Of a DNA stretch of 64,000 bases, positions 1-64,000 are shown one piece after another (the first letter of the stretch is position 1; the number at the start of each line of letters is the position of its first letter). A model generated the notes under the pieces. It was not told the origin of the DNA and made no database searches. It saw only the letters and a program-made list of their open reading frames with translations. Location of the stretch: positions 1-64,000 of the forward strand of contig DAIDAO010000052.1 of NCBI GenBank assembly GCA_027310575.1. The letters run 5' to 3'. A program made the position numbers and the translations under genes. The DNA comes from a bacterium (GTDB lineage Archaea > Thermoproteota > Nitrososphaeria > Nitrososphaerales > Gagatemarchaeaceae).

Positions 1-188
1 AGAAACGAGACGAAGGACCGCGCCGCGTCCAGCGGGGTGGGCAGCAGCGATCTACGAGCGTGATCGGGGACGTGATCGGGGATGTGGGCGGGGGCGGGGG
101 CGGGCTGGGGAACAGGGGGGACCGGCTCCTTCTCTGTCCCAGAATCCTTCTGCTCGGAGGGCGGCCTCTCCTTGTTGTCCTCCGCCAT
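1..188 (-). CDS. N-terminus of a CDS truncated by the window edge; Pro/Ala-rich MAEDNKERPPSEQKDSGTEKEPVPPVPQPAPAPAHIPDHVPDHARRSLLPTP...
   Basis: Manual reverse-strand translation from ATG at 188 is open to the window edge; low-complexity linker; TATA-like AT-rich DNA upstream. Confidence 0.5.
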   Translation of the reverse strand, partial: MAEDNKERPPSEQKDSGTEKEPVPPVPQPAPAPAHIPDHVPDHARRSLLPTPLDAARSFVSF

Positions 189-303
189 CGGTAATCGCGT
201 CCCGGCTGTCGGGAGCGGTTTTTAACTTTCGTTCCCGCGGCCAAAATCGGTCGCACACGAAAAATCCTTAAAGCCGTTCGGGCGCGAGCCAGTCGAAACA
301 TCC

Positions 304-798
304 ATGAGCACACAGAGCACGGGCCCGCAAGGCTCTGCTGCAGTGGGCGCGGTCATCGCGATACTCATCATCGGCGCGGTCGCCACCCTCGGATACTACC
401 AGTTCTATGTTGCGAAGCCGTCTTCTACCACCACGACCACGACGTCGATCTCTGGGCCCACCTGTCCTTCCTCTGCGTGCGTCAACGTGACGATTCCGAG
501 CGGCGCGGGCACCCCCCCGCCGAACTACTCAGGTGGGAAGACGACGTACGGCTACTCGCCCGACGTAATCACTGTGGTGATAGGCAAGAACAACACGGTG
601 TTCTGGATCAACAACGACGTGGCGCCTCACACTGTGACGTCCGACACGGCAGGAGTCTTCGACTCTGGGATGACCGGACCCCTGACGAACCAGGGGGGCA
701 CCTGGCAGTTCACCTTCACGACCCCAGGGACCTACACCTACCACTGTTCGTTCCACGCCTGGATGCAGGGCACGGTCATAGTGAAGGCATCCGCGTGA
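304..798 (+). CDS. Membrane-anchored cupredoxin (plastocyanin-like blue copper protein)
   Basis: N-terminal TM, Thr-rich linker, and cupredoxin motif ...VAPHTVTS...GTYTYHCSFHAWMQGTVIV. Confidence 0.85.
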   Translation: MSTQSTGPQGSAAVGAVIAILIIGAVATLGYYQFYVAKPSSTTTTTTSISGPTCPSSACVNVTIPSGAGTPPPNYSGGKTTYGYSPDVITVVIGKNNTVFWINNDVAPHTVTSDTAGVFDSGMTGPLTNQGGTWQFTFTTPGTYTYHCSFHAWMQGTVIVKASA

Positions 799-834
799 GA
801 ACGGGGAAATAGACCGGAGTCGGGCCGGCTCTCG

Positions 835-2277
835 TTGCGGGTCCTCAGACGTGCTTCCGAGCTGGAAGAGCTATCCAGGGACGCCGGACTTATCAGGCTC
901 ACCCCGCTCATGGCCCTCGTCGCGCAGAGCGAATCAGAAGTGGCGGAAAGCCTCCGCGACGCCGGGGCGAGGAAGATCAGCGTCACCCCCAGGGGCGGGG
1001 GGACCTCGATCCCGAGCCAGTCTGTGGGGAGGGGGGCAATCCTGCTCCAGGACATGAAGCGCGTGGAGGTGGCCGCGAGCGGAGATGTGCGATGCCACCC
1101 GGGGCTGGTCAAGGCAGAGCTCAACAAGGCGCTGGGCCAGGACAGATGGATGCCGATCGACCCCTCCAGCTACGCGACCTGCACGGTCGGCGGGATGGTC
1201 GCCAACAACTCGTCAGGGTTGCGGACCCCGAAGTACGGCTCGGTCATCGACTACGTGCGAGGGCTCAGGGGGGTCGTCCCGGGCGAGGACGCGAAGGCCC
1301 TGCTGCCGATGGCACTGGACGAGGCGCTGGGAGGTGAGCCGAGGACCAGGAAGGCGGCCTTTCTCATCGTGGAGAACCAGTCCAAGATAGCAGAGGAGAG
1401 GCCGAAGGTCACCAAGAACTCCTCCGGTTACAGGCTCGAGAGGGTCGTCCATGACGGGCTCTTCGACCTCCCGAAGCTCTTCGTCGGGTCCGAAGGCACG
1501 CTGGGGGTCCTCACCGAAGTCACCTTTGCCACGAGGAGGCGGCCAAGATGGAGGTCGCTGTTCATAGCCGAATCCTCGCTGGAAGAGCTCGACAGGGTGG
1601 TGAGCGCGTTCAGGGAGCACTCGCCCGCAGCCCTGGAGCTCGTCGACAAGTCGGTCTTCAGGATGATGAACAGGTGGGACAGGGTCGCGAAGTACTCGAG
1701 GTCTGATTCCCCGTACATGGTGTTCTGCGAGTTCGACGGCGAAGAGGGGGACGGAGCTTCGAAGGCTGAGGAGGTGGCGATGTCCAGGGCCGGAGGGTAC
1801 GACCCGATCGTGATGCAGAGCGCTGCGGAGATCCAGGGGGCGTGGGACGCCAGGAACGAGACCCTGACGCTCGCCCAGGAGATCAGGAAGGGGCCGAAGA
1901 TACTCGTGCCAGGTGTCGAGGACCTCGTCGTCCCCCCTGAAAGGCTCGGGGATCTCGTGAGGCTGCTCATCGATCAGTTCGGCAAGAGGGGCCTCGACTA
2001 CATCTCCTACGGGCATGCGGGGGACGCCAACCTGCACGCGAGGCCGTTCCTCGACCCCTCGCAGCCGAAAGACATGGCGACGCTGGACGGCCTGATGGAG
2101 GAGTGCTTCGAGGCTGTCTGGAAGATGGGAGGCTCGATGACCGGAGAGCACGGGGATGGGATGCTCAGGGCGAAGTACCTGGAGAGGCAGTACCCGGGGA
2201 CCTTCTGGATCATGCGCGAGCTGAAGACGCTCTTCGACCCGAAGGGCATCCTCAACCCAGGCGTCAAGGTCGCCTAG
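835..2277 (+). CDS. FAD-binding oxidoreductase, GlcD / D-lactate dehydrogenase family
   Basis: PRGGGTS FAD-binding motif, MVANNSSG, GSEGTLGVLTEVTF, C-terminal GEHGDG. Confidence 0.85.
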   Translation: MRVLRRASELEELSRDAGLIRLTPLMALVAQSESEVAESLRDAGARKISVTPRGGGTSIPSQSVGRGAILLQDMKRVEVAASGDVRCHPGLVKAELNKALGQDRWMPIDPSSYATCTVGGMVANNSSGLRTPKYGSVIDYVRGLRGVVPGEDAKALLPMALDEALGGEPRTRKAAFLIVENQSKIAEERPKVTKNSSGYRLERVVHDGLFDLPKLFVGSEGTLGVLTEVTFATRRRPRWRSLFIAESSLEELDRVVSAFREHSPAALELVDKSVFRMMNRWDRVAKYSRSDSPYMVFCEFDGEEGDGASKAEEVAMSRAGGYDPIVMQSAAEIQGAWDARNETLTLAQEIRKGPKILVPGVEDLVVPPERLGDLVRLLIDQFGKRGLDYISYGHAGDANLHARPFLDPSQPKDMATLDGLMEECFEAVWKMGGSMTGEHGDGMLRAKYLERQYPGTFWIMRELKTLFDPKGILNPGVKVA

Positions 2278-2866
2278 ACAGCTCCGCCCTGGCGAGCAGC
2301 TTCGCCACGCGCACAGGCTCTGGGACCGAGCCCTGCAGGGTGAAGGCGTCGAGGACAGGCTTCGTCTCCTCCCTTGCGATGCCTGACGTGCGGACGTAGA
2401 TCCGGTGCCCGGTGTGGAGCTTCATGCTGACCCTCCTCCCCAGCTTCCTGTACGCTCGCAGCTTGGCCTCCGCCCCCGCCGGGAAGCGCCTCCTGATGGA
2501 GCCCTCGATGCCGGCCGTCTCCTTGTACGTGAGGCAGACGACCGGGAGCTTCGTCCGCCTCGCGAGGTCGTCCACGTCTATGATGTTGTAGAGGCTCAGT
2601 ATCGCACCTGAGACCATGATGAGGTTCACGTCGTTGCGCCTGAACTTCCTGAACAGCGAGGCTATCGCCGAAGTGGCGTCGTCCCCGCCCACAGCGGTCC
2701 GGCCCAGCGCGACCCCGTCGATGACGAAGTCGCTCCGCATCACGACGCCGGCGAGCACCGACCTCCTCTGGCCCTGTCTGAAGCTCTCGGCCACTCCGAG
2801 GGCCCTTATCCCAGGCTTGTTGAGGTGGAGGCGCACCCTGGTCCCCCAGCTGCCGACCCCGCTCAA
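2264..2866 (-). CDS. DUF99 family protein
   Basis: Family-like sequence VIDGVALGRTAVGGDDAT...VNLIMVSGAILSLYNIIDVDDLARRTKLPVV; likely TTG start inside the longer ORF. Confidence 0.75.
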   Translation of the reverse strand: MSGVGSWGTRVRLHLNKPGIRALGVAESFRQGQRRSVLAGVVMRSDFVIDGVALGRTAVGGDDATSAIASLFRKFRRNDVNLIMVSGAILSLYNIIDVDDLARRTKLPVVCLTYKETAGIEGSIRRRFPAGAEAKLRAYRKLGRRVSMKLHTGHRIYVRTSGIAREETKPVLDAFTLQGSVPEPVRVAKLLARAELSRRP

Positions 2867-2877
2867 CCTTTTAACTC

Positions 2878-3300
2878 GTGGGGGGAGAGTTCCGCAGAGT
2901 GGCCAAGATCTACAGCCTGAAGGCTGGCGCGAAGGTCCCGGACGACATAGTCGCAATCGCAAGGAGGGAGAAGATCGCCACCGCGAGGGTTGAAGCCATA
3001 GGCGGGGTGGACCGTCTCACGCTGGCCTACTTCAACCGCGAAGCGAAGAAGTACGAGGAGCACGAGTACCGCGAGTTCCTCGAGGTGGCTGGCCTCCTGG
3101 GGAACATCACCCTGAAGGACGGGGAGCAGTTCCTGCACGCGCACGGCACGTTCGGGAGGAGGGACATGAGCGCGGTCGCAGGGCACGTGATGGCTGCGAC
3201 CGTCTTCCCGATACTTGAGGTCGTGGTCACGCCGACGAAGAACAGGGCCCTCAGGAAGTTCGACGACGAGCTCGGGCTGAACGTGATCTACAGGGCGTAG
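2878..3300 (+). CDS. PPC domain (DUF296) DNA-binding protein
   Basis: IARREKIATARVEAIGGVDRLTLAYF...HAHGTFGRRDMSAVAGHVM, typical PPC/DUF296. Confidence 0.8.
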   Translation: MGGEFRRVAKIYSLKAGAKVPDDIVAIARREKIATARVEAIGGVDRLTLAYFNREAKKYEEHEYREFLEVAGLLGNITLKDGEQFLHAHGTFGRRDMSAVAGHVMAATVFPILEVVVTPTKNRALRKFDDELGLNVIYRA

Positions 3301-3432
3301 CGCAGTACTCCTCGTATTGAATGGAGCTCAGCCTAATGCCTTCCGGTCATCTTGACCTAACCGTAACTCTGTTTCTTCACAGCTCCGCGCTAACCTCTGC
3401 GTTTCGCGATAAAGTCGTTTCGGTAGCACCGT

Positions 3433-4383
3433 TCAGGCGCGCGTCAGCGGCAGGTCAAGGACCGTGATGAGCCCAGGCTTTGCGCCTCCGACCCGCTCCG
3501 CCGCGTGGACCGTGAGCGCCACAGTAGCAGAGTCTCCGAAGACGCCCTTCTCGAACCTGAGCTTCAGCTCCGGGTCCCCCTTCACCTCCACGACGTCGAA
3601 GTCGGCAGACGTCATCGTCATCTCCAGGTCCAGTCGGATCAGGCAGTCCCCGGCCCTCCCCTCGGCGAACTGGCGGACGCCCATGACGTAGTCCTCCGAC
3701 CCCACGACAGGGAAGACGCCGTGCTTGAGGCCATCGAGAGGCTTGCCGAGCGATAGCGCGATGAGGTGCGCCGACTCGACCAGGCCGACGTGGCCGAGGA
3801 CCCCCTCCTGCATCTCCTTCTCGAACTTCGCCCGAGTCTGCCCCACGCCGGTCTTGGCCTGGAGCTGCCGCCTCCGCCTGCTCACGTCCACAGACCTCAC
3901 GACGTGAATGCTGGTCGGGTTCTTGGTCGCGGACACGACGAGGGACGGGACCCAGTCCATGACGAAGCCAGGGTTCACTCCCACACCCAGTATCGTGACC
4001 CCCTTCTCCTTCGCGAGCCTGTCCAGGGACGCGGCCGTCTCTCCGCCTGCGTAGGCGGGGTAGGCCATCTCCTCAGAAGTGGTGACCACGTCGAGGCCCG
4101 CGCCTGCTACATAGGCGATGTCGTCCGCGATGTCGGGTATCCTGGACTTCGTAGAAAAGACGGCGACTTCGGCCCCGTCGAGCTGGACGTCCCTGAGCGA
4201 GCCCGCCACCCTAACAGCGAGCGGGAGCCCTGTCAGCTCCGCGACCGTCCTCCCCACCTTCTGCGGATCGTTGTCCACGACCCCTATCACTTCGTGGGAG
4301 CGCTTCAGCATGTAGGCAAGAATCTCGGTGCCAATGGCGCCCATCCCGCACAGGACGACCCTTGCCACGGACCAGCCGAGCAC
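3433..4383 (-). CDS. NAD(P)-binding dehydrogenase, dihydrodipicolinate reductase-like / 2,4-diaminopentanoate dehydrogenase-like
   Basis: Rossmann GMGAIGTE; VTTSEEMAYP...GVGVNPGFVMDWVP typical of this family. Confidence 0.65.
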   Translation of the reverse strand: MLGWSVARVVLCGMGAIGTEILAYMLKRSHEVIGVVDNDPQKVGRTVAELTGLPLAVRVAGSLRDVQLDGAEVAVFSTKSRIPDIADDIAYVAGAGLDVVTTSEEMAYPAYAGGETAASLDRLAKEKGVTILGVGVNPGFVMDWVPSLVVSATKNPTSIHVVRSVDVSRRRRQLQAKTGVGQTRAKFEKEMQEGVLGHVGLVESAHLIALSLGKPLDGLKHGVFPVVGSEDYVMGVRQFAEGRAGDCLIRLDLEMTMTSADFDVVEVKGDPELKLRFEKGVFGDSATVALTVHAAERVGGAKPGLITVLDLPLTRA

Positions 4384-4419
4384 CCCGCGGTCTTATTAAT
4401 GCAAGCCGGAGCCTGTCCT

Positions 4420-4992
4420 TCACCTTAGCTCGAGGAGCCCTGTGTACGAGTCTAACGAGGTGAGGAAGCTTCTCAGCGACCGGACGGGGACCACCGCGAC
4501 CCCCTCCACGAACTTCCCCTCGGGCTCGGACATGCTCAGTATGACCGAGGCGACAGGACGGGGGTCTCCGCTCTTCTCCTTGAGGAGGGCGCTGCGTCTC
4601 AGCTGCGCTTGAGCCACCATGCGGAGCGCCGAGGGCCCCTGCTCCCGGCGATAGTGCTTGCAGTCGACGCACAGGACCATGGACGCCCCGTAGGCCACCA
4701 CGTCAATCTGCGCCTTCGGCCTGGTGAGGACCACGTTGTTTCTCACCTCGTATCCCGAAGCACGGATCAGGGCGCCGGCCAGGCGCTCGAAGCCCTGCCA
4801 TGAGAGGAGCCGGGAGACCTCGTCCGGCTGGAAGTCGAGCTTGAGGAGCGAGTAAGCCACACAGACGGGGGAAGTGTGATCACCCTCGGGGAGCCCCATG
4901 TCCGTTCCGGCTTCAGAGAGCGCCAGCCCGGCCTGCTTCGGTCCGAGCCTGCGCCTCAGGACGTCGATGAGCTGTTCCCCGCCATCGAGCAC
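4420..4992 (-). CDS. Mrr-like PD-(D/E)xK restriction endonuclease-fold protein
   Basis: GFERLAGALIRASGYEVRNN...QIDVVAYGASMVLCVDCKHYRR (D..xCK nuclease core). Confidence 0.6.
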   Translation of the reverse strand: MLDGGEQLIDVLRRRLGPKQAGLALSEAGTDMGLPEGDHTSPVCVAYSLLKLDFQPDEVSRLLSWQGFERLAGALIRASGYEVRNNVVLTRPKAQIDVVAYGASMVLCVDCKHYRREQGPSALRMVAQAQLRRSALLKEKSGDPRPVASVILSMSEPEGKFVEGVAVVPVRSLRSFLTSLDSYTGLLELR

Positions 4993-5117
4993 GGCATTCC
5001 CAGGCGGCGAATGCCGTTCTTAAGCGGGCGCCCGCAGAGAAGAGGACTACGCGGGGGGAGATTGAAAGTGTCTGAAGCACACGGAAGACGATGTAGGGGT
5101 CCTGCGGATAGGCGAGA

Positions 5118-5390
5118 CTACGTCGCATTGCGCATGGAGATGACGGCAGCTATCGCGTAACCCTGGGAGGTGATCCTGTAGTAGTGCTCGCGCGACCCGG
5201 ACTCGGTCGCCGAGACCAACCCGAGGCCCTTCAGCTCGATGAGGGCCCTGCTGACGTGGCTGATGTGCTTGCTCTCTATCGTCGCGAGCTCGGTCGGCGT
5301 GTGCGGCTTGGAAGCCAGCCTCTGGAGAAGCTTGGATCTGACGCTGCTGCTCTCAACGAAGGTTACCGCGGCAGGCTGTATCGCCGTCAT
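5118..5390 (-). CDS. Winged-helix transcriptional regulator
   Basis: RSKLLQRLASKPHTPTELATIESKHISHVSRALIELKGLGLVSATE; wHTH pattern. Confidence 0.65.
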   Translation of the reverse strand: MTAIQPAAVTFVESSSVRSKLLQRLASKPHTPTELATIESKHISHVSRALIELKGLGLVSATESGSREHYYRITSQGYAIAAVISMRNAT

Positions 5391-5486
5391 GCCCCCGTCT
5401 TCCTGAAGTCCACTTCCCCGAATATAACGATTCTTACCAAATCCCCGCATGAAGCCGCAATCAGGGTCGAGGATCAGAACGTCAGC

Positions 5487-6410
5487 TCACTCCACCAGTC
5501 GGACCGCGCCGACGAGGCCTTTCTGGGCCTGGTACTCCACGGCCTTCACATACGAGTCGTAGACTGTGAACTGGACGGAGCTGAGATAGCTCGCCCTGAC
5601 CGTGTTGTACTCCGCAAGCGCGACTGTCGAGTTCTGGAACGCCAGGACGCGCCTGATGACGACGTTGGCGCCTGTGTCGTCGACTGCGACGAGGGTGTTG
5701 TAAGCCTGGGGGATGACGCCCGGGAAGCCCTGAAGACCGACCGCGAGGTGCTGCGTCCCGTTCACTATGTAGAGCATCTGCCTGACGCTGAGCCTCGAAA
5801 GCAGCGAGTCCTCGGGGGTGACCTGGAGGCAGAGAGTGAGGGCTGACTTCGCGTCCGCGTTTCCTATCGCGAAGGCGATGCCCCGGTCCTCGGGGATGAG
5901 GCCGATCCACCCGTACTGGAACTGCCCCTGCTCTGCGTTCCTCACGTAGTAGATGCTGTTATTCCCGACCATCGTCGGGGGGACCCCGCTCTTGGCGAAG
6001 GCGGTGGTGAAGTTCTTCCATGCGTCTTGATTGACGAAGGCGAATGCCACGCTCTCGTTCGGCCTGTCGAAGGTCACGGACAGCACCGAGTTGATGGAGG
6101 TGGACGGCAGGATGGCTCCGACGTCGATTATGTTGAGCAGGACCTTGTACTGGGTCGGGTAGGATGCGTTGTACGCCCTGATTGCCGTGTAGTTCTCGAA
6201 CCCGAACTGGATGGCGGTCGCAGGGACGTACTTCGCCCACACCGGGCTGTATTCCGGGATTGAAGACGGAAGCTGGCTGACCGGGACTGGAGGGACGAAG
6301 TAGAGGAACCCGAAAGTGGCGGTGATGAGCACACCGAACGTCAGCGCGAAGCCGGCCGCGAACGCCTTCCTGTTCTTCTTTGCCAACTTTCTGCGCTTCC
6401 GACCGCCCAA
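5487..6410 (-). CDS. Hypothetical protein with N-terminal TM anchor and extracellular domain
   Basis: KKNRKAFAAGFALTFGVLITATFGFLYF TM; start inferred at TTG 6410. Confidence 0.55.
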   Translation of the reverse strand: MGGRKRRKLAKKNRKAFAAGFALTFGVLITATFGFLYFVPPVPVSQLPSSIPEYSPVWAKYVPATAIQFGFENYTAIRAYNASYPTQYKVLLNIIDVGAILPSTSINSVLSVTFDRPNESVAFAFVNQDAWKNFTTAFAKSGVPPTMVGNNSIYYVRNAEQGQFQYGWIGLIPEDRGIAFAIGNADAKSALTLCLQVTPEDSLLSRLSVRQMLYIVNGTQHLAVGLQGFPGVIPQAYNTLVAVDDTGANVVIRRVLAFQNSTVALAEYNTVRASYLSSVQFTVYDSYVKAVEYQAQKGLVGAVRLVE

Positions 6411-6422
6411 TGCTTTTAAGCC

Positions 6423-6785
6423 TTGAGAGGCGTCTGGGATATCGTGAAGTACCTCGACCTGGTCGTCTCGTCGCTTGGGGAGTCGGCCGTGTTCTCGGCA
6501 GGGTGCGCGGCTGTCGCCCTGGTGGGGACGGTCGTGCTCGGCGTCCCCTTCCAAGATGGGTTCGGCCTCGTCCTGCTCGTCGTGAGCGCGGGGCTGATGC
6601 TCATAGGAGGCGCGATGAGCTTCGTCACGCCAGGGAAGGTGAGGGCGTTCAACGTGCTCGCGAAACGAAAGGTCAAGATGGAAGCGGACGACTACAGGAG
6701 GACGGAGAACAAGGCGGCGCTCTACTCGCTCACCGGCGTCCTCCTCTTCGCATACTCTCTGCTGCTCGCGGCAGTACTGGCCTAG
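6423..6785 (+). CDS. Small multi-pass membrane protein, hypothetical
   Basis: Three to four hydrophobic segments; intact ORF. Confidence 0.5.
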   Translation: MRGVWDIVKYLDLVVSSLGESAVFSAGCAAVALVGTVVLGVPFQDGFGLVLLVVSAGLMLIGGAMSFVTPGKVRAFNVLAKRKVKMEADDYRRTENKAALYSLTGVLLFAYSLLLAAVLA

Positions 6786-6786
6786 G

Positions 6787-6853
6787 CCCAGCTTACGCTG
6801 GGTCTCTGAAACATAAAGGGGAAAGAGGGAAGCCTACGTTTAGGCAGGCTTCC
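6787..6853. terminator. Pair of inverted repeats between convergent genes (possible bidirectional terminator)
   Basis: CCCAGC-TTAC-GCTGGG (6787-6802) and GGAAGCC...GGCTTCC (6828-6853). Confidence 0.35.
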
Positions 6854-9509
6854 TTCTTGATAGAGCTATGGCTGCTATTCCTAGGATAATGGCTACAGCG
6901 ATCGCCACGTAGGCGATGTTGGTCGCGTTCGAGACGTTGGAGTTGAGCGAGCTTATCTGGCCCGAGAGACCGCTGACGTCATTGCTTACGCCCGTGATCT
7001 GGGTGCCGACTGCCTGGAACTTGCTGTTGACGTTGTTGGTCTGGCTTGTGAACCCTGCGTTGATGTTAGTGGTCAACGCCTGGAACACAGACGCCAGGGT
7101 GCCGATGTTGTACGTCACTACTTGCGTGTAGGCTGTATCGGTCACGTTCAGTGGCCTCTGCGTGGCGAGCGGCGGGACCAGCGCCTCTACTGAAGAGGCT
7201 GAAGCCAGCCCGTCTCTCATCACGAGGTTCTCAGGGAGCCCTGTGAAGAACACCCTGTACTGCACGTTCCCGCTGACGCCTATCGGCATGTAGTTCATGC
7301 TGTAGTAGCCGCCGGCGTTCGTCGCGCCGAGGGCTACCGCTGTCCAGCTGGCGCCGTTGTCAGTGCTCTGCTGCAGCGTGACGGCGAATCCGCCCTCTGT
7401 CGCACCGAGCACTGGGTCGACCGCGAACTGGCCCTGCAGCGTGAACGAGTTACCCAGGATGAACCCAGGCACCGTCACGTTGCCGATTGTTGTTGAAGGG
7501 ATGCTCTGGCAGGTCGGACACTGGTTGGGGTTCACGCCCGTCTTGTATCCAGCAAGCGCGAGGAAGCCCAACGCATCTTTGATGCTGTATGGGTCTGGTG
7601 CGGCGCCAGCCGGATAGGCGAAGGTGAACGAGGTAGCCACCTGTGTGATACCCACCTCGCCTAGCCCACCTAGCAGCTGGTTGACGATGTACTGTCTCGG
7701 GATGGCGTAGCTGATGGCCTCCCTTACCATCCTGGCCGCGTATGCCGCCTCAGCAGGATTGCTCTTGCCGAGTGGCGTCGCGGTCCCGGTCCCGAAGTTC
7801 GGGTTGTTCAGGTTGAGGCCCATCTCCTGCCAGCCGTTCGACGGGTCGTTCACCTTGACGACGGTGAAGCCCGACGATTCGAGAGAGCTTACGTCAGCCG
7901 CGTTGAACTGGTAGTTGCTGTCCAGGAAGTTCACCTGTCCGTTCGACAGGGCCGCCTCGGCGGCGTCCTTGCCGTTGATGTAGACCAGGTAGACAGTCTG
8001 GATCTTGTCCCAGCCGAGGGACTGCAGCCCGGTTATGTTGTAGTAGTTGGGGTTGATGACGTCGGTGCCTACGAGGCCCACCGGGTCATAACCGTGGTAG
8101 ATGTACGCGCCGTCGCCCATCGGTCCGAACACCTTCGGGGCAGTGCCATTGCCGCCAGTGCATGGACCTCCGCAACCCTGAGCGGTGTCGTACGGGACAC
8201 TGACCGAGGTAGTCGCGAGCCCACCGGACGAGCTAACCAGCCCTGATGGCCAGCTAGTCGACCACTCGTTGAATGGAACTGTCTGATAGAGGTGCATCGG
8301 CACCGCACCGATACCAGTGAGCACTGGGTCGGTGAAGACGTACGGGGCCGGCATCGTGAACTGCCAGGTCGTGGCGTTGACTGTCTTGAAGGTGGAGTCG
8401 GCGACGAAGCCCGCGGGCGCAGTCGTGTAGTAAGTACCGTTCGCCACGTAGCGGGTGGTTGAGTTGGAGTAGGTGAACGTCGCGTTGAGCCCCAGAAGGC
8501 CCTGCAGCGTACCTGTCCCGACTTCGCCGACCGCGGTGATGAGGCCGGTCATGAGGTTGTAGATGTAGTCGTTGGCTGTGACCGCGACGCCGTCAGAGAA
8601 GGTGTGGGGTTTCTCCTGGATGGTCCACGTCAGGTGGTCCGCCGATGAAGAAATTCCCGCCACAGTCCCATAGTAGTAGGACGTGGTTCTCGGGTCGAGG
8701 CACTCGCCGCACGCCTGCACCGGGTACGCTAGGTACACGCTGTAGTACGAGTTCTGGGCAGAGTTCGGTGTGTACGTCACCGAAGTGACGTCGCCCGTCT
8801 CTGCGATTTTCAGGACGTTCGCGCCGCTGGAGTCCTTCCAGTGGCTGAAGTCGCTGTTTGCAGTGGCTGCGCTGATCTTGTTGTCAGACCCCCATGACTG
8901 CAGGTTGTTTGCCCACGCGTACACCGAGTACGGGTAGAAGAGGATCATCGCCGGCCTCTCCTGCATCACGATGTTGACCATCTGCTGGATGATTGGAACC
9001 CTGTCGGCCTGTGTGAAGGTCTCAGAGTACGTAGCCGCTAGGTTGTTGTATGTCGAGTTGTCGAAGAAGTAGTAATTGGAGCCAATCGGAGGAACGTCGC
9101 CAGGTCCTGCGTCCCTGTACACGATGACATTCTGGGTCCCAAAGTCGGGTAGTGGCGTACCGCCACCGAACCCGATGAACGCTGCATCCCAGCCTCCGTT
9201 AGCATACGTAGGAGGCGGGCACCCGGATGGACACCCGAACAGGTCATTCAGGAGTACATCAAAGCTCACGAACACCAGGTTGGCCTGGATGGTCAGTGAT
9301 TGGATTGATGACGTGATGATTGAGGCCCACTGCCTCCTGATCGGGTTAGACGTCGGCGCGATCAGGGTCATGGTGAAGAGCGGACCGCTCGTATTGGTGG
9401 TCTGCGCTATCGCTGGGAGTGGGAACGAGGAAGAGATGAGGACGAAGGCGATGACTCCGAGAAGTGCTCCTTGTGCTGTGCCATTAATCGTTGAAGAACG
9501 CATTTTCAA
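6840..9509 (-). CDS. Oligopeptide ABC transporter substrate-binding protein, C-terminally TM-anchored, unusual domain order
   Basis: SBP family-5 segments, signal peptide, C-terminal stalk/coiled-coil plus TM; downstream of oppBCDF-type genes. Confidence 0.8.
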   Translation of the reverse strand: MKMRSSTINGTAQGALLGVIAFVLISSSFPLPAIAQTTNTSGPLFTMTLIAPTSNPIRRQWASIITSSIQSLTIQANLVFVSFDVLLNDLFGCPSGCPPPTYANGGWDAAFIGFGGGTPLPDFGTQNVIVYRDAGPGDVPPIGSNYYFFDNSTYNNLAATYSETFTQADRVPIIQQMVNIVMQERPAMILFYPYSVYAWANNLQSWGSDNKISAATANSDFSHWKDSSGANVLKIAETGDVTSVTYTPNSAQNSYYSVYLAYPVQACGECLDPRTTSYYYGTVAGISSSADHLTWTIQEKPHTFSDGVAVTANDYIYNLMTGLITAVGEVGTGTLQGLLGLNATFTYSNSTTRYVANGTYYTTAPAGFVADSTFKTVNATTWQFTMPAPYVFTDPVLTGIGAVPMHLYQTVPFNEWSTSWPSGLVSSSGGLATTSVSVPYDTAQGCGGPCTGGNGTAPKVFGPMGDGAYIYHGYDPVGLVGTDVINPNYYNITGLQSLGWDKIQTVYLVYINGKDAAEAALSNGQVNFLDSNYQFNAADVSSLESSGFTVVKVNDPSNGWQEMGLNLNNPNFGTGTATPLGKSNPAEAAYAARMVREAISYAIPRQYIVNQLLGGLGEVGITQVATSFTFAYPAGAAPDPYSIKDALGFLALAGYKTGVNPNQCPTCQSIPSTTIGNVTVPGFILGNSFTLQGQFAVDPVLGATEGGFAVTLQQSTDNGASWTAVALGATNAGGYYSMNYMPIGVSGNVQYRVFFTGLPENLVMRDGLASASSVEALVPPLATQRPLNVTDTAYTQVVTYNIGTLASVFQALTTNINAGFTSQTNNVNSKFQAVGTQITGVSNDVSGLSGQISSLNSNVSNATNIAYVAIAVAIILGIAAIALSRRKPA

Positions 9510-9592
9510 GCCGAACTTTCTTCGTATAGGTTATTTAAGCATAGTAACCATGAGACACCCCAATTTGACGCCCGCACGTCGCCGGGCCGCCG

Positions 9593-10588
9593 CTACGCGA
9601 ACTTTTCTGCGAAGTGGCAGGCGACGAGGTGGCCGCTCCCCAGCTCCCGTAGCGGAGGCTCGTCGGTCTTGCATACCTCGGCCGCGTACGGGCACCTGGG
9701 GTGAAACCTGCACCCCGACGGCGGATTGACCGGGCTCGGCACGTCCCCTGGGAGGATGATGCGCTTGGTCTGCCTGACCGGGTCTGGGATCGGGACCGCG
9801 GAGAGCAGCGCCATCGTGTACGGATTGAGCGGCTTGTCGAAGACCTGGTTGACCGGCGCGTATTCGAAGATCTTCCCCAGGTACATCACGGCGACGAACT
9901 GGCTGACCTGGCGGACCGAGCTCAGGTCGTGGGAGATGTAGAGGAAGGAGATTCCGGTCTTCTTCTGGAGGTCTTCGAGCAGGTTCAATATCTGGGCCCT
10001 GATCGACACGTCCAGCGACGAGACTGGTTCGTCCGCGACTATGAACTTCGGCTCCGTGGCGAGCGCCCTGGCTATGGAGATGCGCTGCCTCTGGCCCCCG
10101 GAGAACTCGTGCGGGTATCGCTCTGCGTGGTACTCTTCCAACCCGACGAGCTTGAGGAGCGAGTAGACGCGGTCCTTCCATTCTACATGGGGGATGTGCT
10201 TGTGAATGACGAACGGCTCAGAGATTATGTCGAAGACAGTCATCCTGGGGTCGAGGGACCCATACGGGTTCTGGAACACCATCTGCATGCTCCTCCTGAG
10301 CGCCAGCTTCTCCGAACGCGGGGCCTTCTTGAGGCTCTCGTGCACCTCCTTCCCTTCGAATAGGACCTTCCCTGAATCCCCCGTCTCAAGGTCCAGCATC
10401 ACCTTCCCGGTGGTGGTCTTGCCACACCCGCTCTCCCCGACCAGGCCGAGGGTCTCCCCCCTCCCGACCTTGAATGAGACATTGTCGATGGCGTGGACGT
10501 CCCCCACCTTCTTCTTCAGGAGCACCCCCCTCTGATAGACGGGGAAGTACTTCACGAGGTCCTGGACCTCGACTAGCGCCTCTGGCAT
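9593..10588 (-). CDS. Oligopeptide ABC transporter ATP-binding protein (OppF-like)
   Basis: Walker A GESGCGKTT, signature FSGGQRQRISIARAL, C-terminal PSGCRFHPRCPYA. Confidence 0.92.
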   Translation of the reverse strand: MPEALVEVQDLVKYFPVYQRGVLLKKKVGDVHAIDNVSFKVGRGETLGLVGESGCGKTTTGKVMLDLETGDSGKVLFEGKEVHESLKKAPRSEKLALRRSMQMVFQNPYGSLDPRMTVFDIISEPFVIHKHIPHVEWKDRVYSLLKLVGLEEYHAERYPHEFSGGQRQRISIARALATEPKFIVADEPVSSLDVSIRAQILNLLEDLQKKTGISFLYISHDLSSVRQVSQFVAVMYLGKIFEYAPVNQVFDKPLNPYTMALLSAVPIPDPVRQTKRIILPGDVPSPVNPPSGCRFHPRCPYAAEVCKTDEPPLRELGSGHLVACHFAEKFA

Positions 10589-11571
10589 CACGCCTTCCTC
10601 CTCAGGTCGATCTCCTTCCAGCGGTGGCAGGCCACCAGGCGCCTCTGCCCCGACTCTTCGAGGGGCGGGATCTGGTCGATGCAGATCTGCTTGGCATACG
10701 CGCAGCGCGGGTGGAACCTGCACCCGCTGGGCGGGGTGATTAGGTTCGGGATCCCTCCGCCGATCGGGACGAGGACCTCCTTCCTGTCGAGGCGCGGGAC
10801 GGACGCCAGCAGCGCCGCGGTGTATGGGTGCTTGGGGGTCTGGAAGACCTCGAGGGTGGACGCTTCCTCGGCCACCTTCCCTGCATAGAGCACCACGACC
10901 CTCTTGGTCATCTCGGCTATGAGCCCCATGTCGTGCGTGATGAGGATGAGTGACATGTTCAGCTGCTTCCCCAGGGTCTTCAGGAGGTCGAGGACCTGGG
11001 CCTGAATAGTGACGTCGAGGTTCGTAGTGGGCTCGTCTGCTACGAGGAGCTCCGGCTCGCCGGCGAGTGCGCGCGCGATGGCCACCCTCTGCTTCATCCC
11101 TCCGCTCAGCTCATGGGGGTATGAGCGCATCCGCGTGTCTGCCTCGGGGATGCCCACGAGCTTGAGCAGCTTCACCCCCTTGTCCCAGGCCTGATCCTTC
11201 GTGTCCTCGAAGTGCGTCCGGATGACCTCCACGAGCTGGTTCCCGACGGTGAAGAGCGGGTCGAGGGAGGAGTTGGGGTCCTGGGAGACGTAGCCGATCT
11301 TCTTGCCTCTGATCTTCCGCATCTCCTTCTCCGACTTGTGATCGAGCTCTTCTCCTTTGAAGAAGATCTTGCCGCTCACAATCTTCCCCGGCCTTGACAC
11401 TATCCCCATTGCCGCGAGGACGGTCACCGTCTTGCCCGACCCGGACTCGCCCACCAGGCCCAGCGGCTCGCCTTCGTTGGCAACGAACGACACGCCGTCG
11501 ACGGCCTTGACGACCCCGGCTTCCGTGTAGAAGTACGTCCTAAGGTCGTCTACCCTGAGTAGCTCTCCCAA
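10588..11571 (-). CDS. Oligopeptide ABC transporter ATP-binding protein (OppD-like)
   Basis: GESGSGKTV, LSGGMKQRVAIARAL, GCRFHPRCAYAKQIC. Confidence 0.92.
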   Translation of the reverse strand: MGELLRVDDLRTYFYTEAGVVKAVDGVSFVANEGEPLGLVGESGSGKTVTVLAAMGIVSRPGKIVSGKIFFKGEELDHKSEKEMRKIRGKKIGYVSQDPNSSLDPLFTVGNQLVEVIRTHFEDTKDQAWDKGVKLLKLVGIPEADTRMRSYPHELSGGMKQRVAIARALAGEPELLVADEPTTNLDVTIQAQVLDLLKTLGKQLNMSLILITHDMGLIAEMTKRVVVLYAGKVAEEASTLEVFQTPKHPYTAALLASVPRLDRKEVLVPIGGGIPNLITPPSGCRFHPRCAYAKQICIDQIPPLEESGQRRLVACHRWKEIDLRRKA

Positions 11572-11577
11572 CTCTTC

Positions 11578-12483
11578 TTACTCCCTGATTCTCGGGTTCA
11601 GAGCGTCTGACAGACCGTCCCCTAAGAGGTTGAACCCCAGCACGGCTACCACTACCGCTATGCCGGGGAAGACCGACACCCACCAGGAGGTCCTTACATA
11701 CGAGAATCCCTCCTGGAGGAGAAGACCCCAGGTAGACGTGGAGGGGTCACCGAACCCGAGGAAGCTGATCACCACCTCGGTAAGGATGTTCCCGGCCACG
11801 AGGAGGCTGGCCAGCACGATTATGGGGGACAGGACGTTGAGCAGTATGTGCCTGAACAGGATCCTGGTGTTGCTCGCGCCGAGCGACCTGGCCGCCTGCA
11901 CGAATTCAAGTTCCTTGATTCTCAGTATCTCCCCCCTGGTCACGAACGCTATGGTGGGCCACCCGAATATCCCAAGGATGACGACGATCAGCGTGAGCCC
12001 CAGCCCGTGGGCGACCAATAGCTGCCCGATCCTCGCGAACAGGAGTATGAGGATGAGGACCGGGATTACGAAGAATATCTGGGTGATCCCGAGGAGCAGG
12101 GCCCCGGACACGCCGCTCCTGTAGCCTGCGAGAGCACCTACGAGCAGCCCTATGAGCACAGATATCGCGGTCGCCACCACTCCGACGTACAGGTCTCCCA
12201 GCGCCCCGTGGAGGATCTCTGAGAAGACGTCTATCCCCGACGGCTCGGTCCCGAGGGGGTGGGCCCAGTTCTGGAACGGCGGAAGGTCGGCGCAGCTGTT
12301 GTAGAGGCACCAGAAGCTCCTCGACGGCAGCGGGGCGAAGAACACGCCGTACACAGCTACGAAGATGAAGAAGCCCACGACCGTCGCCCCGGCCAGAGCG
12401 GACTTGTTCTTCCGGAACCTCCGCCACGCGACTGCCGCCTGACTGGCACCGCGCTGCTTCGTCGCAGGCTTGGCCTCTGTCAC
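11578..12483 (-). CDS. Oligopeptide ABC transporter permease (OppC-like)
   Basis: PLGTEPSGIDVFSEILHG and EFVQAARSLGASNTRILFRHILLN permease motif. Confidence 0.92.
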   Translation of the reverse strand: MTEAKPATKQRGASQAAVAWRRFRKNKSALAGATVVGFFIFVAVYGVFFAPLPSRSFWCLYNSCADLPPFQNWAHPLGTEPSGIDVFSEILHGALGDLYVGVVATAISVLIGLLVGALAGYRSGVSGALLLGITQIFFVIPVLILILLFARIGQLLVAHGLGLTLIVVILGIFGWPTIAFVTRGEILRIKELEFVQAARSLGASNTRILFRHILLNVLSPIIVLASLLVAGNILTEVVISFLGFGDPSTSTWGLLLQEGFSYVRTSWWVSVFPGIAVVVAVLGFNLLGDGLSDALNPRIRE

Positions 12484-13451
12484 GTAATCCTCACCCTAGG
12501 GTCGAGCACTGCGTATGCAAGATCGGTGACGATGTTGGCTATCAGCACCATTATCGTGATTATCATCGTGATCCCGAGGACGGTGGGCAGGTCCAGCCGG
12601 GTCGCGGCGAAGACGAAGGCCTTGCCGAGCCCGGGCCAGGAGAACGTGGTCTCCAGTGCGGGCGCGCCCCCCAGCAGGACGCCGAAGCTGAGCCCCACTA
12701 TCGTCACGACGGGGGTGATTGCGTTCTTCAGGGCGTGCTTGAAGGTCACCTTGAACTCCGACACGCCGCTTGCCCTGGCGGCGAGCACGTAGTCCTGCCT
12801 GAGCACCTCCAGCATGTTCGCCCTGACGAGCCTCGTGATTGTTGCGATGGAGACCAGCGTGAGGACGGCCAGAGGCAGGATGATGTGCGCCAGGGCGTCC
12901 ATGAACGGAGACCCCCACCAGTATGGCGGGTAGGAAGAGTAAGCGCCGAAGGCGGGGAGCCAATGCAGATAGTAACTAAACACGATGATGCCCATTATCC
13001 CGATCCAGAAGGTCGGCATCGAGATTCCGAAGATCGCAGTCGTGGTTATCGCGTAGTCACCCTTCGTGTACTGGTGCTTGGCGGAGTAGATCCCGACCGG
13101 TACTCCAATCGCCAACGCCAGGGCGAGCGCGGGAATCTGCAGCTCTAGCGTGGTGCCGATCCAGGGGACGATGAGGGCGACTACAGACCCGGTGTACAGG
13201 GACTGGCCGAGATTGCCGTGCAGGAAGTCATTCAGCCAGTAGAAGTATCTGATGTATACGGGCAGGTCCTCGTGGAAGTAGAGTCTCAGATATTCCAGCT
13301 GGGCGGGGGAGATGTTCCTTATCCCGAACTTCACGATCTGAACGGGATCGCCGGCCGCGTTTGTAATCAGGTAGGTGATGACCGATACTGCGAGGAACAC
13401 CGGGATAGCGAAGAGGAGCCTGCGGATTACGTAGTTGACAAGCCCACCCAT
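12480..13451 (-). CDS. Oligopeptide ABC transporter permease (OppB-like)
   Basis: MxxYVIRRLLFAIPVFLAVSVITY...LRQDYVLAARASGVSEFKVTFKHALKNA. Confidence 0.92.
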   Translation of the reverse strand: MGGLVNYVIRRLLFAIPVFLAVSVITYLITNAAGDPVQIVKFGIRNISPAQLEYLRLYFHEDLPVYIRYFYWLNDFLHGNLGQSLYTGSVVALIVPWIGTTLELQIPALALALAIGVPVGIYSAKHQYTKGDYAITTTAIFGISMPTFWIGIMGIIVFSYYLHWLPAFGAYSSYPPYWWGSPFMDALAHIILPLAVLTLVSIATITRLVRANMLEVLRQDYVLAARASGVSEFKVTFKHALKNAITPVVTIVGLSFGVLLGGAPALETTFSWPGLGKAFVFAATRLDLPTVLGITMIITIMVLIANIVTDLAYAVLDPRVRIT

Positions 13452-13566
13452 GTAAGTAGCTCGGGGCCGAAAATTGCTTAATATAAATTGCTACCAGTGA
13501 AAGCAGAACCCCAGTCCTGGCCCATCCAATGGTTTAAGGCGCGTCAGCCTCGGGGCGCCTCCGGAC

Positions 13567-14196
13567 TTGAAGGCGACAAGAGCGAGGAAGGCGTCCCTGC
13601 TTCTCCTTGCGGCTTCGATCGCGCTCTTGGTCGCGACCATCACGCTCCCCCAGATCAGACTCCCCCAGAGCGAGCTGCATGTCGTGCCTGCAGCGCCGAG
13701 CGCATCGGGATACCAGATCTATGGCTACGGGGTGCCGACCGTAAGCGATGGCTCCCTGTTCTCGGTCAAGCTATCCGGGTACACCCCCGGCCTGCTGCAG
13801 TACTCTCTTACGTCCGTCGCGGGCAACAGCGTCGTTGCCGTCCTGTCCTCCGGCAGGCCGAGCACGTCGAACTCCTCGTTCACAGTGGTGGCGAGGGGAG
13901 GCTATTCCCTTGAGTTCTCCGTGATCGCGTACAACGGGACGGGGTACACGCTCGAATACAGCGGCGTCTGGTCCCCCTTCGACTTCCTTGCCGTCTACTT
14001 CGCGCCTGCCGTCTTCTTGATCATCGCCAGCCTTGCCGCAGCGTACTACTTCGGGACGCGGATACCCCGTCAGCTCAACGAGGAGGCGGTCGAGAAGGAG
14101 CTGGAGGAAAGGAGGCACCGTCAGGGGGCGAGTACTATGACGAGCCAGGTCGAAGGGAGCACGGTCGTCGTGCACCCCAGATTGCTGAAGAACTGA
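13567..14196 (+). CDS. Hypothetical cell-surface protein with N- and C-terminal TM segments
   Basis: Signal/TM, Thr/Ser-rich ectodomain, C-terminal TM FAPAVFLIIASLAAAYYF. Confidence 0.5.
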   Translation: MKATRARKASLLLLAASIALLVATITLPQIRLPQSELHVVPAAPSASGYQIYGYGVPTVSDGSLFSVKLSGYTPGLLQYSLTSVAGNSVVAVLSSGRPSTSNSSFTVVARGGYSLEFSVIAYNGTGYTLEYSGVWSPFDFLAVYFAPAVFLIIASLAAAYYFGTRIPRQLNEEAVEKELEERRHRQGASTMTSQVEGSTVVVHPRLLKN

Positions 14197-15272
14197 GAGA
14201 TGTTGATCCCAGCCCCAGGCAGTTCGTAGATGGAGCACGGAATCGCGACCTGGTAGTAGGGGCCGTGACCGATGTAGAACCCGAACTGGGTGTACTGCTC
14301 GTCAAGGAGCGTCTGCCAGTGTCCGACGGCGTACGCAGCCAAGAAGCCCGGGAAGGTATAGGGGGAGTAGACCCCCGGGAAGAGGAGCTCCTCCGTGACC
14401 CCCTTCGCCGCCTCTGGCCCGAAGAACCTCGTCGTGTCGTTCTCGAAGCCGAAGTCGGAGATCTGATACGTGGCCGAAGAAGTGTTGAACCTCAGGGCGG
14501 CGAACTGGTCGAGGGTCGAATTGTGGGTCAGGGGTGACCCCCTCGCGTTGTCCACCCGGTCCATGAACGCCTTCACCCAGACGGGCCCTACTCCCCCGGT
14601 GGGGTAGGACTCGGCGAAGCCCTGCCTGTAGATGAAAGGCGCCCCGTTCACCGAACCCCTTACCTCAGGGTAGAAGTTGATGGACTTGTTCGCTGGGAGG
14701 AGGTTCTGTGCAGTCTGGGTCACTGTGCAGTCTCCGCCAGGGAGTATCTGGCCTCCGCAGTCCCCGACGAATTTGGGCTGGATCAGGACCACGCCTCCTG
14801 CCGTGGAGTTGGCGCTGTACCCGAGCATCGACAGGTAGACCGCGGCGCCGTCTATGGGTCGGAGCCCCAGGTTCTGTATGCGGATCGTGATGTTGAGGAA
14901 TCCGAAGTCGAAGGAGGTGACCTCTGCGTCCTGCACCCACACGACCCCGCCCGGGTTGAACTGCACGCCTGCCGGCCCCGCGTGCTCCATGGCCGCGAGC
15001 CTGCTCCCGCTGAAGTATGCTATCGCAGAATGGTTGCCAAGCGTGACCAGTTGCGACTGAGGGAATGGTGCAGGCCCGTATCCGAGAAGGGCGTAGGAGG
15101 GCGTGGCCGCACCCCATACCTCGGTGGAGCCGCTCGAGCCGGGGAAGCTGACGGGCTCGACGTACGGCACTATAGGAGCCAGGAAGAACACCAGCACGAC
15201 TGCGATGACAACCCCCGTCGTCTTCAACCTGGGGATCGGCCGCAACGACGGCCGACCGCGGCTCCCGGGCAT
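14121..15272 (-). CDS. Secreted/membrane CAP (SCP)-domain-like protein
   Basis: FMDRVDNARGSPLTHNSTLDQFAALRF...AYAVGHWQTLLDEQYTQFGFYIGHGPYYQVAI; N- and C-terminal hydrophobic segments. Confidence 0.6.
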   Translation of the reverse strand: MPGSRGRPSLRPIPRLKTTGVVIAVVLVFFLAPIVPYVEPVSFPGSSGSTEVWGAATPSYALLGYGPAPFPQSQLVTLGNHSAIAYFSGSRLAAMEHAGPAGVQFNPGGVVWVQDAEVTSFDFGFLNITIRIQNLGLRPIDGAAVYLSMLGYSANSTAGGVVLIQPKFVGDCGGQILPGGDCTVTQTAQNLLPANKSINFYPEVRGSVNGAPFIYRQGFAESYPTGGVGPVWVKAFMDRVDNARGSPLTHNSTLDQFAALRFNTSSATYQISDFGFENDTTRFFGPEAAKGVTEELLFPGVYSPYTFPGFLAAYAVGHWQTLLDEQYTQFGFYIGHGPYYQVAIPCSIYELPGAGINISQFFSNLGCTTTVLPSTWLVIVLAP

Positions 15273-15342
15273 TTAGCGATTCCTACCATCCGGAGTCGGA
15301 GGCGATGGCGAGCACGCGGCTCGCATCGGAGCAGATTCCCGC

Positions 15343-15672
15343 TCAGCTCTGGCCGGATGGGCTGGATGGCTTCCTTGACCGGAGGACGGCGTAGATGAAC
15401 CAGCCGTTGACGAGGATCAGGCCGAGGACCAGTATCTGCACCCAGTCGAGTATCGGAGGGCTGGTGAGGCTCACCCCGCTCCCAGACATCGTGAAGAAGC
15501 GGGTGAACAATGAAAGGGAGAACGAAGGGGAGTAGCCGGACACCCCTGCGTGCGCGGTCCCGGCGTAGTACGCGCGCCAGTCGAGGTCCTGCAGCACGAA
15601 GGCGAGCGCGACGAGCAGCACCATGTCGGCAAGTGCGGCTTTGACCACCGGCCTGACCATTGCTGCGACCAC
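15343..15672 (-). CDS. Hypothetical membrane protein
   Basis: Two hydrophobic segments, intact ORF. Confidence 0.4.
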   Translation of the reverse strand: MVAAMVRPVVKAALADMVLLVALAFVLQDLDWRAYYAGTAHAGVSGYSPSFSLSLFTRFFTMSGSGVSLTSPPILDWVQILVLGLILVNGWFIYAVLRSRKPSSPSGQS

Positions 15673-15741
15673 GGATCTTCCTCGTTAAAAGGGAATCACC
15701 GTTCAAACGTTTAACCGCAAGCGGGCGGAGGGCGGGTCAGT

Positions 15742-16275
15742 TTGCCGAGCAGGTCGACGTACATCTACGTCGCGGCGTTCGCGCTGCTGCTCTTCTGGGC
15801 GTACTTCGTGCAGGCGGACACGCGGCGCGTTGACGGCACGAGCATGCTCCCTACCCTCGAAGGAGGCGACCTGGTCGTCATCCAGAACGTGCCCATCCGT
15901 GACATCCACCTCGGGGACATCATTGTCTACAACAACCTCTGCTCGACGAGCGGGCTTTCCGTCGTCCACAGGGTCGTCCAGGTCACGAGCGCGGGGCTGA
16001 TAACGAAGGGGGACAACAACGGAGGGACAGATCAGGCGTCGAACATCGCGTTCGCACCCATCACGCAGCAGTGCCTGGAGGGGAAGGTCGTCTTCGTGAT
16101 ACCTTACGTGGAGCTCCTCGCCTACTATGTCGACTACTACGGGCTCCCCCAGTGGTTCAACTATCTGCCGTCCGTGCTCATCCTGATCATAGTGTTCTTC
16201 TCCGTCCTGGGCGGCGGGGATGAAGAGGAAGAGCCAAGGCCTGCCCCCGATGCGGCGCCTCAGGTGGCAGGTTGA
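15742..16275 (+). CDS. Signal peptidase I (S26, archaeal type)
   Basis: VDGTSMLPTLEGGD, VVHRVV, GDNN motifs, flanking TMs. Confidence 0.88.
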   Translation: MPSRSTYIYVAAFALLLFWAYFVQADTRRVDGTSMLPTLEGGDLVVIQNVPIRDIHLGDIIVYNNLCSTSGLSVVHRVVQVTSAGLITKGDNNGGTDQASNIAFAPITQQCLEGKVVFVIPYVELLAYYVDYYGLPQWFNYLPSVLILIIVFFSVLGGGDEEEEPRPAPDAAPQVAG

Positions 16276-16517
16276 GCGAAGAGGGCACGGACAGGCACCC
16301 GGTCAGGACGCTCGTCTTCTTCCTTGCCGCCGGAGTCGGGCTGTTCGTCGCGGGGTTGTACGCCGTGTTGACGTTGCTCGGCTCGGTCGGTGGGGCGGGT
16401 TACGACGCTTCCGTGCTGAGTTTCTACCCGTTCATGGCCGCGCTTGGCGCTGTCTTCGGGTTCGAAAGATGGTGGTCGTACGAGCTCGGGCCGTACAACC
16501 CCATCCATGACAACTGA
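16272..16517 (+). CDS. Small membrane protein, hypothetical
   Basis: Translationally coupled to the signal peptidase gene; two TM segments. Confidence 0.5.
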   Translation: MSEEGTDRHPVRTLVFFLAAGVGLFVAGLYAVLTLLGSVGGAGYDASVLSFYPFMAALGAVFGFERWWSYELGPYNPIHDN

Positions 16518-16558
16518 TTCTGGGCACGCCTAAATAGGCGGACGAGACTCGAGACGCG

Positions 16559-16834
16559 TTGAGCAGGGTCAGGGACCTCTTCAGGACGTGCCCATCGTGC
16601 GGCCGGAGATTTCACATAAACCTGGTCGACAGGAGACTTGTCGACGAAAGAAGGAACGTCGAGATAGTGAAGCAGGGGAGGGCCGGTTCCACTTCCACCA
16701 AGAACGTCTACATCGTCACCGTCGAGGCGGACGTGCCCATCACCGTCGACGTCAAGGATTTCCAGTACACCTACAGGTGCAAGCACTGCGGGCACGTATG
16801 GTCCGAGACGCACACGATGGAGAGCAGGGCGTAG
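16559..16834 (+). CDS. Zinc-ribbon protein, hypothetical
   Basis: CPSCGRRF ... CKHCGHVW. Confidence 0.6.
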   Translation: MSRVRDLFRTCPSCGRRFHINLVDRRLVDERRNVEIVKQGRAGSTSTKNVYIVTVEADVPITVDVKDFQYTYRCKHCGHVWSETHTMESRA

Positions 16835-16848
16835 ACCCCGGTACAGGC

Positions 16849-17154
16849 CTAGAGCTTCGCAGCTACTTCGTAGTGCTTCACCGAGTCCTCCAATCCGAGG
16901 AGGAACTCGCTGTCCTTGGGGTAGTACACCGGCCTGCTGGGATCCTTGCCTGCGAATCCCTGGATGGCGCTCATCGACTCCCATAGGGTTACCACGAGGT
17001 ACTCCGTGAGTTCCTGGGAGTCCCTCACGAGTATGAAAGCGCCGACGTTCCCCTTCGAGCGCTTGAACTCCTTCAGCCCGGTGTCCTTCAGGTACTCCAG
17101 GTAGGCCGCCCGATTCTCCTTGGAGGTGGTGCCGTGCCAGACCCTCGCTATCAT
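16849..17154 (-). CDS. Antibiotic biosynthesis monooxygenase-like / ABM-domain protein
   Basis: MIARVWHGTTSKENRAAYLEYLKDTGLKEFKRSKGNVGAFIL...TLWESMSAIQGFAGKDPSRPVYYPKD. Confidence 0.7.
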   Translation of the reverse strand: MIARVWHGTTSKENRAAYLEYLKDTGLKEFKRSKGNVGAFILVRDSQELTEYLVVTLWESMSAIQGFAGKDPSRPVYYPKDSEFLLGLEDSVKHYEVAAKL

Positions 17155-17223
17155 CTTCTCAGATGACGCTGCGGGTTTCGGACTAAAAGGGTATGCAGAG
17201 GCCGGCGGCAACCGGCTTCCGGG

Positions 17224-17245
17224 CTTTATATACTGCTTTAAATAC
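17224..17245 (+). promoter_or_regulatory. Archaeal promoter AT-rich elements (TTTATATA, TTTAAATA) upstream of tbp
   Basis: gggctttatatactgctttaaatactc in a GC-rich background, about 25-45 nt before the ATG at 17269. Confidence 0.5.
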
Positions 17246-17268
17246 TCAGGGAATACGCCCGGACTCGG

Positions 17269-17826
17269 ATGCCTCAGACAAAGGCAATCGTCAGCATTGA
17301 GAATGTAGTAGCTTCTGCATCCATCAACCAGACAGTAGACCTTAACCTGATTACCAAGAACTTCGTGACCGTCGAGTACCACCCCGACCAGTTCCCCGGC
17401 CTGGTCTTCAGGCTCAGGAACCCCAAGACCGCCACACTGATCTTCAGCTCCGGGAAGATGGTCTGCACGGGCGCGAAGTCCGAGGAGCAGGCCAGGAAGG
17501 CGGTGGAGGAGGTCGTCAGACAGCTCAAGAAGGGCAAGATCCCCATCAAGAACGAGGCCGTGGTGGAGATCCAGAACATCGTCGCGTCGGCAAGCCTGGG
17601 AGGGAAGGTGCACCTGGAGGAGGCTGCCCGCGTGCTGCCAAAGTCCATGTACGAGCCAGAGCAGTTCCCGGGCCTCATCCACAGGATGGCAGACCCCAAG
17701 ACAGTGATACTGCTGTTCGCGTCAGGGAAACTGGTCTGCACGGGTGCGAAGAAGGAAAGCGAAGTCTACAGGGCCGTCAACAACCTTCACGTCACTTTGG
17801 AAGAAAAGAACCTGATGGTCTACTAG
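17269..17826 (+). CDS. tbp: TATA-box binding protein
   Basis: Two TBP repeats: EYHPDQFPGLVFRLRNPKTATLIFSSGKMVCTGAKSEEQA and EPEQFPGLIHRMADPKTVILLFASGKLVCTGAK. Confidence 0.97.
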   Translation: MPQTKAIVSIENVVASASINQTVDLNLITKNFVTVEYHPDQFPGLVFRLRNPKTATLIFSSGKMVCTGAKSEEQARKAVEEVVRQLKKGKIPIKNEAVVEIQNIVASASLGGKVHLEEAARVLPKSMYEPEQFPGLIHRMADPKTVILLFASGKLVCTGAKKESEVYRAVNNLHVTLEEKNLMVY

Positions 17827-18437
17827 CGGCTCCCCACCGATTTTGTTATCGCCTTCAGGTTCTCCTTTGTTATGAGCTCCATCGAGTGGAGCGTGTCCGC
17901 AAGCTCGACGACGTCTGTGACGGAGTAGAGCGCGATCCCCTTCCGGCTAAGGTTCTCCCTCGCCCCCTCGAGCCTGTCGATCGCGACCACTGCCGAGCTC
18001 ACCTTGCCGCCCTCGTCCTGGATCGCCTCCGCTGCGGAGAGGATTGTCCTTCCGGATGTCGCGAGGTCGCCGACCAGGACCACGTTCCAACCAGGGCGCA
18101 CCTCGCCCTCCACCAGCCGCTCGTTCCCCCGCTTCTCTGTCCTCGTGTAGACAAGGGGCTTGCGGAGCGCGACGGCCATGGGCGCAGCGAGGAGCAGGCC
18201 GGGCAGGGGCACTGCGCAGAGCGCATCTGCCCTGGAGGCCTTCTTTGACACCAGTTCGGACATAGCCTCCACGACCATCCCGTACAGTCCAGGGTAGTTC
18301 GGGAGGCCTTTCATGTTCACGTAGTAGGGGCTGTCCCTGCCGTCGGGGAGGGTGAAGGTCCCGAACTGAAGGGCACCGGCCTTCACCAGCCCTTCAGCGA
18401 TGTCGTTCAGACGGCTCCGCCGCTTCCTCCAGGCCAT
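17823..18437 (-). CDS. pyrE: Orotate phosphoribosyltransferase
   Basis: KAGALQFGTFTLPDGRDSPYYVNMKG; PRPP loop VVLVGDLATSGRTILSAAEAI. Confidence 0.9.
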   Translation of the reverse strand: MAWRKRRSRLNDIAEGLVKAGALQFGTFTLPDGRDSPYYVNMKGLPNYPGLYGMVVEAMSELVSKKASRADALCAVPLPGLLLAAPMAVALRKPLVYTRTEKRGNERLVEGEVRPGWNVVLVGDLATSGRTILSAAEAIQDEGGKVSSAVVAIDRLEGARENLSRKGIALYSVTDVVELADTLHSMELITKENLKAITKSVGSR

Positions 18438-18491
18438 CGCCCTCGCGGAATGTCTCGCGCTTAAAAAGCAACCCCGCGAGGAAGCTGTCGT

Positions 18492-19589
18492 ATGCCGGAA
18501 CTGTGGATTCCGTACGGGAGCGTGGAGACGCTCGTCACGCTCCAAGCGGAGAACCTGGGGGCTGTCGCCGAGGGTGCAGCGCAGAGCGGCCCGATGGACA
18601 CAGGCCGAACGTCGGAGCTCGTGACTGGGTCCGCCCAGCTGTTCATCTGCGACTCTGCCCCGTCGACGATCGAGCTTCTGAAGGGGCTCGCAGCGTCGCT
18701 CGCCGAGAGCCAGACGCTCAAGGTATTCTCTCCCGCGCCCAAACTCGTCGAGACGCTCGTGCCCGATATCAAAGGGAGGGTGACCACCCTTCCTCCTCCG
18801 CTGTCCCCTGGGGAAGGCGACGAGCCCGCGTACGCACCCCAGCTGCTGGAAGGGGGTGCCAAGGTGTTCATCGGGTCTGCGCGGCCCGACCCCTTCTTCG
18901 GGATCGCGGACGCGAAGGTCGAGGCGTGCCTCGCGTGGGTAGCGCGCTCGCATGCCTCCGCGGCGAAGGCGATGAAGGGGATGGAGCCCCAGCCCTTCCA
19001 GAAGACTGACGCCTACGACGCAGTCGAGGCGCTCGTCGGGCGCATCCCGGAGGCCAGGTTCCTGACGGCCGTGCCCCGCGGCGGGAGGCTCTGGGCTGTG
19101 ATGGAGGACGCACCCTTCGACGCGATCAAGAACGGGTTCGGGAAGGCTGAGATGCCCCAGGCGAGGGGGATAGTGATAGGCGCAGGAGGGCGCGGGTACG
19201 ACGACACGCTGTCTTCTGCCCTGAGGGGAATCTGGAGCGCGCTCGGCGGAGTGAGGAAGACCGGGTCCGTGCTGCTGATCGCCGAGTGCTCGGAGGGGGT
19301 CGGCTCGACGGCCCTCGAGATGCTCGTCACCGGCAGGATGGTCGGTGAAGCGGACAGGAAGAGGTACGTCGACGGGCTGGAGGAGGTGTTCTACCTGAAC
19401 AAGCTGAAAGACGAGTACGATGTCCTCCTGCTCTCCGGCCTCCCGGAGACCTACGCCAGGTCCAAGCTCGGCCTGACGACCGCGAGGGGTTCCGCAGAGG
19501 CCGTTGGGAGGATCCTCAACAAGGTGGGCAGGTCCGGCAAGGTGAACGTGGTCCCCCGGGCTCCGGAGTTCCTCGTCGAGTCAGGGTAG
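18492..19589 (+). CDS. LarA-like (lactate racemase superfamily-like) protein, function unknown
   Basis: N-terminal IPYGSVETLVTLQAENL and C-terminal LLLSGLPETYARSKLGLTTARGSAEAVGRIL..VNVVPRAPEFL resemble LarA ends. Confidence 0.45.
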   Translation: MPELWIPYGSVETLVTLQAENLGAVAEGAAQSGPMDTGRTSELVTGSAQLFICDSAPSTIELLKGLAASLAESQTLKVFSPAPKLVETLVPDIKGRVTTLPPPLSPGEGDEPAYAPQLLEGGAKVFIGSARPDPFFGIADAKVEACLAWVARSHASAAKAMKGMEPQPFQKTDAYDAVEALVGRIPEARFLTAVPRGGRLWAVMEDAPFDAIKNGFGKAEMPQARGIVIGAGGRGYDDTLSSALRGIWSALGGVRKTGSVLLIAECSEGVGSTALEMLVTGRMVGEADRKRYVDGLEEVFYLNKLKDEYDVLLLSGLPETYARSKLGLTTARGSAEAVGRILNKVGRSGKVNVVPRAPEFLVESG

Positions 19590-20750
19590 CGCAAAGGTAG
19601 CGATGCTGTGGGGGACGGGCAGGGATAGGAACGCAAGGATCACAGCCCCCACGAAGACCCACTGCCTTGCATGCGAGAGCCCCGAAACCTCGTCGAGGAG
19701 CCTGAGCTTCGCAGGCCTCCCGGCGAGCAGAAGCGCGACTACCGCAACCGCCCAGTAGGTCGCGTTGTCTGTCTCCACGAGCAACAGGAAGAGGACGCTG
19801 AGATAGGTCGCGACCCTGGCAGCCTTTTCCCCCCATGCGGAAGCGGCGAGGAATCCGCCGTCGAAGAGGGCCATGGGGAGCAGCCCGATGAAGACCAGGA
19901 TGAAGCCCACGCTCGCGCTGTCCGCTATCGGGGAGACAGGGAGCGCGCCGGGGGGCATGACCGGTGAAACGGGCGCAAGCAGGTAGCCCAGCGCGGTCTC
20001 GATGGCGCTCGGGTTATAGACGAAAGATGAATTCGTGCTGTTCACCCACTGATAGAGGGCAGGGGACTGCACAGAGGTCAGGTCGCCGGCTGCTCCGAGG
20101 GCTATCGCGAGCGCGAGGACTGCGAGCGGCCCGGCGATCACCGTATCGAAAAGGTGGTCTCTGTTGAGGGCAGGCGCCCGCTGAGAGCTCACGAAGCCGA
20201 GTGCCGGGATATAGGGAGGGAGCAGAGGGACTCCAGGGATGACGTAGCTCCCCGCGTGGCCAGCCCTCCTCCTCCGTGCGACGAGCCTCTGCGCGAGCTC
20301 GTGGACCCCGACGAGCCCTACTATCCCTGCTATGAACGAGATGAAGACGAAGTATCCGGGGAGGGAGGGGGCGAGCTGTTGGTAGTTGATCCTTTGGATA
20401 AGGGCGGACACGACGAGCGAGACCATCGTGAATAGGGCGAAGATGACCGGGATCCTCGACGCCCTCTGCGGGGCTGCCTCGGCCTTCCTCAGGATCAGGA
20501 CGCACTTCTCCTTGGTCCCGGTCAGCTCTGGACGGTAGCCCTTCGGCGCCACCTCCAACTCGAGGCGGGCGAAGCTCTGCTTGGTCTCCTCGTCATATGC
20601 GACCTGGAACTCGAGCTCCCCTTCGGGGAGCGTGAAGAATTCCTCCACCTTGAACCTGGACCGGACGGCCTGCTCGAGTTCTGCGAGGACTTCGGACAAC
20701 TCTCGCGAGGGTCGCACCTTTCTGTAATAAGCCGTTGGGAGCCCCAGCAA
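19581..20750 (-). CDS. Site-2 protease (M50)-like membrane protein with degenerate HExxH (HELAQ)
   Basis: GVHELAQRLVARRRR; NRDHLFDTVIAGPLAVL; LPMALFDGGFL. Confidence 0.75.
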   Translation of the reverse strand: MLGLPTAYYRKVRPSRELSEVLAELEQAVRSRFKVEEFFTLPEGELEFQVAYDEETKQSFARLELEVAPKGYRPELTGTKEKCVLILRKAEAAPQRASRIPVIFALFTMVSLVVSALIQRINYQQLAPSLPGYFVFISFIAGIVGLVGVHELAQRLVARRRRAGHAGSYVIPGVPLLPPYIPALGFVSSQRAPALNRDHLFDTVIAGPLAVLALAIALGAAGDLTSVQSPALYQWVNSTNSSFVYNPSAIETALGYLLAPVSPVMPPGALPVSPIADSASVGFILVFIGLLPMALFDGGFLAASAWGEKAARVATYLSVLFLLLVETDNATYWAVAVVALLLAGRPAKLRLLDEVSGLSHARQWVFVGAVILAFLSLPVPHSIATFALP

Positions 20751-20786
20751 GCTTTAACCGGCAGTCGGGGCGAAGAATCTACGGGA

Positions 20787-21290
20787 TTGCAGAAAGCGGT
20801 AGTGGCGCGGGTCGGAGACTACCAGGTCAGGCGTTGCGAGAGGGAGGACGTGCAGGCAGTGATCAACATAAACGCCGAGACGCTCCCCGAGCACTACTCG
20901 GATTACTTCTACTACGAGATACTCGCGGAGTTCCCAGACACGTTCTTGGTCGCGGAGATCGACGGCGCGATAATAGGATACATCATGTGCCGCATCGAGT
21001 ACGGGTTCTCGCACCTGAAGAGGCTCGGCCTTGCGAGGAAGGGGCACGTGGTGTCGGTCGCGGTGGCGGAGCAGCACAGGGGGAAGGGGATCGGGACGCT
21101 GCTCATGCAGACGTCGCAGGAGGCGATGGCGAGGAGAGGCGCCACGGAGGTGTACCTCGAGGTGCGGGTGACCAACTCCGAGGCGATAGCCCTCTATCAG
21201 AAGCTGGCGTACAAGACGGCGAGCCGGCTGGAAGCGTATTACAAGGACGGCGAGGCTGCCCTCGTCATGGCCGCCGCTCTGGGCCAATGA
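20787..21290 (+). CDS. GNAT acetyltransferase (RimI/Ard1-like)
   Basis: VVSVAVAEQHRGKGIGTLLMQ...EVRVTNSEAIALYQKLAYKTASRLEAYYKDGEAALVM. Confidence 0.85.
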   Translation: MQKAVVARVGDYQVRRCEREDVQAVININAETLPEHYSDYFYYEILAEFPDTFLVAEIDGAIIGYIMCRIEYGFSHLKRLGLARKGHVVSVAVAEQHRGKGIGTLLMQTSQEAMARRGATEVYLEVRVTNSEAIALYQKLAYKTASRLEAYYKDGEAALVMAAALGQ

Positions 21291-22951
21291 GGCAGAGCGT
21301 ACCGCTCCTGGGCCTCGCCCAGACGCTCGAGAAGGTCAGGGGGACCTCTAGCAAGAAAGAGAAAGTGGCACTCCTCTCGTCATATCTGAAGGGACTCCGC
21401 GCCGATGACGCGCGGGTCGCGGCCCGCGTAGCCTCCGGGAGGCCGTCGGAGCGGGGGAGCAAGGACGAGGCGCAGGTGGGGTACTCGACCCTTCTCGATG
21501 TGCTCCGAGAAGTCACTGGTGCGACTAGCGAGGATATCTCGAAGATCTACCTCGAGCACGGGGACCTCGGAGAGGTGGCCGAGGAGGTTCTTGGAGAGAA
21601 GAAGGAACAGACCCTCTTCAGCGAGCAGCTCACCCTGGCTGCCCTCGACGAGGCATTCCAGAAGCTCCGCGCCGCCAAGGGCCGGGGGTCGGCAGCGGCA
21701 AAGAGGGGCATCGTGAAGTCCCTCCTCCTCTCCGCGTCTCCTCTCGAAGGGAAGTACATCGTCAAGGTGCTGACAGGGGAGATGAGGACCGGACTCGTGT
21801 CAGGGCTGCTGGAGGAGGCGGTAGCGTCCGCCTACGGCCTGTCGAAGGCGGAGGCCGCGCGCGCACACATGGTGCTTGGGGACGTCGGGGCGTTCGCCGG
21901 CAAAGCAGCCGCAGGCGAGGCCGGCAGGATAGCGATGACGCCCTTCAGGCCGGTCAACTTCATGCTCGCCGAGCCCTTTGCCAGCGCCAAGGAGATTGCG
22001 GAGCACTTCGCAAAGAAGGTGTACGCGGAGTGCAAGTACGACGGCATAAGGGCCCAGGTCCACAGGTCGGACGGCAAGGTCAGGGTCTACTCCCGAAGGC
22101 TCGAGGACGTCACAACCAGCTTCCCCGAGGTCGTCGGAGCGTTCGAGCACGCCAAGGGAGAGTTCATCCTCGACGGCGAGGCGGTCCCGTTCGCAGGGGG
22201 GCGCCCCCTCCCTTTCCAGTTGCTGCAGAGGAGGCTGAGGAGGATGGAGGACTTCGAAGAGGCGAGGAAGAAAGCCCCGATAACGTACTTCGCCTTCGAT
22301 ATCCTGTACCGCGACGGCAAGGAGACGGTCGACCTGCCCCTGGCTGAGAGGCGCAGGCTGCTGGGCAGGGCGTTGGCTGGGAGCTCGGCCAGGACTGCCG
22401 AGACCGTGGACGTGAGGGGCGAGCGCGAGATCCAGGCGGCGTTCAGGCGGAGCCGAGACCTGGGGTACGAGGGGCTGGTGGTGAAGGACCCGGAAAGCGT
22501 CTATGCGATGGGCAAGAGGGGCTCGGGATGGGTGAAGCTCAAGGAGGAGCTGGACACGCTGGACGTCGTGATAGTCGCTGCCGAGTACGGGCACGGCAAG
22601 AGGGCAGGGGTCATCTCCGACTACACTTTCGCTGTCAGAGACGGGGACATGCTGAAGACCGTGGGGAAGGCGTACAGCGGGCTCACAGACGCAGAGATAG
22701 AAGAGATGACCCGGCGGCTGAAGGAGATCACGGTCAGGGACTTCGGGTATAGGCGGCAGGTCAGGCCTGAGATCGTCGTCGAGGTCGCGTTCGACAGCGT
22801 CCAGAGGAGCGGCAGGCACGACAGCGGCTACGCGCTCAGGTTCCCCAGGATCAAAAGGATAAGGACGGACAAGGGCTTGGGGGACGTCGATACGATCGAG
22901 AAGGTCGAGAGGATCTTCTCAGGGCAGAAGCTCAAGGTCGACGAGAAGTAG
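21287..22951 (+). CDS. lig: ATP-dependent DNA ligase
   Basis: Adenylation motif ECKYDGIRAQVHR; GEFILDGEAVPF; EGLVVKDPESVYAMGKRGSGWVKLK; ATGA overlap with the upstream GNAT gene. Confidence 0.95.
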   Translation: MRQSVPLLGLAQTLEKVRGTSSKKEKVALLSSYLKGLRADDARVAARVASGRPSERGSKDEAQVGYSTLLDVLREVTGATSEDISKIYLEHGDLGEVAEEVLGEKKEQTLFSEQLTLAALDEAFQKLRAAKGRGSAAAKRGIVKSLLLSASPLEGKYIVKVLTGEMRTGLVSGLLEEAVASAYGLSKAEAARAHMVLGDVGAFAGKAAAGEAGRIAMTPFRPVNFMLAEPFASAKEIAEHFAKKVYAECKYDGIRAQVHRSDGKVRVYSRRLEDVTTSFPEVVGAFEHAKGEFILDGEAVPFAGGRPLPFQLLQRRLRRMEDFEEARKKAPITYFAFDILYRDGKETVDLPLAERRRLLGRALAGSSARTAETVDVRGEREIQAAFRRSRDLGYEGLVVKDPESVYAMGKRGSGWVKLKEELDTLDVVIVAAEYGHGKRAGVISDYTFAVRDGDMLKTVGKAYSGLTDAEIEEMTRRLKEITVRDFGYRRQVRPEIVVEVAFDSVQRSGRHDSGYALRFPRIKRIRTDKGLGDVDTIEKVERIFSGQKLKVDEK

Positions 22952-23003
22952 CGGCCCGAGCGATGCTTGGTGCTTATATGCGCTCCCGCATCAAGCAGGT
23001 AGG

Positions 23004-23624
23004 TTGTACGCGCAGCTCCTGATAGCGGCGTCGTTCGCCGTCGCCTCCTACTCGGACGTGAAGGAGAGGGCGGTGAGCGACCTCGTGTGGATACCCGCGG
23101 CAGCGGGGGTCGCGTACGCCGTCTACTGGATGTACGGGAACGAGTCCGCCGGGAGCTTCGAGTTCTTCGTCCTGAAAGTCGCGCTCATCGGCGGCATCGC
23201 CCTCGCGTTCGCCTTCTTCGGAGGGATAGGCCAGGCCGACGCCATAGCGATAGCCTTCGTCGCGGCCGACCCCTACTTCTTCTCGCCCCTCGCCCCTCTC
23301 TTCGCGACCTCTGCGGTCGCGCTCGTGCACATAGGGTACGAGTTCGCAGCCGGCAATGCGAGGGGAGGGCGGACGATACCGATGGAGCAGTTCCTCAAGG
23401 AGCAGAGGTGGATACCCAAGGCCATAGTCTCGGACGGGACTAGGACCGAGGTGAGCAGCGACGTCAATGTGGCGAGGGAAGAAGTGGTGGCCGCGAGCAA
23501 GCCCGGGGCCATGGTGGACGTGAGGTACGGCGTCCCGACGGTCGCATATCTCGGCGCGGGGTACGTGATCTACCTGTTGTACCTCCTCGCGTTCAACTAT
23601 CCCGCGTTCGCCGGCCTCCCGTGA
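23004..23624 (+). CDS. Type IV prepilin/preflagellin peptidase (A24 family)
   Basis: SYSDVKERAVSD and FFGGIGQADAIAIAF aspartates, multi-TM. Confidence 0.7.
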   Translation: MYAQLLIAASFAVASYSDVKERAVSDLVWIPAAAGVAYAVYWMYGNESAGSFEFFVLKVALIGGIALAFAFFGGIGQADAIAIAFVAADPYFFSPLAPLFATSAVALVHIGYEFAAGNARGGRTIPMEQFLKEQRWIPKAIVSDGTRTEVSSDVNVAREEVVAASKPGAMVDVRYGVPTVAYLGAGYVIYLLYLLAFNYPAFAGLP

Positions 23625-23628
23625 AAGC

Positions 23629-23892
23629 ATGAAGAACACTGACTATCTCGTCTATCTCGTGACGAGGAACGGGGTCGCCACAAGGTTCTCCAGGGACGAC
23701 GAAGGGTGGGTGCAGACCGCGCCTTCCGGCGTCAGACGCAGGTGCACTGCGGAGCAGGTCCTCAACCATCTCCTTCCGGCCCTCGTTCTGGGCGATTCCG
23801 TGGTGAAGACTGAGGTCAGGCTCAGGAACGGGAAGCGCTTCAGTCCGCGCCTCGAGCGTCTGAGAAGAAGGGCGGCGCCCGGCACAGGTTAA
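23629..23892 (+). CDS. Hypothetical protein
   Basis: Intact ORF directly downstream of the A24 peptidase. Confidence 0.4.
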   Translation: MKNTDYLVYLVTRNGVATRFSRDDEGWVQTAPSGVRRRCTAEQVLNHLLPALVLGDSVVKTEVRLRNGKRFSPRLERLRRRAAPGTG

Positions 23893-23921
23893 ATCCCGAC
23901 CGCCGAGAGCCGTAGGCGCCA

Positions 23922-24512
23922 ATGGTGTTCATCGTCCTCGAGGGCTTCTCGGGGACCGGCAAGACGTCTCTCGCTATCGGACTCGAGAGGATGGGGTGGC
24001 TGAGGCTCCAGGAGTCGGCGCATGCGGTCCCCAGGGACGTCCCGGTCGCCGACCGGGCAGACACTGCTGCCGACTTCAGCCTGCTGGGGGCGACGATGAT
24101 GTACAGTTCGGTCATATCCAAGCTGAGGCAGGAAAGGAACATCGTCTCCGAGGGGTACCTCCTCGGGGACCTCGCCTACGCGAAGATCAGGTATGAGCTG
24201 AAGAAGAGCGACGCCTACCCTGACATGGTGCTGATAGTGAAGCGTGTCCTCCTGATCCCTGCGATGAGGCCAGACCTCTACGTGCTGCTCAAGGCCGGGC
24301 ACGAGACGATCAACCACAGGCAGCTGAACAAGGACGAACGCGAAAGGAACATGACGGAGTTCTTCAGGACGAGATACTATACCGCACTGGAAGAGATTCA
24401 CAAGGAGCTGGGCGAGGAGAAGGTCGAAGTCGTGGAGACCGATTCGGACCTGGACGTGACGCTGCAGAGCATCCTCGGCGTCCTGAGCAGACGCAAAGTG
24501 ATCGTGGTGTGA
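23922..24512 (+). CDS. P-loop nucleotide kinase (thymidylate kinase-like)
   Basis: VLEGFSGTGKTSLA Walker A; RPDLYVLLKAGHETINHRQ. Confidence 0.7.
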   Translation: MVFIVLEGFSGTGKTSLAIGLERMGWLRLQESAHAVPRDVPVADRADTAADFSLLGATMMYSSVISKLRQERNIVSEGYLLGDLAYAKIRYELKKSDAYPDMVLIVKRVLLIPAMRPDLYVLLKAGHETINHRQLNKDERERNMTEFFRTRYYTALEEIHKELGEEKVEVVETDSDLDVTLQSILGVLSRRKVIVV

Positions 24513-25339
24513 AGCCCGAAGAGTGGGAGAAGCTCCTGCTCTCTGCCACCGAGAGGGTCAGAGGAAGGGTCGCCCCCCTCTCCAGGAAGGGAGGGAGGGG
24601 GAGGACTGTGGGCCAGGGCGCGTCCGGGGACAGGACCATCTACGCAGACAAGGCTGCAGAAGACGTCATTCTGAAGGCGCTGAGCAGGGCAGAGGTCCGG
24701 GTGCTGAGCGAGGAAGCGGGGCTGGTGGGAGGGAAAGGCACGGCGACCCTCGCCATCGTCGACCCGCTCGACGGCTCGTCCAACTTCGAACGAGGGATCC
24801 CGTTCTACTGCACTTCCGTGGCAATCGCCGAAGGGGACTCGCTGGACAGCGTAGCCGTGGGGGTGGTGCGCGACCTCGTCACCGGGGACGTGTACTCCGC
24901 CGTGAGGGGGCGGGGCGCCCGCAAGAACGGCAGGGAGATCGGCACGAGCCGCGAGACGGAGCTCTCGAAGGCTGTGGTGGGCATCGACCTCAGCAGAGGC
25001 GGGAGGGGGAATGCCGAAAGGCTCGCGCCGCTCGTGGGCGCGGTGAAGAGGCAGATCCACCTGGGCGCCAACGCCCTAGAGCTCTGCTACATGGCAGAGG
25101 GGAGGAGCGATGCGTTCGTGGACGTCAGGGGGAGGATCAGGATCACGGACCTGGCCGCGGCCTACCTGATCGCAGCGGAGGCGGGGGCGGTCATCACGGG
25201 GACGGACGGCAGGAAGCTCGACGCGACGTTCGACCTCTCCCACAGGCTCAGCTTCGTGGCCTCCGCGAACGAGAACCTCCACAAACAGATATTGGAAGTG
25301 GTGGGGGAGCCGAGGGGCGGTGGAGCCCAGCGCGGTTGA
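24509..25339 (+). CDS. Inositol monophosphatase / archaeal FBPase family
   Basis: VLSEEAGL, IVDPLDGSSNFERGIPF, ITDLAAAYLIAAEAGAVITG. Confidence 0.9.
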   Translation: MKPEEWEKLLLSATERVRGRVAPLSRKGGRGRTVGQGASGDRTIYADKAAEDVILKALSRAEVRVLSEEAGLVGGKGTATLAIVDPLDGSSNFERGIPFYCTSVAIAEGDSLDSVAVGVVRDLVTGDVYSAVRGRGARKNGREIGTSRETELSKAVVGIDLSRGGRGNAERLAPLVGAVKRQIHLGANALELCYMAEGRSDAFVDVRGRIRITDLAAAYLIAAEAGAVITGTDGRKLDATFDLSHRLSFVASANENLHKQILEVVGEPRGGGAQRG

Positions 25340-26439
25340 AGATCTCTATCATCCTCGGGACGCGGCCGCAGATAATCAAGAGCGCGCCAGTGTACGAAGC
25401 GCTCAGCAAGGCAGGGCTTGACTGCGACATCGTCAACACAGGGCAGCACTACGACTACGAGATGAACAGGCAGTTCTTCTCTGAGCTGAAACTCCCTGAC
25501 CCTTCCGCCGACCTGGGCATCGGCCAAGGCTCTCCGAGCGAGCAGGTCTCTGGCATAGTGGCTGGGCTGGGGAAGCTCTTTTCTGAGTCACGGCCCGACC
25601 TGGCAATCGTCCCCGGTGACACCAACTCGGCCCTGGCGGCCGGCGTCGCCTGCTCGAAGTCGGGCCTCCCAGCTGCTCACCTCGAGGCCGGGTGCAGGTC
25701 AGGGGACGCCAGGATGGCTGAGGAGGTGAACAGGCGCGTGCTCGACCACATGTCACAGGTCCTGATGTGCCCCACGTCTGCGTGCGTCGGGAACGTGAAA
25801 GCGGAGCGCGTCCTAGCCCGCGCCATCGCCAATGTCGGGGACACTATGTACGACTCGCTGCTGAAGTTCATGCCCTCGCTGGAGATGATGGACGCGGCGT
25901 CGAAACACGGACTCGAAGACGGGAGCTACGCGTTCATGACGCTCCACAGGGCCGAGACGGTCGACGACGCCGGCACGCTGAGGGCGACGATGGGCGCCGT
26001 GGGTGCCCTGGGCATCCCTGTCGCGTTCAGCGTCCACCCTAGGACCAGAGAGCGCATCAGGTCCTTCGGCATAGAGCCCAGCCCCAACATGAGGCTGCTC
26101 GAGCCGCTCCCGTATGTCGAGACCCTTTCGCTGGCGAGCCGCTCGAAGCTGGTCATCACCGACTCGGGTGGGCTGCAGAAGGAAGCATACTGGCTGGGGA
26201 AGCCCGTCCTGGTCGCGAGGGAGACCACGGAGTGGGGCGAGATTGTGAAGGCGGGTGCAGCCTTCCTGGTCGGGAGCGCCCCCGCCGGGATTAGAAGCGG
26301 ATTCAGGAAGGCCGGGCGCGTGAAGGCGAGCTCCTTCAGAGCTTCAAGGAGGATTTTCGGCAGCGGAAACGCCTCTGCAAACGTGGTCCGGCTGGTCTCG
26401 AGGTTCCTTTCCGGCGGAAAGGTGGCAGTTGAGAGCTGA
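25336..26439 (+). CDS. wecB: UDP-N-acetylglucosamine 2-epimerase (non-hydrolysing)
   Basis: ILGTRPQIIKSAPVYEAL, NTGQHYDYEMNRQFFSEL, PGDTNSALAAG, HLEAGCRSGD, TDSGGLQKEAYWLGKP. Confidence 0.9.
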   Translation: MKISIILGTRPQIIKSAPVYEALSKAGLDCDIVNTGQHYDYEMNRQFFSELKLPDPSADLGIGQGSPSEQVSGIVAGLGKLFSESRPDLAIVPGDTNSALAAGVACSKSGLPAAHLEAGCRSGDARMAEEVNRRVLDHMSQVLMCPTSACVGNVKAERVLARAIANVGDTMYDSLLKFMPSLEMMDAASKHGLEDGSYAFMTLHRAETVDDAGTLRATMGAVGALGIPVAFSVHPRTRERIRSFGIEPSPNMRLLEPLPYVETLSLASRSKLVITDSGGLQKEAYWLGKPVLVARETTEWGEIVKAGAAFLVGSAPAGIRSGFRKAGRVKASSFRASRRIFGSGNASANVVRLVSRFLSGGKVAVES

Positions 26440-27580
26440 GAAGCGGCCAGCTCCCAGCGGCCGCATCGTGATGCTCCTCTCCAATCCTGCGACGTTCGAC
26501 CAGAGGCCGCTGAAGGAGGCGCACTCCCTGGCGAGGGCGGGGAGGAAGGTGACGATACTCGCGTGGGACAGAGAGCTCGAGACGCGCTCGGACGCGGCAT
26601 TCCAGGACGGGCTGGTGATCAAGAGGATGAGGGTCGGCGCGGGGCACGGGACGCCGGTGCTGACTGTCCCCAAGCTGTTCCTATTCTACGCATGGTGCCT
26701 CGCCCATCTGCTGTTCTCCAAGGTGGACGCAGTCCACTGCCACGACGTGGACACGCTCCCCGCTGGGTTCGCAGCGAAGGCCCTGAAGCTCAACCGGCCC
26801 AGGCTCGTCTACGACATGCACGACCTCCCTGAAGCGTTCCTCCGCTTCTTTCCCCTGACGAGGGTGACCCAGGCGGTCTTCCTCGCCTCTGCGAGGAGGC
26901 TTGCCGACGCCATCCTCGTCGTCAACGAGAGGTTCGTCGCATACCTGGGGAGGCTCGGGTTCGTCAGCTCGAAGCTCGTCGTGATCATGAACGCACCCCC
27001 AGTTGCAGGCGGCCGCAGGTCGGGGCGGAGGGGGGAGGGGTTCGGCGTCCTCTACTACGGCTGGCTGGGGGAAGAGCGGGGCGTGAGGCTCCTCCTCGAG
27101 GCTGTGGAGGGCCTCGACGGCGTCACTCTGACCCTCGCCGGGAGGGGCGAGCTGGAGGGCCTGGTGCGGGCCGCTTCTTCGAAGAACGCTTCGATCAGGT
27201 TCCTCGGGTGGCTCAAGATGAAGGACCTGGAGCCGTTGATGCGCGGTGCGGACCTCATCCCTTCCCTATACGAGCCCAGTACCAAGAACGCGATGATTGC
27301 CACGCCCGGGAAGTTGCTCAGCGCAATGTCCCTTTCGATCCCCTCCCTCGTCCCGTCCGGGACGTACCAGGCCGAGATCGTCGAAAGGCACGGATGCGGG
27401 CTAGTGGTCGACTGGAGGAGCGTGTCTGACGTCAGGAATGCGATCAGGAGGCTCGCCGAGGACCGCGACCTCTACGACAGGCTCGCGGCCGCGTCCTACC
27501 AGGCCTTCGTCTCCTCGTACAGCTGGGAGGTCATGGAGTCGAGGCTCACCGGCCTCTACGGAACGCTCCTGGCTGCCTGA
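26429..27580 (+). CDS. Glycosyltransferase (GT4-like)
   Basis: NPATFDQRPLKEAHSLARAGRKVTILAWDR...YGWLGEERGVRLLLEAVEGL...IPSLYEPSTKNAMIATPGKLLSAMSLSIPSLVP. Confidence 0.8.
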   Translation: MRAEKRPAPSGRIVMLLSNPATFDQRPLKEAHSLARAGRKVTILAWDRELETRSDAAFQDGLVIKRMRVGAGHGTPVLTVPKLFLFYAWCLAHLLFSKVDAVHCHDVDTLPAGFAAKALKLNRPRLVYDMHDLPEAFLRFFPLTRVTQAVFLASARRLADAILVVNERFVAYLGRLGFVSSKLVVIMNAPPVAGGRRSGRRGEGFGVLYYGWLGEERGVRLLLEAVEGLDGVTLTLAGRGELEGLVRAASSKNASIRFLGWLKMKDLEPLMRGADLIPSLYEPSTKNAMIATPGKLLSAMSLSIPSLVPSGTYQAEIVERHGCGLVVDWRSVSDVRNAIRRLAEDRDLYDRLAAASYQAFVSSYSWEVMESRLTGLYGTLLAA

Positions 27581-28412
27581 TCAGGCCCGTGTAGACCTCG
27601 TACCACTTCGCCGCGACCCTCCTCGGGTCGTTCTCGGGCGGGAGCGCATCGACGACCTTGCCTGACCAGTCCACCACCTTCGCGCCGCAGCCAAGGGCCT
27701 CCAGCGCCGCCCTCCCGATCGAACGTGCGACTGCGTGGTCCGGGGGCCTCCTCATGTCGATGTAGTACTCGTACTTCGAGAGCAGGTCGGGCATCCTCTC
27801 GTGGGGGACGCTCCACCTCTCCACCATGGTGAGCTTCAGCCCCAGCCTCTTCGCGGCTTCCACGGCTTCGGCGTCCATGCCGTACCTGAAGGATACGGCG
27901 GACCCGGGCTCCCTCCTGGCTCCGGTGGGCCGGAAGATGTCTGTGTCGACCGGGTTTGGGACGTGCACGGCGGACTCGGGCCCCCCCTCCAGTAGGTTGG
28001 GGGTCGACACCGCGACGTAGTCGGCCCTGCTCCAGCGCTGCCTCTTCTCGTCCCACCTCCCTTCGATGTCCGTGCCGTGGTAGTGCATCACGACGCGCTT
28101 CCCGTAGAGGCGCCTGACCCATGGTACGATCCTGTCGAGGGAGTGGACGTGCACCACGTCTGCCCAGGCCGACATCTGGAGTGCGCGGAAGAAGAACCGG
28201 GCCGGGCCGTCCGGGTAGGCAGTGCCGTATGTCGTCAGACCCACCCTGTCCGCTGCCCTGCGCGTGATGACCCTGCTTTCTGCGCCGAACTCCCTGTCCA
28301 CGAACTTCGCGATCACGCTAGCGACCCCTGCGGTGTTCCAGATGTGCAGCACCCTGAGTACCAAGCGTTCATCCGCGCCCCGGGTCAACGGAAAAAAGCT
28401 TCCTAGATGCAT
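27546..28412 (-). CDS. Glycosyltransferase (GT4-like)
   Basis: VLHIWNTAGVASVIAKFVDR...VVHVHSLDRIVPWVRRLYGKRVVMHYHGTD...VPNPVDTDIF. Confidence 0.7.
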   Translation of the reverse strand: MHLGSFFPLTRGADERLVLRVLHIWNTAGVASVIAKFVDREFGAESRVITRRAADRVGLTTYGTAYPDGPARFFFRALQMSAWADVVHVHSLDRIVPWVRRLYGKRVVMHYHGTDIEGRWDEKRQRWSRADYVAVSTPNLLEGGPESAVHVPNPVDTDIFRPTGARREPGSAVSFRYGMDAEAVEAAKRLGLKLTMVERWSVPHERMPDLLSKYEYYIDMRRPPDHAVARSIGRAALEALGCGAKVVDWSGKVVDALPPENDPRRVAAKWYEVYTGLIRQPGAFRRGR

Positions 28413-28462
28413 AAAACACGCTGAAACGGAAGGTATGACAGGAGCCGCGTAAGCGTCGCAAG

Positions 28463-29944
28463 TTGTCCACCAATTTCGGCCTCAGGTCGACCGGCCTTCT
28501 CGTCTTCACAGGGAGGATAATCAGCGCGTTCACGGGCCTGCTCTTCACCGTGATGGTCGCCAGGTGGCTGAGTCCGGGGACCTTCGGGACCTGGGAGGTG
28601 ATCATCACCCTGGTCACCTTCTCCGCGTACCCGGTCGGGGTCGTGGCCTACTGGGCGACCCGAGACGTAGCCAGGGGGCGGATGGTCGGGAGGACCGCGT
28701 TCTGGTCGGGGCTCCTCCTGAGCAGCCTCGGCCTCGTGCTGTACTTCGCGTTCACCTTCGTCACCTATTCGAGGATTGCCTCGTCGGTCCTTCCGTTCCT
28801 TCTTGGGGCTCTGCTCGTCCCGCTCAGCTACTGGAGCGCGGTCGCGAACGCTGTCGTCCAGGGCTTCAGGCCGGCAGTGTACGGCTACTCCCTGGTGGTA
28901 TCCGAGGTCGCGAAGCTGGTGGTCGCCTACGAGTCGCTCTACGTCTACAGGCTGGGGATCGAAGGGGTCATCCTCGCGCTGATGACAGCCTACTTCGTCC
29001 AGTCCGTGATCAGCACCTACCTGGTCCGCCTGACCACGGCCGAGAGGTTCGACTTCAGCCAGACAAGAAGATGGTCGAGGCTCGCCTGGATCCCGGCCGT
29101 GAGCTACCTCCCCACAGTGCTCGCAGTGGCAGACACCTACGTCGTGGCCTTGGGTTTCGGGACCCCGGTCGTTGGATACTATCAGGCTGCTTTCATAGTG
29201 GCAGGCGTGGTGGGGTACTCCTCGGCCCTGGCGTTCTCGCTCTACCCGCTCCTGCTCCGCGGAGGGAACGAGAGGCTCCCGGCGATCAGCGTCGAGTACT
29301 CGCTGCTCTTCGCGATTCCGATGGCCGCCGCCTGCATCGCGATTCCCGAGCCCATCCTCTTCCTGCTCAGCACGAAGTACCTGCCGGGGGCGATGGGGTT
29401 GGCGATCCTGGGTTTCATGTTCGTGTTCACGACCATGTCGACCATAGTGGACCAGACGCTGCTTGGGACAGAGAAGGTGGACGTGGGGGATAGGCCGAAG
29501 TTCTTGGACCTCATCAGGAGCAACCTGCTCTTCGTCCCGGTGGTCAACATACTCTACGGCGTCTCCTACATCGCGTCCCTCTACGTCGCGCTGTCGTACG
29601 CCTTCGCTAACGGGTTCTCCTATTCGTCGTCTGTGGCGCTCTGGGCTGCCGTCCAGCTCGCAGCCACCGTCGCCTTCCTGCTCGTGAAGGCGAGGCGGGC
29701 GAGGGGTTACGCGAAGCTGATGCCTGGGATGAGCGCCGCATACTATCTGGTGGCCGCGGCAGTGATGGGCGGGGTGCTCTACCTGGGTTCGGGCCTGCTG
29801 GACCAGGGCGCGAGCACGCTGTGGTACGGCACGCAGCTCCTCGGTCTTGGCATCGCGGGGGCGGCTGTGTACTTCGGGCTGGTCTACGCCATGGACTCGA
29901 AGTTCCGTGACATGGCCCGCTCGCTGATCGGCAGGGTGACGTAG
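28463..29944 (+). CDS. Polysaccharide flippase / MATE-MOP superfamily (Wzx-like)
   Basis: RIISAFTGLLFTVMVARWLSPGTFGTWEVIITLV, about 14 hydrophobic segments. Confidence 0.85.
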   Translation: MSTNFGLRSTGLLVFTGRIISAFTGLLFTVMVARWLSPGTFGTWEVIITLVTFSAYPVGVVAYWATRDVARGRMVGRTAFWSGLLLSSLGLVLYFAFTFVTYSRIASSVLPFLLGALLVPLSYWSAVANAVVQGFRPAVYGYSLVVSEVAKLVVAYESLYVYRLGIEGVILALMTAYFVQSVISTYLVRLTTAERFDFSQTRRWSRLAWIPAVSYLPTVLAVADTYVVALGFGTPVVGYYQAAFIVAGVVGYSSALAFSLYPLLLRGGNERLPAISVEYSLLFAIPMAAACIAIPEPILFLLSTKYLPGAMGLAILGFMFVFTTMSTIVDQTLLGTEKVDVGDRPKFLDLIRSNLLFVPVVNILYGVSYIASLYVALSYAFANGFSYSSSVALWAAVQLAATVAFLLVKARRARGYAKLMPGMSAAYYLVAAAVMGGVLYLGSGLLDQGASTLWYGTQLLGLGIAGAAVYFGLVYAMDSKFRDMARSLIGRVT

Positions 29945-29964
29945 CGCATCGCCCGGAACGGATA

Positions 29965-30007
29965 TGCGGGGGATTCAGTGACTCGACTTCCCTGCAAGGG
30001 ACCCGCA
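29965..30007. terminator. Nested inverted repeat between convergent genes, possible bidirectional terminator or structured RNA
   Basis: TGCGGG...TCCCT-GCA-AGGGA-CCCGCA read from the sequence. Confidence 0.3.
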
Positions 30008-30059
30008 CTTCAGGCTGCTGGGCGGGGACTCGGCCGTCCGGAGCGGGAGCTGGCGCAGG

Positions 30060-30323
30060 CTACTCTTTCTTTGCAGCTGCACCGGTGTCCGCGGCCGGCT
30101 TCTCGGGCGCCATCTCCGGTATGTCAGTGATTGGCTCCGGTGGCGGGGTCGTCGCCATCGTGTACCCGATCCATGCCAGTATGGCCAGCAGGACCAGGAC
30201 AGCCGCGAAGGCGGTGATCTCCAGCACCAAGAGGGGCCAGTACCATATCAGGAGGCCGTAGATGATGATTCCGAGGATGCTTCCGCCGAATATTGCTCCG
30301 CCGATAGCTCTGTCGTTTGCCAT
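30060..30323 (-). CDS. Small membrane protein, hypothetical
   Basis: Two TM segments and charged/Pro-rich tail. Confidence 0.5.
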   Translation of the reverse strand: MANDRAIGGAIFGGSILGIIIYGLLIWYWPLLVLEITAFAAVLVLLAILAWIGYTMATTPPPEPITDIPEMAPEKPAADTGAAAKKE

Positions 30324-30373
30324 GAAACGCTCTTGCGCTCCAAGCTAGCAGATATAATCATTGTGGGTCTGAT

Positions 30374-31219
30374 TCAGGATAGGATTCTCTCTGCCAGGGC
30401 CGGATCGCCCCTGGTGGAGAGGTAGACGCCGGGATATCCCTCCTCCCTCAGCCGCCGCACGACCTTCCTTTCAAGTTCGATCAGATGGTCCTCCCCCCTG
30501 GCCGCAGCCTCGTGGAGCCTCTTCGGGAGCCTCCACCCGAACAGCCTCTCGTACCGCCTCACGTCCTTCTCGTCCCTGAAGTGGAACACGTTCGGGAGCA
30601 CCTTGCGCTCGAGGCCCGCGTCTCTGGCCGCCGAGGCGTGCTGGTCGAAGGACTCGTCTGCGTCGGTCGTCGGCGGCTGCGCGAGCAGAATCTCCGCCCC
30701 TGCCCGGAGCCTCCCTCTTGCGAGCGCGACGCCCTTCCTACCTCCCAGGCTGCGGAGGTCCACCGGCGCCAGGAGCCTCGTCGGCGCGTGGGCCCGCGAA
30801 CGCACCAGGCTCGCTGTTCGGATGGCCTCGGCCAGGCTCGCGAAGTCTCTGACGTTTGTGACATTCGCGGACGCCTGATAGTCGTCCCCCCAGGCGATCA
30901 TCATCCAACTGAGCTCCATCGAGAATCCCGTCAGCACCGAGGCGAGGAACTGCGCGCGGTTCTGGTCGCGGACGACGATGACCGGTGCGGCTTCCACCCC
31001 CAGCGTTTCGCGCAGCATGGTGGCAGCGCGGAGGGTGTCCAGCTTGAGGAGGCCAGGGTTTTTCACGTTCGCGACGAGGAAGACGTCTGCGAAGTCGCGA
31101 ACGCTCCGCACTTCCTCTGTGAAGCGTTCCATCTCGGCGTCGATGCGCAGGTCGTCCCCCTTCCTGGCAGAGGCTGAGAAGGTCGGGGGGAGGACATCGA
31201 CCACCCGTAAGAATGCCAA
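30374..31219 (-). CDS. Methylenetetrahydrofolate reductase-like protein
   Basis: VDVLPP.F..., APVIVVRDQNRAQFLASVL, GDDYQASANVTNVRDFASLAEAI; TIM-barrel MetF-like. Confidence 0.6.
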   Translation of the reverse strand: MAFLRVVDVLPPTFSASARKGDDLRIDAEMERFTEEVRSVRDFADVFLVANVKNPGLLKLDTLRAATMLRETLGVEAAPVIVVRDQNRAQFLASVLTGFSMELSWMMIAWGDDYQASANVTNVRDFASLAEAIRTASLVRSRAHAPTRLLAPVDLRSLGGRKGVALARGRLRAGAEILLAQPPTTDADESFDQHASAARDAGLERKVLPNVFHFRDEKDVRRYERLFGWRLPKRLHEAAARGEDHLIELERKVVRRLREEGYPGVYLSTRGDPALAERILS

Positions 31220-31278
31220 CGGGGGGACGCCCTGGTTCCCGCTACAAAATCGTTCCCGGCCTGCCGAGACCCGGGCGG

Positions 31279-31392
31279 CTATTGCTTCTTCTTCGGGCGG
31301 GCGACCTGGACCGGCACGGCCACCTTCTCCTGCTCCTTCGCCTCGCCCTTGGCGGCAAGCCCCTCGAGCTCATATTCGTAGCAGTCGCACAT
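31279..31392 (-). CDS. 37-aa microprotein MCDCYEYELEGLAAKGEAKEQEKVAVPVQVARPKKKQ
   Basis: Manual translation; N-terminal CxC; below the cut-off of the supplied ORF track. Confidence 0.4.
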   Translation of the reverse strand: MCDCYEYELEGLAAKGEAKEQEKVAVPVQVARPKKKQ

Positions 31393-31530
31393 GGTTGGAG
31401 ATTTCGTCCCGCTCGCTGACAAGCCTTGCGAGCCAGCCTAATGGGTTAGGGTCTAGATGAGGCGCCAAGTAAACCTGCCTTGCGGCGGGCGCCCTAGACG
31501 TCATCCAGCGGTTGTCGCAGGAGAAGGGGA

Positions 31531-31671
31531 CTACTTCCCGGTAATCCTGAACAGGGTCGTCCCGCACGAGGCGCACTTGCCCTTGAGGGCGTGGCGTCCC
31601 TTCCCGAACTTGACTTCCTTCGGGGAGACCATTTCCCTGCTCTTCCTCTCCTTCACGCAGTATGCCTTCAT
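31531..31671 (-). CDS. DUF5679-like 46-aa protein MKAYCVKERKSREMVSPKEVKFGKGRHALKGKCASCGTTLFRITGK
   Basis: Manual translation; AYCVK..R...M..PK.V....GR.ALKGKC..CGT..FRI pattern; not in ORF track. Confidence 0.7.
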   Translation of the reverse strand: MKAYCVKERKSREMVSPKEVKFGKGRHALKGKCASCGTTLFRITGK

Positions 31672-31809
31672 CACCCGCGATAGGCGTCAGAGCGTGATAT
31701 CATGGAGGAGGCCATACTTGTTCAACAATCGTGATAGCGAGATTTGACCCGCTTGGAGCCTGGGGAGCGAAAAAATCCATAAGAGAAACAGGGCCCGCTG
31801 TCGCTGTGC

Positions 31810-32256
31810 TTGCCCGAAGGGTACATCCGGATTTCAGACACCCCCGTGATGCGCGTGAGGGCCGACATGAAGGGGAAGGGGCCCCCCGCCGCCTTTGGCC
31901 TGCTCGAGTCCAGGCTCCCGACCCTCAGAGGGCGGAGGTTCTACGCTGCGATTCAGCCGTCCCCCGACGGAGGGGAGGAGTACTGGGCATGCGTGGCAAG
32001 GGTCGACGCGGACGACCCCGCGAAGATGCAGCTCGAGACCGGCGTCATCCCGGGCGGCTGGTACGCGCGGCGCAAGGTCCTGGACTGGGAGAAGGTTGTC
32101 GACGAGGGACGGTTGCCGGCCATGTTCGATGACATGGTCCGGGCCGAAGAAGCCAACTTTGACCCGAGCCGCCCGTCCGTCGAGTTCTACCGGAGCCAGG
32201 AAGAACTGCTCCTCATGGTCCCTGTCAAGGGACCGCCCTCCTCGAAAGTGGGCTGA
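31810..32256 (+). CDS. GyrI-like small-molecule-binding domain protein (tentative)
   Basis: 148-aa ORF with GyrI-like pattern ETGVIPGGWYARRKVLDWEKV; weak. Confidence 0.4.
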   Translation: MPEGYIRISDTPVMRVRADMKGKGPPAAFGLLESRLPTLRGRRFYAAIQPSPDGGEEYWACVARVDADDPAKMQLETGVIPGGWYARRKVLDWEKVVDEGRLPAMFDDMVRAEEANFDPSRPSVEFYRSQEELLLMVPVKGPPSSKVG

Positions 32257-32258
32257 CC

Positions 32259-32780
32259 CTATACCCGCTTCTTCGTCATGAACCAGGTCCCCATGCCCTT
32301 GGCGCAGAGGCGGCCGTCCGCGTCCCTGATCTCCCCCTCGGCCACGGCCACGGTGTCCCCTGCCCTCACCACCTTGCCCGTAGCCCTGAACGGGCCTTTC
32401 TTCAGGGGCTCGAGGAAGTTGATCTTGAGCTCCATCGTGACCTGGTCCACTCCTGGGTTGATGGTCATCACCGCTATGCCGCAGGCGTTGTCCAGCGTGT
32501 ACATGACGATGCCGCCGTGCACCATGTCGCCTCGCCTCGAGATGGGCTTGCTGAACGGGAAGGTCAGCTCCGCTTCGCCCTCGCCGACCCTCAGCACCTT
32601 GTAGCCCACGGTCTGGAAGAGCTCGCTGTCCCAGATGAGCGCGGCCTGGAGCTCGGCTTCGACGTCGGATCCTCCCTCCTTCGCCCTGGCGAAGAGGGCC
32701 CTGAAGCTCCCCGCCTGGTCAAGGAGGTCCTCGAAGGTCACGAGGCCCGGGCGCCTTCGAAGGATGTATAACCGTTGCAC
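32259..32780 (-). CDS. PaaI-type hotdog thioesterase
   Basis: MVHGGIVMYTLDNACGIAVMTINPG...ELKINFLEPLKKGPFRATGKVVRAGDTVAVAEGEIRD. Confidence 0.8.
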   Translation of the reverse strand: MQRLYILRRRPGLVTFEDLLDQAGSFRALFARAKEGGSDVEAELQAALIWDSELFQTVGYKVLRVGEGEAELTFPFSKPISRRGDMVHGGIVMYTLDNACGIAVMTINPGVDQVTMELKINFLEPLKKGPFRATGKVVRAGDTVAVAEGEIRDADGRLCAKGMGTWFMTKKRV

Positions 32781-33239
32781 AGGCAGGCAGCGGCAATGGC
32801 CAACCCATCAGAGGAGAGATACGCACCGAGGAGCATGGGCCTCGACGCGCTGATCAGGGTCCTTGTGGAGGAGCACGGAGTCATGCGCAAGGGGCTGGAG
32901 AGGGCAAGGGAGGCGGCGGGGCGCGGGGACTTCGATGGCGTGCGGGCCGAGTTGCGAACCGTGGACCCGGTCTTCAGACAGCACATCGCAGACGAAGAAG
33001 CGACAGTCCTGAGGCTGCTGATTAAGCAGCTCGGGACGAAGGGCGCCGCAGACGAGATAAGGGTGTTCCAGCAGCATAGGCCGATGTACCAGCTCATGAA
33101 GAAGGTGAGCGAGCTTGCCTCGATGTCCCCGGCCGAACTCCGGGCGAACCAGGCCGAGCTGAACTCGCTCTTCGAGTTGCACACGAAGGCGGAAGAGACC
33201 AAGGTGTTCCCCAGGGCGGCGGAGCTCGGCAGGCAGTAG
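32775..33239 (+). CDS. Hemerythrin-domain protein
   Basis: LVEEHGVMRKGLE, HIADEEATVLRLL, FQQHRPMYQLM, LFELHTKAEETKVFP His/Glu pattern. Confidence 0.8.
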   Translation: MHRQAAAMANPSEERYAPRSMGLDALIRVLVEEHGVMRKGLERAREAAGRGDFDGVRAELRTVDPVFRQHIADEEATVLRLLIKQLGTKGAADEIRVFQQHRPMYQLMKKVSELASMSPAELRANQAELNSLFELHTKAEETKVFPRAAELGRQ

Positions 33240-33252
33240 GCGCCCTTCAGAG

Positions 33253-33807
33253 CTAGCCCGCCCTGGACGCAACCAGCAGGAGCCACACGGCTGTCATTCC
33301 CGACGTCACCGACTCCTGTATCGCGACCCCGTGCCAGGGCCAGGTGACGAACCATATCAGCGCGGAGAGGATCCCGAAGGCCAGTGCGAGGGCGCCGATC
33401 CGGGGGGAGCCGAGGGGCCACGAGACGTAGCTGTAGGACAGCATGGTGACCACTATCATGAAGAAGAAGACCTCAGAGACGGCTCCGTGGATGCCCCCGG
33501 TGTTCTCGGAGAAGATGCCCACAAGCGCGAGGTCCGCTGCGGCTGCCATCAGTGGCGCGGTCCACACGTACGTCCTGCGGTCCCGGGCCTTGACGGAGAT
33601 CAGTGCAGCGTAGGCGAAGATGAGGAACCCAGCGATTTCCAGTCCGGCGTCGTATACATATCCCACAGCGCCATTGGTCACGGTGTTCCCGAGGTCGCTC
33701 AGTGCGTTGTCGTAGAGGTTGAACCAAGGCGAGAGCGCTATGGATGCGAGGATGAACGGGTAGGCGGCGAGTGCGGCCGTAACGCCGAGCGCCCGCAGCT
33801 TCCTCAA
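33253..33807 (-). CDS. DUF998-like integral membrane protein
   Basis: Five to six TM segments, SPWFNLYDNALSDLGNT; start inferred at TTG. Confidence 0.65.
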   Translation of the reverse strand: MRKLRALGVTAALAAYPFILASIALSPWFNLYDNALSDLGNTVTNGAVGYVYDAGLEIAGFLIFAYAALISVKARDRRTYVWTAPLMAAAADLALVGIFSENTGGIHGAVSEVFFFMIVVTMLSYSYVSWPLGSPRIGALALAFGILSALIWFVTWPWHGVAIQESVTSGMTAVWLLLVASRAG

Positions 33808-33937
33808 CGGGGCAAGAACACCCCTGCCCCAGCGAAGTCCAACAGGAGCTGGTTCGGGACAGAGTTTATTGGCCTTTGCACGCGGGCATCGACGCGTCCA
33901 TTGCAGCCCGACGTCACAGGAGACCTGGAGAACTAGC

Positions 33938-34861
33938 TTGATAGAGACGGAGAACCTCACCAAGAAGTTCGGCGATCTCGTCGCGGTCGACGGGGTGTCG
34001 TTCAGCGTGAGCGAGGGCGAGGTCTTCGGGTTCCTTGGGCCCAACGGCGCAGGAAAGACGACGACAGTCAGGATACTATGCTGCCTGATCTCGAAGACGA
34101 GCGGCGGAGCACGGATCGGCGGCTACGACGTGAGCGACGAAGCAGATTCGTTGAAGATCAGGAAGATGATAGGGTTGGTCCCAGACAACGTCGGTCTGTA
34201 CGAGGCGCTCAGCGCATACAAGAACCTCGACTTCTACGGGAGGCTCTACGGCTGTCCTGAGGCGCAAAGGAAGGAGAACATCCGCCGCTTCCTCACCATG
34301 CTCGGCCTCTGGGAGAAGAAGGACGTCGCAACAGGCACCTTCTCGAAGGGGATGAAGCAGAAGCTGGCCATAGCCAGGGCGCTGGTCCACGACCCCCAAG
34401 TGCTCTTCATGGACGAGCCGACGGCGAACCTCGACCCCGAGTCGTCAAAGACGGTCAGGGACTTCATCCTGGAGCTGAGAAAGGAGAAGAGGACCATCTT
34501 CCTGAACACCCACAACCTGGACGAGGCGCAGAGGGTCTGTGACAGAATCGCAATCCTGAACACGAAGCTGATGGCCACGGGGACCCCGGAAGAGCTCGAG
34601 CGGATGGTCGGAGCCAGGAGAGCAGTGATCAGGCTGGAGGAGCCGAGCCAGACGGTCCTGGCTGCCCTGAAGAAGAGATTCCCGGATGTCGATGTCACCG
34701 CAGACGGAACAAGCCTGACCGTCGAGGCCACGGACCCAGAGAAGCAGACGCCCGACATCGTGGAGGCGGTCGTCAGGGCCGGCGGGCGCGTCCAGTTCGC
34801 AGGGGTGGTAGGGTCGACCCTCGAAGACACCTACCTGAAACTCGTGAGGCGCGACGCATGA
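33938..34861 (+). CDS. ABC transporter ATP-binding protein
   Basis: LGPNGAGKTTTVRIL, FSKGMKQKLAIARALVHDPQVLFMDEPTANLDPE. Confidence 0.92.
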   Translation: MIETENLTKKFGDLVAVDGVSFSVSEGEVFGFLGPNGAGKTTTVRILCCLISKTSGGARIGGYDVSDEADSLKIRKMIGLVPDNVGLYEALSAYKNLDFYGRLYGCPEAQRKENIRRFLTMLGLWEKKDVATGTFSKGMKQKLAIARALVHDPQVLFMDEPTANLDPESSKTVRDFILELRKEKRTIFLNTHNLDEAQRVCDRIAILNTKLMATGTPEELERMVGARRAVIRLEEPSQTVLAALKKRFPDVDVTADGTSLTVEATDPEKQTPDIVEAVVRAGGRVQFAGVVGSTLEDTYLKLVRRDA

Positions 34862-35592
34862 GGCTCTCGCAGTGCTGGATAGTGGCGTCGAAGGACCTCG
34901 CGACGATCACGAAGAGGAGGAACATCCTCTACTCCACGTTCGTCGTCCCCTTCATAATCGCGTTCATGTTCCCCCTCCTGATACGGTACATAATCGAGAA
35001 GGGGACAGCCGCGTCCGCGCTCTCCTACCTTCTGCCGTCGTTCGAGTTCTTCTTCTTTATCCTCGCGGGGCTGATCCCGTCCACCATAGCGTCCTACAGC
35101 ATTGTCGGGGAGAAGGTCGAGAAGAGCCTGGAGCCGCTCCTCGCGACACCGACCACGGACAGCGAGATCCTGGTGGGAAAGAGCATCGCTGCCATCCTCC
35201 CGGCGCTTGGAGCCATTCTGAGCGCCTCGGTGGTCTTCATGGGCCTGACGGACGCTGTGACGGCTGGCAAGCTGGGATACTACTATTTTCCCAACTGGGG
35301 GGCGGCGCTCGTCTTCCTTCTCCTGGTACCCCTCGGGACCGTGATGAGCGTTGAATGGAGCGTGCTGATCTCCTCGAGGGTCAGCGACGTGAGGATCGCG
35401 CAGCAGCTGGGGTCGCTGCTGATACTCCCCTTCGCAGGGATCTACGTCGCGGGCGAGCTCAACCTGGTGCAGCTCGGCGACACCGGCACCCTCCTCATCA
35501 TCGCCGGTGCCCTCGCCCTCGTCGATCTGCTCTTTCTATATGTGGTCCAGGCGGCGTTCCGCAGGGAAGAGATACTGACCAGGTGGAAGTAG
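34858..35592 (+). CDS. ABC-2 type transporter permease
   Basis: Six TM topology, EKSLEPLLATPTTDSEILVGK; ATGA overlap with the ATPase gene. Confidence 0.88.
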   Translation: MRLSQCWIVASKDLATITKRRNILYSTFVVPFIIAFMFPLLIRYIIEKGTAASALSYLLPSFEFFFFILAGLIPSTIASYSIVGEKVEKSLEPLLATPTTDSEILVGKSIAAILPALGAILSASVVFMGLTDAVTAGKLGYYYFPNWGAALVFLLLVPLGTVMSVEWSVLISSRVSDVRIAQQLGSLLILPFAGIYVAGELNLVQLGDTGTLLIIAGALALVDLLFLYVVQAAFRREEILTRWK

Positions 35593-35642
35593 GGGCCGGT
35601 CCCGTAGACCTCGTTGCCAGGGGGTGAAGAGACGCGAAGGGT

Positions 35643-35786
35643 ATGAAGCTCAGGTTCCTGCTGATGGGAAGCATCATCTCTGTCATAGGGCTCACTCTGC
35701 TCGCGACCAGAGGCGTCGAACCCAACTACGGCGGGCTGCTCCTCGTGGGTATAGCGCTGCTCGTGCTCGGGCTGCTCTGGAAGTAG
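35643..35786 (+). CDS. 47-aa two-TM microprotein
   Basis: Manual translation MKLRFLLMGSIISVIGLTLLATRGVEPNYGGLLLVGIALLVLGLLWK. Confidence 0.5.
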   Translation: MKLRFLLMGSIISVIGLTLLATRGVEPNYGGLLLVGIALLVLGLLWK

Positions 35787-35901
35787 GCGAGACACCCCCC
35801 GCCAGGGGCCGAGCCATCGACGACGGCCCGACCAGCGTCAGACCCGAGAGCCAGGCTAGGCGTATAAGCCGAGGGAGAATCACCCCCGGCAGCGGAGAAG
35901 C

Positions 35902-36051
35902 ATGCTTCCGAGGTGCGAATGGTGCGGGCAGCCTGCATCGAGGACGAACCCGGCGCTCTGCGCTGAGTGCTACTACAAGTACTGGGAGAAGACGGCCTTC
36001 TTCGGCTCCTCCGAAGTACTCCCCGAGTACTCGTCTCTGACGAGGCCCTGA
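35902..36051 (+). CDS. 49-aa zinc-ribbon microprotein
   Basis: Manual translation MLPRCEWCGQPASRTNPALCAECYYKYWEKTAFFGSSEVLPEYSSLTRP; two CxxC. Confidence 0.5.
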   Translation: MLPRCEWCGQPASRTNPALCAECYYKYWEKTAFFGSSEVLPEYSSLTRP

Positions 36052-36176
36052 CCCTGCAGACCGCGTCCGCGACGCAGGCCCACTATAGAGTATTCCACTG
36101 GGACTATCAGAGGAAGGCCGACTGCGCAAAGGTAATTCGACACCAGTGACAGAGCGGTCCCGAAGACACAGAGAAA

Positions 36177-36365
36177 TTGGCCCTCCAGGTCATCCATGTA
36201 TGCGCCGGCTTCCTCAGGAGGAGAGGCACCCACTGCGCGAACTGCGGGCACCCAAGGAAGAAGCATGCAGAAGCGCCATTAAACAGCGCTGGGTACTGCA
36301 GGGAGTGCGTGAAGCTGTGGAGGTCAAGCCAGAGGGAGGCCGCAAGGAGGAGCCTCCTCTACTAG
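36177..36365 (+). CDS. Cys-rich zinc-binding small protein
   Basis: CANCGHPRKKH...CREC; TTG start. Confidence 0.45.
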   Translation: MALQVIHVCAGFLRRRGTHCANCGHPRKKHAEAPLNSAGYCRECVKLWRSSQREAARRSLLY

Positions 36366-36381
36366 ACCGGACGGGGCAGGA

Positions 36382-36663
36382 CTACAGCCTCAGCCCGAGT
36401 GGCCTGGTGTACTCAGCGAAGGTCTTGTACTCCGCGAGGTAGCGGTAGCCGTCGTCCGTCAGCGTATACCTCGTCTTCCTGCCTTCATTCAGCTCTACGA
36501 GAAGTCCGACCCGGACCAACTCCTGGAGTATGTCGGCGGCCCTCGAGTAGGAAACGTTCGCCTTCCTTATCATAGTCCCGATGCCTACGCCTTCCCCGTC
36601 GTCGGAGTGCAAGGCCGCCCCCAAGAGGTCAGCGACGATCCCCTCTCTGGTCCGATATCGCAA
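36382..36663 (-). CDS. Winged-helix transcriptional regulator
   Basis: IGTMIRKANVSYSRAADILQELVRVGLLVELNEGRKTRYTLTDDGYRYLAEY. Confidence 0.75.
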   Translation of the reverse strand: MRYRTREGIVADLLGAALHSDDGEGVGIGTMIRKANVSYSRAADILQELVRVGLLVELNEGRKTRYTLTDDGYRYLAEYKTFAEYTRPLGLRL

Positions 36664-36886
36664 CCCGACCAGCCGTCGCTGCGCTGGTTCTTAGGACTAG
36701 TTACCAGAACGGCCTGATTTCGGCACACGACGAGTTTCGGAAGGCGCCCTCCGGAAGAATCGGAGGAGATTCAATCGGGGCTTGTCGGCGAAGTCGGCCG
36801 AACGGCCTCGAACAATCCAATGTCGCGCGCAGCCCATTTCGTCCTAGCATCCGCTAGACTGGAGGAAAAGGGAAGAAGGCGAAGCC

Positions 36887-38215
36887 CTACGCCTTGGCGG
36901 CTACTTTCTTCTCGACCGAGCCCTTCTGGGTTACTTCTTGGATGATACCAGCAGCCACGGTCGATCCCGAGTCACGAAGGGCGAAGCGCCCAAGCTCCGG
37001 ATACTCCTTGAATGTCTCGGCCACGATCGGCCTCAACGGGCTGATCTTGACGATAGCGGAGTCCCCAGTCTTGAGGGTCTTCGGCTTCTCTTCGGTGGGC
37101 TGGCCTGTCCTCGGGTCGATCTTGGCGATGAGCTCGCTGATTGTCGCAGCCGTCTGCGAGGTCGCCAGATGGAGCACGGGCGTGTACCCTGCAGCGATCG
37201 CCGTCGGGTGGAAGACCACGATGATCTGAGCCCGGAACTCCTTCGCTATCGTAGGGGGAGCGTTGGATGGCCCCAGCACAGAACCGCGCTTGAAGTCGCC
37301 CTTGGCCACTCCCCTCAAGTTGAACCCGATGTTGTCCCCTGCCATGGCTTCCTGCATCTGGGTGTGGTGAGTCTCGATGGACTTCACCTCAGCCGTGAGC
37401 CCTTCTGGCATGATCGACACGCTGTCCCCGACCTTGATCTTGCCTGTCTCGACCCTGCCGACCGGGACGGTGCCGACGCCCGTGATGGTGTAGACGTCCT
37501 GCACGGGGAGCCTGAGAGGCTTGTCTATGGGCTTCGGCGGCTCGACGAACTCGTCCAGCGCCTGGAGGAGGGTCGGCCCCTTGTACCAGGGCATGTTGGT
37601 CGACGGCTTGATCAGGTTCTCGCCCGTCCAACCGGAGACCGGGATGAAGCGTATCTTCGTCACGTTGTACCCGACCGTCTTCAGCAGGTTCTCGATGTCC
37701 TGCTTCGCCTCGTTGTAGCGCTGCTCTGAATACTTGACGGTCTGGTCGTCCATCTTGTTGACGCAGACCACCATCTGGGAAACGCCGAGCGTCCTCAGTA
37801 GGAAGGCGTGCTCCCTCGCCTGTCCGCCTGAAGCGAGCGCCGCGTCTGCCTCCCCCTTCTTCGCAGAAACAACCAGGACGGATGCGTCTGCCTCGGAGGC
37901 GCCGGTGATCATGTTCTTGATGAAGTCCTTGTGTCCGGGCGCGTCGATGAGCGTGTAGAAGTACTTCGGCGTCTCGAACCTCTGGAACGCGAGGTCGATG
38001 GTGACACCGCGCTCCCTCTCGTCCTTCAGCTGGTCCAGCACCCAGGCGTACTTGAAAGAGTCGCCGGCGCCGGTCTTCTCCGACTCCTTCGCGAACTCCT
38101 CTATCATCCTGTTGTCGACGACGCCTAGGTCGAACAGGAAGTGCCCCATGGTCGTGGACTTGCCGTTGTCCACATGGCCGGTTACAATCAGGTTCAGGTG
38201 TGCCTTATTCGCCAT
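36887..38215 (-). CDS. tuf: Translation elongation factor EF-1 alpha
   Basis: GHVDNGKST, DAPGHKDFIKNMITGASEADASVLVVSA, NKMDD; full length. Confidence 0.97.
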   Translation of the reverse strand: MANKAHLNLIVTGHVDNGKSTTMGHFLFDLGVVDNRMIEEFAKESEKTGAGDSFKYAWVLDQLKDERERGVTIDLAFQRFETPKYFYTLIDAPGHKDFIKNMITGASEADASVLVVSAKKGEADAALASGGQAREHAFLLRTLGVSQMVVCVNKMDDQTVKYSEQRYNEAKQDIENLLKTVGYNVTKIRFIPVSGWTGENLIKPSTNMPWYKGPTLLQALDEFVEPPKPIDKPLRLPVQDVYTITGVGTVPVGRVETGKIKVGDSVSIMPEGLTAEVKSIETHHTQMQEAMAGDNIGFNLRGVAKGDFKRGSVLGPSNAPPTIAKEFRAQIIVVFHPTAIAAGYTPVLHLATSQTAATISELIAKIDPRTGQPTEEKPKTLKTGDSAIVKISPLRPIVAETFKEYPELGRFALRDSGSTVAAGIIQEVTQKGSVEKKVAAKA

Positions 38216-38290
38216 ACTATGACAGTCCTTACGATGAAACGACCATGCCTGAGCGTATAAAAGGGTTGCGAAGATGAAACGAGGTCGGAC

Positions 38291-39292
38291 CTAGCCCAAC
38301 CCGAGGCTGTTGATCAGCTGCCCGTTGTGCCCGTCCACGATGAGGACTATCTTCTTCCCGCCATGGTCGTACCTCGCGAACCAGATAGGCACATGAAGGA
38401 GTTCGGCCTCGCCGAGGTCGAGCTCCGTCCTGATCTGCTGGATCATATGGTACTGGCGGTGGGCCTTGTCCGACTGGAGCTGGTCCACCAGCGCCTTCGC
38501 CTGGTACTTGGCGTCGTCCTCTCCCACGTCCCCGTTCAGTATCGGAATGTGCTTTGGGAAGCTGCCGGCCGAGAAGAGCGCCCTGTCGTCGACGTCGAAC
38601 GCATAGTCGCGCGGCTGATACTCCGCCAGGGCCTTCATGGCGACGACCGGGAACTGGTAGAGGTTGTTGGCCTGGAACGCCTTTTGCTGGCTCCCCTGCC
38701 CGCGCGAGGTGCCGAGGAGGACCCCTGCCGCCATCGGGCCCGCGAAGCCTCCCCTCCCCCTCCCCCCGCTCATAGCGGCGCCGAGTATCCCGGCGATGGC
38801 CGCGGTCGCAGCCACCTGGCCTGCCTGCGCAGCCATGTCGCTTGCGACGATGGACGTGCGGGCTGAGACCGGGATGACCCAGTACGGGACGACGGTGAGC
38901 TTCAGCTCCTCGAGGGTTGAGCTGTCCTGGAGGTGCCTGCGGAGGAGGCCTACGATCATCATGTCGTGCATGCGAGCCAGGATCGCGTCCCTGTCAGGGA
39001 AGCCGATGGGGAGCATCGTGTGCTTCTGGACGCTCCTCCATCCCTCTGCCCCGAGCACGACGCTGGTTGAGCAGTACTCGCAGGTGATGACCATCTCCCC
39101 GAACTGAGGGGTGATGGGAGCGCCGCAGCTTGGGCACTTCAGCTGGGTGACGCCCACAGGCGCGAAGGGCTCTGCCCTGGCTTCTTTCTTCGGCGCCCCG
39201 GCGGTCGGAGGGGCGGCGGTCAGGCTCGACCCGCACTTCATGCAGAAGAGTGCCTCGTCCGGCAGCTGAGTGCCGCACTTATGGCAGAACAA
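38291..39292 (-). CDS. Zinc-ribbon membrane-associated protein
   Basis: FCHKCGTQLPDEALFCMKCG and CPSCGAPITPQFGEMVITCEYC double ribbons. Confidence 0.65.
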   Translation of the reverse strand: MFCHKCGTQLPDEALFCMKCGSSLTAAPPTAGAPKKEARAEPFAPVGVTQLKCPSCGAPITPQFGEMVITCEYCSTSVVLGAEGWRSVQKHTMLPIGFPDRDAILARMHDMMIVGLLRRHLQDSSTLEELKLTVVPYWVIPVSARTSIVASDMAAQAGQVAATAAIAGILGAAMSGGRGRGGFAGPMAAGVLLGTSRGQGSQQKAFQANNLYQFPVVAMKALAEYQPRDYAFDVDDRALFSAGSFPKHIPILNGDVGEDDAKYQAKALVDQLQSDKAHRQYHMIQQIRTELDLGEAELLHVPIWFARYDHGGKKIVLIVDGHNGQLINSLGLG

Positions 39293-39453
39293 GAATCTCC
39301 CTCTTCTCGCAGCGGCGCGTCCGGGCGATTTAACATCGTCCGGCGTTTCCCACAGTTGAGAAAGCGGGGCCGATGCCGGCATCTGCGCCCCCATTCCCAC
39401 CGGCGGGAATCGTGCACATACCATAAATCCCCTCTCTCTTTGCCGCCTTGCGC

Positions 39454-39945
39454 ATGAGCAACCTCCGGGCCCTCGCGCTGCTTCTTGTGGTGGCGGGGGT
39501 GGCCACGGGAGCAGGAGCCTACGCATACTACTCCCAGGGAGGACAGGTGACGACGATGTCAGGGAGCCTGTTCGTCAGCGACGCGGGGCAGTCCCATGGG
39601 GGGTTCGAATACACTGCGAGCTACAACGTCACGCTCAGCGTCCGGGGAGGTCAGGGCACGATGACCGTGACCCAGTGGGTAGGGCTCGGGGACGTTCTGA
39701 CCACTCATGAATTCACGGTTACGAACTTCCAGAAGACGGGCACCAGCACGTCCATGGATGTGAGCGGCCAGCGCGTCGTGCTGCCGTTGTACGCGAGCGA
39801 CGACGTCTGGGACCACACGTACGACAACTACTACATCGCCTCCTGGGGGTCAAGCGCGCCTCCGAACGAGATAAGGGGGACCATCAGCCCAGCGGTCTTC
39901 CCAGGCGTCCCTGACGGATACTACGTCGAGATGAGGCTAGCATAG
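39454..39945 (+). CDS. Secreted hypothetical protein
   Basis: Signal peptide-like N terminus; beta-rich ectodomain. Confidence 0.5.
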   Translation: MSNLRALALLLVVAGVATGAGAYAYYSQGGQVTTMSGSLFVSDAGQSHGGFEYTASYNVTLSVRGGQGTMTVTQWVGLGDVLTTHEFTVTNFQKTGTSTSMDVSGQRVVLPLYASDDVWDHTYDNYYIASWGSSAPPNEIRGTISPAVFPGVPDGYYVEMRLA

Positions 39946-39977
39946 CAGCGTGCCGGAGGAAGGGCGCATTCAGAACT

Positions 39978-40047
39978 GGGCGCCCATCGCAGCCTTTCCA
40001 TGCTCCGCTGCGGCGCCCGGTCGGCAACCCTAAGTAGCTAGGGTGCC
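39978..40047 (+). ncRNA. Candidate structured RNA: two adjacent GC-rich stem-loops
   Basis: GGGCGC-CCAT-CGCAGC(13-nt loop)GCTGCG-GCGCCC, then GGC-A-ACCCTA(AGTAGC)TAGGGT-GCC in a 179-nt intergenic region. Confidence 0.3.
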
Positions 40048-40124
40048 TTCGCATCAGGCGTTGGCGCGCCCGCGCAGACGTCCTTGGGCGTTATAGGCGC
40101 CTCGTCGCTCTAGAATGTCGAATC

Positions 40125-40466
40125 GTGCATGCACCCAGCATCCACCGTGTCCTGAGGGAGAGCGGAACGTTGCAGACGGCAGCCCTCTCGGATGAGACCG
40201 TTGTGGAGTCCATCCGCGCCCTTCTCGAGAAGAAGTTCGGAAGGACTTCGGCCAAGGCGATCGACTTCTACGCCGACGCCCACCTGGCGACTGCGAATCC
40301 TGAGGAGTACGCGAAGACCCTGCTCAGCATCTTCGGGGCCGGCGCCGAGCATCTTCTGGCTGCGATAATCGCCGGCCTCGGGGACGAGTTCGGCATGGAC
40401 GTCCACGAAGGGACGACGCTTGACGAGCTGATGGACGCCCTGATGCCAAAGCAGGGGGAGAAATAG
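40125..40466 (+). CDS. Hypothetical protein
   Basis: Intact ORF, TTATA about 30 nt upstream. Confidence 0.5.
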   Translation: MHAPSIHRVLRESGTLQTAALSDETVVESIRALLEKKFGRTSAKAIDFYADAHLATANPEEYAKTLLSIFGAGAEHLLAAIIAGLGDEFGMDVHEGTTLDELMDALMPKQGEK

Positions 40467-40527
40467 AAAATGCGGGAGCGCGAGACGGGTCGAGCTTCCC
40501 GCTCTACGCTCTACGGTATGCTTCCGT

Positions 40528-40737
40528 TCAGCTCGACGACGACAGGTAGCTCCACATGATGACGCCCACGAGCATCACCAGCGAACCGGCGAAGCCCGTT
40601 ATCAGCGCCCCTGCGGCGTCGCCGCTGAGGCCGATGTTCATGAGGGCGTTGATCACCGGGACTCTTACGAGCCAGGCGAAGAAGCCCAGGGCGTATCCTA
40701 GGAGCCAGAACCCGAGCAGGACTAGTTTCCTTCCCAT
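40528..40737 (-). CDS. Small two-TM membrane protein
   Basis: Two hydrophobic segments. Confidence 0.45.
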   Translation of the reverse strand: MGRKLVLLGFWLLGYALGFFAWLVRVPVINALMNIGLSGDAAGALITGFAGSLVMLVGVIMWSYLSSSS

Positions 40738-40816
40738 GTTGATTCTCTATCAATATCACGTCCAAAGTTCGTAAATGCGGGGAAGATAGTATTCCTTTAC
40801 GGCTTGGTTGAATTGT

Positions 40817-40990
40817 TTAGACGAGAAGACCGGCCAACGAGAGCATGTAGGTCGTAGCCACGCTGGAGACCGCGCCAAGGATGAGAAAGAGGACCCCTTC
40901 CGCGAGTACCTTCCTCTCTTGCTTCTCATATTCGTCGCTTATGCACCCGGCCAGAAGTCCGCCGAAGATCGACCCTGGGTCCTGGGACAT
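40817..40990 (-). CDS. 57-aa microprotein with C-terminal TM
   Basis: Manual translation MSQDPGSIFGGLLAGCISDEYEKQERKVLAEGVLFLILGAVSSVATTYMLSLAGLLV; not in ORF track. Confidence 0.45.
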   Translation of the reverse strand: MSQDPGSIFGGLLAGCISDEYEKQERKVLAEGVLFLILGAVSSVATTYMLSLAGLLV

Positions 40991-41107
40991 GCCAGGCGTT
41001 GAAAGGACCTCGCACGCCTATTAACGGTTGTGGAGATGGCGTCCATCGTTCCAGCATAGGGCGCCCCTGACAGCCTGACGTGCTCTTCAGCATCCGAGGC
41101 GGGCGGC

Positions 41108-42289
41108 TCAACCGATGACGGTCTTCACTTCGGGGCATCCGAGGAAGCGCCCCAGGTCCGAGGCCTCCGCCCTAGCCTGCGACAGGACTCTGCTCGAGAG
41201 CTTCGCGAAAGGCGCCACGCGGACCTGGAGCTCGCCCTTCCGCTGGACATGAGACCAGACCCCCAAGGCCTGGCCGTCAACGAGAAGGACCGGCGAGACC
41301 CACCCCTGCGGGCGGTAGACCCTCGTGTGATGCCCCTCGTCAACTACGTTCCGATGAGACCTGTGCCCCAGGAGGAATGAATCGAAGAAAGGGAGCAGGC
41401 GGACCACCTGTCCCCTGGTCTCTGAGTTCTTCAGCCGAGACAGATCTTCTCGGAGGACCCAGGCCTTCTTGCCGGCGGCCTCGACCTGGACAGTGTCTTC
41501 CTCCCGGAGAGCCCATATCGGCTTCGCGTCCCGCATGTACATGCCCGCCCACAGCGCGAAGTCGGCGATCGTAGCAGGCCCGAATGCGCTCAGGTACCTG
41601 GCCAACAGCTCGCCTTCGGCCTCTTCTACCGGGACGTCCTTCCAGCGGGGGAGCCACCTGTCGGCTCGGACATACGTCGATTCGTTCCCGACGTTGGGGC
41701 CTGAACAGATGACGTCCCGCGCCCCTATGACGTGAAGCAGGAAACCGACTGAGAGAAAGGTGCCACCGACCTCGACCCAGGGCACGGCCCTGCTGTCGCC
41801 CCAGCCGCCGCCGGCCTTCGACTTCAGCCTGTATCCCGCTGACCTGAGCCCCTGCGCGATCCCGTTCCTGGTGCGCGGCTCACCGAGCATCCCGATGATG
41901 TCGTCCAGCAGCCTGTCGAGCGCCTGCTCTGAGGAGACCTGCTTGAGCGCCCATCTGAGGTTGTAGGCGGACCGCCTGTATGTGCCTCTGACGAAGACCG
42001 CGAGGTCGTCCGAAGGGAGAAGGAACATCGTCCTCCTCATGCCCCACGCCCGCACGAGGGTCCGTTCCTTCCATATGGCTGCGTCCAGGTCCTGGATCGT
42101 CACGCCTCTCACTCGCGCCCAGATCGAGAGCTGGGCCGCAGAGAGCACCTGTGCCTGCGCGCCGCCGATGTCGCCTGCCACCGAAGCCAGGGAGGAGGGG
42201 GGTGCCCGCTCAGAGAGATGGTGCTTGGAGAGCCTGAAGGCGGCCGCCTTCGCCGGAGAGACCTCAACCATGACCCGCGGCTCACTCAT
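41108..42289 (-). CDS. Winged-helix DNA-binding protein, AlkZ-like (HTH_42) DNA glycosylase candidate
   Basis: GGAQAQVLSAAQLSIWARV; LVRAWGMRRTMFLLPSDDLAVF; C-terminal VLLVDGQALGVW. Confidence 0.7.
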   Translation of the reverse strand: MSEPRVMVEVSPAKAAAFRLSKHHLSERAPPSSLASVAGDIGGAQAQVLSAAQLSIWARVRGVTIQDLDAAIWKERTLVRAWGMRRTMFLLPSDDLAVFVRGTYRRSAYNLRWALKQVSSEQALDRLLDDIIGMLGEPRTRNGIAQGLRSAGYRLKSKAGGGWGDSRAVPWVEVGGTFLSVGFLLHVIGARDVICSGPNVGNESTYVRADRWLPRWKDVPVEEAEGELLARYLSAFGPATIADFALWAGMYMRDAKPIWALREEDTVQVEAAGKKAWVLREDLSRLKNSETRGQVVRLLPFFDSFLLGHRSHRNVVDEGHHTRVYRPQGWVSPVLLVDGQALGVWSHVQRKGELQVRVAPFAKLSSRVLSQARAEASDLGRFLGCPEVKTVIG

Positions 42290-42321
42290 GGTAGGACTTC
42301 GCATGCTGACGCTCGTCACCT

Positions 42322-43029
42322 TCAGCTCAGAGAGACGAGGTTTGCGGCCAGTTCCTCTGGCCTGGTGATCATCGGCCAGTGCCCGGTCTCCATGACCTTG
42401 TGCGGGCCTTCCAGCTTCCCCCATTTTCCTGAGATTATCTCGTCGACAGGGTCGCCCGAAAGAGTGCAGAAGATGTACGCGCTTTTCACGCCGTCGAAGT
42501 CCTCTGAGAGGGTGATGGGGTCTTTGGCCAGCTTGACCGGCCAGGGGGTCGCTTTGGACAGCATCCACCTGCGGTCGTCTCCCTGGACGTCCATTCCGAT
42601 CCGGTCGACGATCTCTTCGGTGAGCGGTATCGCGAAGCCGCCTGCAGGCGGGGGGCCGTACTCCTGGGTCGGGTCGAGCCCACCCTGAGGGGCCCTCACC
42701 TTCTTCGGAAGGAATGCGTCGAGGTAGATCACCTTCCTCACCCTGTCATGCGCGCGGTCCGCCACTGCCGCCGCGACCTTACCGGCGAAGCTGTGCCCTA
42801 CGAGCACAATGTCGTCGAGGTCGTTGAACTCGACCACGTTCAGGACGTCCTTGGTCGCCGTCTCCATGCCGACTTCCTTCGAAGCCAGGTGGACCCGTTC
42901 TCCCATGCCGGTCAATGTCACCGGATAAGGAGCGTGACCCCGGCTCTCTAGGGTCTCAGCCACCCTCTTCCATGCCCAGGCGCCGAGCCACGCCCCCGGT
43001 ACGAGGACGAACGACGTCAACTGCGCCAA
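42322..43029 (-). CDS. Alpha/beta hydrolase
   Basis: FVLVPGAWLGAWAWKRVAETLESRGH, LVGHSFAGKVAAAVAD nucleophile elbow. Confidence 0.88.
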   Translation of the reverse strand: MAQLTSFVLVPGAWLGAWAWKRVAETLESRGHAPYPVTLTGMGERVHLASKEVGMETATKDVLNVVEFNDLDDIVLVGHSFAGKVAAAVADRAHDRVRKVIYLDAFLPKKVRAPQGGLDPTQEYGPPPAGGFAIPLTEEIVDRIGMDVQGDDRRWMLSKATPWPVKLAKDPITLSEDFDGVKSAYIFCTLSGDPVDEIISGKWGKLEGPHKVMETGHWPMITRPEELAANLVSLS

Positions 43030-43174
43030 GCGCGGGCTTCCCTGATAATAAGACCGACTGCTCGAGCGAGGGCTCGACCCCGTGGCCCGCTGAGAGTATT
43101 CGGCCGCCCACGAGGATTGTCAACAAAACGCGACCCAGGCTAGCGTTGATATACCCGACAAGAATTCCGACTTC

Positions 43175-43194
43175 GGCAAGGCTTACACCTTGCC
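43175..43194 (+). promoter_or_regulatory. Inverted repeat spanning the guaB start codon
   Basis: GGCAAGG-CTTACA-CCTTGCC overlapping TTG 43190; GATATACC box about 40 nt upstream of the start. Confidence 0.35.
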
Positions 43195-44293
43195 AAGCAG
43201 CTTCCTCACGAAACTGAATTCGGCCCAGAGCGTGTTCACGTTCAGGGACTTCATCCTCCTCCCGGGAAGGAGCGAAGTAGAACCCGGCGGGATAGACCTC
43301 TCGTCGAACCTGACCAGGCGCATCAGGGTAAGGCTCCCCCTGGTCTCGTCCCCCATGGACACAGTGACCGAATGGAGGCTGGCGCTGGAGATGGCGAGGC
43401 TGGGAGGGGCAGGAGCGATCCACAGGAACATGCCTATCGAGACTCAGGTGGAGCAGGCGAAGAAGGTCAAGGCGGCGAAGGGGGACTTCCTCAGCACAGA
43501 CGACAGGGGCAGGCCGCTGGTGGGGGCGTCCGTTTCCCCGGTCGACAGGGAGAGGTGCCTCGCCCTCGACCGCGTCGTCGATTTCCTTGTGGCTGACGTC
43601 GCGCACTTCCATACCTCGAAGGTCATGGGCGCAGCGAAGAAGGTCATCCCTGAGCTGAGCAGGGACTTCGTCGCAGGCAACATAGGGACCAGGCAGGCAG
43701 TCTTTGACATCCTGGACGAGCTCCCGCGGGTCGACGGCTTCAGGGCCGGGATAGGCTCGGGGGCCATCTGCATCACATCTGAGGTTACGAGGGTGGGCGC
43801 GCCCACGCTCTTCGCTGTCGCAGAGGTGGCCAGCGCGCTGGAGGAGAGGAGGGTCGAGCTCCCGGTGGTCGCAGACGGGGGGATAAGGGGTCCCGGGGAC
43901 GCCGCGCTGGCGTTCGCGTCGGGCGCGTCCACCGCGATGCTCGGGACGATGCTGGCAGGGACCGAGGAAGCGCCGAGCAGCATCACCGTCCGCGGCGGGA
44001 AGAAGTTCAAGACGCATCGAGGGATGGCGAGCGCTGCGGCTCGAAAGGTCCGGTTCGCGATAGACAGGTATGCGGTCCCGGCCAAGGGGCTTGACGAGGG
44101 GGTGGAGGCGTACGTCCCCTACGCTGGGAAGGCGGATGGTGTCGTGGCCATGATGGAGAACGGGCTCAGGGCAGCCTTCGGGTACGCGGGCGCGAGGAAC
44201 GTCGAGGAGATGTGGAAGAAGGCGTCATTCGGCTCCATGACCGCGGTCGGCTCGGGGGAGCTCGGCGCGCACTCCCTGGAGCTCAAGAGATAG
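43190..44293 (+). CDS. guaB: IMP dehydrogenase family protein lacking CBS domains
   Basis: PLVSSPMDTVTEWRLALEMARLGGAGAIHRNM; GIGSGAICITSEVTRVGAP; VVADGGIRGPGDAALAFASGASTAMLG. Confidence 0.85.
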   Translation: MPSSFLTKLNSAQSVFTFRDFILLPGRSEVEPGGIDLSSNLTRRIRVRLPLVSSPMDTVTEWRLALEMARLGGAGAIHRNMPIETQVEQAKKVKAAKGDFLSTDDRGRPLVGASVSPVDRERCLALDRVVDFLVADVAHFHTSKVMGAAKKVIPELSRDFVAGNIGTRQAVFDILDELPRVDGFRAGIGSGAICITSEVTRVGAPTLFAVAEVASALEERRVELPVVADGGIRGPGDAALAFASGASTAMLGTMLAGTEEAPSSITVRGGKKFKTHRGMASAAARKVRFAIDRYAVPAKGLDEGVEAYVPYAGKADGVVAMMENGLRAAFGYAGARNVEEMWKKASFGSMTAVGSGELGAHSLELKR

Positions 44294-44296
44294 GCC

Positions 44297-45841
44297 TTGC
44301 AGCCCGACCTGGCCGGCGGCATAGCCGTCCTCGACTTCGGCGGCCAGTACGCGCACCTGATCTGCAGGCGGATCCGCTCATTGGGGGTCTATTCCGCCCT
44401 GCTGCCGCACGATACATCCCTCGAGGAGCTGAAGAGGATGGGGGTCGCCGGCATCGTCCTCTCCGGGGGGCCGGCGAGCGTCTACTCCCAGGGGGCGCCG
44501 GCTGCAGACCCGTCCATATTCCGGAGCGAGATCCCGACGCTCGGGATATGCTACGGCTACCAGCTCATGGTGAAGGCGCACGGCGGGGAGGTGGGGAAGG
44601 TCGAGAAGAAGGAGTACGGCCGGGCCAGCATCACGGTCGTCGAGGGAGGAGGCCTCTTCGACGGACTGGCGGAAGACAGGCTCGTCTGCTGGATGAGCCA
44701 TACGGACTCGGCCAAGAGCATCCCTCCGACGATGAAGGTGCTCGCGTCGAGCTCCAACTCCCCCTACGCGGCCGTCAGGGTGTCAGGGGCGCCCCAGTTC
44801 GGCGTGCAGTTCCACCCTGAGGTGTCCCACACGGAAAGAGGGCAGGCGCTCCTTTCGAACTTCGCCTTCGGCATCTGCAGGGCGGACAGGAGCTGGAGCA
44901 TGGAGGGGTTCCTGGAGAGGTCCGTCGAATCGCTGTCGAAGATCGACGGGAGGGTCCTCTGCGCGGTCTCAGGCGGTGTGGACTCGTCAGTGACTGCTGC
45001 GCTGCTCTCAAGGGCCATCGGCCCGAGGCTCCGCAGCGTGTTCATCGACACGGGGCTGCTGAGGGAGGGTGAAGCGGACCGCGTCAGGAGGTTTCTCGGC
45101 AAGGAACTCGGGGTGAACGTGGAGATCGTCGACGCGTCGGAGCAGTTCCTCGGAGCGCTGCGGGGGGTGGCCGACCCAGAGCGGAAGAGGAAGATCGTGG
45201 GGAAGATGTTCGCTGACGCCTTCGAAGAGTTCGCGAGGAGGGAGGGCCCGTTCACGCACCTCGCACAGGGCACCCTCTACCCGGACGTCATCGAGAGCGG
45301 GAGGTCGATCGGGCCTGCGTCTGTCATCAAGACGCACCACAACGTCGGCGGGCTCCCTGCGGACCTGTCGATGAAGGTGGTGGAGCCGCTTCGGGACCTG
45401 TACAAGGACGAGGTGAGGGAGCTCGGGAGGCTGCTCGGCCTTGCGACGCCCGTGGTGGAGAGGCACCCGTTCCCGGGCCCAGGGCTGGCGGTCAGGGTGA
45501 TAGGCGAGGTGACCAAGGAGAAGCTCAGGGTCTGCCGCGAGTCGAGCAGCATCGTCGAGCAGGTCCTGGAAGAGGAAGGGATCTACGGAAGGGTCTGGCA
45601 GGCCTTCGCATATGTGGGAGACGACCTGGTTACCGGGGTGCTCGGGGACGAGAGGAAGCACGGGTACCAGGTCATAGTGAAGGTCGTGGAGTCTGTGGAC
45701 GCCATGACGGCGGACTGGACGAGGCTGGACCCGGGCGTCCTGGAGAGGATCTCGAACAGGATCACCAACGAAGTCCCAGGGGTGGTTGCGGTGGCCTACT
45801 CCATCTCGTCGAAGCCCCCGGCCACGATCGAGCCGCAGTGA
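44297..45841 (+). CDS. guaA: GMP synthase (glutamine-hydrolysing)
   Basis: LDFGGQYAHLICRRIR, PTLGICYGYQLM, AVSGGVDSSVTAALLSRAI, HHNVGGLP, PFPGPGLAVRVIGEVT. Confidence 0.97.
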   Translation: MQPDLAGGIAVLDFGGQYAHLICRRIRSLGVYSALLPHDTSLEELKRMGVAGIVLSGGPASVYSQGAPAADPSIFRSEIPTLGICYGYQLMVKAHGGEVGKVEKKEYGRASITVVEGGGLFDGLAEDRLVCWMSHTDSAKSIPPTMKVLASSSNSPYAAVRVSGAPQFGVQFHPEVSHTERGQALLSNFAFGICRADRSWSMEGFLERSVESLSKIDGRVLCAVSGGVDSSVTAALLSRAIGPRLRSVFIDTGLLREGEADRVRRFLGKELGVNVEIVDASEQFLGALRGVADPERKRKIVGKMFADAFEEFARREGPFTHLAQGTLYPDVIESGRSIGPASVIKTHHNVGGLPADLSMKVVEPLRDLYKDEVRELGRLLGLATPVVERHPFPGPGLAVRVIGEVTKEKLRVCRESSSIVEQVLEEEGIYGRVWQAFAYVGDDLVTGVLGDERKHGYQVIVKVVESVDAMTADWTRLDPGVLERISNRITNEVPGVVAVAYSISSKPPATIEPQ

Positions 45842-46830
45842 AGCCCATGCCCAGACTCGGAGCAGAAACGAAGCTCGCAGAGCTCCACGTGCACCTCGGC
45901 GGGTCGGTGGACCCCGCCGTGATGTGGGAGATCGCCCACGCCCAGGGGATACGGCTCCCCACCAAGGACTACTGGAAGTTCGTGGAGCTCGTCACAGTCG
46001 ACTCGGTCAAGAAGAAGACCTTCGAGGACTACCTCTCGCTCTTCCACTGGACGGAGCTGATACAATCGAGCCCCATAGCCATCGAGCGCTCCGTCTACCA
46101 GACGATAGCAGGCGCGTACAGAAAGAACAACATCACCCTCCTCGAGCTCCGCTTCAACCCCATGAAGCGCAACAGGGGAGGGGAGCAGGACCTGGACCAG
46201 ATCATGATGGCTGCAGTGAGGGGGCTTGACAGGGCGTCCCTGGAGTACCCGGTGAAGACCGGGCTCATCGTCTGCCTCGACAGGACGTTCAACCACCGGC
46301 TGAACGAGATACTGCTGGAGAAGGCCGTCCTGTTCTCGGGGAGGGGGGTAGTGGGGATAGACGTCGCAGGCGCGGCGGGGAAGGGGTTCAGGTACGCCGA
46401 CTACTCTGAGCTGTTCAGGCGGGCGAGGAAGGCTGGGCTCGGGCTCACGGTGCATGCGGGGGAGGACGAGGGGCCGGAGTCCGTGAGAGATGTGGTCGAA
46501 CACCTCGAGCCCGACAGGATCGGGCACGGCGTCAGGGCGGCTGAGGACAGGAAGACCATGGACGTCCTGAAGGAGACAGGCACAGTCCTCGAGGTGTGCC
46601 CGACTTCCAACCTCAACACAGGGGTGCTGAAGGGGGTCGCCCAGATGAAGCGGGTGTTCAGGGCGCTCGAAGACAGCGGAGTCAAGCTCACGATCAACAC
46701 GGACGGGCCGGAGATGCTGAAGACGAACCTTAGGGGGGAGATGGAGTTCCTGATGAGAGAGGGGATACTGAGGGAGGAGGAGGTGCTCCGCGCAAACAGG
46801 AACGCGTTCGAAGCCGCGTTCGTAAAGTGA
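45838..46830 (+). CDS. Adenosine deaminase family protein
   Basis: LAELHVHLGGSVDP; LTVHAGEDEGPESV; RIGHGVRA; TINTDGPEM. Confidence 0.9.
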   Translation: MKPMPRLGAETKLAELHVHLGGSVDPAVMWEIAHAQGIRLPTKDYWKFVELVTVDSVKKKTFEDYLSLFHWTELIQSSPIAIERSVYQTIAGAYRKNNITLLELRFNPMKRNRGGEQDLDQIMMAAVRGLDRASLEYPVKTGLIVCLDRTFNHRLNEILLEKAVLFSGRGVVGIDVAGAAGKGFRYADYSELFRRARKAGLGLTVHAGEDEGPESVRDVVEHLEPDRIGHGVRAAEDRKTMDVLKETGTVLEVCPTSNLNTGVLKGVAQMKRVFRALEDSGVKLTINTDGPEMLKTNLRGEMEFLMREGILREEEVLRANRNAFEAAFVK

Positions 46831-46872
46831 AGCAGAAAGGTTTGAAAGGCAATCACGAAAGCGTGGCCCTGG

Positions 46873-47601
46873 TTGGAAGCGACTGAGAAAGAGGTCGCCG
46901 TCGGCGAGTTCACGATAAACTACGCGTCCGTGGGGAGCGGGGAGCCGCTCCTGCTGCTGCACGGGAGCGAGCCGAGAGAGAGCTGGCGCGTCTGGGAACC
47001 CCTGTTCGCCCTGGCCGACTCGCGGAAGCTAATCGCGCCTGACCTCCTGGGGTACGGGAAGTCCTCGAAGCCCGACGAGACCCCCGACTTCCGGGCGCAG
47101 GCCAGGATGCTGAAGGACTTCGCAGAGAGGATCGGGGTCGAGAAGGTGAGCCTGATGGCCAGCGGCTGGGGCGGGCAGGTCGCGCTCGAGTTCGCCCTGG
47201 AGTGGCCAGAGGGGGTCCGCTCCCTGGTGCTCGTGGCGAGCGCATACGACAAGGAGCAGCTCCCGAGGCTCCAGAAGCTGAGGAAGCCGACGCTGATAAT
47301 ATTCGCAGAGGACGACATGGTGACCCAGCTCAAGGCCGGGTATCTCCTGAGGGACGCTATCGGGACGTCAAGGCTGGAGGTGCTGGACCCGGTCGCCCGC
47401 GACCCTGCGCAGGACTTCAGGATGTCTCACAGGCTGCAGAAGTTCAGAGCGCCCCAGGTCCTGCAGCTCGCGAGGTCGTTCCTGTCCAACCCGGAGGCGA
47501 TGGTCGCCGAGCCCCCGGAGATGGAGAACGAGCTGCGGGGGAACGCGCTGAGAAAGGAAGACGAGAAGGACGGGGCGATCTGGAAGCAGAGCAAGCAGTG
47601 A
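46873..47601 (+). CDS. Alpha/beta hydrolase
   Basis: LLLLHGSEPRESWRVWEPLF..., APDLLGYGKSSKPDE, but ASGWGGQVAL elbow (G in place of S). Confidence 0.8.
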   Translation: MEATEKEVAVGEFTINYASVGSGEPLLLLHGSEPRESWRVWEPLFALADSRKLIAPDLLGYGKSSKPDETPDFRAQARMLKDFAERIGVEKVSLMASGWGGQVALEFALEWPEGVRSLVLVASAYDKEQLPRLQKLRKPTLIIFAEDDMVTQLKAGYLLRDAIGTSRLEVLDPVARDPAQDFRMSHRLQKFRAPQVLQLARSFLSNPEAMVAEPPEMENELRGNALRKEDEKDGAIWKQSKQ

Positions 47602-47616
47602 GGCGGTGTCGCGCGC

Positions 47617-48228
47617 TTACCTTGAAGCCATGGCGACGCGTTCCTGTTCGTTCTTCTTCTTGACCGCGTAGCTGCTCGCGTCGCCTGCGGCAGCCTGGAT
47701 GATCTCTTCTGCGAGAACCTCCTCCACTGTCTTGGGGGAGTTGAAGGCGGCCTCCCTCACACCTTCGGAGATGAACCTCAGCGCAAGGTCGACCCTCCTG
47801 ACCGGGGATATGTCGACGGACTGGTGGTAGACGACCCCTCCGTAGCTGAGCCTGGTCGTGTCCTCGTTGGGGGACGAGTTCTCGATGGCCCTCACAAGCT
47901 GCTGGACCGGGTTCTGGCCGGTCTTCAGCTCGATGATCGCGAACGCCGTCTTGACTATGTTCATCGACTTCTGCTTCTTGCCCCCCATGCGGCCTGTGTT
48001 CTTCGCGTACTTCTTGCCGAAGTGCGAGGTTTCGTTCACCAGTCTCTCCACTATGTTGATCCTGGTCTTCCCGAACTTCTTGTGCTCATGTCTCCCCCCG
48101 GAATGAGGGATGAGCATAGGCTTCAGGTTGATGACCGTCTGCAGCCCAGGGTCCTCCACCTTGACCCCGGTGACGTCCCACCGGTCCCAGAGCATGAGGT
48201 TCGGATACTCGAGCGACTGCCTGCTCAT
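47617..48228 (-). CDS. rps7: 30S ribosomal protein S7 (uS7)
   Basis: MLIPHSGGRHEHKKFGKTRINIVERLVN...GQNPVQQLVRAIENSSPNEDTTRLSYGG. Confidence 0.97.
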   Translation of the reverse strand: MSRQSLEYPNLMLWDRWDVTGVKVEDPGLQTVINLKPMLIPHSGGRHEHKKFGKTRINIVERLVNETSHFGKKYAKNTGRMGGKKQKSMNIVKTAFAIIELKTGQNPVQQLVRAIENSSPNEDTTRLSYGGVVYHQSVDISPVRRVDLALRFISEGVREAAFNSPKTVEEVLAEEIIQAAAGDASSYAVKKKNEQERVAMASR

Positions 48229-48230
48229 TC

Positions 48231-48665
48231 CTATCTCCTCGGCTTCTCCTTCCTGCCGTAGACCAGCTCGTTGAGCGATACGCCGTTCACCTTGAAGACG
48301 GTCCAGCGGACCCCCGGGATGTCCCCCATTGCCCTCTTCATCGAGCCGCCGATCCCCTGGAGCATCACTTCGTCGTGCTCGTCTACGAAGTTCAGCGCCC
48401 CGTCTCCGGGGAGGAAGGCCGTCACCTGCTTCCCGTTCTTGACTATCTGGCACCGGACGCACTTCCGGATGGCTGAGTTCGGCTGCTTCGACTCGACCCC
48501 CACCTTCTCGAGGACGATCCCCCTCGCCTGGGGGGCCCCTTCGAGCGGGTCGGCCTTGTAGTCGAGCCCCAGCTTCCTCCGCTTGTACCACTTGTTGGAC
48601 CAGCGGAGGTTCTGCCTCTTCTGCAGCATCTGCCGTCCTGCGAACTCCCCGCGCGGTGAAGCCAT
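48231..48665 (-). CDS. rps12: 30S ribosomal protein S12 (uS12)
   Basis: [49 protein letters not shown]. Confidence 0.97.
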
Positions 48666-48703
48666 TTTCTCAGACGCCGCCTCTATCCATCGTATATAAC
48701 CCC

Positions 48704-49156
48704 TTACAGCTCTGACGTTATCTGCAGGTTGCCCACGTCGAAGTACCTCTTCGCGAGCATCCGCACCTTCTCGGCGTTCTTCCCTCCGAGCCCGAGGACC
48801 GCCCCCTTCTTGCGCGAATCGACCACGACCACGACCCCCTTCGTCCCGTCGAGCCTGTCGCTCACCCTGACCTCCTGGACGAACTTCGCCCCGAGCGCGT
48901 TCTTGACCAGCCCCTCTATGTCGTCGGCCCACTCCACCACCTCCACAGGCTTGTGGACCGCCCTTTCGATCTTCTTGACCGAGGCGCCGTCCTTCCCTAT
49001 GGCGAGCCCCATCTGTCCCTGGGCAATCACGAAGATCACCCTGTCGCGCTTCTCGTCCACGACGACGTCCCGCGCCGTCGCCCCCGTCATCCCCTGGAAC
49101 ATGGAAAGGAGCGAAAGCTCGTCGGAGGAGAGCTTGATTTCTGGCACCAGCTTCAC
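48704..49156 (-). CDS. nusA: Archaeal NusA-like KH protein
   Basis: Two KH signatures ([28 protein letters not shown]); operon position. Confidence 0.92.
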
Positions 49157-49464
49157 CGCAGAAGTTGCTTCACGTCGGAATCGCTGACGTTGCGCAGGGC
49201 CATGGCCGAGACCTTGTAGGGCCTCCCCACCATCCTCGCCAGCTCGGCTGACGACTGGGTCAGCTCGACCACGGGGACGTTGTGCTTCTTCGCTTCCTCC
49301 CTAAGCCTCGCCCCGAGCGCGGGTGGGATGGACTTCGTACAGAGGACCGCCTTGCTCCCCTTCACCGCCGCTATGCTCTCCTTGGCTCCGACCGCGGACT
49401 TGCCCCCTTTCATGGCGTCCTTGAGGACCTTCGATAGCTGAGCGCTGTCCACCATCGTCGTCAA
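49153..49464 (-). CDS. rpl30e: 50S ribosomal protein L30e
   Basis: L7Ae/L30e fold, [24 protein letters not shown]; operon position. Confidence 0.9.
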
Positions 49465-52400
49465 CTCATGTACAGGTCGATCATGCCAGTCCCGACCGGT
49501 ATCGGGAGGCCCACGATGACGTTCTCTGTCACGCCCTTCAGGTCCTCCACCTCCCCTTTGACGGCCGCTTCGGCGAGCGTCGGGACAGTGATCTCGAACG
49601 CTGCCCTAGCCAGGACGCTGCTCTTTGTCCCTGCGATGCCGTGCCTCCCTATCTGCTGGATGTATCCCTTCGAGGTCATCAGGTCGGCCACGAGGAAGAT
49701 GTGACGGATGTCGACTTCGAGCCCCTGCTCGTCGAGGGTGCTCATCAGCTCCCTGACCAGGGTGGCCCGGGCTGCCTCTATGCCGAGGACCTGAGCGACT
49801 TCGTGGACGTTGTTCGTGTAGACACGGGTCGGATCTACTCCCTGGACCTGCACCACCTTGCCCAGGTTGGAGCCTGCGGTCTGGATGAACCAGTCCTCCC
49901 CTTCCTTCACCACAGTCACGCGGGTGATCCCCGGGATCCCCTTCAGCTTCATGTTCAGTATCTTGTTCCTCAGCGTGAAGAGCGCGGAGAGGTCTGCGTC
50001 AGGCATGCTGACGTGGATCACGTTCGGGTTCCTCTTGTCCTGCTGCACCTTCCTCTTCCCTGTCTCGACGACCTTCGAGATCTCCTCGGGGGTCGTGTCC
50101 CTGTCAGACATCATCTCGGGGCTGAGGTGGAGCTTGATCCCCTCCGTCGGATCGACCTCGCTGAACGCGACCACGTTCCCAACCTTGGTGAAGAGTATCT
50201 CCTTGGCCACCTTGACCGCCTTCTCGTTGACCGAAGCGTATTCCTTGGTGAGATAGATGTCCATCGAAGGCGTGGCTGGGATCTTCCTGGCGTCCACCAG
50301 CTCCATGAGCCTCGGGAGCCCAAGGGTGACGTCCCTCTCCCTTACGCCTGCAAAGTGGAACGTACGGAGTGTCATCTGCGTCCCCGGCTCGCCGATCGAC
50401 TGGGCCGCCACGATGCCGGAAGCCTCTCCGGGCTCCACCCGCGAATAGTCGAGGGCCTCCGCGACCTTCTCCATAGTCTCCTTGAGCCCCTCGTCCGTCA
50501 GGTGGGACGCGCCGAGCTTCTCCTTCAGCTCCCTGACCAGCCTCTCGTTGAGGGCCGACTGGTACTTCTTGAGCAGCCTTCCGAGCTCGTCCTCGTTGAC
50601 CTTCCCCTTCGACTTGTGGGACAGCTCCTCTGTCTCGATGAGCCTGTCCAGGTTGATGGGGCGCCCGTGGTCGCTCTTCGCCGGGTCCACGCCGTCCTCG
50701 CCGTACAGGAACTGGATGATGTGCCCGTGGGGGTCCCTGACCGTCAGGTCGTACTCCACCTTGAGGTGCTCCAGGGCGTTGACCAGCCTCCTCTGCATGT
50801 ATCCGCTCTGCTGGGTCCTGACCGCAGTGTCCACCAGCCCTTCCCGCCCTCCCATGGCGTGGAAGAAGAACTCGGTGGGGGAGAGCCCCTCCCTGTAGTT
50901 GCTCCTCACGAAGCCCTTGGCCTCCGGAGACGTGTCCTCCCACGGGAAGTGGCTCAGCGCCCTCCCCTTGAGGCCGTGGCTGATCCTCTTGCCGCGGACA
51001 GACTGCTGGCCGAGGGCGGCGGTCATCTGGCCAACGTTGAGGCTGGAGCCCCTGGCGCCCGTCCTGGCCATGATCATGCCGGAGTTCTCGGGCGGGAACG
51101 CCCTGTCGGCGATCCTCCCCGCCTTGTCCCTCGCCTTCGCGAGCTCGTTCACGATGTAAGCTTCCAGCGTGTCTTCCGCGGAGAGACCCCTCGTGAGCTG
51201 CAGGGTCCCGGACTTGTACTTCTTCTGGAGGTCGGCGACGCTCGCGTACGCCTCGTCGAGGGCGTCGGTGATCCCCTTCTTCGCCTCTCCGGGGAGCTCG
51301 AGCTCGTTGAAGCCGTAGGTGAAGCCTCTGCGGGTGAGGAAGGTCTTGAGAACCTTCAGGATCGAGTTCAGGAAGTTGCGGGCCTCCTCGTTGCCGTAGT
51401 CCTTGGCGATCCTGTGCAGGAGGGAGTCCGGCTCCTCAGCCCCGATGACCGCCTTGTCCACCACGCCGGACACGAGCTGGCCGTCGCGGATGACCACGTC
51501 GTTGGTCGTGCCCGTCCTCTGGGCCTTCGCCCACTTCGAGGTCAGGACGTAGTTCATCCCCTTCGGGAGGAAGAGCGAGAAGAGCTGCTTGCCCGTGTAC
51601 GTAGGGTGCGCGCCCTTCGTGGCCGGCTCGGGGAGGTCCCCGTCGTAGTCGCCGACGAGGGCGAGGTTGGAGAACTCGGCTGGCGTGAGGAACGTCTCGT
51701 CCCTCGTGAGCATGAACGCCCCAGTGATGAAGTCCCTGATCCCTCCGATGATCGGGCCGCCGTACCTCGGGGAGAGTATCTGGTCCTGGACCCGCATAAG
51801 CATGAGGGCCTCCGACCTCGACTCTTCGCTCTGCGGGACGTGGAGGTTCATCTCGTCCCCGTCGAAGTCTGCGTTGTACGGTGGGCAGACGGACGGATGG
51901 AGCCTGAAGGTCCTGAACGGCAGGACGCGGACGAAGTGAGCCATCACAGACATCCTGTGGAGGGACGGCTGCCTGTTGAAGAGCACGACGTCCCCGTCCA
52001 TGAGGTGCCTTTCGACTATGTACCCGGGCGCGAGCGAGTCGGCTAGTGCCTTCCTGTCGCTGGCGAAGTCGAGCCTGATCTTGACGCCGTCGGGGCGTAT
52101 CACGTAGTTCGCCCCTGGGTGCTCGAACGGGCCCTTGTTCACCAGGTCCTTGAGGTGCTCGATGTTGGCGGGCGAGACCTTCTCCGGGATCGTGAGCTTC
52201 TTGGCGACCTCGAACGGGACCCCCACTTCGCCTATGTCGAGGTTGGGGTCCGGGCTGATCACAGTGCGGCTCGAGAAGTCCACCCTCTTGCCGGAGAGCG
52301 AGCCCCTGAACCTCCCCTCCTTCCCCTTCAGCCTCTGGCTGAGGGTCTTCAGCGGCCTGCCGGAGCGGTGGTGGGCCTGCGGTATCCCTGAGACCTCGTT

Positions 52401-53249
52401 GTCGAAGTAGGTGGTGACGTGGTAGTGGAGGAGGTCGACCAGGTCCTGGACGATCAGGTGCGGGGTCCCCGACTCCTTGGATTCGCGGACCCTCTGGTTC
52501 ACCCTGAGGATGTCGACGACCTTGTGCGTAAGGTCGTCCTCGGAGCGGATCCCAGATTCGAGCGTGATGGACGGCCTGACGGTGAGCGGCGGGACTGGGA
52601 GCACCTGGAGGACGAACCACTCGGGGCGGGCCGCCTTCGAGTTGAACCCCAGGAGCTGGAGGTCTTCGTTGTTGATCCTCTCGAGCCTCTCGCGGATGGC
52701 CACAGGGAGGAGCCTGGTCGCGCCCCCTTCCTCCGTGATCTCGTGGAAGATCGTCGGCTTCGTGAACTCGATCTGGTACTGCTGCTTACCGCAGTGCGGG
52801 CAGAGCTTGACCTTCTTCGCCTTGGTCGCGATCTCCTTGGCCACGTTCTCCACGAGCGACGGCGTGAAGTCGGTCTGGCTGGTGAGCTTGGCGCGGTAGG
52901 CGTCCAGCTCCTGCTGAGGGAGGAGGATCCGACCGCACGACCTGCAGGTGGTCTGGACGAGCCTGTTTATCTCGTCGACGAACGCGATGTGGAGGACCGG
53001 CTCTGCCAGCTCGATGTGGCCGAAGTGCCCCGGGCACCTCCCGGCAGTGGAGCCGCACGTGCCGCACTTCTGTCCCGGCTCGAGGGTGCCGAGCCTGCTG
53101 TCCATCAGCCCTCCCTGGACCGGCATCCCGTCCTCGTCGTAGGTCTCGGGCTGGGTTATCTCTGCCACCGAGTACCTCCTGACCTCGGCTGGCGAGAAGA
53201 CGGCGAAGTTGATCCCGCCTATCGTCTTGAGAGCCTGTTCCATCGACAC
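49461..53249 (-). CDS. rpoA: DNA-directed RNA polymerase subunit A, unsplit (A' + A'')
   Basis: NADFDGDEMNLHVPQ active site and A'' motif GEASGIVAAQSIGEPGTQMTLRTFHFAG in one 1262-aa ORF. Confidence 0.97.
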   Translation of the reverse strand: MSMEQALKTIGGINFAVFSPAEVRRYSVAEITQPETYDEDGMPVQGGLMDSRLGTLEPGQKCGTCGSTAGRCPGHFGHIELAEPVLHIAFVDEINRLVQTTCRSCGRILLPQQELDAYRAKLTSQTDFTPSLVENVAKEIATKAKKVKLCPHCGKQQYQIEFTKPTIFHEITEEGGATRLLPVAIRERLERINNEDLQLLGFNSKAARPEWFVLQVLPVPPLTVRPSITLESGIRSEDDLTHKVVDILRVNQRVRESKESGTPHLIVQDLVDLLHYHVTTYFDNEVSGIPQAHHRSGRPLKTLSQRLKGKEGRFRGSLSGKRVDFSSRTVISPDPNLDIGEVGVPFEVAKKLTIPEKVSPANIEHLKDLVNKGPFEHPGANYVIRPDGVKIRLDFASDRKALADSLAPGYIVERHLMDGDVVLFNRQPSLHRMSVMAHFVRVLPFRTFRLHPSVCPPYNADFDGDEMNLHVPQSEESRSEALMLMRVQDQILSPRYGGPIIGGIRDFITGAFMLTRDETFLTPAEFSNLALVGDYDGDLPEPATKGAHPTYTGKQLFSLFLPKGMNYVLTSKWAKAQRTGTTNDVVIRDGQLVSGVVDKAVIGAEEPDSLLHRIAKDYGNEEARNFLNSILKVLKTFLTRRGFTYGFNELELPGEAKKGITDALDEAYASVADLQKKYKSGTLQLTRGLSAEDTLEAYIVNELAKARDKAGRIADRAFPPENSGMIMARTGARGSSLNVGQMTAALGQQSVRGKRISHGLKGRALSHFPWEDTSPEAKGFVRSNYREGLSPTEFFFHAMGGREGLVDTAVRTQQSGYMQRRLVNALEHLKVEYDLTVRDPHGHIIQFLYGEDGVDPAKSDHGRPINLDRLIETEELSHKSKGKVNEDELGRLLKKYQSALNERLVRELKEKLGASHLTDEGLKETMEKVAEALDYSRVEPGEASGIVAAQSIGEPGTQMTLRTFHFAGVRERDVTLGLPRLMELVDARKIPATPSMDIYLTKEYASVNEKAVKVAKEILFTKVGNVVAFSEVDPTEGIKLHLSPEMMSDRDTTPEEISKVVETGKRKVQQDKRNPNVIHVSMPDADLSALFTLRNKILNMKLKGIPGITRVTVVKEGEDWFIQTAGSNLGKVVQVQGVDPTRVYTNNVHEVAQVLGIEAARATLVRELMSTLDEQGLEVDIRHIFLVADLMTSKGYIQQIGRHGIAGTKSSVLARAAFEITVPTLAEAAVKGEVEDLKGVTENVIVGLPIPVGTGMIDLYMS

Positions 53250-53253
53250 TTCT

Positions 53254-56200
53254 CTACACCTTGTCCTTCAGCTGGAGCCGCGGAGCTATGTTCAGGCTCA
53301 TCATCTCCTGGAGCAGAAGCTTGAACGCGTACGCCACTACGACCGTCGAGATCTTCGCCTGGTCCCCGTCGACCTTGCAGGTGTACTTCCTCTGCTTGGC
53401 GTCGTAGTAGGCGATGAGCCCGCACTTCTCGCAGACGTAGACCTCCGTCTTGTCCGCCTCGTCGAGGAGCCTGTCCTTCAGGACCATGGACGCTCCGTAG
53501 GCGATCAGGCAGTCCCTCTCCATTTCACCGAACCTGAGGCCTCCGCCGCGGGCCCTTCCTTCGGTGGGCTGCTTGGTGAGCATCTGGACCTGCCCCCTCG
53601 CCCTGGCGTGGATCTTGTCGGCCACCATGTGGTGCAGCTTCTGGTAGTAGACCACCCCCACGAAGACGTCGGCGGCGAACTTCTTCCCGGTCTTGCCGTC
53701 GTACATGACCTCTCTCCCCGTGGGCTCGAAGCCCCTCGAGCGGAGGACCTTCTCCATCTCCTCGATGCTCTCGCCTGCGAACGCAGACCCGTCCACTGAC
53801 GAGCCGCGGAAGGCCGCGGCCTTGCCTGCGATCGACTCTATGAACTGGCCTACGGTCATCCTGGACGGGAACGCGTGCGGGTTGATTATGACGTCGGGGA
53901 CCACGCCCTCGGCGGTGTACGGCATGTCCTCCTGGGGGACTACGAGCCCGATGACCCCCTTCTGCCCGTGCCTGGAGGCGAACTTGTCCCCGATCTCCGG
54001 GACCCTCATGTCCCTGACTCTGACCTTGAACATCCTGCCCCCTTCGACGTTCTCGGTCATGAAGATGGAATCGACCACGCCGGCCTCAGACGGCCTCACC
54101 GCAACTGACGTGTCCCGCCTGTACGGGCCCTTGATCTCAAACTCCTTGTACTCCTCCATGAACCTCGGTGGGCTCGTCCTCCCGATGACCACGTCCCCGC
54201 CCGTGACCTGGGACTCGTGGGCGACCACCCCGTCCCCCTCCAGCAGCCTGTAGAACTTCTCCCCGCGGTAGCCGCGGATGTTCGACTCGGCGGACGGGAC
54301 CTCGAAGGTGTCCCTCATCCCGCCCAGGTACTGCTTCGCCTCGCCGTCGTAGAGCCTGTAGAAGAACGACCTCGCCATCCCCCTCTCCACGCTGGACCTG
54401 TTCATGATTATGGCGTCCTCGATGTTGTAACCTTCGAAGGAGAGGACTGCCACGACGCAGTTCGTCCCCAGCGGGCGCTCGTCGATCTTGAGCAGGTCGA
54501 GCGTCCTTGTCCGGACGACAGGGGCCTGCGGGCTGACCAGCAGGTGCTGCCTCACGTGCGGCGAGATCGGGTACGTGGGGGAGCTGAAGCCAAGGCTCTG
54601 CTTGGCCATCGCGGATTCGTACGTGTTTCTCGGGGACTGGTTGTGCTCCGGGTATGGGATTATCGACGCTGCGATGCCGAACATCGCGGCCGGGAAGAGC
54701 TCCATGTGCGTGTTCTTCGTCGCGACCTCGTCCGGGCCCATGGCGACGAGGCAGTTCTCCTCCTCGTTGGCGTCGATGAGCTCGATGGTGCCAGCCTCGA
54801 CGAGGTCCCTCCATGACTTCTGCCCCGAGCGGACCTGCTCTATCGTCTCAGGGTTGAGCAGGGGCCTGCCGCTCTCGACCACGACCAGGGGCCTGAGGAC
54901 GCGGCCTGAGCTGAGGCTGATGTAGATGCGGGAGTAGGCCTTCTCGTTGACCGGGTAGACGTACAGGATGCTGGCGCTCGGGTTGATCTGGCCCTCCCTC
55001 CTCAGCTTCCTGAAGGCCTTCGAGAGCCTCTCGCCGTCGTCCACGTAGCCGATGAACCTGCCGTCCATGAAGATCCTGCACCCGTCTCTCTGCAGCTTCT
55101 CGTCCGAGTCGCGGATCTGCTTCGCTCCCAGCTCCCAGAGCTTCTCCTCCACCTCCTGGGACGGGACGCTCACGGAGATGATCGCGGAGAGCGCGAGGTT
55201 CTTGACGAGCCCGCAGTTCACCCCTTCGGGGGTCTCTGAGGGGCATATCCTCCCGAAGTGGGTCGCGTGGAGGTCCCTCGCCTCGAAGTTGGGCTGGCTC
55301 CTGCTGAGCGGGGACTGGACCCGCCTCAGGTGGCTGAGGGTGCTGAGGTAGTTCGTCCTGTCGAGGAGCTGCGTGACCCCGACCTTCCCTCTCCCCCAGT
55401 TGCCAGTCGCGATCGCGTTGTTGAGCTTGTCAGTGATGATGCCCGTCCTGATCGCGGCGCCGACCACGTTCCCGCCGCGCTTCTGCCCGGTCCTTTCGAG
55501 CTGATACTTCATGTCCCGGACCAGGTTCCTGAACGCAGTGCGGAACAGGTCCGCCAGCATCTGGCCTGCGAACTTTATCACCTTGTTCCCGTAGTGGTCC
55601 TTGTCGTCCGCCTCTATCCAGCCGAGCCTGAGCTCGAGGAGCTTGCACGCCGCCTCTCCGAGGAACATCGACTTGTCGAAGCGCCTGTCATCCGTCTTCC
55701 CGAGGTGTGGGAGGAGGCCCCAGTCGAGCATGCTCTGCGCGCGCTTGACCCTGAACTCTTCGAGCATGCCGTGCGCGACGCGGTTGCCTATGAACACGAG
55801 AGCGTCCTTCTCCGTAGGCGCCTCGCTCGCCTTGTCGAACGAAACCTCGAGGAGGTCCTGGATCTCGGGCTTCAGGGAGACTGCGTCGGCTATGTCCTTG
55901 TCGGACTTTATGCCGAGCGCCCTCATCACTATGACGTACGGGAGGTCGACGGGGCAGCTCGGGACCTTGACGTTGATGGCCCCGTCCTGCTTCAGGGTGA
56001 GTTCGAGCTTCGACCTGTACCCGACGACCGAGGAGTAGACCCTCGACTTGTAGGTGATCGCACCGGACACCTTCTCTGCGTCCACCAGGATCTTGTTCGG
56101 GGAGAGGTCCTCGAGGCCTACGATGACCCTTTCTGCGCCGTGTATGATGAAGTATCCGCCAGGGTCGTTCGGGTCCTCCCCTGACTCGATGAGCTGCTCC

Positions 56201-56610
56201 TTCGAGCGGTTGGAGAGCTGGCAGAGCTCGGACTTCACCATCACTGGGAGGTCTCCTATGTGCTGGCGCGTGGTGTCCCGGGGGAGCCCCTCCTCTTCGA
56301 TCGTCATCTCGAGCAGGATGGGCGCGGAGTAGGTAAGGTTCCTGAGGCGCGACTCCATCGGGAGGATGCTGCTGACCGACCCGTCGATCTCGACGACGCG
56401 GGGGGAGCCCAGGGTGAGCCTTCCGAACTTTATCTTGTACGGCGTGCTCACGGTCTCGATCTCGACCTCGCCGATCTCGTCCACGATGTTCTGCAGGCCG
56501 CGCGTCACGAACTCGTTGTAGCTGTTCAGGTGCTGCCTGGCGACTCCCTCCCTCTGCAGGAGGTCGCTGAGTATCACCCAGGAGTTGGAGGTGACGATCT
56601 GCTTGCTCAA
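53254..56610 (-). CDS. rpoB: DNA-directed RNA polymerase subunit B, unsplit
   Basis: [57 protein letters not shown]; 1118 aa. Confidence 0.97.
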   Translation of the reverse strand: [1118 protein letters not shown]

Positions 56611-56611
56611 C

Positions 56612-56863
56612 TCAGCCCTCCACCACGTACCTGTAGTACGTGCCTGTCCCTGCTGTCTCGCTGCGCCTGGTTATCCTGACGAAGTCGCCGGGCTTCGCCC
56701 CGACCTCCTTGGCTATCGCGTCAGTCGCCAGGATGTAGGGAAGCTGGGAGGGTGACGAGTTGAATCTTCCGAGGACCTGGGCAGCCTCTTCCTTCGTCAG
56801 GAGCTCGTGTTTCGGTATCAAGAAATGCGTGCTGACCTTGAAAGCGGGGACTTCGTCCTCCAC
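56612..56863 (-). CDS. rpoH: DNA-directed RNA polymerase subunit H
   Basis: HFLIPKHELLTKEEAAQVLGRFN...LPYILATDAIAKEVGAKPGDFVRITRRSETAGTGTYYRYVVEG. Confidence 0.95.
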   Translation of the reverse strand: MEDEVPAFKVSTHFLIPKHELLTKEEAAQVLGRFNSSPSQLPYILATDAIAKEVGAKPGDFVRITRRSETAGTGTYYRYVVEG

Positions 56864-57117
56864 CTTCTTCCGCCTGACCGTCTTCTTGGGAGCTACTATG
56901 CCGAACTACCCCCATCGACAATACGGACTAAGTGGCACGAACAATACACGTAACAGGGCCCGATGCCGGCCGGTTTCAACCGCGTATTTAGATTTTACTC
57001 GTGCCGTCGTCCTCCAATCTGTGGTTAGCCCGACAGCGGAGAGGGAAGGCGAAATACGGGGATGCAGGTTGATCTGGGCTCTATTTGGGGCGTTTGGGGC
57101 CTATGGAGGAGAAGACC

Positions 57118-58026
57118 TCAGGCGCTCACTCGTTCCGCTTCGTAGACCGGCGTCCCTTCTTCAGGCCTCAGGACCAACTTGGAGAACTCCTGGTAGAGCC
57201 TTTTGGTCGTCGGGCCGACCCCGCCTGAGCCGACCTGGGCGCCGCTGATGGAGCCGACCGAGAGGATCTCCGACTTCGTCCCGACCAGGAAGACCTCGTC
57301 GGCAGTCGAGAGCTCGAAGGGGGTGATGTCCCTCTGAGCCACGTCGAGGCCCAGGTCCGAGCAGAGTCTGACTATCCGGTCCCGGGTGATGCCGTGCAGA
57401 ATCCCAGCAGCAGACGACGGGGTCGCGATCCTGCCGTCCTTGACGAGGAAGAGGTTGGTGACGCTCCCCTCGGAGACGAAGCCCCGGTGGTCGAGCAGGA
57501 TGGCGTCGTTTGCTCCCGCGCTGTTGGCCTCCATCTTCGCCATTATGCTGTTCATGTAGTTCAGGGACTTTATCTCGTGCGTCGTCGCGTCCACTGCGTC
57601 CCTGCGGTACGAGGAGACTATCATCTTGACGACCTTGGGATCGCGGGGCCCGAGCGCGCTCGCCATCGGCTCGGCGATGATGAAGATCGTCGGGTTCTTG
57701 CAGAGCGCGGGGTCGACCCCGAGGTCCCCAACCCCCCTGGTCACGACGAGCCTGATGTACGAGTCCCTGAGCTGGTTCTTGCGGAGGGTCTCGAGCACGG
57801 CCTCTGTCATCTCGTGCTTGGTCAGCGGGATCTTCAGTCGTATGCTCTTGGCAGAGTCATAGAGCCTGTTGACGTGGTCCACGAGGCGGAAGACGCTGCC
57901 GTTGTAGGCGCGGATGCCCTCGAACACGCCGTCGCCGTAGAGCAGCCCGTGGTCGAAGACGGAGACCACAGCCTTGGACTTTTCGACGAACTTCCCGTCG
58001 ACGTAGATCAGGGGCTCCTGACTCAT
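57118..58026 (-). CDS. ilvE: Branched-chain amino acid aminotransferase
   Basis: IYVDGKFVEKSKAVVSVFDHGLLYGDGVFEGIRAYNG; KSLNYMNSIMAKMEA. Confidence 0.95.
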   Translation of the reverse strand: MSQEPLIYVDGKFVEKSKAVVSVFDHGLLYGDGVFEGIRAYNGSVFRLVDHVNRLYDSAKSIRLKIPLTKHEMTEAVLETLRKNQLRDSYIRLVVTRGVGDLGVDPALCKNPTIFIIAEPMASALGPRDPKVVKMIVSSYRRDAVDATTHEIKSLNYMNSIMAKMEANSAGANDAILLDHRGFVSEGSVTNLFLVKDGRIATPSSAAGILHGITRDRIVRLCSDLGLDVAQRDITPFELSTADEVFLVGTKSEILSVGSISGAQVGSGGVGPTTKRLYQEFSKLVLRPEEGTPVYEAERVSA

Positions 58027-58064
58027 GAAACGGTCCGATTTTTGTGGCGGTTAAAACGCTTGCG

Positions 58065-61000
58065 TTAGTGCCCGGACTTGGACAGCCGTCCAAAAACGTA
58101 CGGGAGCACCCCGCCGGACTGGACGTATTGCATCTCGGTCTCGTTGTCCACCCTGACAAGCGTCTTGAACCGCTTTTCTCCGGACGCGCCGCGCGCGACG
58201 ACGTCGACCCAGGCCTTCGGGGACCGCATCGAGCCTATCCCCACTATGTCCATGGTCTCTTCGCCCGTGAGCCCGAGCTGCTTGACCCCCTCCCCCTGCT
58301 TGAACTGGAGGGGGATGACCCCCATGGCGACGAGGTTGCTCCTGTGTATCCTTTCGAAGCTCTCGGCGATCACTGCCCTGACCCCGAGGAGCCTGGGAGC
58401 CTTTGCTGCCCAGTCCCGCGAGCTCCCCGCCCCGTACTGCTTCCCGCCGAGGACTACGAGGGGGGTGCCCTCCGCCGCGTACTTCACGGCCGCGTCGTAT
58501 ATGCTCATGACAGCGCCGTCGGGGAAGTGCGACGTGTAGCCGCCTTCTTTCCCCTTCGCCAGGGCGTTCCTGATCCTGATGTTGCTGAACCCGCCCCGGA
58601 CCATCACCTCGTGGTTCCCGCGCCTGCTCCCGTACGTCGACATGTGGAGGAGGTCGACCCCCCGCTCCTTCAGGTAGACGCCTGCCGGGCTGTCGACGGG
58701 TATGGTCCCGGCCGGGGAGATGTGGTCGGTTGTGACCTTGTCCTCGAAGACCGCAAGGACCCTGGCCCCTCTGATGTCTGCCATCGCCGACGAGGAGAAG
58801 GACTTGTCGAACCACGGGGGGTCCCTGATGTAAGTCGACGCGCCGTCCCAGTGGTACACCTCGTCGCTGAAGGAGGTGAGCTTCTCCCACCGCTCGTCCC
58901 CTTTCATTGCGTCGGCGTACCGCCTCCCATAGAGGTCGGAGTTGAGGGATGACTGCACCGTGCGCTTGACCTCCTCTAACGACGGCCATAGGTCCTTCAG
59001 GTAGACCTGCTTCCCGTCACTCCCCTTCCCGAGCGGGGTCGAGGCGAAGTCGAAGTCGATCCTCCCCGCGAGGGCGTAGGCTACGACGAGCATCGGAGAC
59101 ATGAGGAACGACCCCTTGGCGAGCGGGTGAATCCTCCCGTCGAAGTTCCTGTTCCCCGAGAGGACCGCGACCGCATAGAGGTCCTTCTCCTTGATCGCCT
59201 TCTCGATGTCGGGGGCGAGGGGCCCGCTGTTTCCGATGCAGTTGTGAACTGCCACTCCGCCCGCAATGAAGGCGTGGACGCCATCAACCGTCAGGTCGTA
59301 GACCTGCCTTCGACCCGCTGCACGTCTGTTGATGACTCTGAGCGACAGCGAAGGGAGTGTCATCGATTCCTTTTCCACACAGTAGTGCTTCGCGTTGGTC
59401 GCGACTTCCTCGTCTTCGAGGGGTGCGAACCAGTCTCTCACACCCATCTCCTTGAACAGCTCTACGGGGGACTGGAACCCAGCGCTTTCACGGTGGAGTG
59501 GCCGGAATTTCCTCCGTCCCCCTGATGGGAGTCTTGTGAACCTGTCGTGACCTTCAAGCAACGCGTAGTGGGGCGACACGACAGGAGGCAAGGAGACCTC
59601 GCTTTCATGACCAATCAGCGACACCTTGACGAGTTGCCTGACGCTAGAAAACGATAGCAGTGGTTGGTCCTGATGAAGCTTCACAATCTCAGCTGCCATC
59701 CAACTGCGCTGCTTGTCTATTCCTTGCACTAGGCGCCAATATACGGAGGCAGCGCTGGCGCGCAGGGCTTTGTCGATACAGTACCTGAAGCCGACTTGTT
59801 CAACAAACGAGAGGCCATCAGCCAGCTCAAGCCTCACCTCGATCCGAGGGATGCCATCCACCGCAGGCGCGTATGATGATTCGCTTCGCCGGGTCGGGTA
59901 GTCATAGATGCGCGCGCCCTCGACCCTAACACCGCACCGCTTCAGAAGGCCGACTATCTCAGTCATCATCAGCCTTGTCTGCTGCAAGTGGGCGGGAATC
60001 GTGCTTTGGCTGAACCCAGGGGGAACGAGGGTCGACTCTGTCTCGCGCTCGCCCCAGCGATGTAGTGTGGGGGCGCGGCCGTCTGCTCCAAAGAGGCCGC
60101 CTAGGAACTCGCGCACCACTGACATCGGGCAGTCAGGCTGGAGAACAAACCTGGGAATGGTGGGCGGCTGCCCAATGCGCCGGCCTACCTGAACGCCCGA
60201 CAGCGAAACGATTGCCCTGGTCAGCGACGAGGGGAGGACGATGACCCACTTCCTCTCGTCGTAGCGGTTCGCGGCGGGGCGAAGCCCCGTGACGAGTTCG
60301 ATATCATCCAGCACTGCCGCACGATCCATTGCCTGCCCGACGTGTATTCGCCCCTGTCCGAGTTCGCTGATCGAGCCATCGTTGAGAAGATGGCCGAGCA
60401 ATCGTGAGAATGCCAATGCTCGAGCGCGCGAAGTCGGAGAATCCATGGCAAAGGTCATGTCGCCCGCACGCAGCGCGTAGCCCACCTCGTCGCTGCGAGG
60501 GCTGTCAAGCGGCCCTTCTAGGGCCACGACCACCCGATCCTTGTCCAATTCGAGCTCGTCCGCCCGGACCCACCGGCCCTCCGAGCAGAAGATCTTGTGG
60601 TCAGGAGTGCAAACCAGCGTCCTTCCGTCCTGAAGGACGAGTTCAATACAATCACGCATTCCATTGTTCATGAGCTTGCTTTGCCGGGAGACCTTCAGTC
60701 TTCGGCTCGCCGTGGGGCCGAACACGAGGTCACCGCCATCCGGCTGCAATTCTTCTATGCGACGGGTAGTGCCGTCGGCCATCAGGACAGGAGTTCCCTC
60801 AGCGATGCAGGTCGTGCATCCGTAGCCGACGAGGACGAACCCCAGCTTGGCGAGGTAGGGGAGGAGCCCTGAATTCTGAAGGTAGTCTGTGACCACGGTC
60901 GACCCAGGGGCGAGGCTGGGCTTGACCCAGGGCTTCACCGACAGTCCTGCCTCGACCGCCCTCTTCGCGATGAGGCCCGCCCCGACCATCACAGTGGGGT

Positions 61001-62312
61001 TGGATGTGTTGGTGCAGCTCGTTATCGCAGCTATGACAACGGAACCGTCTGAGAGGCCGGCGCCTGCAGGCCCCCTTTCGAGCAGAAGCTGACTCTGGGC
61101 TCCCGCCGAGGACAGGGGCGAGGTCTGCGTCCTCCTCCGGTCGAGGAGTGCCCGCGCGAACGACGGGACGGTGACGAGGGTGTGCCTCTCCTCAGGGTTT
61201 CTGGGGCCGGCGATCGAAGGTTCGATCAGGTCGAGCTTGATCTCTATCACTTCGGAGTACTTCGGCTCTATGTCAGAGATGAAGAAACCGAACCGCCTGG
61301 TGTACTTCGACACCATGTCGATCTGCGCCTTGGGCCTCGCCGTGCCTACAAGGTAGGCGAGGGTGGCGTCGTCGACCGGGAAGTAACCGGCGGTGGCGCC
61401 GTATTCGGGGGACATGTTGCCGATCGTCGCCCTGTCGGGGACGGAGAGCTGGCCGTATCCTTCTCCGAAGTATTCGACGAACTGCCCGACTACGTTCTTC
61501 TCCCTCAGCTTCTCGGTCACGGTCAGCACGAGGTCTGTCGGCGTGACCCCCTCCCTGAGGGTCCCGGTGAACTTCACGCCGAAGACCTTCGGGACCGGCA
61601 TGTGATACGGCTCCCCGAGCATCACCGCCTCCGCTTCGATCCCCCCGACCCCCCAGCCGAGTACGCCGAGGCCGTTCACCATCGTCGTGTGCGAGTCCGT
61701 CCCCACCAGCGTGTCAGGGAAGACCTCGCCGTCCCTGGCCGAGACCACCTGCGACAGGTATTCGAGATTGAACTGGTGGCAGATCCCCTTCCCTGGCGGG
61801 AAGACGCGCATGTTCTTGAAAGACGACTGCGCCCACTTCAGAAGAGAATAGCGCTCGGAGTTCCTTTCGTACTCCTTCTCCAGGTTTATGGAGAAGGCCA
61901 TGTCGTTCCCCCAGGCGTCCACCTGGATGGAATGATCGATCACGAGGTCGACGGGGACCCTGGAGTTGATCGAGCCGACGTCCAGCCCAGCCGCCTTCGC
62001 GGCGTCGCGCATAGCTGCGAGGTCGACGACGAGCGGGACGCCTGTGTAGTCCTGAAGGAGCACCCTCTGCGGCATGAAAGGGGTCTCAGAGTCGATGCTC
62101 TTCGGCCACTGCGCGAGAGCGTGCGCGGCTTCGAGCGCGCCATGGACCCGGCCGGAGTGGCGCGCTGCGTTCTCCAGAAGAATACGGATGGAGTACGGGA
62201 GTCTCTCGATGTCGTATCCGAGGTCCCGCAGCTTCAAGATGTCGTACGCTGTTGCCTTCCCCGATGGCAGGACAACCTTCTCCCTTATCCGGTCAAGGCT
62301 CTCGAGAGGCAT
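58065..62312 (-). CDS. acnA: Aconitate hydratase (AcnA type), interrupted in frame by an intein
   Basis: AITSCTNTSNP, GYGCTT/CIGNSGPL split motif, C-terminal GEETMDIVG swivel domain; 892-aa extein by coordinate arithmetic. Confidence 0.97.
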   Translation of the reverse strand: MPLESLDRIREKVVLPSGKATAYDILKLRDLGYDIERLPYSIRILLENAARHSGRVHGALEAAHALAQWPKSIDSETPFMPQRVLLQDYTGVPLVVDLAAMRDAAKAAGLDVGSINSRVPVDLVIDHSIQVDAWGNDMAFSINLEKEYERNSERYSLLKWAQSSFKNMRVFPPGKGICHQFNLEYLSQVVSARDGEVFPDTLVGTDSHTTMVNGLGVLGWGVGGIEAEAVMLGEPYHMPVPKVFGVKFTGTLREGVTPTDLVLTVTEKLREKNVVGQFVEYFGEGYGQLSVPDRATIGNMSPEYGATAGYFPVDDATLAYLVGTARPKAQIDMVSKYTRRFGFFISDIEPKYSEVIEIKLDLIEPSIAGPRNPEERHTLVTVPSFARALLDRRRTQTSPLSSAGAQSQLLLERGPAGAGLSDGSVVIAAITSCTNTSNPTVMVGAGLIAKRAVEAGLSVKPWVKPSLAPGSTVVTDYLQNSGLLPYLAKLGFVLVGYGCTTCIAEGTPVLMADGTTRRIEELQPDGGDLVFGPTASRRLKVSRQSKLMNNGMRDCIELVLQDGRTLVCTPDHKIFCSEGRWVRADELELDKDRVVVALEGPLDSPRSDEVGYALRAGDMTFAMDSPTSRARALAFSRLLGHLLNDGSISELGQGRIHVGQAMDRAAVLDDIELVTGLRPAANRYDERKWVIVLPSSLTRAIVSLSGVQVGRRIGQPPTIPRFVLQPDCPMSVVREFLGGLFGADGRAPTLHRWGERETESTLVPPGFSQSTIPAHLQQTRLMMTEIVGLLKRCGVRVEGARIYDYPTRRSESSYAPAVDGIPRIEVRLELADGLSFVEQVGFRYCIDKALRASAASVYWRLVQGIDKQRSWMAAEIVKLHQDQPLLSFSSVRQLVKVSLIGHESEVSLPPVVSPHYALLEGHDRFTRLPSGGRRKFRPLHRESAGFQSPVELFKEMGVRDWFAPLEDEEVATNAKHYCVEKESMTLPSLSLRVINRRAAGRRQVYDLTVDGVHAFIAGGVAVHNCIGNSGPLAPDIEKAIKEKDLYAVAVLSGNRNFDGRIHPLAKGSFLMSPMLVVAYALAGRIDFDFASTPLGKGSDGKQVYLKDLWPSLEEVKRTVQSSLNSDLYGRRYADAMKGDERWEKLTSFSDEVYHWDGASTYIRDPPWFDKSFSSSAMADIRGARVLAVFEDKVTTDHISPAGTIPVDSPAGVYLKERGVDLLHMSTYGSRRGNHEVMVRGGFSNIRIRNALAKGKEGGYTSHFPDGAVMSIYDAAVKYAAEGTPLVVLGGKQYGAGSSRDWAAKAPRLLGVRAVIAESFERIHRSNLVAMGVIPLQFKQGEGVKQLGLTGEETMDIVGIGSMRSPKAWVDVVARGASGEKRFKTLVRVDNETEMQYVQSGGVLPYVFGRLSKSGH
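59241..60809 (-). mobile_element. Class-1 intein with LAGLIDADG-like homing endonuclease, 523 aa, in aconitase
   Basis: Block A CIAEGTPVLMADGTTRRIEEL; block B TLVCTPDHKIF; dodecapeptide-like LLGHLLNDGSI and FLGGLFGADGRA; block F VYDLTVDGVHAFIAGG; block G VAVHN|C. Confidence 0.95.
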
Positions 62313-62459
62313 TCCGACCGTCCTGGAGCGCGCCGATTTTGCCGCTATTTGAATGAGTCCCCTACACGTGCCATCTTGGGTCGATGTGCAGTGCCACGGA
62401 CGGAAAGGAAGATGGCCAGGCAGCTGGTCGCAGCCTCGCGGCTGCGGTAGCCCGGGCGT

Positions 62460-63992
62460 CTAGTCAGGCTCGGAGCCGAAGCGTGGTGGCCTCGCAACGT
62501 TCGCTGCCACCCTGGAACCCCTCAGCAGGGACGGGATGATCGCCGCGGTGTTGATTGCAGCGAGGACCAGGAACACCTTGTCGATGGCGCCTGAGAAGAC
62601 GGTCGCGTCTGTGTTCAACGCCGTCTGGCTCCCCTCCGACGAGATGATGTGGGTTATCAGACTGTAGGGCAGGTAGAAGGTGAGGACCAGTATGACGATG
62701 TTGAAGCTGAGGACGAAACCGATATTGAAGAATGTCGACCGGACCCCCGACGCCACCCCCCTGCGGTGGGCGGGGACCGACCCCATCACTGAGCTCATGT
62801 TAGGCGACACGAAGAGGCCCATCCCTGCCCCGCCGAGGAGAAGGTAGGCCACCAGCCTCTCGTAGGGGGTGTCCGGCGTCAGCGTCGACATCACGAGAAG
62901 AGTAGCACTGACCACCGCCAGCCCGGCCGTGGCGAACAGGCGCGTCCCGTACCTGTCGGAGAGCCGCCCGCTGAGCGGCCCCACCAAGAGGAGGGTGATG
63001 TCGAACGGGACTATGGCGATCCCGGCCTGGAGGGGGCTCAGTCCTTTCACCAGCTGGAGGTAGAGGCTGATCAGGAGGATGAAGGCCCCCCACGCCATAG
63101 CGTTGATGAGCTGAGCAAGGACCGCCCCCGTATATTCGCGGATGCGGAGGAGGCTGAGGTCGAGCAGCGGGTCGCGGCGCCGCCTCTCGACGCGGACGAA
63201 ACCGACGAGGCTCGCCGACGAGAGGATGACGAAGACGGCGATTACGCCTGACTGCTCCATGCCGTATGCTGCAAAGGTCAGCGATAGGAGGAGAAACGTG
63301 ATGAACGACGAGAAGGTGACGAAGCCCGGCCAGTCCATGGAGGCGGTCTTCTCCGGCTGGCTCTGCTCATGGAGCCTGGCGCGGGCCCAGAGCGTCCCGA
63401 ACACCCCCACCGGGATGTTGACGTAGAAGAGGTAGCGCCAGTCGAAGAATGCGAGGATGAGCCCGCTCAGAGTCAGCCCGAACATCGAGCCCGCCCTGAA
63501 GGCTACCGAGTTGATGCCCAGCGCGTTCCCGAGCTCACCGTGGGGGAAGGCGTCAGTGATTATCGCTGCGCTGTTGGAGAAGAGCGCGGCTGACCCGAGC
63601 CCCTGGAATATCCTCGCGGCTATGAAGAAGTCAGGGGACGGCGACAGCGACGTCAGGAGCGAGCCTGCGGTGAATATTCCGAAGCCTATGTTGTAGATCT
63701 TCACCCTGCCGTACATGTCGCTGACCCGGCCGAGGAAGAGGAGGGCGACCGTGCTCCCGATGATGTAGGCCTGGGTGAACCAGATGGCCTGTTCCGCGTC
63801 TGCGCTCAGAGATGCGGCCACGGTGGGGAGCCCGATGACCACGACCCTGCTGTCTATCCCAGACATGAGGACGCCGACAGTGGTGACCGTGAGGACCGTC
63901 CACTTGTACTGCAATTCGCTCTGACGCTCTTGGAAGTAGGACCCGCGCCGACGTTGCCATGTTAAGGCTTGCCTCAGGCGGACAAGATTCAA
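62460..63992 (-). CDS. MFS transporter (DHA2-like, about 14 TM)
   Basis: VLMSGIDSRVVVIGLPTVAASL; LGRVSDMYGRVKIYNIGFGIFTAGSLL; GRLSDRYGTR. Confidence 0.92.
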   Translation of the reverse strand: MNLVRLRQALTWQRRRGSYFQERQSELQYKWTVLTVTTVGVLMSGIDSRVVVIGLPTVAASLSADAEQAIWFTQAYIIGSTVALLFLGRVSDMYGRVKIYNIGFGIFTAGSLLTSLSPSPDFFIAARIFQGLGSAALFSNSAAIITDAFPHGELGNALGINSVAFRAGSMFGLTLSGLILAFFDWRYLFYVNIPVGVFGTLWARARLHEQSQPEKTASMDWPGFVTFSSFITFLLLSLTFAAYGMEQSGVIAVFVILSSASLVGFVRVERRRRDPLLDLSLLRIREYTGAVLAQLINAMAWGAFILLISLYLQLVKGLSPLQAGIAIVPFDITLLLVGPLSGRLSDRYGTRLFATAGLAVVSATLLVMSTLTPDTPYERLVAYLLLGGAGMGLFVSPNMSSVMGSVPAHRRGVASGVRSTFFNIGFVLSFNIVILVLTFYLPYSLITHIISSEGSQTALNTDATVFSGAIDKVFLVLAAINTAAIIPSLLRGSRVAANVARPPRFGSEPD

Positions 63993-64000
63993 TTACGGGA

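Follow-up and report, generated by a model that had tools for sequence, protein, structure and literature searches.

The permuted gene and its operon

The window, a 64,000-nucleotide stretch of a contig from an archaeon of the Gagatemarchaeaceae, contains an operon in the order OppB-C-D-F-A, the last gene of which encodes a family-5 substrate-binding protein (SBP). This open reading frame (ORF) is intact and specifies 889 residues from a TTG start codon, with an ATG two codons downstream. Positions of the operon genes, of the parts of the SBP and of genes in other genomes are listed in Table 1. An Rfam search of the window yielded no matches.

Table 1. Features of the window and of related loci
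Feature	Position	Strand	Basis or remark
Permuted (type 1) family-5 SBP, 889 aa	6840..9509	-	ORF, Pfam, profile order
Signal peptide (~residues 1-36)	9402..9509	-	hydrophobic N-terminus ending PLPAIAQ, kept in relatives; low pLDDT
Relocated canonical C-terminal segment (~residues 44-222)	8844..9380	-	AppA 357-504; DppA C-terminal region; Foldseek
Canonical N-terminal and middle part (~residues 228-657), ending LGFLALAGY	7539..8828	-	Pfam SBP_bac_5; AppA 19-346
Insert NPNFGTGTATPLGKSNPAEAAYAA (~residues 566-596), marker of the main permuted clade	7720..7813	-	alignment rows
Beta-rich stalk domain (~residues 673-759)	7233..7493	-	AlphaFold strands 671-757 of the model
Long helix (~residues 805-886)	6852..7097	-	AlphaFold helix 803-884 of the model
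ABC ATPase, OppF/DppF type	9593..10723	-	Pfam ABC_tran + oligo_HPY
ABC ATPase, OppD/DppD type	10588..11571	-	Pfam ABC_tran + oligo_HPY
Permease, OppC/DppC type	11578..12483	-	Pfam BPD_transp_1 + OppC_N
Permease, OppB/DppB type	12480..13451	-	Pfam BPD_transp_1
355-aa protein, gene after the SBP gene	5487..6554	-	one N-terminal TM region; no Pfam match
Type 2 member	L061:9728-12133	-	neighbour of a type 1 gene
Type 2 relatives			L195-L217, L219, L220, L222
Canonical-order paralogue L120, Bathyarchaeota BA_19, VBBN01000058.1	L120:3301-5426	+	
Outliers with type 1 cut			L221 = G275:C4; L143 = G446:C49; L157 = G573:C468; L142 = G395:C38
Monooxygenase-linked bacterial loci			L104, L108, L109, L114, L119, L122, L124, L125, L127, L128, L130, L161, L162

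An earlier note, made from the sequence alone, had claimed that the binding domain encoded at 6840-9509 is circularly permuted, with the last-lobe segment (8835-9380) directly following the signal peptide and the motif LGFLALAGYKT reached near 7540. These coordinates were right to within a few codons, and the permuted order was confirmed by sequence, profile and structure tests. The relocated segment makes up the latter half of lobe II and leads the chain back into lobe I. The note had further described a stalk, a coiled coil and a C-terminal transmembrane (TM) segment after the AGY helix, and in the AlphaFold model the strands of the stalk are followed by a long helix, in which a coiled coil continues into a predicted C-terminal TM anchor whose hydrophobic end is conserved in relatives.

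Order and completeness of the binding domain

Pfam SBP_bac_5 matched residues 287-659 with profile positions 11-282 of 368 (95.5 bits compared to a cut-off of 32.4); the last 86 profile positions were absent on the C-terminal side. We also used a canonical-order profile built only from 41 canonical-order SBPs. Positions 366-507 of this profile fell on residues 53-213 of the window protein, right after the signal peptide as the note had held, and positions 195-363 fell on residues 470-666, both in the numbering of the stop-to-stop ORF, which runs 7 residues ahead of the 889-residue numbering. With the window protein itself this test missed part of the divergent N-terminal block, a part that Pfam covers, and in relatives the second-block match widened to positions 38-363, with positions 364-507 supplied by the first block. 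All parts of the fold were present once in the permuted proteins, with no profile position duplicated. From these matches we conclude that, at the level of sequence, the order in the window protein is opposite to the canonical one and nothing is present twice.

A family profile made from 21 relatives was mapped onto Bacillus subtilis AppA (1xoc). Model positions 213-312 and 356-613 aligned with AppA residues 19-116 and 126-346, respectively, and positions 35-196 aligned with residues 357-504 (i-Evalue 7e-21), indicating that the first segment is the part that comes after the LLxxAGY helix in a canonical SBP. With Escherichia coli DppA, matches to the N-segment profile (39-245 and 318-381) were followed by a match to the C-segment profile (395-525, E = 4e-11). 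When the two segment profiles were applied to SBP5 ORFs, the C segment came first in 131, last in 47 and mixed in none, redundant loci being included in these counts. The canonical profile wrapped at 359|364, within a few residues, in 124 ORFs, a count in which some genes appear twice. On DppA the cut site corresponds to the loop at 368-371 of the precursor, between helix PEKAKALLKEAG and strand FSIDLWA. A profile of the junction gave an unbroken match in permuted proteins and split halves, in the opposite order, in canonical paralogues of the same genomes; the match was unbroken for 1 of 31 hits in Salipiger marinus, 1 of 75 in Rhodovarius and 1 of 29 in Sinirhodobacter. A phmmer search of the PDB with the single window protein gave no match, and the family profile gave 111 sequences. 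The window protein was not among the matches of the NCBIfam DppA model at E 0.001, and its permuted relatives scored far under the curated cut-off.

Structure predictions were carried out with alignments that left out rows from the genome-search loci. The full-length AlphaFold model had a mean pLDDT of 81 and a pTM of 0.73; pLDDT exceeded 85 over most of the binding domain and was mostly 85-96 in residues 40-226. Modelled alone, residues 40-226 folded badly (pLDDT 70, pTM 0.54) and strands 107-112 and 185-197 were lost, which argues against an independent domain. A Foldseek search of the PDB with the full model returned only cluster C SBPs as top matches (AapF, AppA, NikZ and others) at a TM score of ~0.5 to canonical SBPs; coverage was partial because the program depends on sequence order. 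The best 50 PDB matches of the N-terminal segment alone were all family-5 SBPs or pieces thereof. Taken together, these models suggest that the N-terminal segment belongs to lobe II and does not form a domain of its own.

Distribution, a second cut point and L120

Within the same GTDB family, strong matches were present in nine further genomes, one of which is a single contig (G019); seven were full-length and collinear. The full-length relatives are 31-67% identical to the window protein. A single-sequence scan of genome contigs with the window protein found no relative. We identified 79 named loci with this order (type 1) by scanning species-representative genomes with a pattern derived from a 10-row alignment; the scan picked out loci that carry two short motifs, the insert GTG[TV][AD]TPLG and one other. 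The order was found in about 30 of 398 Thermoproteota genomes in a phylum-wide search. Archaeal type 1 taxa comprise Thaumarchaeota (Nitrososphaeria), Bathyarchaeota, Methanomethylicota/Methanosuratincola, a Marsarchaeota G2 and Heimdallarchaeota; the bacterial taxa are Alphaproteobacteria (Salipiger, Sinirhodobacter, Rhodovarius, Paracraurococcus, Acidisphaera and others), in which type 1 was rare in a sample of 289. The permuted order is thus that of a conserved clade spread over many genomes. The insert motif GTGxxTP/CP occurred in 83 of 86 permuted rows compared to 1 of 42 canonical-order rows (L120, see below), a count that is partly biased in that the search pattern itself selected for the insert.

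Among archaeal type 1 ORFs, 98 of 107 have a hydrophobic TM anchor at the C-terminus; the tail beyond the AGY helix has a median length of 116 residues. The 17 bacterial type 1 ORFs end 1-10 residues (median 2) past AGY without an anchor; one of them is the Salipiger marinus DSM 26424 protein (L127:7791-9650). Tat-like RR motifs were read by eye in the signal region of most bacterial proteins. Short type 1 members of about 600-640 aa are devoid of the stalk. In most archaeal and bacterial loci on long enough contigs OppBCDF genes adjoin the permuted gene, Heimdallarchaeota being the main exception.

Other features of these loci were observed as well. In four Heimdallarchaeota loci (L100, L107, L126 and L135), two or three permuted SBP genes lie close together on one contig, and the flanking sequence retrieved mostly shows no permease gene next to them. 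In 13 bacterial loci (Table 1) a gene for an LLM-class flavin monooxygenase directly follows the permuted SBP gene; the enzyme is annotated as nitrilotriacetate monooxygenase in Neorhizobium. This arrangement suggests an uptake-and-oxidation cassette in bacteria. A family-5 SBP match at G104:C28:80180-81346 lies within an exceptionally long open frame (2064 aa).

A second permutation (type 2) affects the same SBP fold. Here the cut follows the GTGPY...NPxYW block (AppA 209|212), ~135 positions before the type 1 cut, such that the canonical middle part comes first and the canonical N-terminal part last, up to GTGPYxFxExKPGEYxLLxxNPxYF. The canonical profile wrapped at 224|226 in 25 ORFs of this type. 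Positions 377-577 of a type 2 profile mapped to AppA 22-209, and positions 54-348 mapped to AppA 212-502. An Ig-like stalk and/or a TM anchor follows the binding part, and OppB/OppC genes adjoin. Type 2 proteins form their own group in the tree and, being found in about 30 of 398 Thermoproteota genomes, are as common there as type 1.

In a tree based on re-ordered alignments, permuted and canonical proteins separated with two changes compared to 36 for shuffled labels, and the main permuted clade was starred at 99-100. The exceptional L120, which accounts for one of the two changes, is a canonical-order paralogue placed within the clade. It shares 63% (N part) and 74% (C part) identity with permuted paralogues of its own genome and has the clade insert. 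In L120 the two pieces lie end to end in the canonical order (3469-4692, then 4692-5237), and the reading frame is broken exactly at their joint. We rejected L120 as the ancestral form because each half groups with the permuted paralogues from the same genome, and its placement outside those paralogues was rejected with a p-AU of 4e-45. Judged by sequence, L120 appears to have been permuted a second time, back to the ancestral order, in a single case; given the frame break, it may be a pseudogene or contain a sequencing error.

The type 1 cut was also seen outside the main clade, in L221/L240, L143, L157, L142 and L117:952-2958. Those outliers that were read do not contain the main-clade insert.

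The type 1 cut may therefore have more than one origin. We tentatively suggest, with somewhat less than even confidence, that archaeal cluster C SBPs were permuted at two lobe II loops, at least once each, that one lineage went back to the canonical order, and that the tether moved from lobe I to lobe II each time, so that permutation would be a recurrent and reversible means of re-mounting an SBP on the membrane.

Function of the permuted protein and comparison with known systems

The window protein is very probably the membrane-anchored SBP subunit of an Opp/Dpp-type (type I) ABC importer, with a binding domain that is one complete, circularly permuted cluster C SBP fold. This reading builds on the observed order, completeness and conservation of the blocks, on the operon and on the predicted anchor. 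The chain of the binding domain opens behind the LLxxAGY helix, in a loop of lobe II, and the old C-terminus continues straight into the old N-terminus within lobe I. Fold, ligand cleft and both hinge crossings are expected to persist, so that capture of the ligand, presumably peptide-like, and its delivery to OppBC should work as in DppA/OppA. Both chain ends would now be located in lobe II, and as a consequence the stalk, coiled coil and TM anchor would emerge from that lobe and not from lobe I. In the simplest mechanism, the protein would perform ordinary two-lobed capture and delivery with its tether moved to lobe II. A tandem duplication with later loss of the outer parts could have given rise to such a gene. 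In the DppABCDF structure a scoop motif of DppB enters the cleft and contacts both lobes (PMC12136057); the permutation should not hinder entry of such a motif. R383 and D436 of E. coli DppA clamp the dipeptide (PMC12136057). Since all 86 permuted rows have a gap at R383 and show no conservation at D436, we do not call the permuted proteins dipeptide binders.

The N-terminal segment, with ~180 residues and an SBP similarity that is recognizable alone, could be taken for a second, truncated SBP or for an independent additional domain ahead of a complete canonical SBP. However, no truncated SBP was found in front of a complete one. The two blocks sum to one SBP without repeating any profile position, and the second block stops at positions 359-364 in the 124 wrapped ORFs, which leaves the part that follows without the canonical C-terminal third, exactly what the first block supplies. 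As the segment also folds poorly by itself and bacterial members stop just past AGY, we regard an additional domain as very unlikely. Still less credible is an artefact of assembly or binning in which two parts of an ordinary SBP gene were exchanged. Although the window comes from a draft genome of 61 contigs, the same order recurs in dozens of independent genomes from many families, including the single-contig G019, as well as in cultured bacterial strains and in plasmid records listed as complete.

The stalk and coiled coil of the window protein and its relatives, and the DppA ligand residues that were not kept, would also suit a protein that has ceased to be part of a transporter and acts as a stalked cell-surface receptor or adhesin with an SBP fold. 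This possibility is improbable, since OppBCDF lies alongside in the window and, outside Heimdallarchaeota, in most type 1 loci on long enough contigs, and since the short members lack the stalk. A separate question is whether the permutation is an adaptation that moved the tether from lobe I to lobe II and not a neutral product of duplication and deletion. By the domain borders of DppA, both cut points fall in lobe II, and most archaeal members of both types have a C-terminal TM segment; both points favour an adaptation. The permuted cluster B protein TpMglB-2 is likewise tethered (PMC4990184). However, alphaproteobacterial members are cut at the same place and end right after AGY with no anchor, and L120 combines canonical order with a C-terminal anchor. 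We regard an adaptive origin as less likely than not.

The preferred reading, a permuted transporter subunit, places the window protein close to the cluster C/family-5 SBPs (SBP_bac_5; AppA 1xoc, DppA 1dpp, OppA), with which it shares the conserved blocks, the OppBCDF partners and all structural matches of both the whole model and the N-terminal segment. It differs from them in that the canonical C-terminal third comes first, the termini lie in lobe II, the insert GTGxxTPLG is added, and a stalk and anchor follow the AGY helix. We conclude that it is a permuted subclass of the family-5 SBPs and not a standard member. Two of these proteins are labelled simply as substrate-binding proteins in public records. 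Because family profiles match such proteins only in part, both protein ends look like unknown domains in annotation. Archaeal di- and oligopeptide SBPs possess a signal peptide, a C-terminal stalk and TM anchor, and an OppBCDF operon. Their anchor follows the canonical C-terminus, in lobe I (L120 has this canonical layout), whereas that of the permuted protein is attached behind the LLxxAGY helix, in lobe II.

TpMglB-2 (Tp0684) of Treponema pallidum is a circularly permuted cluster B glucose-binding SBP, termed 'Type Ic / cluster Bc', in which the permutation is conserved among relatives and was proposed to be linked with membrane tethering (PMC4990184). The window protein resembles it as a natural permutation with a membrane tether, here predicted, and a role in an ABC importer, here probable. 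It is not a cluster Bc member, as all of its sequence and fold matches are to cluster C. TpMglB-2 belongs to cluster B, binds sugars and has a type I fold; a fourth hinge crossing is reported to be required by its permutation, and conservation of the permuted part is reported to be low (13% identity; PMC4990184). By contrast, the homology of the permuted segment is clear here, and on the known topology no extra hinge crossing would be needed. A search of open-access literature revealed no published case of a cluster C SBP that is naturally permuted. As TpMglB-2 is known, we rate the cluster C permutation as a new form of a known phenomenon; the second cut point in this family was apparently undescribed before. 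Circular permutation has long served to test protein folding and the way in which binding proteins are held by ABC importers. The clear homology, two cut points, occurrence in several phyla and apparent reversal provide a natural experiment on whether the tethering lobe matters, and they extend the phenomenon from one cluster B sugar-binding family to a large peptide-binding family and to archaea.
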